DNA from: Haloarculaceae archaeon
GTDB taxonomy: Archaea; Halobacteriota; Halobacteria; Halobacteriales; Haloarculaceae
DNA length: 34,911 nucleotides
Reading direction: 5' to 3'
Assembly: GCA_018609945.1 (NCBI GenBank)
Contig: JAHENO010000035.1
Coordinates: forward strand, 1 to 34,911
The notes beneath the pieces are model-generated. The model was not told the DNA's origin and made no database searches. It saw nothing but the letters and a program-made list of their open reading frames with translations. Shown here one piece after another: positions 1 through 34,911 of this stretch. A program made the position numbers and the translations under genes. Every line of letters begins with the position of its first letter. Within the stretch, counting starts at the first letter, position 1.

Positions 1-122
1 GGGAGGGGCCGGCGGACCGTCCTCCGGGCGCGGAAGAGGTCCGCGGTCGGCGGCGGCGTCAGGTCGTGATACGGGAACGCTGTCGATTCGTCGGGCGACT
101 CGACGGGCTCGTATGCCGCCAT
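1..122 (-). CDS. Probable PLP-dependent threonine ammonia-lyase-like enzyme, 5' end only
   Basis: An ORF too short for the track reads leftward from an ATG at 122 and runs off the window. Its start, MAAYEPVESPDES followed by YHDLTPPPTADLFRARRTV, resembles the N-terminus of threonine dehydratase/serine racemase-type fold-II PLP enzymes, where a short helix of the form 'ADLFRARR' precedes the 'PL.RTPL' substrate segment. Only about 40 residues are visible, so no PLP lysine or glycine loop can be checked. It is divergent from the CYTH gene. The acidic composition and unbroken frame support a real gene; the enzyme name is an inference from a short match and could be wrong. Confidence 0.55.
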   Translation of the reverse strand, partial: MAAYEPVESPDESTAFPYHDLTPPPTADLFRARRTVRRPL

Positions 123-182
123 GTCTACCCGCACGGAAACCACGGTGAAAACTGTAGGCGATGTGGGACCGACGAGCAGGTC

Positions 183-190
183 ACTTTTGG
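183..190 (+). promoter_or_regulatory. Weak TATA-like element before the CYTH gene
   Basis: 'acttttgg' ends 24 nt before the ATG at 214, the spacing shared by most genes in this window. It supports starting the CYTH gene at 214 rather than at the upstream ATG at 121. Confidence 0.35.
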
Positions 191-213
191 CCGCCCCCTC
201 CCTCGGACCGGCC

Positions 214-777
214 ATGTACGAGGTGGAACTGAAGGTCCGCGCCGACCACGGGCCGGTCCGGGACCGCCTGGACGCCCTCGGCGCCCGGCACGTGGGCGCT
301 GTCGTCCAGACCGACACCTACTACGACGCCCCCCACCGCGAGTTCGCCGAAACTGACGAGGCGCTCCGGATCCGACAGGAGGTTCCAGCTGATGGGGACC
401 AGCAGGCGTACCTCACGTACAAGGGGCCGCTCGTCGACGAGCAGTCGAAGACCCGCGAGGAGGCCGAAACGGCCGTCGCAGACGGGGCGGCTGCCGCCGA
501 CATCCTCGCTGGCCTGGGGTTCGAGCCCGCCGCGACGGTCCGGAAGGAACGGGACCAGTACGCGATCGGGGAGCAGACGGTCACCCTCGACGCCGTCGAG
601 GGCCTCGGGGAGTTCGTCGAGGTGGAGACGGAGGTAGAGTCGGCCGACGAAGTCGACCCGGCACGCGAGGAGGCGACCGAACTCCTCGGTCGTCTCGGCC
701 TCGATCCGGCGGACGGGATCCGGACCTCCTACCTCGGGCTGCTGCTCGCAGGCGGGAGCGGTAATTCCCACGAGTAA
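214..777 (+). CDS. CYTH domain protein (class IV adenylate cyclase / ThTPase-like)
   Basis: A 187-residue protein of the CYTH superfamily (CyaB-type adenylate cyclases and thiamine-triphosphatases), which acts on triphosphate substrates with a divalent metal inside a beta tunnel. The hallmark N-terminal E-x-E-x-K is visible as 'YEVELKVRA', followed by the RIR motif ('ALRIRQE'), 'YLTYKGP', the 'RKERDQY' segment and the acidic 'EFVEVETEVE' strand. The track ORF begins at 121, but the ATG at 214 puts the signature motif at residues 2-8 and fits a TATA-like element 24 nt upstream, so I chose it. The cellular substrate cannot be told from sequence; cAMP synthesis and inorganic or thiamine triphosphate hydrolysis are all possible. 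Its product ends 61 nt before the SAM synthetase start. Confidence 0.88.
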   Translation: MYEVELKVRADHGPVRDRLDALGARHVGAVVQTDTYYDAPHREFAETDEALRIRQEVPADGDQQAYLTYKGPLVDEQSKTREEAETAVADGAAAADILAGLGFEPAATVRKERDQYAIGEQTVTLDAVEGLGEFVEVETEVESADEVDPAREEATELLGRLGLDPADGIRTSYLGLLLAGGSGNSHE

Positions 778-800
778 TACGTCTCGGGGGTACTGGTTTC

Positions 801-812
801 CGAAAGTTATAG
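801..812 (+). promoter_or_regulatory. BRE/TATA promoter of the SAM synthetase gene
   Basis: A purine-rich 'cgaaag' (BRE position) followed by 'ttatag' (TATA), ending 27 nt before the ATG at 839. This predicts a leaderless or near-leaderless transcript. Confidence 0.7.
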
Positions 813-838
813 ACACGGGCCTGCCGAACCCCGGACCA

Positions 839-2041
839 ATGACCGACCGGAACATCCACGTCGAGCCCGCGACGGGGCGGGCAGTCGAGGACGAGGCAGT
901 CGAGATCGTCGAGCGGAAGGGGCTGGGCCATCCCGACTCGATCTGCGACGGCGTCGCCGAGGCCGTCTCGCGGGCGCTGGCCCGGACCTACCTCGACAGG
1001 TTCGGGAAGGTGTTGCACTTCAACACCGACGAGACGCAACTGGTCGCGGGGACGGCCGCGCCGGCCTTCGGCGGCGGGGAGGTCCTCGAACCGATCTACC
1101 TGCTGATCGTCGGCCGTGCGACCAAGAGCTACGACGGCGAGCGAGTGCCGGCGGAGACGGTCGCGCTCGAAACTGCCCGCGAGTACCTGGACGAACACTT
1201 CCCGGAACTGGACGTCAGCTCGGACGTGGTGGTCGACGTGCGCCTCGGGGAGGGCAGCGGTGACCTCCAGGAGGTCTTCGGCGAGGAGGGGGCAGTCCCG
1301 ATGGCGAACGACACGAGCTACGGCGTCGGCCACGCGCCACTGACCGAGACCGAACAGATCGTCTACAACGCCGAACGCCGGCTGAACGGGGAGTACGGTG
1401 CCGAGCACCCCGAACTCGGCCAGGACATCAAGGTGATGGGCAAACGCGAGGGCGACCACATCGACGTGACTGTGGCGGCCGCGATGATCGACGCCCACGT
1501 CCACGGAATGGAGGAGTACCGCGAGGCTGTCCGGGGGGTCGAGGAATTCGTCACCGGGATGGCCCGCGAGTACACCGACCGCGAGGTCGCGGTCCACGTC
1601 AACACTGCCGACGACTACGAGGAGGGTGCGATCTATCTCACGACCACCGGAACCAGCGCCGAACAGGGCGACGACGGTTCGGTGGGCCGGGGCAACCGCG
1701 CGAACGGCCTCATCACCCCCAACCGGCCGATGAGCATGGAGGCCACGAGCGGCAAGAACCCCGTCAACCACATCGGCAAGATTTACAACCTCCTGAGCAC
1801 GGAGATCGCCGAATCCGTCGCCAGCGAGGTAGGAGGCATCCGCCAGTTGCAGGTCCGACTGCTCAGCCAGATCGGCCAGCCGATCGACAACCCGAGCGTC
1901 GCCGACGCAGCCGTCATCACGGAGGAGGGCGTCGACGTGGCCGACATCCGTCCGGAGGTCGTGGCCGCTATCGACGAGCAACTGGCCGGCGTGACCGACC
2001 TCACCGAGCGAGTCATCGAGGACGAACTCTCGACGTTCTGA
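839..2041 (+). CDS. mat: S-adenosylmethionine synthetase, archaeal type
   Basis: A 400-residue archaeal methionine adenosyltransferase, which makes S-adenosylmethionine from methionine and ATP in the cytoplasm. The sequence matches the archaeal-specific family rather than bacterial MetK. Visible landmarks are '[15 protein letters not shown]' near residue 30, the '[10 protein letters not shown]' segment, '[15 protein letters not shown]', '[35 protein letters not shown]' around residues 280-320 and a 'QIGQPIDNP' segment. The length is normal for the family. The ATG at 839 is supported by a good TATA box 27 nt upstream. It is followed 58 nt later by thiI, which has its own TATA box, so the two genes are probably separate transcripts. 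SAM made here would feed the many methyltransferases of the cell; no special partner is nearby. Confidence 0.97.
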
Positions 2042-2071
2042 GGTCGACCCCCCGATTGCGAGCGAAGCGCG

Positions 2072-2077
2072 TTTAAC
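2072..2077 (+). promoter_or_regulatory. TATA box of thiI
   Basis: 'tttaac' preceded by 'cgaagcgcg', ending 23 nt before the thiI ATG. Leaderless spacing. Confidence 0.6.
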
Positions 2078-2099
2078 CCACAACCGTCAACGGGGAGCC

Positions 2100-3302
2100 A
2101 TGCACCCGCCGGGGGCGGATACCGTGCTCGTCCGGCACGGCGAAATCGGGACCAAGAGCCCGCAGGTCCAGCACAAGATGGAGGGACGGCTGCGCGACAA
2201 TATCGGGGCGCTTCTCGCGGACCGCGGCCTCGACGATCCGGTCGAGCGACGGCACTCCCGGCTGTTCATCCGGACCGACGAGGAACGCGTCGAGACGGCC
2301 ACCGGGGCCGCGACGGACGCCTTCGGGGTCGTCTCGGCCAGCCCCGCGGCGAGCACCGACCCGACGCTGCCCGCCATCCGCGAGACACTCGCTGCGGCCG
2401 CCCGCGAACGCTACACCGGCGGCACGTTCGCCATCCAGGCACGCCGTGCGGGACCGGCGGACGCCCATCCGTTCTCCTCGGCAGATATCGAGGAGGCGGG
2501 GGGCACGGCCGTCTGGGAAGCCGCCGAGCGTGCGGGCGTCGAGCCCGAAGTCGACCTCGACGACCCCGACATCACGCTGTCCGTCGAGTGTCGCCCCGAC
2601 GAGGCGTTCGTCTTCCTGGAGACGCGGTCAGGTCCCGGTGGACTGCCCGTCGGGACACAGGAACCGCTGGTCGCGCTGATAAGCGGGGGTATCGACTCGC
2701 CCGTCGCAGCCTGGGAAGCGATGCGCCGTGGCTGTCCTGTCCAGCCACTGTACGTCGACCTCGGCGCGTACGGCGGCTCCGATCACCTGCTCCGGGCCGA
2801 GGCGACGGTCGCGGATCTGGGGCGGTACGCTCCCAACCTGGAGTTGACGCTGCGTGTCGCTCCCGGCGGCGAGGCCGTGGAGAGACTGGTCGGGGAGATG
2901 GACTCGGGCCGGATGGTCGGGTTGCGGCGGTTCATGTTTCGCGTGGCCGACCGCGTCGCCAGGGAGGTCGACGCCGTCGGTATCGTCACGGGCGAAGCGA
3001 TCGGACAGAAGTCCAGCCAGACCAGCGCCAACCTCCGGGTGACCGACGCAGTGACCGACCTCCCGATCCACCGGCCCCTGGTCACGATGGACAAAAGCGA
3101 GATCACCGAGCGCGCCCGGGAGATCGGAACCTTCGAGGAGGCGACGATCCCCGTCGGGTGCAACCGCGTCGCGCCCGACACACCCGCAACACGGGCGACC
3201 CGTTCGACGATCCGGGAGGCCGAACCAGACGACATCGCGGAACTGGCCGCTGAGGCTGCCGAGCGCGCGTCGCGGGTGGGACCCGATCTGACCGCCGGGT
3301 GA
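2100..3302 (+). CDS. thiI: tRNA 4-thiouridine synthase ThiI (archaeal, no rhodanese domain)
   Basis: A 400-residue ThiI, the PP-loop ATPase that adenylates U8 of tRNA for sulfur insertion to give 4-thiouridine. An N-terminal ferredoxin-like/THUMP region (roughly residues 1-165) contains 'VRHGEIGTKSPQVQHKME'. The PP-loop 'ALISGGIDSPVA' lies near residue 195, followed by the 'YVDLGAYGG' and 'GEAIGQKSSQTSANL' segments of the AANH ATPase domain. The protein ends soon after that domain, so the C-terminal rhodanese domain of E. coli ThiI is absent, as is usual in archaea; the sulfur donor must come from elsewhere. A strong inverted repeat overlaps the stop codon. The ATG at 2100 fits a TATA box 23 nt upstream. 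Confidence 0.94.
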   Translation: MHPPGADTVLVRHGEIGTKSPQVQHKMEGRLRDNIGALLADRGLDDPVERRHSRLFIRTDEERVETATGAATDAFGVVSASPAASTDPTLPAIRETLAAAARERYTGGTFAIQARRAGPADAHPFSSADIEEAGGTAVWEAAERAGVEPEVDLDDPDITLSVECRPDEAFVFLETRSGPGGLPVGTQEPLVALISGGIDSPVAAWEAMRRGCPVQPLYVDLGAYGGSDHLLRAEATVADLGRYAPNLELTLRVAPGGEAVERLVGEMDSGRMVGLRRFMFRVADRVAREVDAVGIVTGEAIGQKSSQTSANLRVTDAVTDLPIHRPLVTMDKSEITERAREIGTFEEATIPVGCNRVAPDTPATRATRSTIREAEPDDIAELAAEAAERASRVGPDLTAG

Positions 3303-3342
3303 GCGCACCCGGCGACGCGGAACGCGACCCGACTGCCGGGTG
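3293..3342 (+). terminator. Competing hairpins at the thiI stop codon
   Basis: 'cgccgggt' (3293-3300) is perfectly complementary to 'acccggcg' (3307-3314), an 8-bp stem with a 6-nt loop that includes the last bases of the TGA. The same 'cacccggc' (3306-3313) can instead pair with 'gccgggtg' at 3335-3342. No U-run follows, so whether this terminates transcription, protects the 3' end or is incidental is unknown. Confidence 0.4.
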
Positions 3343-3393
3343 ACCGAAACCGGCAAGCCGGAACCCAGCCCGGGCGAGAGCAGTCGTCGACAG

Positions 3394-3409
3394 CCGAAAC
3401 CGCTTTGGC
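3394..3409 (+). promoter_or_regulatory. Weak BRE/TATA-like element before the DUF5804-like gene
   Basis: 'cgaaac' followed by 'gctttggc', ending about 23 nt before the ATG at 3432. This supports the internal start over the track start at 3405. Confidence 0.35.
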
Positions 3410-3431
3410 CGGCGCGCGAGTGGTTTCTCGC

Positions 3432-3962
3432 ATGACGCGGGTGTGTCTCGTCGGCGACGGGGACCTCAACCTCCGGTACGAACTCCTCTCGCGCGAGACG
3501 TCCCGCGAGGCGCTGGCCACCTACGACCTCCGGGAACCCTTCGAGAACACCGTCGGCGTCGAGACGGTCAGCCTCGGCGCAGCCGTCGCGCTGCTGAACG
3601 ACCTCGACTGGTATCTGGTCCGGTTCGTCGACGAGGCGCTGGTGCTGGAACCCTCTGTCAGCGAACGGGAGTGGCTCTCCCGTGACCTTGCGACTGCCAT
3701 CCGCGACGACGAGATCGACCCCGGCGCGACCGGCCGCTTCCTCAAGGTCTACGGCGTCGAGTACCCCGACTCCGAACCGGACACCGGCCGGGACGAACCG
3801 TCGGAGGAGCAGGCGGAACCCCGGGCGGAGACTGACCGGCCACCGCGGCTCGTCGAGCCGATGTTGCTGGCGCGGACCGGCGACACGCTCCCCGAGTACG
3901 ACCTCCGGGACGTCGAGGAGACGCTCGTGGTCCGGGTCACCGAATCCGAGTTCGAGGGGTAG
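3432..3962 (+). CDS. Haloarchaeal conserved protein, DUF5804-like
   Basis: A 176-residue acidic protein beginning MTRVCLVGDGDLNLRYELLS. I recognise this as a protein seen widely in haloarchaea and believe it is the DUF5804 family; no biochemical function is known to me. The first 115 residues are well structured ('SLGAAVALLNDLDWYLVRFVD'). A low-complexity acidic linker of about 25 residues ('DSEPDTGRDEPSEEQAEPRAE') follows, and the C-terminus is a short strand-rich tail. There is no signal peptide, membrane span or catalytic motif. I placed the start at 3432 (the tenth codon of the track ORF) because of the conserved-looking N-terminus and the upstream TATA-like element. It is convergent with cysK, with only 10 nt between stops. 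Confidence 0.8.
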   Translation: MTRVCLVGDGDLNLRYELLSRETSREALATYDLREPFENTVGVETVSLGAAVALLNDLDWYLVRFVDEALVLEPSVSEREWLSRDLATAIRDDEIDPGATGRFLKVYGVEYPDSEPDTGRDEPSEEQAEPRAETDRPPRLVEPMLLARTGDTLPEYDLRDVEETLVVRVTESEFEG

Positions 3963-3972
3963 GAGAGCCCGG

Positions 3973-4884
3973 CTACTCGGCGTCGAACATCCCCGTGGAC
4001 ATGTACCGTTCCCCCGAGTCCCAGAAGACGGTCACGACGAGGGGTTCGTCTTCCCGCTCCTCGCGGAGTCGCCGTGCAACGCGTTTTGCCCCGAGCAGGG
4101 ATGCCCCGGAGGACTGCCCGACGAAGATGCCCTCCTCGCGGGCGAGGCGGCGACACTCCGCCTCGGCGGGTCCCAGCGAGACCGTCTCGACGCTATCGAG
4201 CAGGTCCACGTCGAGGTTCTCGCTGACGAACCCTGGACCCATCCCCTGGAAGTCGTCGGCGCCGGGCTCGTCGCCGGAGAGGACGGCGTTGTCTTCGGGT
4301 TCGACGGCGACGACCTCAACGTCGGGATAGGCCTCGCGGAGGCGACGACCCGTCCCGGTGATGGTGCCACCGGTGCCGACGCCGGCCACGAGCGCGTCGA
4401 CCGTGCGGTCGCCCACCTGTTCGAGAATCTCGGGGCCGGTCGTCCGGTAGTGTGCGTCGGGGTTGGCAGGGTTCTCGAACTGCCGGACCTGGACGAACCC
4501 CTCGCGTTCGTCGAGTTCGTCGGCGCGCTCGCGGGCCTCGCCGATCTCACCCTCGATGAGTTCCAGGTCGGCACCGTATGCCGTCATGATCTCTCGGCGT
4601 TCTGGGGATTTCGACTCCGGCATCACCAGCATGACGTCGTAGCCCTTCGCCGCACCGACCATCGCGAGCCCGATCCCGGTGTTGCCGCTCGTCGGTTCGA
4701 CGATGGTGTCGCCCGGAGTCAGATCGCCCGCCTCCTCGGCGGCCTCGACCATCGAGAGGGCCGGCCTGTCCTTGGCCGACCCGCCCGGGTTGAACGACTC
4801 GACCTTCGCCGCGATGGTCGTCCCCTCCGGAGCGTCGACCCTGACCAGCGGCGATCCCAGCGTTTCGAGTATGCTGTGGTCCAT
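3973..4884 (-). CDS. cysK: Cysteine synthase (O-acetylserine sulfhydrylase family)
   Basis: A 303-residue fold-type II PLP enzyme that makes cysteine from an activated serine and sulfide. The Schiff-base lysine is K38 in 'FNPGGSAKDRPAL'. The substrate loop 'TSGNTGIG' is near residues 65-72, the PLP-phosphate loop is 'GVGTGGTITG' and the C-terminal serine loop is 'GQSSGAS'. The length is normal for CysK/CysM. The track ORF starts at 4992, but the ATG at 4884 ('MDHSILETLGSPLVRV') gives the typical N-terminus and lies 23 nt from a TATA box, so I used it. The family also includes enzymes that accept O-phosphoserine; the exact donor cannot be decided here. Confidence 0.93.
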   Translation of the reverse strand: MDHSILETLGSPLVRVDAPEGTTIAAKVESFNPGGSAKDRPALSMVEAAEEAGDLTPGDTIVEPTSGNTGIGLAMVGAAKGYDVMLVMPESKSPERREIMTAYGADLELIEGEIGEARERADELDEREGFVQVRQFENPANPDAHYRTTGPEILEQVGDRTVDALVAGVGTGGTITGTGRRLREAYPDVEVVAVEPEDNAVLSGDEPGADDFQGMGPGFVSENLDVDLLDSVETVSLGPAEAECRRLAREEGIFVGQSSGASLLGAKRVARRLREEREDEPLVVTVFWDSGERYMSTGMFDAE

Positions 4885-4906
4885 TACTAGGGGTTGGCCG
4901 GCAGGG

Positions 4907-4913
4907 CTTAAAC
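4907..4913 (-). promoter_or_regulatory. TATA box of cysK
   Basis: Reads 'gtttaag' on the minus strand, 23 nt before the ATG at 4884. Leaderless spacing. Confidence 0.6.
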
Positions 4914-5027
4914 GCGGCCCGCCACCGGCAGTGCGTGCCGTCGTCCGTGACGGCCAATTCGCTCGGTGTGGTTGGTCACCGCACAAATCCAAAACGGTAA
5001 GTCCGCCTGATTGTCAAGTCTCACCAC

Positions 5028-5465
5028 ATGGGTAACGGCGCTGTGGGCGAGGTCGGCGAAAGCTATCAGGCAGCAATCCAGCACGACCTCGTCGACTTCG
5101 ACGACGACACACACCTCGTCGGCGTCGTCCGGCGTCCCACGCCGTGGTTCCACGCGACCGTGGACGAGAACCACCGGGAACTCGGCCCGCCCGAGACGTT
5201 ACTCGATGAGACCGAGGCCCGCCAGGCGGAGATCAGGACGCCGGACATCTCGGACGGACAGGCACTCGACGCCGCCTGGGAGGACGTGAACTTCGCCGAG
5301 CGGTACCGGGAGTATCTCGCCAACAGCGGCGAGGCGGCAGCAACGATCACCGCGCTCGCGGACCGCGTCCGCGACGGCGAGGACGTGGTGCTGGTCTGTT
5401 ACGAGAGCCCCGAGAAGCGGTGTCACCGCCATCTGCTGGTGGACGTGGTCGCCGACCGCGTCTGA
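5028..5465 (+). CDS. DUF488 family protein
   Basis: A 145-residue cytoplasmic protein of the DUF488 family. The C-terminal signature 'VVLVCYESPEKRCHRHLLVD' (cysteine and CHR motif near residues 125-138) is diagnostic. The N-terminal part carries a short 'PTPWFHATVDENHRELGPP' segment and the middle 'AWEDVNFAERYREYL' matches the domain core. No enzymatic role is established for the family to my knowledge; the conserved cysteines suggest redox or metal chemistry, which is inference. Its start is 143 nt from the divergent cysK start. It is followed by two inverted repeats before the aldehyde dehydrogenase gene. Confidence 0.82.
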   Translation: MGNGAVGEVGESYQAAIQHDLVDFDDDTHLVGVVRRPTPWFHATVDENHRELGPPETLLDETEARQAEIRTPDISDGQALDAAWEDVNFAERYREYLANSGEAAATITALADRVRDGEDVVLVCYESPEKRCHRHLLVDVVADRV

Positions 5466-5467
5466 CC

Positions 5468-5532
5468 GGTCGGAAACCGACCCTCAGAATGCAACGGAGC
5501 TGTTGACCCAGCGGGCGGTGCCCATCCGCCCG
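5468..5532 (+). other. Two inverted repeats between the DUF488 and aldehyde dehydrogenase genes
   Basis: 'ggtcgg-aaa-ccgacc' (5468-5482) lies just after the DUF488 stop and may be a terminator hairpin. 'cgggcgg-tgcccat-ccgcccg' (5512-5532) lies 46 nt before the next start and could be an operator or a second hairpin. Both arms are perfect. No T-run is present. Confidence 0.4.
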
Positions 5533-5577
5533 TCGAGTGTGAAAGAGGCCAAGTGTTCGACCTGCGTAGTCGGTCAC

Positions 5578-7044
5578 ATGAGCAGGACACGCTCCACAGA
5601 GCGACACGACCTCCTGGTGGGCGGCGAACGCGTCGAACCGGCAGCTGGCGAGTACGCCGAGACGGTCGATCCGGCGACGGGCGAGGCGTTCGCGGACGTG
5701 GCCGTCGCCGGGGAATCGGACGTCGACGCTGCCGTCGCGGCGGCCCGCGAGGCCTTCCCGGCCTGGCGGGATACCGACCCGGCCGAGCGCGGCCGCACAC
5801 TCTACCGCGTCGCCGAACTGATCCGGGACAACCTGGAGGACCTTGCCGAGCTGGAGACGCGCGACCAGGGCAAGCCACTCTCCCAGGCCCGGTCGGACCT
5901 CTCCAGTGCGGCACGCTATTTCGAATACTACGCCGGCGCCGCCGACAAACTCGAGGGGACGAGCGTCCCGGTCGGAACCGGGCAGGTCGATTACACCGTC
6001 CGCGAACCCTACGGGGTCTCCGCCCAGATCATTCCCTGGAACTTCCCGGGGAATCTCTTTGCACGCGGGGTCGCGCCGGCGCTGGCGGCCGGCAACACGA
6101 CCGTCGTCAAGCCCGCGCCCACGACGCCGCTGTCGGCCTACCGCCTGGCCGAACTCTGCGCCCAGGCAGGCGTCCCGGGGCCAGCGGTCAACGTCGTCTC
6201 GGGCGCCGGCGAGACCGGGGCCGCCCTGACGAACCACGAGGGCGTCGACACCATCACCTTCACTGGGAGCGTCCCCACGGGCCAGCGGGTGATGGAGGCC
6301 GCCGCCGGGAACGTGACGCCAGTCACGCTGGAACTCGGCGGGAAGAACCCGGCGATCGTCTACCCCGACGCCGACGTCGACGAGGCGGTCTCGTGGGTGG
6401 ATACGGGCATTTTCACCAACGCCGGTCAGATCTGCTCGGCCGCCGACCGTGCCATCGTCCACGAGGACGTCTACGACGAGTTCGTCGAGAAGATCGTCGA
6501 CGTCGCCGAATCGAAGGAACTGGGCCCCGGTCACGCGGACCCCGACGTGGGACCGCTCAACAGTGCCGGCCACCGCGAGAAGGTCACAGACTACATCGAG
6601 GTCGGAAAGGCCGAGGCGACGCTGGTCACGGGCGGCGGGACACCCGATCGCGAGGGCTATTTCGTCGAACCGACCGTCTTCACCGACGTCGACAACGGCA
6701 TGCGCATCGCCCAGGAGGAGATCTTCGGGCCTGTGCTGGTGGTCATTCCCTACAGCGACGACGAGGACCCCGTCGACATCGGTAACGACGTCGACTACGG
6801 CCTCGTTGCGGGCGTGTTCACCGACGACGTCCGCCGGGCCCACCGCGCCGCCCAGCGCCTCGAAGCCGGCAACGTCTACGTCAACAAGTGGTTCGGCGAC
6901 ACCAACCAGACGCCCTTCGGGGGATACAAGAAGTCGGGCATCGGCCGCGAGAAAGGACTGGCCGCGCTGGACTCGTATCTCCAGATCAAGAACGTCGCGG
7001 TCAACCTCGAATCCGGCGGTGGCGGGGATCTGCCGGGCGCCTGA
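5578..7044 (+). CDS. NAD(P)-dependent aldehyde dehydrogenase
   Basis: A 488-residue member of the aldehyde dehydrogenase superfamily, which oxidises an aldehyde to the carboxylate with NAD(P)+. The general-base glutamate is E252 in 'LELGGKNP' and the catalytic cysteine is C286 in 'NAGQICSAADR'. The cofactor segments 'IIPWNFPGN', 'VVKPAPTTPLSA' and 'FTGSVPTGQRVM' are present, as are the C-terminal 'EEIFGPVLVV' and 'PFGGYKKSGIGRE'. The length is normal. The start at 5578 (MSRTRSTERHDLLVGGE) gives the usual N-terminus; the track start at 5503 adds 25 unlikely residues. No clear TATA box was found. The closest subfamily is succinate-semialdehyde/betaine-aldehyde type, but the substrate is unknown. 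It sits beside a secreted hydrolase, an SDR and an importer, suggesting a role in catabolism. It is convergent with the cyclase gene. Confidence 0.93.
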   Translation: MSRTRSTERHDLLVGGERVEPAAGEYAETVDPATGEAFADVAVAGESDVDAAVAAAREAFPAWRDTDPAERGRTLYRVAELIRDNLEDLAELETRDQGKPLSQARSDLSSAARYFEYYAGAADKLEGTSVPVGTGQVDYTVREPYGVSAQIIPWNFPGNLFARGVAPALAAGNTTVVKPAPTTPLSAYRLAELCAQAGVPGPAVNVVSGAGETGAALTNHEGVDTITFTGSVPTGQRVMEAAAGNVTPVTLELGGKNPAIVYPDADVDEAVSWVDTGIFTNAGQICSAADRAIVHEDVYDEFVEKIVDVAESKELGPGHADPDVGPLNSAGHREKVTDYIEVGKAEATLVTGGGTPDREGYFVEPTVFTDVDNGMRIAQEEIFGPVLVVIPYSDDEDPVDIGNDVDYGLVAGVFTDDVRRAHRAAQRLEAGNVYVNKWFGDTNQTPFGGYKKSGIGREKGLAALDSYLQIKNVAVNLESGGGGDLPGA

Positions 7045-7080
7045 TCCCGTCTCCGACTATCCGACGATCACTCGCCGCGT

Positions 7081-8409
7081 TCACTCGGAGTTTCTCCCCC
7101 GACCCTCCGTGGCTCCCCGTCCCGGTTCCTCGGGACCGTCGCCGCCGGTCGCCTTCAGGACCACCGGGTTCACCGGCGTGCCGGCGCCCTGTTCGACGTT
7201 GAGTGGGCCGGCAGTGTAGAGGAACTCGTAGACGCCGTCCGCCGCACATTGTGCGGCCAGGTCCGTGAGATCGAGGATCTCGTTGATCGTGACCCCGAGG
7301 TTCCGGATGAGCGCGCCGTGCAGCGGGAACGAGTAGGTCCCGGCCAGATCCTCGCGGCCCTCATCGAGGTCGTCCTCAGTCACCTCCTGGGCGGCCCTCT
7401 CGATCCCGAGGTTGTCGGCGCCGACGACCGGGAACTCCATGTCGCGGAACCAGCGAACGAGGTCGTCGGAGTATGTCAACCCGGGTTCGTCCAGCGGCGC
7501 CCACTCGGCGTTTGGATCGCGAGCGAACTCGATCGCCCCCGTCCGGATGAGGAGGATGTCCCGCTTTCGGAGACGGACGTCCTGGGCCTCGGCGGTCGCT
7601 TTGAGGTCCTCGAGGGTGATCGCTTCCCCGAGGTCGAGCCGGTAGGGTGCCTCGTCGACCCTGTAGCGGCCGACGTCGAGCAACACGCCCCGTCCGGCGA
7701 CGCCGCTGTCGGCGACGTTGGCGATGTCGTTTTTCCCGAGTCCGAACGTCTCCGTGACCCCCTCGACCTCGATGTCGAACTCCCGGCGCGTCCTGGTCGT
7801 CGCGGCGTCGAACCCGTTGTAGAGTTGGCCGTCGTACCACGCGTGTCCGAGGGCGTCGTAGTGGGTCGTCCCCTGCAGGTAGAAGGACGTCTCGAACCTG
7901 TCGTCCGCGAAGAGGATCCCGTTGGCCGTCGAGAGCGGCGGCACTCCGTCGTCATCCCCTGCGTCAGCCACGTTGTTCCGGCGGGCGGGCGTCCGGCCTG
8001 GGAACAGTGGATCCCCCGTGTCTTTCGTCGGGAAACTGGGAGCGGTCTCGAACTGGTCCGGGAAGAACGCGTCGAAGGCGTCGCCCGTGATGGGCGTCTG
8101 GAGCGTGAACCGCTCGACGCGCTTGCGCCCGCGCTTCGTGGCCGCGTTCAACCCCGCGAACATCTCCTCGCTTCCGAGGAGGTTGATCGCGCCGAGTTCG
8201 TCGTCCTCGCCCCAGCGTCCCCAGTTTTCCTCCGCGACGACCTCCAGCAACGGCCCGATCGGTTTGGGGCCGTCACCATCGTCGGCTGCGACGGTGTCGG
8301 CACCGCCGGCGAGTGCGAGCGCCAGAGCGGCGCCACACCCGGCCATGAACCCCCGTCGGCTCGATGCGTGTTCGTTGTCATTTCCACAGCAGCGGTCCGA
8401 TCCGGTCAT
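7081..8409 (-). CDS. Secreted cyclase-family (kynurenine formamidase-like) metal hydrolase
   Basis: A 442-residue protein of the cyclase family (kynurenine formamidase/isatin hydrolase fold). The N-terminus carries a twin-arginine signal: 'SSRRGFM' at residues 16-22, a hydrophobic stretch, and a likely cleavage after 'TVAA', so it should be exported folded. The mature protein starts with the family-typical 'NWGRWGEDDELGAINLL'. The metal-site region reads 'LQGTTHYDALGHAWYDGQLYNG'; the Asp and His of the T-H-x-D-x-x-x-H core are present, while the first histidine of the classical HSGTH motif is replaced by Gln. 'VVGADNLGIE' and 'PLHGALIRNLGV' lie near the C-terminus. The ATG at 8409 was preferred over the GTG at 8421. 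The substrate is unknown; amide or lactam ring opening is the family chemistry. Confidence 0.87.
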   Translation of the reverse strand: MTGSDRCCGNDNEHASSRRGFMAGCGAALALALAGGADTVAADDGDGPKPIGPLLEVVAEENWGRWGEDDELGAINLLGSEEMFAGLNAATKRGRKRVERFTLQTPITGDAFDAFFPDQFETAPSFPTKDTGDPLFPGRTPARRNNVADAGDDDGVPPLSTANGILFADDRFETSFYLQGTTHYDALGHAWYDGQLYNGFDAATTRTRREFDIEVEGVTETFGLGKNDIANVADSGVAGRGVLLDVGRYRVDEAPYRLDLGEAITLEDLKATAEAQDVRLRKRDILLIRTGAIEFARDPNAEWAPLDEPGLTYSDDLVRWFRDMEFPVVGADNLGIERAAQEVTEDDLDEGREDLAGTYSFPLHGALIRNLGVTINEILDLTDLAAQCAADGVYEFLYTAGPLNVEQGAGTPVNPVVLKATGGDGPEEPGRGATEGRGRNSE

Positions 8410-8422
8410 GGCGAACACCACC

Positions 8423-8441
8423 GTTGAGACATGTGTCTAAC
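8423..8441. promoter_or_regulatory. Imperfect dyad upstream of the cyclase-family gene
   Basis: 'gttgagac-atgt-gtctaac': the AGAC/GTCT arms are perfect and the outer GTT/AAC bases also match, with one extra base on the left. It covers the expected TATA position (14-32 nt before the ATG at 8409), so it could be an operator. Inference only. Confidence 0.35.
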
Positions 8442-8467
8442 CCCGCATTTCGTGCCGACAGATGGAT

Positions 8468-8492
8468 ATCATAAATATATGATGATTTCATC
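8468..8492. promoter_or_regulatory. AT-rich double dyad in the cyclase-SDR intergenic region
   Basis: 'atcata-aata-tatgat' (8468-8483) overlaps a second dyad 'gatga-tt-tcatc' (8481-8492). The stretch is strikingly AT-rich for this genome. 'ataaatatat' could itself serve as a TATA box, most simply for the cyclase-family gene with a leader of about 38 nt. The 245-nt region between the two genes (8410-8654) holds no credible ORF. Confidence 0.45.
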
Positions 8493-8622
8493 TCATCTGA
8501 TAGGAGAGGGGACGCCCTCACTGTTCGAACCAGGGGTTCGTCCGCGTCGAGGTGACACCGCGGCTGCTCCCGTCTCCCGAACACGCTCGGAGCGGCAGCG
8601 ACTCGACCTGTCGGCTCCCCCC

Positions 8623-8632
8623 GTTTTTTATG
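8623..8632 (+). promoter_or_regulatory. TATA box of the SDR gene
   Basis: 'gttttttatg', ending 23 nt before the ATG at 8655. Leaderless spacing. Confidence 0.6.
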
Positions 8633-8654
8633 TTTCCGTCCGGTCACACTATGC

Positions 8655-9404
8655 ATGTCACTCGATAACAAGACAGCGGCGATCACCGGCGCCGGGTCGG
8701 GCATGGGTCGCGCCACCGCGGAACTGTTCGCCCGGCGGGGCGCGCGGGTCGTCGTCGTCGACCTCGACGCCGGGGCTGCCCGCGAGACGGTCGACCGTAT
8801 CGAGAGCGCGGGCGGCGAGGCCATCGCCGTCGAGGCGGACGTCTCCGACGCCGGCGACGTCGAGGAGTTCGTCGACCGGACGGTCGAAGCCTACGGCAGT
8901 ATCGACGTCCTGCACAACAACGCCGGCATCCCCCAGCGGTCGACGCCGGTCGAGGACGTGACCGAGGAGACGTGGGACCGGATTCAGGACGTGAATCTCA
9001 AGAGCGCATTCCTCGGGGCGAAGTACGCCGTCCCGTACATGCGCGAACAGGGCGGCGGCGTCATCCTGAACACCGCCTCGACGGCGGGCATCCGACCCCG
9101 GACGGGGCTGTCGGCATACTGTGCCTCGAAGGGCGGGATGATCACGCTCACGAAGCAGCTCGCCTACGAACTCGCGGAGGCAGACATCCGGGTCAACGCC
9201 ATCTGTCCGGTGGCGACTGACACCGACATGCTTTCCGAGTTCACCAGCGACGACCTCTCCATCGAGGGGATGGCCGACACCATCCCGATGGGGCGGCTCG
9301 CACAGCCGGAGGACATCGCGCACGCCGCCGCCTACCTCGCGTCGGACGGTGCCGGGATGGTCACTGGCACCGCGCTCGAGGTCGACGGCGGCCGCGACAT
9401 CTAA
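8655..9404 (+). CDS. Short-chain dehydrogenase/reductase (SDR, FabG-like)
   Basis: A 249-residue classical SDR that interconverts an alcohol and a ketone with NAD(P). The cofactor motif TGAGSGMG is at residues 11-18 and 'VVDLDAG' ends strand beta-2 with an Asp, which favours NAD(H). 'DVSDAGD', 'HNNAGIP' and 'NTASTAGIRP' (catalytic Ser142) follow. The active-site Tyr155 and Lys159 are in 'SAYCASKGG', and the C-terminus 'GTALEVDGGRDI' is typical. The length is exactly that of the family. A clear TATA box 23 nt upstream supports the start. It lies between a secreted hydrolase and an ABC importer, so it probably acts on the imported compound; the actual substrate cannot be read from sequence. Confidence 0.93.
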   Translation: MSLDNKTAAITGAGSGMGRATAELFARRGARVVVVDLDAGAARETVDRIESAGGEAIAVEADVSDAGDVEEFVDRTVEAYGSIDVLHNNAGIPQRSTPVEDVTEETWDRIQDVNLKSAFLGAKYAVPYMREQGGGVILNTASTAGIRPRTGLSAYCASKGGMITLTKQLAYELAEADIRVNAICPVATDTDMLSEFTSDDLSIEGMADTIPMGRLAQPEDIAHAAAYLASDGAGMVTGTALEVDGGRDI

Positions 9405-9465
9405 AGTAACCCGAAATCGGTCTCTCACCGGGTTCTACGGGCCGTTTGACCTCGAAACACCATTA

Positions 9466-9474
9466 CTTATTTAA
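9466..9474 (+). promoter_or_regulatory. TATA box of the first HAAT operon
   Basis: 'cttatttaa', ending 30 nt before the ATG at 9504. This is the only good promoter element before the five-gene importer operon; the downstream genes follow with gaps of 10 nt or less. Confidence 0.65.
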
Positions 9475-9503
9475 CCCCGTCCGTAAAGAATGCGAACGCA
9501 CAC

Positions 9504-10886
9504 ATGGACAGACGGACGTTCCTGACACGGACCGGTGGAGTGGCGACTGTAACCCTGCTTGCCGGCTGTGGCGGCGACGGCGGGGGCAGCGACGGCGGGG
9601 ACGGCAGCGATGGCGGGAGCGACGGTGGCGACGGCGGTGACGGTGGCGGTGACGGCGGGGACGGCGGCGAGACGGCGACACCGAGCGACGGAGGCAGTAC
9701 GGACGGCGGAGCCGGCGAAATAAAGGTGGGCGTCCTGGTGCCGTTCTCGGGCGACTTCGCGTGGGTGGGAGAGAACGTGCTCCCGGTGACGCAGATGATC
9801 GCAGAGCAGATCAACAGCGAGGGCGGCATCGACGGCAAGGAGGTGACTGTCGTCCAGGGGGATACGGAGGCGTCGCCGGACGCGTCGCTGTCGGCCGCCA
9901 AGCGACTCATCGACGTCGAGGGGGTGACGGGCGTCATCGGCCCGACGAGCATCACCATGTCGGCCGTCTTCGACCAGTTCACAGAGAACGAGATCCCCAG
10001 CGTGACGCCGACGGCGGGCACGACGTCGCTCGACGACCGGGGTGGCGAGTTCGTCTTCCGAACTGTGCCCTCGGATTCGCTGGGTGGCCGCGCAATCGCG
10101 AAGGCCGCCCGCGAGGAGCAGTTCAACACCGTCCAGAGTTACAGCAGGATGACGATGCTGGTCGGGGACAAGGAGGTGTTCCAGTCCTTCAAGGAACCCA
10201 TCTCCTCGTCGTTCGAGGAGTTCGGCGGCACCGTCGCGGAGGCGATGGACATCAGGACCGGCAAGTCCTCCTACCAGTCGGAGGTCCAGTCGATGATGTC
10301 GACCGACCCCGAGATCACGGTGCTGGTCGCCTCCATCGAGGACAGCATCAAGGTCATGGAAGCGGCGTTCCAGGCCGGCTACGAGGGCAACTGGTTCCTG
10401 ACGCAGGACCAGACCAACGAGGACTTCCTCTCGCAGAGCGAGACCCAGGTCACGAACGGCGTCCTCGGACTCCAGGAGGCAGCCTTCCAGGAGGCCCAGG
10501 AGTCGGGCCGGTTGGCGGAGTTCGACTCGAACATCCAGGAGTACGCCGGCTGGGACGAGACCCGGCTGTTCGCGACCAACACCTTCGACGCGATGAACGT
10601 CATGGGGCTGGCGATGAAACAGACCGCCGCGAACGGCGAGGAGCTGACCGGCGCCAACATCGCCGGCAACATTCGGTCGGTGGCGAACCCGCCGGACCAG
10701 GCCGTGACGAGCTACGTCGAGGGGGCCAGCGCCATCGAGGACGGCACCGACGTCGACTACCGCGGGCTCGCGGGACCGATCGACTTCGACGACGTCGGCG
10801 ACATCCGCGCCCCGTTCTCGATCCAGATGGCCGACGGCGGCGAGTGGTCCGAGGCCGCCCGTCTCCCACCCGAAGCGCTCGAGTAG
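9504..10886 (+). CDS. HAAT ABC importer substrate-binding lipoprotein (first system)
   Basis: A 460-residue branched-chain amino-acid-type substrate-binding protein (Peripla_BP_6 fold) that captures a ligand outside the membrane for the LivHMGF complex. The N-terminus has a twin-arginine motif (MDRRTFLTR) and the lipobox 'LLAGC' with Cys22, so it should be a lipid-anchored Tat substrate. A Gly/Asp/Ser-rich linker of about 50 residues ('GGDGGGSDGGDGSDGG...') then tethers the domain. The mature domain begins 'IKVGVLVPFSGDFAWVGE' and continues through 'INSEGGIDGKEVTVVQGD', 'VTGVIGPTSI' and 'FVFRTVPSD', all family-typical. It is the first gene of the operon, 10 nt before livH. The ligand is not predictable: the family binds branched-chain amino acids, amides, urea or aromatic acids. 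Confidence 0.92.
   Translation: MDRRTFLTRTGGVATVTLLAGCGGDGGGSDGGDGSDGGSDGGDGGDGGGDGGDGGETATPSDGGSTDGGAGEIKVGVLVPFSGDFAWVGENVLPVTQMIAEQINSEGGIDGKEVTVVQGDTEASPDASLSAAKRLIDVEGVTGVIGPTSITMSAVFDQFTENEIPSVTPTAGTTSLDDRGGEFVFRTVPSDSLGGRAIAKAAREEQFNTVQSYSRMTMLVGDKEVFQSFKEPISSSFEEFGGTVAEAMDIRTGKSSYQSEVQSMMSTDPEITVLVASIEDSIKVMEAAFQAGYEGNWFLTQDQTNEDFLSQSETQVTNGVLGLQEAAFQEAQESGRLAEFDSNIQEYAGWDETRLFATNTFDAMNVMGLAMKQTAANGEELTGANIAGNIRSVANPPDQAVTSYVEGASAIEDGTDVDYRGLAGPIDFDDVGDIRAPFSIQMADGGEWSEAARLPPEALE
9571..9672 (+). repeat. G/D-codon microsatellite encoding the SBP linker
   Basis: Imperfect iterations of ggcgac/ggcggggac/agcgac within the substrate-binding protein gene, encoding a disordered Gly-Asp-Ser linker after the lipobox. 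Length variation between strains is likely. Confidence 0.6.
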
Positions 10887-10896
10887 GCCAGCCAGG

Positions 10897-11778
10897 ATGG
10901 CCTCTGCGCTCTCGCAGTTCCTCCAGGCGGTGGCCTTCGGGCTGGTCGAGGCGAGCGTCATCTCCGTCGGTGCTGTCGGGCTCACGCTCTCCTACGGCGT
11001 CACCCGCTTCATCAACTTCGCGTACGGCGAATTTCTCGCCTACGGTGCCTTCCTGGCGTTCTTTCTCTCGGGGGCAGGGGCGGGCGTCGTGGGGCTCCCT
11101 GTCGCGGCCGTCGTCGCGGTACTCCTCGTCGGGGCGCTCGGGGTCGCTGTCTCCCGCGTGTTCTTCCGGCCCATCTCCGACCGGGGCGCGCTCCCGCTGT
11201 TGATCACGTCTATCGGCGTCGCATTCATCCTCCGGTACCTGCTGATCGCCGGCGCCAGTGCCGAGGCCAGACAGCTTCCCGTCCCGCTGATGCGGCCCGT
11301 CGAAGTCGCCGGGGTCGGCCTCACGCCGCTGGAACTGGGTGTCGTCGCCGTCTCGGTGGTGACGATGCTCGCGATCCATCTGCTCCTCCAGCGGACGATG
11401 CTCGGCAAGACGATGCGTGCGACCAGCGGCAACCGCTCGCTCGCGGAAGTCGCGGGCATCGATACTGACGCGGTCATCCGGAAGACGTGGTTCATCTCCG
11501 CGGCCGCCGGCGGCCTGGCTGGCATCCTCTATGGCGTCCTCTTCGCCCCCTTCCGCCCGACGTTCGGCTTCGGCTACCTCATCGTGGTGTTCGCGGCGAC
11601 GCTCCTGGGGGGAATCGGCCGTCCCTACGGCGCAATGCTCGGTGCCGTCCTGATCGGACTGATGATCAGCCTCGGGTCGACGTACCTCTCGGCCAGTTAC
11701 GACCAGGCGTATGCCTTCATAGCGCTCGTGGGCGTGTTGCTCCTCAGACCCGAGGGTATCCGCGGAGGCGAGTTCTGA
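10897..11778 (+). CDS. livH: HAAT ABC importer permease LivH (first system)
   Basis: A 293-residue integral membrane permease of the LivH family, one of the two channel-forming subunits of a HAAT importer. It is strongly hydrophobic with about eight spans. Family landmarks are 'SYGVTRFINFAYGEFLAYGAF' (residues 30-50), 'LLITSIGVAFILRY', 'GKTMRATSGNRSLAEVAGID', the cytoplasmic coupling region around residue 180, and 'GGIGRPYGAMLGAVLIGL' near the end. The length is typical of the family. It starts 10 nt after the substrate-binding protein gene and its TGA overlaps the livM ATG by one base (TGATG), consistent with translational coupling. Confidence 0.93.
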   Translation: MASALSQFLQAVAFGLVEASVISVGAVGLTLSYGVTRFINFAYGEFLAYGAFLAFFLSGAGAGVVGLPVAAVVAVLLVGALGVAVSRVFFRPISDRGALPLLITSIGVAFILRYLLIAGASAEARQLPVPLMRPVEVAGVGLTPLELGVVAVSVVTMLAIHLLLQRTMLGKTMRATSGNRSLAEVAGIDTDAVIRKTWFISAAAGGLAGILYGVLFAPFRPTFGFGYLIVVFAATLLGGIGRPYGAMLGAVLIGLMISLGSTYLSASYDQAYAFIALVGVLLLRPEGIRGGEF

Positions 11779-12818
11779 TGGCGCTGCCCGGTATCGCCTC
11801 GTTTCTCGTGACCATCGGGACGCTCGCGTGCATCTGGGGCCTGCTCGCCCTGGGGTTGAACGTCCACTACGGCTACACAGGGTTGCTCAACTTCGGGCAC
11901 GTCGCTTTCTTCGCTGCCGGCGCGTACGCCTCGGCGGTCCTGACGATGCCACCGCCCGAACAGGTCTCGCAGGCCAACTACGTCATCGGGCTCGACCTCC
12001 CGATGCCGCTGGGATTCCCGGTGAGTCTCGCGGTGGCGGCGCTCGCGGGCGGACTGCTCGCCCTGCTCATCGGGTCAACGAGCGTCCGCCTCGGGTCACA
12101 CTACCTCGCTATCGCCACCTTCGCGCTGGCGGGCATCTTCGAAGACGTCCTCGTCAACGAGACGTGGCTGACGAACGGCACCTTCGGAATGAACAGCGTC
12201 CCGAAGCCGATGCGCGAGACGCTCGGCGCCGGGGGCTGGCAGGTGGCCTACCTCGCCTTCTCGGCGCTGTGTCTGCTCGGGGTGTACCTCCTGCTCGACC
12301 GCCTGATCGACGCCCCGTTCGGCCGCCTGTTGCGGGGCGTCCGCGAGAGCGAGGACGCCGCCCGGATGCTCGGCAAGGACACCAACCTGGTAAAACTCAA
12401 GTCCTTCGCCATCGGCGGGGCTATCGCCGGCTTCGCGGGCGGTCTCTACGCACACTTCCTCGGGAGTGTCGTCACCGAACAGTTCGTCGCCGGCGTCACC
12501 TTCGTCGTCTGGGCTGCCATCCTGCTGGGTGGCGTCGCCTCCTCGTCGGGAGCCATCGTCGGCGCGTTCCTCCTCATCGCCTTCCAGCAGTCGACGCGGT
12601 TCATCCTCACCATCTACGGGTGGATCCAGTCGGTGCTTCCCGAACCGCTGTCCGGGGTCCTGCCCGCGATATTCGCGCCGCTCCCCGATCACCCCTCGTT
12701 CGTCCCGAGCGTTCGGTTCATCGTCATCGGCTGTCTGTTCGTGCTCGTCATCCGGTACCGCCCGGAGGGACTCTTCGGCGATCCGAACGAAGTCACTGTC
12801 ATGGGTGAGGAAGAATGA
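11778..12818 (+). CDS. livM: HAAT ABC importer permease LivM (first system)
   Basis: A 346-residue LivM-family permease, partner of LivH. The track ORF is longer (11487), but the real start is the ATG at 11778, which overlaps the livH stop by one base and begins MALPGIASFLVTIGTLACIWGLLALGLNVHYGYTGLLNFGHVAF. That 'LGLN..YGYTGLLNFGH' segment is the LivM hallmark. 'GSHYLAIATFALAGI' and 'GRLLRGVRESEDAARMLGKDTNLVKLKSFAIGGAIAGFAGGLYAH' (coupling helix) follow. The end overlaps livG by 4 nt (ATGA). It acts in the cytoplasmic membrane with the two ATPases encoded next. Confidence 0.93.
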   Translation: MALPGIASFLVTIGTLACIWGLLALGLNVHYGYTGLLNFGHVAFFAAGAYASAVLTMPPPEQVSQANYVIGLDLPMPLGFPVSLAVAALAGGLLALLIGSTSVRLGSHYLAIATFALAGIFEDVLVNETWLTNGTFGMNSVPKPMRETLGAGGWQVAYLAFSALCLLGVYLLLDRLIDAPFGRLLRGVRESEDAARMLGKDTNLVKLKSFAIGGAIAGFAGGLYAHFLGSVVTEQFVAGVTFVVWAAILLGGVASSSGAIVGAFLLIAFQQSTRFILTIYGWIQSVLPEPLSGVLPAIFAPLPDHPSFVPSVRFIVIGCLFVLVIRYRPEGLFGDPNEVTVMGEEE

Positions 12819-13626
12819 GTGTCGACCGGGCCGAGACCGAAACGAACGGCGACAGGCCGGAGGACTCGACGCTCCTTGCAGTCGACGGCGTCGTCAAACA
12901 GTTCGGCGGGTTGGTTGCGGTCGACGGCGCGACGTTCGGCGTCGAGGCCGGGTCCATCACGGGACTCATCGGCCCGAACGGTGCGGGCAAATCGACGCTG
13001 TTCGACTGCATCACGGGGGTCTACACGCCGGACGCGGGAACCGTGACCCTGGACGGCGAAGCGATTCAGGGCCTCTCGCCCAACCAGGTCGCCGCGCGGG
13101 GCGTCGGGCGTACCTTCCAGACGCCGAAGACGTTCCGCGGGATGACCGTCCGGGAGAACCTCGCGTTCGCCGCGCGGGAGCAGACCGGCGAACGCGCACT
13201 CGGCGCGCTGTTCCGACCCGGTCGGGTCGAGACCGAGGAGACGGCCATCCAGGAGACGGTCGACGAGACGCTCGAGTTTCTGGAACTGGACCACCTCGCC
13301 GAGGAGTACGCCGGCGGCCTCTCCGGCGGCCAGCGGAAACTCCTCGAACTCGGGCGGGTCCTGATGATGGACCCCGAGATCATCCTGCTCGACGAACCGG
13401 TCGCTGGCGTCAATCCCGCACTCACGGACGAATTGCTGGAGCGCCTCCACGAACTGAACGATCGCGGACGCACGATTCTCTTCATCGAACACGACATGGA
13501 CATCGTCATGGGCCACTGTGACAGCGTCGTCGTCCTGCACAACGGGCAGACGCTCGCCGTCGGCCCGCCCGAGATCGTCCAGGAGGACGACCGCGTCGTC
13601 GAGGCGTACCTGGGGGGGTACGACTG

Positions 13627-13627
<1 letters not shown>
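12815..13627 (+). CDS. livG: HAAT ABC importer ATP-binding protein LivG (first system)
   Basis: A 270-residue ABC ATPase of the LivG subfamily. The Walker A motif 'GPNGAGKST' lies around residue 55, the signature 'LSGGQRKLLELGR' around residue 170, and Walker B 'IILLDEPVAGVNP' is followed by the switch His in 'FIEHDMDIVMG'. The LivG-typical 'GVGRTFQTPKTFRGMTVRENL' is present. About 25 acidic residues precede the domain. It overlaps livM by 4 nt and livF by 1 nt, so subunits are probably made in fixed proportion. It hydrolyses ATP to drive import together with LivF. Confidence 0.95.
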
Positions 13628-14394
<767 letters not shown>

Positions 14395-14401
14395 CGCGCC
14401 C

Positions 14402-15820
14402 TCAGCTTTCGTCCGGGAATATCTTCCCGGGATTGAGGATGCCCGCCGGATCGAGCGTCCGCTTTATACCCCGCATCGCGTCGACGGCAGCCTCGCCATG
14501 TTCGGCCGCGAGGTACTCCTGTTTGCCGGTGCCGATGCCGTGTTCGCCGGTGGCGGTGCCGCCGAGTTCGATCGCGCGTTCGACGAGTCGCTTCGAGATG
14601 GTCTCCCCGTTTGCAACCATCTCCGGGTCGTCGGGGTCGACCATCACGAAGTAGTGGACGTTGCCGTCGCCGGCGTGACCGAAACACGCGACCGTGATGT
14701 CGTACTCCTCGCCCAGCTCCTTGGCGTAGGTGACGATCTCGGGGTAGTCACTGATGGGGACCGTGACGTCGCCGGGCGTCAGCGGCGAGAGATCGGGGTC
14801 CCAGGGCTCGAATGCGTCGGCGAGTTCGCGGCGTGCCTCCCACAACTGGGCCATCTCGGCGTCGTTCTCCGCGACCTCGAACCGGTCGACGCCGTGTTCC
14901 TCGAAGATCGTCCGGCAGAAGTCGACCTCCCGTTCGATCCCGTGGTTCGCGTGGAACTCCAGGAAGACCATCGGCGAGTCCGGCAGGTCCGTATCGAGGT
15001 AGTCGTTCGATATCTCAGCCGAGAGTGCGTCGATGAGTTCGATCTTCGCGACGTCGACACCCGACTGGACCGCGTCGACGACCGCTGCGCTGGCTGCTTC
15101 GAGGTCCGAAAAGACTGCCCGGCCGCCCCAGACCTGCTCGGGCAACCCCGCCAGTTCCATCGTCGCGCGAGTGATGACGCCGAGCGTCCCCTCGCTGCCG
15201 ACCACGAGGTCCCCGAGATTGTATCCCGCCGACGTCTTGACGGCCTTGCTGCCGGCCGTGATCACCTCGCCGGTGGGCAAGACGATTTCGGCTTCGAGGA
15301 GCCAGTCGCTCACCTCGCCGTACTTGACGGTCTTCATGCCGCTTGCGTCGTTTGCGAGCATGCCGCCGATGGTCGAAATCTTCCCCGAGGAGGGCAACGA
15401 CGGAAGAAAGAGGCCGTGTTTCTCGACGGCCTCGTTGAGTTCGTCGCCGTAGACGCCGGGCTGGACGTCGACCTGGTGGTCCTCGGGCCGCACCGCCAGC
15501 ACCTCGTCCATCCGGCCCATGTCCATGCTGATGCCGTTGTGGAGCGGCACGGGGTTGCCCTCGAGGCTCGTCCCCGCGGCGTAGGGCGTGACCGGCACCC
15601 CACGCTCGGAGGCTGCACTGAGAATCGCAGAGACATCCGCGGTCGATTCGGGCCAGACCACCGCGTCGGGGAGCGTGCCCGCTTCCCGGTCGGTGCCCCA
15701 GTCGGTCGCGCGCTCGCGGCGGTCACCCCGGCCACGCGAAATCTGGTCGGCGTCGAGAACGTCGTCGAGAAACGCCGTGTCGTGGGTCGAACCACTGGAC
15801 GCAGTCGTATCCTGGCTCAT
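14402..15820 (-). CDS. FAD-linked oxidase, D-lactate dehydrogenase/glycolate oxidase (GlcD) type
   Basis: A 472-residue flavoprotein of the FAD_binding_4/FAD-oxidase_C family, which oxidises D-lactate, glycolate or related 2-hydroxy acids and passes electrons to a carrier. The FAD-binding segments 'PDAVVWPESTADVSAIL', 'VTPYAAGTSLEGNPVP' and 'STIGGMLANDASGMKTVKYG' are in the N-terminal half. The C-terminal substrate domain has 'CFGHAGDGNVHYF' with its conserved histidines, 'TATGEHGIGTGKQEYL' and the 'KRTLDPAGILNPGKIFP' end. No Fe-S (GlcF-like) domain is fused. The track ORF starts at 16138, but the ATG at 15820 (MSQDTTASSGS) is correct, with a TATA box 24 nt upstream. It is convergent with livF and probably part of the same catabolic neighbourhood. 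Confidence 0.92.
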   Translation of the reverse strand: MSQDTTASSGSTHDTAFLDDVLDADQISRGRGDRRERATDWGTDREAGTLPDAVVWPESTADVSAILSAASERGVPVTPYAAGTSLEGNPVPLHNGISMDMGRMDEVLAVRPEDHQVDVQPGVYGDELNEAVEKHGLFLPSLPSSGKISTIGGMLANDASGMKTVKYGEVSDWLLEAEIVLPTGEVITAGSKAVKTSAGYNLGDLVVGSEGTLGVITRATMELAGLPEQVWGGRAVFSDLEAASAAVVDAVQSGVDVAKIELIDALSAEISNDYLDTDLPDSPMVFLEFHANHGIEREVDFCRTIFEEHGVDRFEVAENDAEMAQLWEARRELADAFEPWDPDLSPLTPGDVTVPISDYPEIVTYAKELGEEYDITVACFGHAGDGNVHYFVMVDPDDPEMVANGETISKRLVERAIELGGTATGEHGIGTGKQEYLAAEHGEAAVDAMRGIKRTLDPAGILNPGKIFPDES

Positions 15821-15843
15821 ACCGATGGATTGGTCCGTACGGT

Positions 15844-15851
15844 GATAAAAG
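15844..15851 (-). promoter_or_regulatory. TATA box of the FAD-linked oxidase gene
   Basis: Reads 'cttttatc' on the minus strand, 24 nt before the ATG at 15820. Leaderless spacing. Confidence 0.6.
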
Positions 15852-15902
15852 CTGGCGACGGCTCCTCTGCACGTTTCTCTCTGGAGCGCGAGGAGTGCCG
15901 GC

Positions 15903-15912
15903 AAATAAATAA
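15903..15912 (+). promoter_or_regulatory. TATA box of the small thioredoxin gene
   Basis: 'aaataaataa'. It is 24 nt before the out-of-frame ATG at 15936 but only 17 nt before the in-frame GTG at 15929. This matters for the start-codon question of the downstream gene. Confidence 0.6.
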
Positions 15913-15928
15913 CGAGTGAGGTGGTATC

Positions 15929-16315
15929 GTGGGGTATGTCACTCGAAACCAGGAGCCGAATCCCGTGTGGGTGGCCGACGCCTACGGGGACACGGTCGAG
16001 GTCCTCTCGGAGTACGGCGAGGAGGTGACGTTCAAGGTGTGGGGTGGCGACTGGTGCAAGGACTGCCGGGCCCAACTCCCGGACTTCGGGGCCGCACTCG
16101 AGGCGGCCGAGGTGCCCGACGAGAACGTTCTTCACCACGAACTCGACCAGGACAAGCAGGGACCCGGCGTCGAGGAGTACGGCATCGAGTACATCCCGAC
16201 GGTCGTGGTCGAACGCGACGGCGAGGAGATCGCTCGCTTCGTCGAGGAGGAGTCCGTTCCCATCGCCATCTACCTCGCTGACCGCCTGGAAGAGACCCTG
16301 GGACCCGTCGACTGA
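15929..16315 (+). CDS. Thioredoxin-family protein (possible frame discontinuity at the 5' end)
   Basis: A small thioredoxin-fold protein, 128 residues from the GTG at 15929. The active site 'GGDWCKDCRAQLPDF' has a CxxC at residues 43-46. 'VEEYGIEYIPTVVVERDGEEIARFVEE' supplies the cis-Pro loop and the last strands. It probably reduces disulfides or acts as a small redox adaptor in the cytoplasm; there is no signal peptide. The start is odd. The ATG best placed for the TATA box is at 15936 and reads MSLET in another frame. Adding one base near 15949 would fuse it to the body as MSLETQEPNPVWVADAY, which looks like a natural N-terminus. Either the gene uses the GTG, or there is a one-base deletion (real or a sequence error). 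Confidence 0.8.
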   Translation: MGYVTRNQEPNPVWVADAYGDTVEVLSEYGEEVTFKVWGGDWCKDCRAQLPDFGAALEAAEVPDENVLHHELDQDKQGPGVEEYGIEYIPTVVVERDGEEIARFVEEESVPIAIYLADRLEETLGPVD

Positions 16316-16333
16316 CGGGCCGGTTCGTGACCC

Positions 16334-18535
16334 TCACTCTCCCGGCGACAGGCGGTCGTCGGCCCAGTCGAGTGCCGCGTCGATGTCGTGTTGTGGCGGC
16401 GAGCAGGTGAAGGACCGACAGGCGTAGACGGTCGGGCGCCCGTCGCGCGCGCTCCGGTCGGCCCAGACCGGCGGTGCCTCGGACAGTCCGAGCGTCGCCA
16501 GCCAGTCGTCGAAGGTGCCACCGTCGGCGGGCCGTGGCGCGAGTATTCGGGACGGTAGATACCGGTCGGCGAGTGCCTCCCGCCACTCGGCAGGGAGATC
16601 GTCGGCGACGAGCGTCAGCTCCAGCGCGCCGGTCGCGTACGTATCGGCGGCGAGCGTGAGCGAGGCGTGCTGGAGCGGGTTCGATTCGACCTTGCTCCCG
16701 TGGGTTTCGAGGACGCGCCCGGCCACTGTCTCGAACCGGTCGTCCGCGCGGAAGTGGTCCAGCCCCAGCAACAGCGAGGCGGCGACGCCCGCGCTCGACG
16801 GCGTCGACTGGTCGGTCACCTCCTGTGGCCGTGCGATCAGTTGCTCGCCGCCGGCGGGCGTGAAATAGAGGGTCCCCGCCTCTGCGTCCCAGAAGCGCTC
16901 GGCGATGGCGTCCCCCAACGCCAGCGCAAACCCGAGGTGGTCGACATCGCCAGTGACCTGGTAGAGATCGAACGCTGCCCGCCCGAGATACGCGTAATCC
17001 TCGAGATAGCCATCGACTTTCGTCTCCCCGTCCCTGTACCGGCGCTGGAGGTGCCCGGCCCCGTCGTCCCAGAGGTGCTCGCGGACGAACCCGAGCGCCT
17101 CCGCCCCGACGTCTGCGTACTCGTCGTCGAGTACGAGCCCCGCCTCGGCCAGCATCGAGATGGCGAGTCCGTTCCAGCCGGCGAGTATCTTCTCGTCCCT
17201 CGCGGGCCGGGGCCGTCGGGCACGCGCCTGGAAGACCTGCTCGCGGGCCCGTTCGAGCCGGTCCCGGATGTCGTCCGCAGGCACGTCGTACTCTTCGGTC
17301 AGTTCCGCGACGCTGGCAGAGCGGGTCAGGACGGTCTGCCCGTGCTCGAAGTTGCCCGCCTGGGTGACGCCGTAGCGGTCACAGAACAGCGCGGCGTCGG
17401 TCTCGTCGTCGACGGCGTCCCGGACGCCGCCGGGCGTCCAGACGTAGAAGGCACCCTCTTCTTGCTCGCCCGACTCTCCATCGCTGCTCGCGGGTCGCTT
17501 CGCTCCCCGCTCGCTTTCGTCGCGGTCGTCTCCAGTTGGGACGACCGCGCTCCGCGCGTCGAGCGTGCTGTAGAAGCCACCCTCGGGATGCTGGAGTTCC
17601 CGCTGGAGGAACGCGATGGTCTCCCGGACGACCTCGGCATACCGCTCCCGGCCGGTGAGCTGGTAACCAGCCAGCAGCGCCCGCGGAATCTCGGCGTTGT
17701 CGTAGAGCATCTTCTCGAAGTGTGGCACCACCCACTCGCGGTCGGTGGTGTAGCGGTGGAACCCGCCGCCGACGTGGTCGTAGAGCCCGCGGTCGGCCAT
17801 CGCGTCAAGGGTCTCCTCGACGACTGCGCGGTACTCCTCACGGCCGGTCCGGTCGTGGGCCCGCACGAGGATGTCCAGGCGCCCGGCGTGGGGGAACTTC
17901 TGGCTGCGTCCCCAGCCGCCGTGTTCCCGGTCGGCGCCCCGCAGTGCTGCCTCTGCGGCCCGCTCCAGGGCGTCGCTGTCCGGCGCGCTGCCGGGCTGGT
18001 CGGGCACATCCTCGAGTTCGCCAGCGATGGCCCGTTTCCACTGTTCTGCGCGGTCCTCGATCTTCTCGCGTTCCTCCGGGTCGGTCCAGGCTCCGCTGAT
18101 GTCCTCCAACAACTGGACGAAGCCCGGCTGGCCGCGCTTTGGCTCGGGCGGGAAGTACGTGCCGACGTAGAAGGGCTTGCCCTCCGGGGTCAGCCAGACG
18201 GAGAGGGGCCACCCGCCGCGGCCGGTGACGCGCTGACAGATTGTCTGGTAGATCCTATCCACGTCCGGCCGCTCCTCGCGGTCGACCTTCACCGGGACGA
18301 ACCCGTCGTTGAGTATCTCGGCGACGCGCTCGCTCTCGAAGCTCTCCTCCTCCATGACGTGACACCAGTGGCAGGCCGCGTACCCCACAGAGAGGAAGAT
18401 CGGGACGTCCCGCTGGCGTGCGGCCTCGCGTGCGGTTTCGTCCCAGGGTTGCCAGTTGACCGGATTGTCCGCGTGCTGTCGGAGGTACGGGCTGCCCTCC
18501 TCGTCGAGACGGTTGCGGCGGGCTGGATCTGACAT
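16334..18535 (-). CDS. DUF255 thioredoxin-domain protein (YyaL/SPATA20-like)
   Basis: A 733-residue protein with an N-terminal thioredoxin-like DUF255 domain and a long C-terminal alpha/alpha-barrel (six-hairpin glycosidase-like) region. The N-terminus shows the family hallmarks 'SPYLRQHADNPVNWQPW', 'ACHWCHVMEEESFE' (CxxC near residue 55), 'VPVKVDREERPDVD' and 'GRGGWPLSVWLTP'. 'GGGFHRYTTDREWVVPHFEKMLYDNA' and 'EKILAGWNGLAISMLAEAG' mark the barrel. The exact function is unknown; it is often called a thioredoxin domain-containing protein. A Ser/Glu/Arg-rich stretch of about 25-30 residues ('GDDRDESERGAKRPASSDGESGEQ') interrupts 'STLDA...EEGAFYVW'. The start at 18535 (MSDPARRNRL) replaces the track start at 18607. 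It is convergent with the small thioredoxin gene, 18 nt apart. Confidence 0.9.
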   Translation of the reverse strand: MSDPARRNRLDEEGSPYLRQHADNPVNWQPWDETAREAARQRDVPIFLSVGYAACHWCHVMEEESFESERVAEILNDGFVPVKVDREERPDVDRIYQTICQRVTGRGGWPLSVWLTPEGKPFYVGTYFPPEPKRGQPGFVQLLEDISGAWTDPEEREKIEDRAEQWKRAIAGELEDVPDQPGSAPDSDALERAAEAALRGADREHGGWGRSQKFPHAGRLDILVRAHDRTGREEYRAVVEETLDAMADRGLYDHVGGGFHRYTTDREWVVPHFEKMLYDNAEIPRALLAGYQLTGRERYAEVVRETIAFLQRELQHPEGGFYSTLDARSAVVPTGDDRDESERGAKRPASSDGESGEQEEGAFYVWTPGGVRDAVDDETDAALFCDRYGVTQAGNFEHGQTVLTRSASVAELTEEYDVPADDIRDRLERAREQVFQARARRPRPARDEKILAGWNGLAISMLAEAGLVLDDEYADVGAEALGFVREHLWDDGAGHLQRRYRDGETKVDGYLEDYAYLGRAAFDLYQVTGDVDHLGFALALGDAIAERFWDAEAGTLYFTPAGGEQLIARPQEVTDQSTPSSAGVAASLLLGLDHFRADDRFETVAGRVLETHGSKVESNPLQHASLTLAADTYATGALELTLVADDLPAEWREALADRYLPSRILAPRPADGGTFDDWLATLGLSEAPPVWADRSARDGRPTVYACRSFTCSPPQHDIDAALDWADDRLSPGE

Positions 18536-18557
18536 ACTGCCTCTCCGCGTTCCGCGA

Positions 18558-18565
18558 GCAAAAGG
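18558..18565 (-). promoter_or_regulatory. TATA-like element of the DUF255 gene
   Basis: Reads 'ccttttgc' on the minus strand, about 23 nt before the ATG at 18535. Weak sequence but correct spacing. Confidence 0.4.
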
Positions 18566-18623
18566 GATTGGACTGCGGGTCCGTGTGGGGGAGCCGAGAG
18601 CGGCCACTCACCATCGAAAGTGG

Positions 18624-19682
18624 TTACACAGACGCGATCCGCCGGCGGTGGATGATGCCCTGCATGTTGGCCGTCCTGCGAGCGAACTCGCGGAGAGCGT
18701 CGCTGGTCTCGCCCTCGTCGAGGACCAGCGGGCGGCCGCCGTCCCCGCCCTCGCGGACGGCGGGGTCGAGGGGAATCTCCCCGAGGAACGGCATGTCGAC
18801 GCTGTCGGCCAGTCGTTGCCCGCCACCCTCGCCGAAGATGGTGTGTTCGGTGCCACAGTCCGGACACCGGAACGCGGACATGTTCTCGACGATGCCGAGG
18901 ACGGGCGTCTCGTGTTCCCCGAACATCCTGAGTCCCTTCCGGGCGTCGTCGAGCGCGACTTCCTGAGGCGTCGTGACGATGACAGACCCCGAGACGGGGA
19001 CGCTCTGGAGGAGCGTCAGTTGCGTGTCGCCGGTGCCCGGCGGGAGGTCGACGACCATGTAATCGAGACTGCCCCAGCGGACGTCCTCCCAGAGCTGTGT
19101 GAGCACCTTGTGGACCATCGGGCCACGCCAGATGACGGGGTCGTCCTCGCCGAGCAGGAAGTCCATGCTCATCAGCTTCATCCCGAACTGCTCCGGGGGG
19201 ATGATAGTCTCGTCCTCGGTGGCCTGTGGCGGTTCGTCACTCCCGACCATCCGTGGAACGTTCGGCCCGTAGACGTCGGCGTCGAACAGGCCGACGCGAG
19301 CGCCCATGTCGGCCAGCCCGGCCGCGAGATTGACCGCAACGGTCGACTTGCCGACGCCGCCCTTGCCCGAGGCGACGGCGACGATGTTCTCGACGCCGGG
19401 GAGGACGCGGTCCTCGGGGTCGAGGCCGCGATCGATGGACGCCGAGAGATCGACCTCGTAGTCGAGGTCGGCGAGTGCCTCGCGGACCGCGCCGGCCATC
19501 GCGGTCTCGGTCGGGGAGTACGGCGCGCCCAGCGCGAGGTCGACGCGGACGACGCGGTCGGCGTCGTCGACGTCGATGCTGTTGACCAGCCCCAGCGAGA
19601 CGATGTCGTCCCCGAGGTCCGGATCGTCGACGCCCGCGAGACGCGTTTCGATACCCTCGACGGTCGGCTGATCTGCTGTCAT
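18624..19682 (-). CDS. apbC: Mrp/ApbC (Nbp35-family) Fe-S cluster carrier ATPase
   Basis: A 352-residue P-loop ATPase that binds and transfers iron-sulfur clusters to apo-proteins in the cytoplasm. An N-terminal MIP18/DUF59 domain (about residues 1-90, 'DPDLGDDIVSLGLVNSIDV') precedes the deviant Walker A 'ASGKGGVGKSTVAVNLAAGL' near residue 105. 'GLFDADVYGPNVPRM', 'DYMVVDLPPGTGDTQLTLLQ' (Walker B) and 'GIVENMSAF-CPDCG' follow; the CxxC pair is the cluster-binding site at the dimer interface. The length and order are normal for archaeal Mrp. The ATG at 19682 has a TATA-like element about 24 nt upstream. It lies 88 nt from the DUF255 start on the same strand, with separate promoters. Confidence 0.95.
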   Translation of the reverse strand: MTADQPTVEGIETRLAGVDDPDLGDDIVSLGLVNSIDVDDADRVVRVDLALGAPYSPTETAMAGAVREALADLDYEVDLSASIDRGLDPEDRVLPGVENIVAVASGKGGVGKSTVAVNLAAGLADMGARVGLFDADVYGPNVPRMVGSDEPPQATEDETIIPPEQFGMKLMSMDFLLGEDDPVIWRGPMVHKVLTQLWEDVRWGSLDYMVVDLPPGTGDTQLTLLQSVPVSGSVIVTTPQEVALDDARKGLRMFGEHETPVLGIVENMSAFRCPDCGTEHTIFGEGGGQRLADSVDMPFLGEIPLDPAVREGGDGGRPLVLDEGETSDALREFARRTANMQGIIHRRRIASV

Positions 19683-19704
19683 TGGTACACGTAGGCGCGC
19701 GTCC

Positions 19705-19714
19705 GACGAAAAGG
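19705..19714 (-). promoter_or_regulatory. TATA-like element of the Mrp/ApbC gene
   Basis: Reads 'atccttttcg' on the minus strand, about 23 nt before the ATG at 19682. Moderate match. Confidence 0.4.
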
Positions 19715-19759
19715 ATTGTGACCTGGGCGCCGACAGCGCGGAACGCGTGCGGGAGAGGA

Positions 19760-20071
19760 TCAGGGCCGGCGGAAGGTGTAGGCCAGCGTCCGGTCGTCGG
19801 CGTCGAGTTCGACGGTCACCTCGCCGCGCTCGTGGTCGAACACCAGCCGGTCTGCGGGACCCTGGAAGGAGTGCAGCGGCATTCCGGTATCGACGCGCCC
19901 GTCGGGGAGGACGGTGAAGTGGGTGACGCCCGCGAAGTCACAGCTCAGTGACCCGTCCTCCCGCTCCTGGAAGGCGTTGCCGGCGAAGCGGTCGAGTTCA
20001 CGACGGACCGACGCGCTGTCCGAGACCGGCACCACCACCCGACCGCCGTCTGTCGCCGGGGAGGACGTCAT
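19760..20071 (-). CDS. Small conserved haloarchaeal protein of unknown function
   Basis: A 103-residue acidic protein starting MTSSPATDGGRVVVPVSDSASVRRELDRFAG. I do not recognise a named domain. The sequence alternates short hydrophobic strands with charged turns ('FTVLPDGRVDTGMPLHSFQGPADRLVFDHERGEVTVEL'), suggesting a small beta-rich cytoplasmic protein; it has one cysteine, no signal and no membrane span. The ATG at 20071 was preferred to the track start at 20107, whose extra 12 residues are basic and atypical. It ends 77 nt from the Mrp start on the same strand. No convincing TATA box was seen. The codon pattern and composition match its neighbours, so I think it is real. Confidence 0.7.
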   Translation of the reverse strand: MTSSPATDGGRVVVPVSDSASVRRELDRFAGNAFQEREDGSLSCDFAGVTHFTVLPDGRVDTGMPLHSFQGPADRLVFDHERGEVTVELDADDRTLAYTFRRP

Positions 20072-20199
20072 AGTCGGTCCTACGGGCCGGACGCACTTGA
20101 CGGACACGCCCTCTGGTATGCCGCCGACAAACGCGCACGTTCAGACGACACACGCTACGTGGTACCTGTCAGACGACCCCCCTTCGTCGGGCACACCGA

Positions 20200-20239
20200 A
20201 CGGCTATGTTCGGCTGCCACGAGAAACATACGGCTATGT
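20200..20239. repeat. 10-nt direct repeat with exact 30-nt period
   Basis: 'acggctatgt' occurs at 20200-20209 and again at 20230-20239. Each copy lies within a small inverted repeat. The spacing is close to three helical turns, which would put two bound proteins on one DNA face. Confidence 0.5.
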
Positions 20240-20283
20240 AGCGGACTTAGCAACGCATTACAGCCAGCGCCGACTGGTATCAC

Positions 20284-20303
20284 GTGCCGCCACTCGGCGG
20301 CAC
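20284..20303. repeat. Perfect 8-bp hairpin with 4-nt loop
   Basis: 'gtgccgcc-actc-ggcggcac' in non-coding DNA. It is a very stable RNA stem on either strand; no T-run follows directly. Confidence 0.5.
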
Positions 20304-20448
20304 CGCCGACCGTCGCCTCCGCCTGTCAGTCACCTGCGTGCATCTGGTTTGGGCCTCCACCCCGGGCCCTTTTTCCTGTTCCTCCTCCCCGGGCAAGGGA
20401 AGATGGAAGAGGTGAGCGGAAGATGGACCACCACTGGCGGTTCGTTGC

Positions 20449-20458
20449 GTTTAAATAC
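20449..20458 (+). promoter_or_regulatory. Promoter of the tRNA-Ser/S13 operon
   Basis: 'gtttaaatac' is an excellent archaeal TATA box. Initiation is expected near 20480, giving a 5' leader of about 65 nt before the tRNA. The core 'tttaaa' is palindromic, so weak divergent initiation is possible. Confidence 0.65.
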
Positions 20459-20481
20459 GGCGGGTGGAGAGATAGGGGTAC

Positions 20482-20526
20482 GCTCGTGTAGGGGCAGCCG
20501 CCCCGAGTCCGCGAGAGCGGGCGAGC
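20482..20526 (+). other. Structured 5' leader of the tRNA-Ser precursor
   Basis: The outer stem gctcg (20482-20486)/cgagc (20522-20526) encloses 'ggggc-agcc-gcccc' (20491-20504) and 'ccgc-gaga-gcgg' (20509-20520, with a GNRA-type tetraloop). This is a compact predicted three-way junction between the promoter and the tRNA. Confidence 0.5.
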
Positions 20527-20544
20527 ATAACCAGGCACCCGCGT

Positions 20545-20628
20545 GTCGTGGTAGCCAAGCCTGGCCCAAGGCGCAGGGTTGCTAACTCTGTGGCGCAAGC
20601 CTCCGGGGTTCGAATCCCCGCCACGACG
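20545..20628 (+). tRNA. tRNA-Ser (anticodon GCT)
   Basis: An 84-nt class II tRNA. The acceptor strand gtcgtgg pairs with ccacgac, with discriminator G at 20628. The anticodon stem cagg(g)/ctctg encloses the loop TTGCTAA, anticodon GCT (reads AGC/AGU). A long variable arm 'ggc-gcaa-gcc' and the T arm cgggg-ttcgaat-ccccg are present. CCA is not encoded and no intron is seen. It is the first element of the ribosomal cluster, 20 nt before rps13, and must be processed out of the common transcript. Confidence 0.95.
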
Positions 20629-20648
20629 TGCATCACACATACATATCC

Positions 20649-21149
20649 ATGAGTGCAGAAGAACCAGCGGACGAAGACGACGACCTCAGATACTTCGTCC
20701 GCATCGGCCAGACAGACCTAGACGGCACCAAGTCAGTCGAGCGGTCGCTGACGGAGATGAACGGTATCGGTCGCCGAGCAGCCCGCCTCATCGCAGAACG
20801 GGCCGGCGTCGACCGCCGGAAGACGCTGGGCGCGCTCGACGACGACGACATCGACGAGATCGTCGCGCTCGTCGAGGGCTTCGCCGAGGAGGTCCCGGAG
20901 TGGCTCACCAACCACCAGAACGACTTCTTCGGCGGCGAAACCACCCACGAGATCGGCAACGACCTCGAACTGACGCGGCGCCAGGACATCAACCGCATGA
21001 AGATGATCGACTCCTACAAGGGCGTCCGTCACAAGCGCGGCCAGAAGGTACGCGGCCAGCGCACCAAGTCGACGGGCCGCACCGAGGGGACCATCGGCGT
21101 CAACGTCGAGGCGATCAAGGAAGAACAGGAAGAGGAGGCCGAGGACTGA
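20649..21149 (+). CDS. rps13: 30S ribosomal protein S13
   Basis: A 166-residue archaeal S13, located in the head of the small subunit and contacting P-site tRNA and the intersubunit bridge. A helix-hairpin-helix '[17 protein letters not shown]' lies around residues 38-54. The family C-terminal motif is '[28 protein letters not shown]', followed by an acidic tail (EEQEEEAED) typical of halophiles. The ATG at 20649 ([12 protein letters not shown]) was chosen over the track start, because the upstream residues would lie on the tRNA 3' side. Its TGA overlaps the S4 ATG by one base. Confidence 0.97.
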
Positions 21150-21673
21150 TGGCGCTGGGCAGCAACACCAAGTTCTACGAGACGCCCAACCACCCCTACC
21201 AGGGCGAGCGGATCGCCGAGGAGTCGGGGCTGACCGGCAAGTACGGCCTCAAGAACAAGGAAGAACTCTGGCGTGCGGAGTCCGAACTGCGGACCTACCG
21301 CCGCGAGGCCCGCAAACTGCTGGGTCGCAGCCAGGGCGACGCCGAGGCCGCCAGCACCGAGGGCCGGGAGTTCCTCGCGAAACTCCGGCGCCAGGGCATC
21401 CTCTCCGAACAGGACTCGCTGGACGACGTGCTCTCGCTCGACGTGACGGACGTCCTGGAGCGACGTCTCCAGACGGTCGTCTACCGGAAGGGTTACGCGA
21501 ACACGACCGCCCAGGCCCGGCAGTTCATCACCCACGGCCACATCGTCGTGGACGGGCGCCGGGTCCAGACGCCCTCCTACACCGTCTCGGTCGCCGAGGA
21601 GGATTCGGTCGGCTTCGACAGCGCGTCGCCACTCACCGACGAACTCCACCCCGAACGAGCGGAGGACCACTGA
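21149..21673 (+). CDS. rps4: 30S ribosomal protein S4
   Basis: A 174-residue archaeal S4, a primary 16S rRNA-binding protein of the small-subunit body. It begins [22 protein letters not shown]. The S4 RNA-binding domain is '[42 protein letters not shown]' (about residues 98-140), and a haloarchaeal acidic C-terminus follows. The track lists it inside a longer ORF; the ATG at 21149 overlaps the S13 stop by one base (TGATG). The end overlaps the S11 ATG in the same manner, consistent with coupled translation. Confidence 0.97.
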
Positions 21674-22053
21674 TGGCAGACGAGAAATGGGGCATCGCCC
21701 ACGTGCACGCATCGTTCAACAACACTATCATCACGATTACGGACCAGACGGGTGCCGAGACACTGGCGAAATCCAGCGGCGGCACGGTCGTCAAGCAGAA
21801 CCGGGACGAGGCCTCGCCCTATGCGGCGATGCAGATGGCCGAGGAGGTCGCCGAGGACGTCCAGGCCCAGGGCATCGAGGGCGTCCACGTCCGGGTTCGC
21901 GGCCCCGGCGGGAACCAGCAACAGAACCCCGGGCCCGGCGCGCAGGCGACGATCCGCGCGCTGGCACGGGCCGGCCTCGAGATCGGTCGCATCGAGGACG
22001 TCACACCGATCCCACACGACGGCACCCGCGGTCCGAAGAACGCAGGGTTCTGA
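21673..22053 (+). CDS. rps11: 30S ribosomal protein S11
   Basis: A 126-residue archaeal S11, which lies on the platform near the mRNA exit site. Conserved stretches '[25 protein letters not shown]', '[54 protein letters not shown]' and the terminal '[16 protein letters not shown]' are all intact. The length is normal for the family. It overlaps S4 by one base and is followed 2 nt later by rpoD. Confidence 0.98.
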
Positions 22054-22055
22054 AC

Positions 22056-22799
22056 ATGGAGGAGTACGACGTCCAGTTCGTCGACAGGGACGACCGCGAA
22101 GCCCGGTTCGTCGTTCGGCCGATCTCGCCCGCCTTTGCCAACGGCATCCGCCGGGCGATGATCGCGGACGTGCCGACGTTCAGCATCGACACGGTCCGCT
22201 TCATCGAGAACTCCAGCGTGATGTTCGACGAGCAGATCGGCCTCAGACTGGGGCTGATCCCGCTGACGACGCCGCTCGATGACTTCGAGGTCGGCGACAC
22301 CGTGACGCTGTCGCTGGACGTCGAGGGGCCGGATACGGCCTACTCCGGCGACCTGGTCTCCAGCGACACGATGGTCGAACCTGCCGACAGAAACGTCCCG
22401 ATCATCGACCTCAAGGAGGGCCAGCGCCTCGAAATCGAGGCCGACGCCGTCCTCGATACGGGCCGGGAACACGCCAAACACCAGGGTGGCGTCGCGGTCG
22501 GCTACCGCCACCTCCAGCGCGTCGAGGTGGTCGGCGACCGACCCGAGTTCGCCGACGACGAGGCCAACATCCTGCGCGGGGTCATCGAGGAGGACGGCGA
22601 CCTCGTCCCGACGGAGGAGTTCGACCACGACCTCACGAACCGGTATCCGGAGTCGGAACTGACCGTCGAGGACGTCCCGAACGCCTTCGTGTTCCACGTC
22701 GAGACCGACGGCTCGGTCACCGTCGACGACCTGGTCGTCCGGGCCGTCGACACCATCGAGAGCCGCGCGAACGAACTGCGAGAGGCAGTCCAGTTATGA
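22056..22799 (+). CDS. rpoD: DNA-directed RNA polymerase subunit D (Rpo3)
   Basis: A 247-residue subunit D, the archaeal counterpart of the bacterial alpha N-terminal domain and eukaryotic Rpb3, which pairs with subunit L to start polymerase assembly. It begins [45 protein letters not shown], the alpha-like dimerisation core, followed by the insertion domain and the C-terminal '[24 protein letters not shown]'. No cysteine occurs anywhere in the protein, so the Fe-S cluster found in some archaeal D subunits must be absent. The track ORF begins upstream at 21687; the ATG at 22056, 2 nt after the S11 stop, is correct. It is followed by 150 nt of structured non-coding DNA before tRNA-Leu. Confidence 0.97.
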
Positions 22800-22803
22800 G
22801 CGG

Positions 22804-22929
22804 CGACCGTCTCCACACCCGGTCGGTCCCGACGCGAGTGATTCGCGAACGGGACAGTCCGGATCCGCGTGCGGTCCCGGCACCGTCGGAGAGCGACGGG
22901 TGCCGGACCGAAAGCGGTTTGTGGAGACG
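22804..22929 (+). other. Strong nested inverted repeats between rpoD and tRNA-Leu (possible structured RNA)
   Basis: Three local stems occur: cgaccg/cggtcg (22804-22825); gtcccg-a-cgcga/tcgcg-aa-cgggac with loop gtgat (22826-22855, 11 bp); and gtcccggcaccgtcg/cgacgggtgccggac (22874-22908, about 14 bp with two bulges). In addition, 'cgtctccaca' (22808-22817) is perfectly complementary to 'tgtggagacg' (22920-22929), which would close the two larger hairpins into one domain at the expense of the first. I do not recognise a known RNA family. Confidence 0.5.
22908..22924 (+). promoter_or_regulatory. Probable promoter of the tRNA-Leu/L18e segment
   Basis: 'ccgaaag' (BRE-like) and 'gtttgtgg' (weak TATA), ending 26 nt before the tRNA. 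It overlaps the right arm of the long-range inverted repeat. Confidence 0.45.
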
Positions 22930-22949
22930 CGCGGTAGGCAAAAACGCGA

Positions 22950-23034
22950 GCAGGGATAGCCAAGTCAGGCCAACGGCGCAGCGTTCAGGGCGCTGTCCCG
23001 TAGGGGTCCGCAGGTTCAAATCCTGCTCCCTGCA
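22950..23034 (+). tRNA. tRNA-Leu (anticodon CAG)
   Basis: An 85-nt class II tRNA. The acceptor gcaggga/tccctgc has discriminator A at 23034. The anticodon stem cagcg/cgctg holds the loop TTCAGGG, anticodon CAG (reads CUG). The variable arm 'ccc-gta-ggg' and the T arm gcagg-ttcaaat-cctgc are clear. No intron and no encoded CCA. It sits between rpoD and L18e, 18 nt before the latter, and marks the start of the second half of the ribosomal cluster. Confidence 0.96.
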
Positions 23035-23040
23035 CTTTTC

Positions 23041-23046
23041 AGGAGG
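23041..23046 (+). promoter_or_regulatory. Shine-Dalgarno site of L18e
   Basis: 'aggagg' 6 nt before the ATG at 23053. It is one of few strong ribosome-binding sites in a window dominated by leaderless or overlapping starts, as expected for a gene downstream of a tRNA. Confidence 0.65.
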
Positions 23047-23052
23047 ACCGAC

Positions 23053-23403
23053 ATGAGCAAGACGAACCCGCGACTGCGCAGTCTCATCGCTGACATGAAG
23101 TCGGCTGCCCGCAACTCCGGCGGCGACGTCTGGAGCGACGTCGCCGAGCGCCTCGAGAAACCGCGGCGCACGCACGCCGAAGTCAACCTGGGCCGCATCG
23201 AGCGGTACGCCAGGGAGGAGGAGACGGTCGTCGTGCCGGGCAAGGTGCTCGGCAGCGGCACGCTCCGCAAGGAGGTAACCGTCGCCGCCGTCGACTTCTC
23301 GGGCACTGCAGAGACGAAGATAGACCAGGTCGGCGAGACTGTCCGACTCGAACAGGCACTCGAAGACAACCCGGAGGGCGCGAACGTGCGGGTGATCCGA
23401 TGA
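23053..23403 (+). CDS. rpl18e: 50S ribosomal protein L18e
   Basis: A 116-residue archaeal/eukaryotic-type large-subunit protein (related to bacterial L15). It begins [53 protein letters not shown] and continues '[28 protein letters not shown]', diagnostic for L18e. The length is normal. It has a good Shine-Dalgarno site and overlaps L13 by 4 nt (ATGA). Confidence 0.97.
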
Positions 23404-23840
23404 GCGTCGCAGAGTTCGACGCCGACATCGTCGTCGACGCTCGCGACTGCATCCTCGGCCGCGTGGCCTCGCAGGTCGCAGAGCGCGCCCTCGACGGCGA
23501 GCGCATCGCCGTCGTCAACGCCGAGCGAGCGGTCGTCACCGGCCGCGAGAACGACGTCAAAGAGAAGTTCCAGGCCCGCCGCGAACAGGGCTCGGACCGG
23601 GGGCCGATGTATCCCAAGCGACCCGACCGCATCCTCAAGCGGTCGATCCGGGGCATGCTCCCCTACAAGCGGCCCCGTGGTCGCGAGGCCCTCGAGAACG
23701 TCCGCGTCTACGTGGGCAACCCCTACGAGGACGAGGACGCGATCGTCTTCGAGGACGCCTCGCTGGACCGGCTCTCGACGATCAAGTTCGTCTCGCTGGG
23801 CGAGGTCAGCGACTCACTCGGAGCCACCAAAACATGGTAA
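23400..23840 (+). CDS. rpl13: 50S ribosomal protein L13
   Basis: A 146-residue archaeal L13. Conserved segments include '[41 protein letters not shown]' at the N-terminus and '[28 protein letters not shown]' in the middle. It is an early-assembling 23S rRNA-binding protein. It overlaps L18e by 4 nt and S9 by 7 nt, so its translation is probably coupled to both. Confidence 0.97.
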
Positions 23841-24232
23841 CGAACACATCAGGCAAGAAGAAGACGGCGATCGCACGCGCGACCATCCACGAGGGCCAGG
23901 GCCGGGTGCGGGTGAACTCCCGGCCGGTCGAACTGGTCGAACCGGAACTGGCGCGGCTGAAGATGCTCGAACCGTTCCGCATCGCTGGCGACGACCTCCG
24001 CGACGACGTCGACATCGACGTGACCGTCGAGGGCGGCGGCGTCATGGGGCAGGCCGACGCGACCCGGACTGCCATCGCCCGCGGACTGGTCGAGCACACG
24101 AGCGACGCCGAACTCCGCGACGCGTTCATGGAGTTCGACCGCTCGCTCCTGGTCAACGACGTCCGCCAGTCCGAATCCAAGAAGTGGGGCGGCCCCGGCG
24201 CGCGGGCCCGCTACCAGAAATCCTACCGGTGA
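23834..24232 (+). CDS. rps9: 30S ribosomal protein S9
   Basis: A 132-residue archaeal S9, whose C-terminal tail reaches the P-site tRNA. It begins [34 protein letters not shown]; '[25 protein letters not shown]' is the family core, and it ends '[18 protein letters not shown]' with the invariant terminal arginine. The basic tail contrasts with the generally acidic proteome. It overlaps L13 by 7 nt and ends 4 nt before rpoN. Confidence 0.97.
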
Positions 24233-24236
24233 TACC

Positions 24237-24437
24237 ATGATGGTCCCAGTCCGGTGTTTCACCTGTGGCAACGTGGTCGGCGAACACTGGGAGGAGTTCA
24301 AGGCCCGGACCCGGGAGGCCGACGACCCCGAGAACCCCGAGGCGGTGCTCGACGACCTCGGCGTCGAACGGCACTGCTGTCGGCGGATGCTCGTCTCGCA
24401 CAAGGACCTGGTCGACATCGTGGCACCCTATCAATGA
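24237..24437 (+). CDS. rpoN: DNA-directed RNA polymerase subunit N (Rpo10)
   Basis: A 66-residue zinc-bundle subunit of archaeal RNA polymerase (Rpb10 homologue). The CxxC of '[17 protein letters not shown]' (Cys7, Cys10) and the paired cysteines in '[17 protein letters not shown]' form the zinc site. Two adjacent ATG codons (24237 and 24240) are possible starts; I took the first. The end overlaps rpoK by 4 nt. Confidence 0.96.
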
Positions 24438-24619
24438 GCATGGCCGGGACCGACAACCGCTACGAGAAGGCGCGCATCATCGGCGCACGGGCCCTGCAGG
24501 TCGCCTACGGGGCGCCTGTGCTCGTCGAGACCGAGCAGACCCAGCCCATCCTCATCGCCGCCGAGGAGTACGACGCCGGCGTTCTCCCCTTCACGATCCG
24601 GCGGGGTGACGGCGAGTGA
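24434..24619 (+). CDS. rpoK: DNA-directed RNA polymerase subunit K (Rpo6)
   Basis: A 61-residue archaeal subunit K (Rpb6/omega homologue), which clamps the largest subunit during assembly. '[25 protein letters not shown]' is the diagnostic omega-fold segment and '[11 protein letters not shown]' the end. The track shows a longer ORF from 24254, but the ATG at 24434 overlaps the rpoN stop (ATGA) and gives the family N-terminus. It overlaps the enolase GTG start by 4 nt (GTGA). Confidence 0.95.
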
Positions 24620-25818
24620 CGCTGATCACGGACGTCGCACTCCGGCGGGTACTGGACTCGCGTGGCAACGCCACGGTCGAGGCCGACGTCCACACCGAGA
24701 GCGGCGGCTTCGGCCGGGCGAAAGCCCCCTCGGGGGCGAGTACCGGCGAGTACGAGGCCATCGAACTGCCCGTCCAGCAGGCGATCGCACGGGCCCGCGA
24801 AGACGCCATTCCGCGCCTGGTCGGCGAGGTGTACGCGGGCGACCAGCGCGCGGTCGACGCCGCGCTCCACGCCGCCGACGGGACCGACGACTTCTCCCAC
24901 ATCGGCGCCAACAGCGCGGTCGCCATCTCGATGGCTGCCGCCAGGGCCGGCGCCGACGTGGCCGGCCTCCCACTGTTCCAGCACCTCGGGGGCACCTTCC
25001 GGGGGAACACCTTCCCGGTCCCGCTGGGCAACGTCATCGGCGGCGGGGAACACGCCGCCGAGGCGACGGCCATCCAGGAGTTCCTCGCGGCACCGGTCGG
25101 CGCCCCCAGCGTCGAGGAGGCGGTGTTCGCGAACGCGGCCGTCCACGAGACGGCCGCCGACGTCCTCGCGGACCGCGGCGTCGCCTGCGGCAAGGGCGAC
25201 GAGGGTGCCTGGGCACCCCCGGTCGAGGACGCCGTCGCCTTCGAGGTGATGGCCGAGGTCGTCGAAACCGTCACCGAGGAGGTCGGCTTCGAGATCCGCT
25301 TCGGGCTCGACGTCGCCGCCGCCGAACTGTACGACGCGGAGGCGGGCGGCTACGTCTACGGCGACCGCGTCCGCGACACCGACGAACAGATCGAGTACGT
25401 CGCGGACCTGGTCGACGAGTACGGCCTGGCGTACGTCGAGGACCCTCTCGACGAAGACGACTACGACGGCTTTGCGCGACTCACGGAGAGGGTCGGCGAC
25501 CGGACGCTGGTCTGTGGAGACGACCTCTTCGTGACGAACGTCTCGCGTCTGGAACGGGGCATCGAGGAGGGTGCGGGGAACAGCATCCTCGTCAAGCCCA
25601 ACCAGATCGGGACGCTCTCGGACGCGGTCGACGCGGTCGAACTCGCGGTCGGTGCGGGCTACGACCCGGTCATCTCCCACCGGAGCGGCGAAACGGAGGA
25701 CACGACCATCGCACACCTCGCCGTCGGGACCGACGCCCCCTACATCAAGACGGGGACGGTCGGCGGCGAGCGCACGGCGAAGCTGAACGAACTCATCAGG
25801 ATCGAACACAACGCATGA
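24616..25818 (+). CDS. eno: Enolase (phosphopyruvate hydratase)
   Basis: A 400-residue enolase that interconverts 2-phosphoglycerate and phosphoenolpyruvate. It begins (GTG) [27 protein letters not shown]. 'GASTGEYEA' is the active-site loop; '[17 protein letters not shown]', '[14 protein letters not shown]', the '[11 protein letters not shown]' metal-ligand region, '[16 protein letters not shown]' with the catalytic Lys and '[19 protein letters not shown]' are intact. The GTG start overlaps the rpoK TGA. Its place inside a ribosomal/RNA polymerase cluster is usual for archaea. Its own end overlaps rps2 by 4 nt. Confidence 0.97.
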
Positions 25819-26597
25819 GCGGAAACGACGACGAAGGCCTCGACGCGTCCGAATCGGACGTCGACCCGGAGCCAGCCGGCGAGGCTGGCGCCGTAGTGGA
25901 GACGGCCGAGGAGGGCGCGGAGGCCACGACCGAGGAATCGCCCGCCGAGGCCGCGGAGGCCGAGGCCGAACCCGACGCGGGACCGGACCTGGACGAGGAC
26001 GTCATGCCCGACGAGGAGGCCGACCTCCTCATCCCGGTCGACGACTACCTGGGGGCCGGCGTCCACATCGGCACCCAGCAGAAGACGAAGGACATGGAGC
26101 GGTTCATCCACCGCGTCAGGACCGACGGGCTGTACGTGCTGGACATCTCCATGACCGACCGGCGCATCCGGACTGCCGCGGACTTCCTGGCCAACTACGA
26201 CGCCGAGCAGATCCTCGTGGCGTCCTCGCGCCAGTACGGCCGGTTCCCGGCCGAGAAGTTCGCCGAGGCCGTCGGCGCGCGTGCCCGGACGGGCCGGTTC
26301 ATCCCCGGCACCTTGACCAACCCGAAGTACGACGGCTACATCGAACCCGACGTGGTCGTGGTGACCGACCCAATCGGCGACTCACAGGCCGTCAAGGAGG
26401 CCATCACGGTCGGCATCCCGGTCATCGCGATGTGCGACTCGAACAACACCACCAGCAACGTCGACCTCGTCGTGCCCACGAACAACAAGGGCCGCAAGGC
26501 GCTGTCGGTCGTCTACTGGTTGCTCGCCAACGAGACGCTCGACCGGCGGGGCGCCGAACCCGCCTACGCCCTCGAGGACTTCGAGAGCGAGATCTAA
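25815..26597 (+). CDS. rps2: 30S ribosomal protein S2
   Basis: A 260-residue archaeal S2 with an unusually long acidic N-terminal extension of about 70 residues ('[16 protein letters not shown]...[15 protein letters not shown]') before the conserved core '[41 protein letters not shown]'. '[23 protein letters not shown]', 'PGTLTNP', '[32 protein letters not shown]' and '[14 protein letters not shown]'-like segments complete the fold. The ATG at 25815 overlaps the enolase stop (ATGA). It is the last gene of the cluster; 'gtcgg-t-ccgac' (26611-26621) follows. Confidence 0.96.
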
Positions 26598-26660
26598 AAC
26601 GGGCAGTGTCGGTCCGACCCCGAGACTAGGGATTCTTCCGTCATAAGCGTACTGGAGGTA

Positions 26661-26668
26661 TCTTTTTG
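26661..26668 (+). promoter_or_regulatory. TATA box of the CBS-zinc-ribbon gene
   Basis: 'tctttttg', ending 25 nt before the ATG at 26693. It supports that start over the track ATG at 26666, which would lie inside the TATA region. Confidence 0.5.
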
Positions 26669-26692
26669 CCCGCGAGCGCTATACATTCACAC

Positions 26693-27259
26693 ATGAACAC
26701 GGAGGTGACGGTACGGGAGATGATGGACCGGGAGTACGTGGGGGTCAGCGAGTCCGACGACCTTGTGGAGACCGTCGAATTGCTGCTCCGCGAGGGTGCC
26801 GAGACGGCTGTCGTGTTGCGTGGCAGCGAACCCGTCGGCGTCGTCACCGAACGGGACGTCCTCGCACTCCTGGTCGAGGGTCCGGAACCGCAGTCGGCGA
26901 CCGTGGCCGACGCGATGACCGAGAGCATCCCGACGATCGAGCCCGACGCCTCGCTGGAGGCGGCAGCGGACAGGATGTCCACCCGCGAGGCACGCCGGCT
27001 GGTGGTCACCAACGGCGGCGAGCCGCTGGGCGTGATCACGGAACACGACCTCCTCACGAGCCGGACCCACGAGCCGAGCCAGGGAATGGGCGAGGCGCCC
27101 GTCGAGACTGGCCCCGGCACCGCCATGGCCATGGACGCCGAAACCGAGGCCGAAGATACCTTCGAGGACCAGGGCATCTGCGAGGTCTGTGGAACGTTCA
27201 CCCGCGACCTGGCCGCGTTCAACGGCCAGTTGCTCTGTAGTGACTGCCGGGACATGTAA
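26693..27259 (+). CDS. CBS-pair protein with C-terminal zinc ribbon
   Basis: A 188-residue cytoplasmic protein. Two CBS repeats occupy about residues 1-125 ('VREMMDREYVGVSESDDLVETVELLL' and 'VADAMTESIPTIEPDASLEAAADRM', each ending in a 'PVGVVTERDVLALL' / 'PLGVITEHDLLTS' strand-helix). CBS pairs usually bind adenosine nucleotides and sense energy state. An acidic linker leads to a C-terminal 'CEVCGTF...LLCSDC' motif (two CxxC pairs about 17 residues apart) that should hold zinc. Such fusions suggest a regulatory protein contacting nucleic acid or another protein; the target is unknown. The start was placed at 26693. It is followed by a terminator-like hairpin. Confidence 0.88.
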   Translation: MNTEVTVREMMDREYVGVSESDDLVETVELLLREGAETAVVLRGSEPVGVVTERDVLALLVEGPEPQSATVADAMTESIPTIEPDASLEAAADRMSTREARRLVVTNGGEPLGVITEHDLLTSRTHEPSQGMGEAPVETGPGTAMAMDAETEAEDTFEDQGICEVCGTFTRDLAAFNGQLLCSDCRDM

Positions 27260-27275
27260 TGGGTGGTGCAGACTT

Positions 27276-27320
27276 CCGACCCGGCAGGAGGTCGGTGAAG
27301 GGGAAGGAGCGGCAAATTTT
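27276..27320 (+). terminator. Terminator-like hairpin after the CBS gene
   Basis: 'ccgacc' (27276-27281) and 'ggtcgg' (27290-27295) form a perfect 6-bp stem, followed 20 nt later by 'aaatttt' (27314-27320). It precedes the TATA box of the second importer operon. Confidence 0.4.
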
Positions 27321-27340
27321 CCGTACACGCCAGCGAAGAG

Positions 27341-27346
27341 TTTAAT
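27341..27346 (+). promoter_or_regulatory. TATA box of the second HAAT operon
   Basis: 'tttaat' preceded by the BRE-like 'cgaagag', ending 25 nt before the ATG at 27371. Confidence 0.65.
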
Positions 27347-27370
27347 CCTGGCCGGTGTCTCGTCGCTCCC

Positions 27371-28483
27371 ATGGGCGTAAGCGAATCGTACGAGCGCGGA
27401 CGCGACCTGTTCCAGTCAAATCCGATCGGGTTCGTGCTCGGACTCGCGGTCGTCATACTGGTGCTGGATATGGTGCGGAAGCTGGTGACCGGGGACGTGA
27501 CTGTCGCACGGTTCGGCCTCGTGCTCAAGGCGGGCGTCATGCGCGGCATGGTCATCGGCCTGGCGGGGATCGGGCTGTCGTTGACCTACAGCATCCTGAA
27601 CTTCGCGAACTTCGCACACGGCGATTACCTCACGAGCGGCGCCTTCTCCGGCATGGCGGTCTCGTACCTGATCGCCGGTAACTTCGGGCGCGACGCGAGT
27701 ATCGGCGCGCTCTTGCTGGTCGGAACCGGCGGGTCGGTGTTCGGCGGCGCCCTGGGCGTGGGTGCGGTCACTGCCCCTGTCGCGGTGCTGGCCGGACTGA
27801 TCGTGGCTGGCGTCGCGACCATCGGGCTGACGCTGCTGGTCGACAGGTACGTGTTCAAACCCATCAGGGACCGGTCGGGGATCACGCTGCTGATCACCAG
27901 CATCGGCGTCGCCTTCGTCCTCCGGTATCTCATCCTGTTCGTGTTCGGTGGTTCGAAACGGGGGGTCACCGCCGAACAGCCATCGCTGTCGGTCGGCGTC
28001 CCCGGCGGCGCCGTCGAGATCGGTACCCACGACGTCGCGCTGTTCGTCGTCGCCGGAGTCCTCATGGCCGGTATCCACCTGCTCTTGCAGAACACCAAAC
28101 TCGGGAAGGCGATGCGCGCGATGTCCGACAACGAGGACCTGGCCCGCGTGACGGGCATCCCCACGGAGCGGGTCGTCAGATACACCTGGATCATCGGCGG
28201 CGGCCTCACGGGTGTCGCCGGTTACATGTTCGTTCTCTGGAAGGGGACGCTGGGCTTTTTCGACGGGTGGCTCCTCCTGTTGCTGGTGTTCGCAGCGGTC
28301 ATCCTCGGCGGAATAGGATCCATTTACGGGGCCATCGTCGGGGGGCTGGTCATCGGGATCACCTTCAGCATGGCGCCGATCTGGATCCCCAGCGCCTTCG
28401 GCCGCGCCGCCGCGTTCGTCGTGATGATCGTCATCCTGATCGTCAAACCCGAAGGCATCTTCGGGGGGACCTCGACAGCATGA
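27371..28483 (+). CDS. livH: HAAT ABC importer permease LivH (second system)
   Basis: A 370-residue LivH-family permease, about 75 residues longer than the copy in the first system. An extra N-terminal region with its own hydrophobic span ('IGFVLGLAVVILVLDMV', residues 18-34) precedes the usual core 'SLTYSILNFANFAHGDYLTSGAF'. A Gly-rich extracellular-facing loop ('LVGTGGSVFGGALGVGAV') is also inserted. Later landmarks 'LLITSIGVAFVLRYLI', 'GKAMRAMSDNEDLARVTGIP' and 'GGIGSIYGAIVGGLVIGI' are normal. It is the first gene of the operon; its TGA overlaps the livM ATG by 4 nt. It forms the membrane channel with LivM. Confidence 0.93.
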   Translation: MGVSESYERGRDLFQSNPIGFVLGLAVVILVLDMVRKLVTGDVTVARFGLVLKAGVMRGMVIGLAGIGLSLTYSILNFANFAHGDYLTSGAFSGMAVSYLIAGNFGRDASIGALLLVGTGGSVFGGALGVGAVTAPVAVLAGLIVAGVATIGLTLLVDRYVFKPIRDRSGITLLITSIGVAFVLRYLILFVFGGSKRGVTAEQPSLSVGVPGGAVEIGTHDVALFVVAGVLMAGIHLLLQNTKLGKAMRAMSDNEDLARVTGIPTERVVRYTWIIGGGLTGVAGYMFVLWKGTLGFFDGWLLLLLVFAAVILGGIGSIYGAIVGGLVIGITFSMAPIWIPSAFGRAAAFVVMIVILIVKPEGIFGGTSTA

Positions 28484-29820
28484 GCGACGCCACGGACTCG
28501 CAGGGCCTGGCCGGGCGTCTCTGGGGTCGAGACCCGGTGAAGGTCCTCGCGCTGCTCGCAGTCATCTACGCCGTCTACATCGCGCTCGGCCTCGCCATCG
28601 GGTTCGAAATCCGCGGGCAGATCAACTCCATCGCCACGCTGACCTTCTACATCGGGGTGTTCGGGATCATGGCGCTGGCGCTGAACCTCCACTGGGGCTA
28701 TACCGGCCTGTTCAACATCGGCATCGTCGGCTTCATGGCCATCGGCATCTACACGATGGCAGTCGTCTCGAAGCCGGCCGCGGAGACGGCCAGCCAGGTC
28801 GGCGGTCTCGGCGCGCCGCTGTGGGTCGGGATGCTCGCCGGCATGGTCGCAGCGGCAGTGCTTGGCCTGCTTGTCGCACTGCCCGCGCTGCGGTTGCGCG
28901 CGGACTATCTGGCGATCGTCACGATTGCCTTCAGCGAGATTGTCCGGTTTACGCTCCTCTCGCGGACCTTCCAGGAGTTCCGGATCGGCGACCGGACGAT
29001 CGGCCTGGGTGGGGGATCGGGGTTGCTCCTGCCGTTCAATCCCCTGCAGTCGTTCCTGGACGTCACCCGGCTGAACGTGCTCCAGGACGCCCTGGTCGGG
29101 CTGGCGGAACCGATAATCGGCGGCAATGCCGACGCCGTCATCAACAGTTTCCTGTACGGCGTGTTGTTGCTCGTGATCGTGGCCATCTACTACGTAGTGC
29201 TGACCCGCATCGGTCGGTCGCCGTTCGGGCGCGTCCTGAAGGCGATCAGGGAGGACGAGGACGCGACGAAGGCCCTCGGGAAGGACACCAACGTCGTGAA
29301 GACGAAGGCGTTTATGCTGGGCTGTGCGCTGATGGGCCTGGGGGGCGTGCTCTGGTACATGCAATCGGGCGCGATCACGCCCAACACATTCCGTCCGCGG
29401 CTCACCTTCTTCATCTGGATCGCGCTCATCATCGGCGGGGCCGGGTCGAACACGGGGAGCGTGATGGGCGGGGCGGTCTTCGCAGCAGCCCTCTTCCAGG
29501 GGCCGCGGTATCTCCAGAACCTCGTCGAGAGCGCCGTCGAGGTCGACGCCCCGTCCAATTTCGCCGGCGCGGTCGCTCCCATCTTCGACTCGCTCTCGGT
29601 CAATCCCTTCCTGTTCTACGTCATCGACAACGTCCGGCAACTCCAGCTCGTGTTCATGGGGCTGGTCCTCATCTGGCTGATGCACAACAGGCCGTCCGGC
29701 ATGCTCGGTCACCGGAAAGAGGCGGCCGCCAGCGTCTCGCTGACACGCCGCCCGGCCGGCCAGACCACTGCAGCCGACGGCGGTCGGCCGGGCGCCGGTG
29801 GGGGTGACGGCGATGAGTGA
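28480..29820 (+). CDS. livM: HAAT ABC importer permease LivM (second system)
   Basis: A 446-residue LivM permease. The track ORF starts at 28267; the ATG at 28480 overlaps the livH stop (ATGA) and begins MSDATDSQGLAGRLWGRDPVKVLALLAVIYAVYIALGLAIGFEI. The hallmark 'MALALNLHWGYTGLFNIGIVGFMAIG' and the coupling region 'FGRVLKAIREDEDATKALGKDTNVVKTKAFML' are present. The protein is about 100 residues longer than the first-system LivM, mainly through loops ('NPLQSFLDVTRLNVLQDALVGL') and a hydrophilic C-terminal tail of about 45 residues. The end overlaps livG by 8 nt. Confidence 0.93.
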   Translation: MSDATDSQGLAGRLWGRDPVKVLALLAVIYAVYIALGLAIGFEIRGQINSIATLTFYIGVFGIMALALNLHWGYTGLFNIGIVGFMAIGIYTMAVVSKPAAETASQVGGLGAPLWVGMLAGMVAAAVLGLLVALPALRLRADYLAIVTIAFSEIVRFTLLSRTFQEFRIGDRTIGLGGGSGLLLPFNPLQSFLDVTRLNVLQDALVGLAEPIIGGNADAVINSFLYGVLLLVIVAIYYVVLTRIGRSPFGRVLKAIREDEDATKALGKDTNVVKTKAFMLGCALMGLGGVLWYMQSGAITPNTFRPRLTFFIWIALIIGGAGSNTGSVMGGAVFAAALFQGPRYLQNLVESAVEVDAPSNFAGAVAPIFDSLSVNPFLFYVIDNVRQLQLVFMGLVLIWLMHNRPSGMLGHRKEAAASVSLTRRPAGQTTAADGGRPGAGGGDGDE

Positions 29821-30682
29821 TACCGAAGTCGAGACCGATCCGGAACCGTCGGCGTCGGGGGCTATGCGCGATTCGGGGGCGGTCGAAGGGGAGACTGGCC
29901 CGGAGGAACTGGCCGACGTCTCACTGCGCATCGAGAATCTCCGCAAGGAGTTCGGCGGAATCGTGGCGGTCGACGACGCGTCCTTCGCCGTCGAGTCCGG
30001 GACGATCACCGGTCTCATCGGTCCCAACGGGGCCGGGAAATCGACGACGTTCAACTGCGTGACGGGGGTCTACGAGCCGACGGCCGGGACTGTCTACTTC
30101 GAGGGCGAAGACATCACCGGCCTCGCGCCCCACGCCGTCGCAAACAAGGGGCTGGTCCGGACCTTCCAGATCGCCCGCGAACTCAGGGAGATGACGGTAC
30201 TCGAGAACCTGATGCTCGCGCCGAAAGGCCAGCGCGGCGAGGCGCTGTGGCGGTCCCTGCTCCCGTTTTTCCGCAACGAGGTCGTCGAGCAGGAGACGGA
30301 GATTCTGGAACGGTGCTGGGAGACACTGGACTTTTTCGAGATCGACCACCTGGCCGACGAGTACGCCAAGAACCTCTCAGGGGGCCAGCGGAAACTCCTG
30401 GAACTCGCCCGGGCCCTGTTGACCGATCCGGAGATGCTCCTGCTCGACGAGCCCTTCGCCGGGGTCAACCCCTCGCTCGAGGAGCGACTGCTCACCCACA
30501 TCCACGACCTCCAGGAGGAAGGGTACACGTTCCTGATCGTCGAACACGACATGGACCTGATCATGCAACACTGCGAGCGTATCATCGTGATGCACCAGGG
30601 GAAGGTACTCACCGAGGGGACGCCGGCAGACATCCGGTCGGACGAGGAGGTCATCGAAGCGTACCTGGGAGGTGAGGTATGA
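29813..30682 (+). CDS. livG: HAAT ABC importer ATP-binding protein LivG (second system)
   Basis: A 289-residue LivG ATPase with an acidic N-terminal extension of about 40 residues before 'LRIENLRKEFGGIVAVDDASF'. Walker A 'GPNGAGKSTTFN', 'LVRTFQIARELREMTVLENLML', signature 'LSGGQRKLLELARALL', Walker B 'MLLLDEPFAGVNP' and the switch 'LIVEHDMDLIMQ' are intact. The ATG at 29813 was preferred to the track start at 29798. It overlaps livM by 8 nt and livF by 4 nt. Confidence 0.95.
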   Translation: MSDTEVETDPEPSASGAMRDSGAVEGETGPEELADVSLRIENLRKEFGGIVAVDDASFAVESGTITGLIGPNGAGKSTTFNCVTGVYEPTAGTVYFEGEDITGLAPHAVANKGLVRTFQIARELREMTVLENLMLAPKGQRGEALWRSLLPFFRNEVVEQETEILERCWETLDFFEIDHLADEYAKNLSGGQRKLLELARALLTDPEMLLLDEPFAGVNPSLEERLLTHIHDLQEEGYTFLIVEHDMDLIMQHCERIIVMHQGKVLTEGTPADIRSDEEVIEAYLGGEV

Positions 30683-31443
30683 GCGACGTGGAAGCCGCGG
30701 ACGGCGTCCGCGCCAAGACGACCATCGACACCTGGGAGGATAGCCTCCTGAAGGTTCGGAGCCTCGACGCAGGGTACGGCGACCTGCAGATTCTCGCGGA
30801 CGTGGACGTCGACGTCCGCGAGGGCGAGTACATCACGGTCGTCGGCCCCAACGGGGCCGGGAAGTCGACGGTGATGAAGTCGGTGTTCGGGCTGACGACA
30901 CACATGGACGGGCGCATCTACTTCGAGGACAGAGACATCACGGAGATGCCCCCCGAGGAGATCATCACCGTCGGCGTCGGTTACGTTCCCCAGAACGAGA
31001 ACGTCTTCGGCGGGCTGACCGTCGAGGAGAACCTGGAGATGGGCGCGTACATCCTGGACGAGGTGCCCACGGAGGCGATGGAAGCCGTCTACGACCGGTT
31101 CCCGATCCTCCGGGAGCGGAAAGACCAGAAGGCGGGCAACCTCTCGGGCGGGCAACAGCAGATGGTGGCGATGGGGCGTGCGCTGATGCTCGAACCCGAA
31201 CTCCTCCTGCTCGACGAACCCTCGGCCGGACTGGCGCCGGACCTCGTCGACGACATGTTCGACCGGATCGACCGCATCAACGACGACGGCACCGCCATCC
31301 TGATGGTCGAACAGAACGCCAAGGAGGCCCTCCGGCGGTGTGACCGGGGGTACGTGCTGGTCAACGGACAGAACCGCTACGAGGACGCTGGCGAGACGCT
31401 GCTCAACGACCAGAAGGTCCGCCAGGACTTCCTGGGTGGGTAG
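30679..31443 (+). CDS. livF: HAAT ABC importer ATP-binding protein LivF (second system)
   Basis: A 254-residue LivF ATPase, partner of LivG. Walker A 'GPNGAGKSTVMKS', 'GVGYVPQNENVFGGLTVEENLEMG', signature 'LSGGQQQMVAMGRALM', Walker B 'LLLLDEPSAGLAPD' and the switch 'LMVEQNAKEALR' are visible. It closes the operon, starting within the livG stop (ATGA). Its stop faces the convergent substrate-binding protein gene across 78 nt. Confidence 0.95.
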   Translation: MSDVEAADGVRAKTTIDTWEDSLLKVRSLDAGYGDLQILADVDVDVREGEYITVVGPNGAGKSTVMKSVFGLTTHMDGRIYFEDRDITEMPPEEIITVGVGYVPQNENVFGGLTVEENLEMGAYILDEVPTEAMEAVYDRFPILRERKDQKAGNLSGGQQQMVAMGRALMLEPELLLLDEPSAGLAPDLVDDMFDRIDRINDDGTAILMVEQNAKEALRRCDRGYVLVNGQNRYEDAGETLLNDQKVRQDFLGG

Positions 31444-31479
31444 GGGAACAGTTTCCTCAGCGACTCCGGCTGACCGCCA

Positions 31480-31500
31480 ACAACGAAAAACCGAGACTAC
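31480..31500 (-). terminator. T-rich stretch downstream of the second substrate-binding protein gene
   Basis: On the minus strand this reads through 'tctcggtttttcgttg', a T5 run about 35 nt past the stop codon at 31522. T-rich 3' ends are typical of archaeal termination. Confidence 0.35.
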
Positions 31501-31521
31501 GCGGCCAGACGCCCCGCTAGT

Positions 31522-32895
<1,374 letters not shown>

Positions 32896-32918
32896 ATCTG
32901 CAATTTCATGTCTGGACA

Positions 32919-32929
32919 CTATAAAAATA
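32919..32929 (-). promoter_or_regulatory. Strong TATA box of the second substrate-binding protein gene
   Basis: Reads 'tatttttatag' on the minus strand, 24 nt before the ATG at 32895. It is among the best TATA matches in the window and shows the SBP is transcribed separately from its importer. Confidence 0.7.
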
Positions 32930-32993
32930 GCCTTTTTAATCACTGCCTAGGTGCCCACCACCAGCTTTTTCGGACTGTGAGCAAAGGTCGGCT

Positions 32994-33019
32994 GGGTAAC
33001 CAGGCAACACCGGGGTAAC
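32994..33019 (+). promoter_or_regulatory. Direct repeat upstream of the DUF3179 promoter
   Basis: 'gggtaac' at 32994-33000 and 33013-33019, start-to-start 19 nt, directly upstream of the TATA box at 33028. A possible activator site; no protein is known to bind it. Confidence 0.3.
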
Positions 33020-33027
33020 ATGGCCGC

Positions 33028-33036
33028 ATAAATAAC
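33028..33036 (+). promoter_or_regulatory. TATA box of the DUF3179 gene
   Basis: 'ataaataac', ending 22 nt before the GTG start at 33058. Leaderless spacing. Confidence 0.6.
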
Positions 33037-33057
33037 CCGCCCCCCCTATTCGAAAGT

Positions 33058-33978
33058 GTGCACAGACGGACGTTTCTGGCCGCTCTCGGTGCGACCGCCC
33101 CCCTCTCCGGCTGTCTCTCGGGGACCGAGGAGGCGACACCGACAGCGGACACCGGGAGGACCCCGTCGGGGACACCCGGCCCCGCTGCTGGCGCGGAACC
33201 GACGCCGGGAACGCCCGCGAACAGCGCGTCCGCCGAGGGCACGTCCAACGAGGCCGAGAACACGGCCAACGTGACCGATCTGGGATCGTTCGGCGTGCCG
33301 ACGACGATCTGTGAGGAGGAGATCCGGCCGGATCCCGGCATCTACGCGATCATCGAGCCGGCCTTCGCCGATGACTGGTCGACCCACGACGTGGACAGCA
33401 CGTACTGGTACGACGCACAATCGGAGGGACTCGCGGACGAACAGACCGTCATCGGGCTGACGACCGGAGACGGTGCGAGGGCCTACCCCCTGACGGTCCT
33501 CAATATCCACGAGGTGATCAACGACACGGTCGAGGTGCCCGTCCTCGTCACGTTCTGTCCGCTCTGCCGGAGCGGGATGGTCGCGGACCGCCGCCTCGGA
33601 GGCGACCCGACGGAGTTTGCCGTCTCCGGGTTGCTCTGGCAGCCCGAACGCATCCAGAGCGTGGCCAGCGAGCAGCGCAACCGGACCTTCGGCGCGTCGG
33701 CCACTGGCGGCGAGGAGACGTCAGTCCGGCACAGCGGCAATCTCGTCATGTACGACGCGGCGACGGGGACCTACTGGAGTCAGATACTCGCAAAGGGCAT
33801 CTGCGGCCCGGAGGCCGGCACTGAACTCGATATCGTCCCCTCTGCGGTGGCAAGCTGGGGCGAGTGGCGCGACCGCCACCCCGGAACCGAGGTGTTGCTG
33901 CCGCCACCACACTCCGCGACGGTCACACCTGGGACGGTTCTGGGCGCTGCCGGGGAGACGACCGACCAGTCCGAGTGA
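33058..33978 (+). CDS. DUF3179 domain lipoprotein
   Basis: A 306-residue exported protein starting with GTG. The Tat motif 'RRTFLAALG' and the lipobox 'PLSGC' (Cys19) predict a lipid-anchored Tat substrate. A Thr/Pro/Gly-rich linker (about residues 20-75) leads to the DUF3179 domain, recognised by 'GARAYPLTVLNIHEVINDTVEVPVLVTFCPLCRSGMV' and the later 'FGASATGGEETSVRHSGNLVMYDAATGTYWSQILAKGICG'. The family's function is unknown to me; the 'FCPLC' CxxC and a further cysteine in 'ICG' suggest metal or redox chemistry outside the cell (inference). The GTG is supported by a TATA box 22 nt upstream; no in-frame ATG gives the signal. It is divergent from the second substrate-binding protein gene. Confidence 0.9.
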   Translation: MHRRTFLAALGATAPLSGCLSGTEEATPTADTGRTPSGTPGPAAGAEPTPGTPANSASAEGTSNEAENTANVTDLGSFGVPTTICEEEIRPDPGIYAIIEPAFADDWSTHDVDSTYWYDAQSEGLADEQTVIGLTTGDGARAYPLTVLNIHEVINDTVEVPVLVTFCPLCRSGMVADRRLGGDPTEFAVSGLLWQPERIQSVASEQRNRTFGASATGGEETSVRHSGNLVMYDAATGTYWSQILAKGICGPEAGTELDIVPSAVASWGEWRDRHPGTEVLLPPPHSATVTPGTVLGAAGETTDQSE

Positions 33979-34027
33979 GCGGAAGTGTGGGGCCAGCCCA
34001 GTCCCGCCCGGCTCGGCCCGACCCGGA

Positions 34028-34342
34028 TCAGCCCAGCCGTTCGGCGTCGATATCGACACCGGGTGGCGTCACCACCAGGAATCCCCGGAAGTGCATCAGT
34101 TCGCCACCGCCCTCCCTGATGTCGCGGGCGAATCCCGCGGCGAGTTCGTTCAGATCTCCCTCGATGTTGAGGACGAGGACAGCCCCGGACTCCACCGCCG
34201 CGATCCAGTCCGCGGGCGACGTGGTTCCGTCCAGTACCCCGAGGACGACCCGTCTCGAGCCGCCACTGCCCTCGCCCTCGGCGCCTCTCTCGTCGAGCTG
34301 GTCCTCGACGGATTGCAGGTCGAGCCCGTCGAAATCGGTCAT
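34028..34342 (-). CDS. Haloarchaeal conserved protein, DUF5779-like
   Basis: A 104-residue protein beginning MTDFDGLDLQSVEDQLDERGAEGEG. The rest, 'RRVVLGVLDGTTSPADWIAAVESGAVLVLNIEGDLNELAAGFARDIREGGGELMHFRGFLVVTPPGVDIDAERL', matches a small family common in haloarchaea that I believe is DUF5779. No function is known to me. It is a compact alpha/beta protein without cysteines, signal or membrane span. The ATG at 34342 was chosen over the track start at 34393, whose extra residues are basic (MRTRRRG); a TATA-like element lies about 22 nt upstream. It is convergent with the DUF3179 gene, 49 nt apart. Confidence 0.78.
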   Translation of the reverse strand: MTDFDGLDLQSVEDQLDERGAEGEGSGGSRRVVLGVLDGTTSPADWIAAVESGAVLVLNIEGDLNELAAGFARDIREGGGELMHFRGFLVVTPPGVDIDAERLG

Positions 34343-34363
34343 ACTACCATCAAGAACACCGTG

Positions 34364-34374
34364 GGCAAAAATCC
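34364..34374 (-). promoter_or_regulatory. TATA-like element of the DUF5779-like gene
   Basis: Reads 'gggatttttgc' on the minus strand, about 22-25 nt before the ATG at 34342. Confidence 0.4.
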
Positions 34375-34502
34375 CCCGGCGACGTGTGCGCACGAATCGA
34401 ACGTCTCTGCGACGGTTTCGACTGCCAATTGCTGCGAGGCACTCGACTATTCACGCTGGTTCGAATACCCACGCTGTGACCGCCTGCAACGCAGTCAATA
34501 CC

Positions 34503-34510
34503 GTTTTATT
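34503..34510 (+). promoter_or_regulatory. TATA box of the methyltransferase gene
   Basis: 'gttttatt', ending 25 nt before the GTG at 34535. It supports the GTG as the start. Confidence 0.6.
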
Positions 34511-34534
34511 CCCGGGCAGTGACCACCGACTACT

Positions 34535-34911
34535 GTGAAAGGAGAGGAGTGGTATCAGGCCGACGAAATCGCGGAGACCTACGAGGACAAGCGCTTCTCG
34601 CGGGGCGGGCGGTTGATCGACGACCGCGAGAAGAAGGCCGTCCTCGACGCGCTCGGCCCTGTCCAGGGGCGGGACATCCTCGAGATCGCCTGCGGGACCG
34701 GGCGCTTTACGGTGATGCTCGCCGAGCGCGGGGCCGAGGCGGTGGGACTGGACATCTCCGCGGCGATGCTCGGCCAGGGTCGGGAGAAAGTTCGGACTGC
34801 GGACGTCTCGGGCAGGCTGGCGTTCATGCGGGGCGACGCCGGCCGGTTGCCGTTCCCCGACGACCACTTCGACGCGGTGTTCGCGATGCGGTTTTTCCAC
34901 CTGGCCGATAC
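34535..34911 (+). CDS. Class I SAM-dependent methyltransferase, 3' end outside the window
   Basis: A partial gene missing from the ORF track; 125 codons are visible from a GTG start. It reads MKGEEWYQADEIAETYEDKRFSRGGRLID. SAM-binding motif I follows as 'DILEIACGTGRFTVMLAERGAEAVGLDISAAML' (about residues 48-80), with the acidic ribose-binding Asp at the end of strand 2, and then 'LAFMRGDAGRLPFPDDHFDAVFAMRFFHLAD' (motifs II-III). This is the UbiE/Methyltransf_11 type. The substrate cannot be inferred; quinone, small-molecule or protein targets are all possible. A TATA box 25 nt upstream supports the start. Confidence 0.88.
   Translation, partial: MKGEEWYQADEIAETYEDKRFSRGGRLIDDREKKAVLDALGPVQGRDILEIACGTGRFTVMLAERGAEAVGLDISAAMLGQGREKVRTADVSGRLAFMRGDAGRLPFPDDHFDAVFAMRFFHLAD

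Follow-up and report, generated by a model that had tools for sequence, protein, structure and literature searches.

The tRNA-Leu(CAG) gene of a Haloarculaceae archaeon stands in the middle of a chain of ribosomal-protein and RNA-polymerase genes, and the 150-nt gap that separates it from the upstream gene rpoD is dense in self-complementary sequence. This raises the question of what the gap encodes, and of how the gene chain continues past the embedded tRNA. The window, meaning the whole stretch of DNA analysed (34,911 nt), carries in order tRNA-Ser, rps13, rps4, rps11, rpoD, tRNA-Leu(CAG), rpl18e, rpl13, rps9, rpoN, rpoK, eno and rps2, as assigned with ARAGORN and a list of open reading frames (ORFs). 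Nearly all other junctions of the cluster in the window are ATGA, GTGA or TGATG overlaps or gaps of a few nucleotides, so the tRNA would be the lone break in a coupled chain were it not for a frame, here designated orfX, that begins at the rpoD stop, crosses the tRNA-Leu promoter and the entire tRNA-Leu, and ends at the start of rpl18e. The strongest signal in the gap is this reading frame and not a stem; it was not considered in the preliminary description, which dealt with RNA stems. The features of the locus are as follows.

22056..22799, + strand: rpoD (RNA polymerase subunit D), the upstream gene (ORF list, sequence)
22797-22799, + strand: stop codon TGA of rpoD, sharing ATGA with the orfX start
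22796..23056, + strand: orfX, putative bridging ORF of 86 codons (ORF list, sequence, comparison of gaps)
22804..22825, + strand: S1, local 6-bp stem; cannot coexist with P1; not conserved
22808..22817, + strand: 5′ arm of the long-range stem P1, 12-21 nt 3′ of the A of the orfX ATG
22826..22855, + strand: S2, local 11-bp hairpin, not kept among relatives
22873..22909, + strand: S3, hairpin with a constant GGAGAGCG apex (loop GAGAG, 22889-22893); covaries in some Haloarculaceae
22909..22923, + strand: tRNA-Leu core promoter, BRE-like CGAAA (22909-22913) and TATA-like GGTTTGTG (22916-22923); kept in 181 distinct gaps
22920..22929, + strand: 3′ arm of P1, extending from the 3′ half of the TATA-like box into the adjoining downstream DNA
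22950..23035, + strand: tRNA-Leu (CAG), entirely within orfX (ARAGORN, Rfam)
23041..23046, + strand: Shine-Dalgarno-like AGGAGG 5′ of rpl18e, inside orfX (sequence)
23053..23403, + strand: rpl18e, the downstream gene, its start shared with the orfX stop (ORF list)
23054-23056, + strand: stop codon TGA of orfX, overlapping the rpl18e ATG (23053-23055)

Our preferred reading, to which we give a probability of roughly 0.6, is that orfX is an unannotated ORF that bridges rpoD to rpl18e, with ribosomes carried across by termination-reinitiation. The locus is the same tRNA-Leu, rpl18e, rpl13, rps9 locus as the halobacterial S9 operon, which was reportedly found to be a single transcription unit in Haloarcula work of the 1990s; to our knowledge, no frame linking rpoD to rpl18e has been described for it. 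The tRNA-Ser(GCT) of the window (20544-20649) ends about 20 nt 5′ of the rps13 start, so that each half of the cluster opens with a tRNA.

Conservation of the frame among haloarchaea

With rpl18e as bait, the locus was collected from 210 haloarchaeal records, in a comparative set that left out one family of the order (f6), and gave 181 distinct rpoD/tRNA-Leu gaps of 74-231 nt. A single block is kept throughout them, composed of CGAAA and then a GGTTT-type box and usually starting 41 nt 5′ of the tRNA. Because a like motif stands at equal spacing before other tRNA genes of the same genome (for example Ser-GGA, Ser-CGA, Leu-CAA and Ala-TGC), the block is assigned as the tRNA core promoter (BRE plus TATA). 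The exact long pattern centred on it occurs at most once per genome, at this locus only, in eight genomes. A generic tRNA promoter was rejected as the full explanation of the conservation, since it accounts for the 3′ arm of P1, not for the 5′ arm or the frame. Some families have a longer pre-tRNA leader, with 12-27 nt extra between promoter and tRNA-Leu (L084, L153, L159, L165, L177, L190, L199, L213, L216 and similar genomes), often including a small hairpin such as GTGCC-TACGA-GGGCAC.

In nearly all species, an ATG beside the rpoD stop shares its frame with the promoter GAA, and no stop codon intervenes. The first ATG encountered from the rpoD stop onwards lies in the promoter frame in 177 of the 180 distinct gaps with a recognised motif; two of the remaining three have an in-frame GTG at -4 (GTGA), and one (L095) has neither. 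Relative to rpoD, the orfX ATG is distributed over the three frames (78/61/38), its distance from the promoter takes 36 values between 11 and 65 codons, and offset and length form 108 distinct combinations. An ATG in every rpoD frame and so many combinations mean that numerous insertions and deletions have been filtered for frame, rather than a spacing inherited. Between ATG and promoter, 5,073 codons contain no stop, compared with 69.6 expected from composition and 77 in a reversed control.

The same holds further downstream. In 177 of 179 cases, orfX reads the tRNA in one and the same frame, and the insertions found between promoter and tRNA in 17 genomes measure +12, +15 and +27 nt only, all multiples of three. 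In the two exceptions (L231 and L232), the spacing is one base shorter and the tRNA is read in a different frame, with rpl18e still reached; these two genomes amount to a natural frameshift test of the bridging idea. In 60 genomes tRNA and rpl18e lie at least 40 nt apart, and there the orfX frame has 0 stops while the two alternative frames have 45 and 23. The rpl18e start could be identified in 174 gaps, and in 168 of these the stop codon of orfX overlaps its ATG by 4 or 8 nt. This says little when tRNA and rpl18e are close together, since a stop is then met in either non-zero frame. In L275, a genome of 50% GC, orfX is retained and has 131 codons. In L181 and L187, orfX is in frame with rpl18e and free of stops to the end of the fetched stretch, so that a read-through fusion of the two is possible.

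A bridging frame is not a general rule for haloarchaeal tRNAs: among the other tRNA genes of this genome, no coupled frame was seen, any ATG frame crossing the tRNA in 3 of 23 and in none of the five examined that have a near upstream gene. Taken together, the comparisons indicate that the start, openness and frame of orfX are under selection.

Selection on the frame does not extend to the peptide. In the same 58 pairs of close relatives, substitutions between ATG and promoter fall almost evenly on the codon positions of orfX (139/175/154), as opposed to 121/71/526 at the end of rpoD, and 0.31 of the substitutions in orfX are synonymous, where 0.30 is expected. The three codon positions have a G+C of 0.69/0.74/0.76 in orfX and 0.77/0.34/0.85 in rpoD, the residues are mainly A, R, T, P, S and G, and no Pfam or NCBIfam model matches orfX. 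The even substitutions, the codon-position G+C and the missing family match together argue against selection on the peptide, which is probably a mere by-product. The sequences themselves establish that the frame exists and is conserved, that its ends overlap the neighbouring genes, that protein-level constraint is absent and that the P1 arms are complementary.

Folding of the gap

The local stems of 6, 11 and about 14 bp that had been proposed for the gap are present at every coordinate given. S1 pairs 22804-22809 with 22820-22825 (CGACCG/CGGTCG, 6 bp), S2 pairs 22826-22831 and 22833-22837 with 22843-22847 and 22850-22855 (11 bp), and S3 is a bulged stem of about 14-15 bp between 22873-22888 and 22894-22909. 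The perfect 10-bp long-range pairing P1 (22808-22817 with 22920-22929, CGTCTCCACA/TGTGGAGACG) is likewise correct, as are its exclusion of S1, with which it clashes at 22808-22809, and its position over the tRNA-Leu promoter, where it covers part of the TATA-like box. The suspicion that this much pairing exceeds chance is borne out by a folding energy of -88.5 kcal/mol for the gap against -66.5 ± 4.3 in dinucleotide shuffles (z -5.07, 0 of 200 as stable), and P1, S2 and S3 are all present together in the minimum-energy fold.

The stems differ in how far they are kept. S1 and S2 are already missing in a relative of the same genus (L002) and show no compensatory changes. The S3 hairpin recurs in 15 Haloarculaceae gaps, in which the GGAGAGCG apex is fixed and the stem sequence varies; 92.5% of cells are paired, and two-sided changes number 18, compared with 5.2 in shuffled and 0-6 in slid controls. 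The apex was the search key for this set, so the choice of set favours the innermost pairs of S3 and not the outer ones. When every gap bearing the apex is taken, with or without a stem (19 sequences), 84.2% of cells are paired and the 18 two-sided changes compare with 6.0 shuffled and 1-10 slid. In the window (22889-22893) and in relatives, the apex keeps a constant codon phase (E-S-G/D), usually 21-36 nt before the promoter GAA codon, and it is possibly a protein-binding loop.

P1 is kept more widely. Averaged over the full set, duplexes have an energy of -24.4 kcal/mol between a gap's own arms and -19.7 kcal/mol between swapped arms, the own pairing being better in 164 of 179. The own 3′ arm is preferred by 39 of 43 dereplicated representatives (p 3e-8) and by 19 of 21 after stricter thinning, whereas a control segment from the middle of the gap prefers its own in 9 of 18. 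The preference falls to 28 of 43 (p 0.07) when solely the part downstream of the TATA box is used. Two-sided changes between close relatives retain P1 pairing in 14 of 31 cases against 36 of 120 in slid controls, a modest excess, and G.U versus A.C mismatches (118/98, compared with 117/159 in swaps) lean slightly towards the sense RNA at a window width of 14 and not at all at 18. We take P1 to be real, although its support as a selected RNA helix is no more than moderate. The proposal of an unannotated structured RNA therefore survives in part: pairing beyond chance, the retention of P1 across haloarchaea and the covariation of S3 in part of the Haloarculaceae make an RNA structure plausible, but S1 and S2 lack conservation or compensation, and the search for a catalogued RNA went against it, the tRNA being the sole credible match of the gap region in Rfam 15 at the gathering threshold and at E up to 10.

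These observations bear on what else the gap could be. Its main function could be that of a structured cis-acting RNA, in which P1 and the inner hairpins form a three-way junction at the 3′ end of the rpoD mRNA, or in the 5′ leader of a read-through pre-tRNA, and control processing, stability or termination, the frame being secondary. The fold z-score, the preference of the P1 arms for their own partners and the excess of two-sided changes in S3 all point that way. The inner hairpins vary or vanish between families, however, in gaps of widely differing length, Rfam offers no match, P1 compensation in close pairs is modest, and such an RNA alone leaves the start codon, the in-frame insertions and deletions and the missing stops unexplained; we consider it unlikely. 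The inverted repeat could instead be a feature of the DNA, either promoter architecture or the product of template switching, with the open frame arising incidentally from high G+C and from conservation of tRNA and promoter. The 3′ arm of P1 is indeed promoter DNA, GC-rich DNA commonly has long frames, and the mismatch asymmetry that would favour RNA is slight at width 14 and absent at width 18. Chance, on the other hand, cannot yield an in-frame first ATG in 177 of 180 gaps over three rpoD frames, nor 0 stops in place of about 70, and the low-GC genome L275 keeps the frame. The open frame as a by-product of DNA or composition is strongly disfavoured, and this account as a whole is very improbable.

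A third possibility is that orfX encodes a real small trans-acting protein; this would be a basic, disordered peptide, with the tRNA gene supplying the codons of its C-terminal half. In its favour, nearly all haloarchaea examined conserve the start, the frame and the C-terminal residues, and part of a subclade keeps the E-S-G/D triplet. The conserved residues nevertheless fall on promoter and tRNA, sequences that are kept for reasons of their own; the free part is without purifying selection on residues, and the codon-position G+C is unlike that of rpoD. With neither a family match nor residue-level selection, this candidate was rejected, and we hold it to have little chance of being correct.

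Probable coupling at the junctions and a proposed role for orfX

The bridging of rpoD to rpl18e by orfX would draw on a mechanism known from haloarchaea. In Haloferax volcanii, nine of nine tested gene pairs with overlapping codons or 1-10 nt apart were strictly coupled by termination-reinitiation (PMC6728339). At 13-14 nt, coupling in this species drops by 40-60%, and a distance of about 22 nt abolishes it (PMC10666635). The distance from rpoD to orfX is at most 12 nt in 172 of 179 gaps, and both the rpoD-orfX and the orfX-rpl18e spacings lie within this reinitiation limit (PMC10666635) in most gaps. Shine-Dalgarno motifs do not support de novo initiation in H. volcanii leaders, and their removal cut reinitiation by 20-80%, depending on the pair (PMC6728339). 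A GGAG/GAGG motif is found 5′ of rpl18e in 154 of 177 species and in the 20 nt upstream of the orfX ATG in 15 of 179, which is rarer than at random places inside rpoD (50 of 179). With the motif so rare, restart at orfX may be weak or inefficient; its scarcity looks as if strong initiation were avoided.

In the proposed mechanism, ribosomes that end rpoD would restart at the orfX ATG through the overlapping start and stop codons, continue on a read-through mRNA over both the promoter and the body of tRNA-Leu, and restart again at rpl18e, which overlaps the orfX stop. The likely benefit would be unbroken translation of the ribosomal-protein/RNA-polymerase operon chain past the embedded tRNA gene. 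orfX would keep rpl18e coupled. It could also limit FttA-type polarity, in which termination takes place on untranslated RNA (see the discussion in PMC12548453), or spare the mRNA from being cut at the tRNA. Any of these three effects may be the benefit, and the data do not discriminate between them. P1 would pair early orfX codons with the promoter and leader region, and a ribosome starting on orfX would open it; P1 may therefore bar stray initiation while rpoD is untranslated. Alternatively, it may assist release of the tRNA from untranslated transcripts. Translation, read-through transcription, coupling, an effect on tRNA processing and the role of P1 are inferences.

Several considerations weigh against bridging by orfX. 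Transcripts from the tRNA-Leu promoter, which lack the orfX start, can also yield rpl18e; translation of the tRNA would compete with its folding, and codon usage there is dictated by the tRNA; and read-through from rpoD is an assumption of the model. A more speculative form of the idea, which we regard as tentative and rather doubtful, is that this part of the RNA has two alternative fates, translation as mRNA, with the tRNA unfolded and the operon message intact, or folding and excision as tRNA-Leu. The flow of ribosomes arriving from rpoD, with P1 as the gate, would then decide how much leucine tRNA is made relative to ribosomal-protein mRNA.

Related systems and origin of the gene order

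The junctions of orfX resemble the termination-reinitiation pairs of H. volcanii (PMC6728339, PMC10666635), which overlap by 4 or 8 nt or lie a few nucleotides apart and include ribosomal-protein genes, and a Shine-Dalgarno-like motif likewise lies within the upstream ORF before rpl18e. They differ in that the middle partner is no gene of a known protein and holds a tRNA gene with its promoter, in that the rpoD-orfX junction is mostly without a Shine-Dalgarno-like motif, and in that coupling is here a prediction from sequence. Alphaproteobacteria offer another case of a complete sense tRNA enclosed by an ORF that overlaps the start codon of the following one: selC (tRNA-Sec) is nested in the selB ORF (PMC8124441). 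There the enclosing frame extends a genuine protein gene at its C-terminal end, whereas orfX is separate, short, archaeal and without residue-level constraint, and also contains the tRNA promoter. The internal ORF of mycobacterial MIRUs (described in PMC12548453) is short, overlaps its neighbours by 4 nt and probably preserves coupling across the insert; ATGA is likewise found at each end of orfX in the window. MIRUs are mobile repeats, unlike orfX, which is a single locus, kept over a whole archaeal lineage, and contains a tRNA. As with upstream ORFs that deliver ribosomes (reviewed in PMC12548453), the function would lie in translating the ORF and not in its product, although orfX joins two parts of an operon and is not a first leader ORF.

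A tRNA nested in an ORF (selC/selB, PMC8124441) and short ORFs that pass ribosomes on, MIRUs included (PMC12548453), are thus already known. Nothing on the rpoD/tRNA-Leu/rpl18e transcript was found in the literature that was searched. What seems to be new, as far as our search went, is the combination of a separate ORF with free residues, its occurrence throughout haloarchaea and its enclosure of a tRNA gene together with the promoter of that gene. Annotation pipelines generally call no genes across a tRNA, which is why this frame has apparently gone unnoticed, strongly selected though it is in nearly all haloarchaea examined. With its frame fixed and its residues free, orfX would be an unusually clean case of selection on translatability and not on product. 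Three questions thereby become accessible in a tractable archaeon: can ribosomes pass over a tRNA sequence that sits in an mRNA, does translation protect an operon against termination or cleavage at a tRNA embedded in it, and are the outputs of tRNA and ribosomal protein kept in balance by way of a single transcript?

Outside haloarchaea, rpoD and rpl18e are mostly 12-19 nt apart, without a tRNA between them. A distant member of the order (L259) has a 26-nt gap and an AT-rich tRNA promoter, without a bridging frame. In two distant archaea (L247 and L260), an intron-containing tRNA-Leu lies directly between rpoD and rpl18e, apparently without a promoter of its own, an arrangement that suggests that the order rpoD, tRNA-Leu, rpl18e is old.
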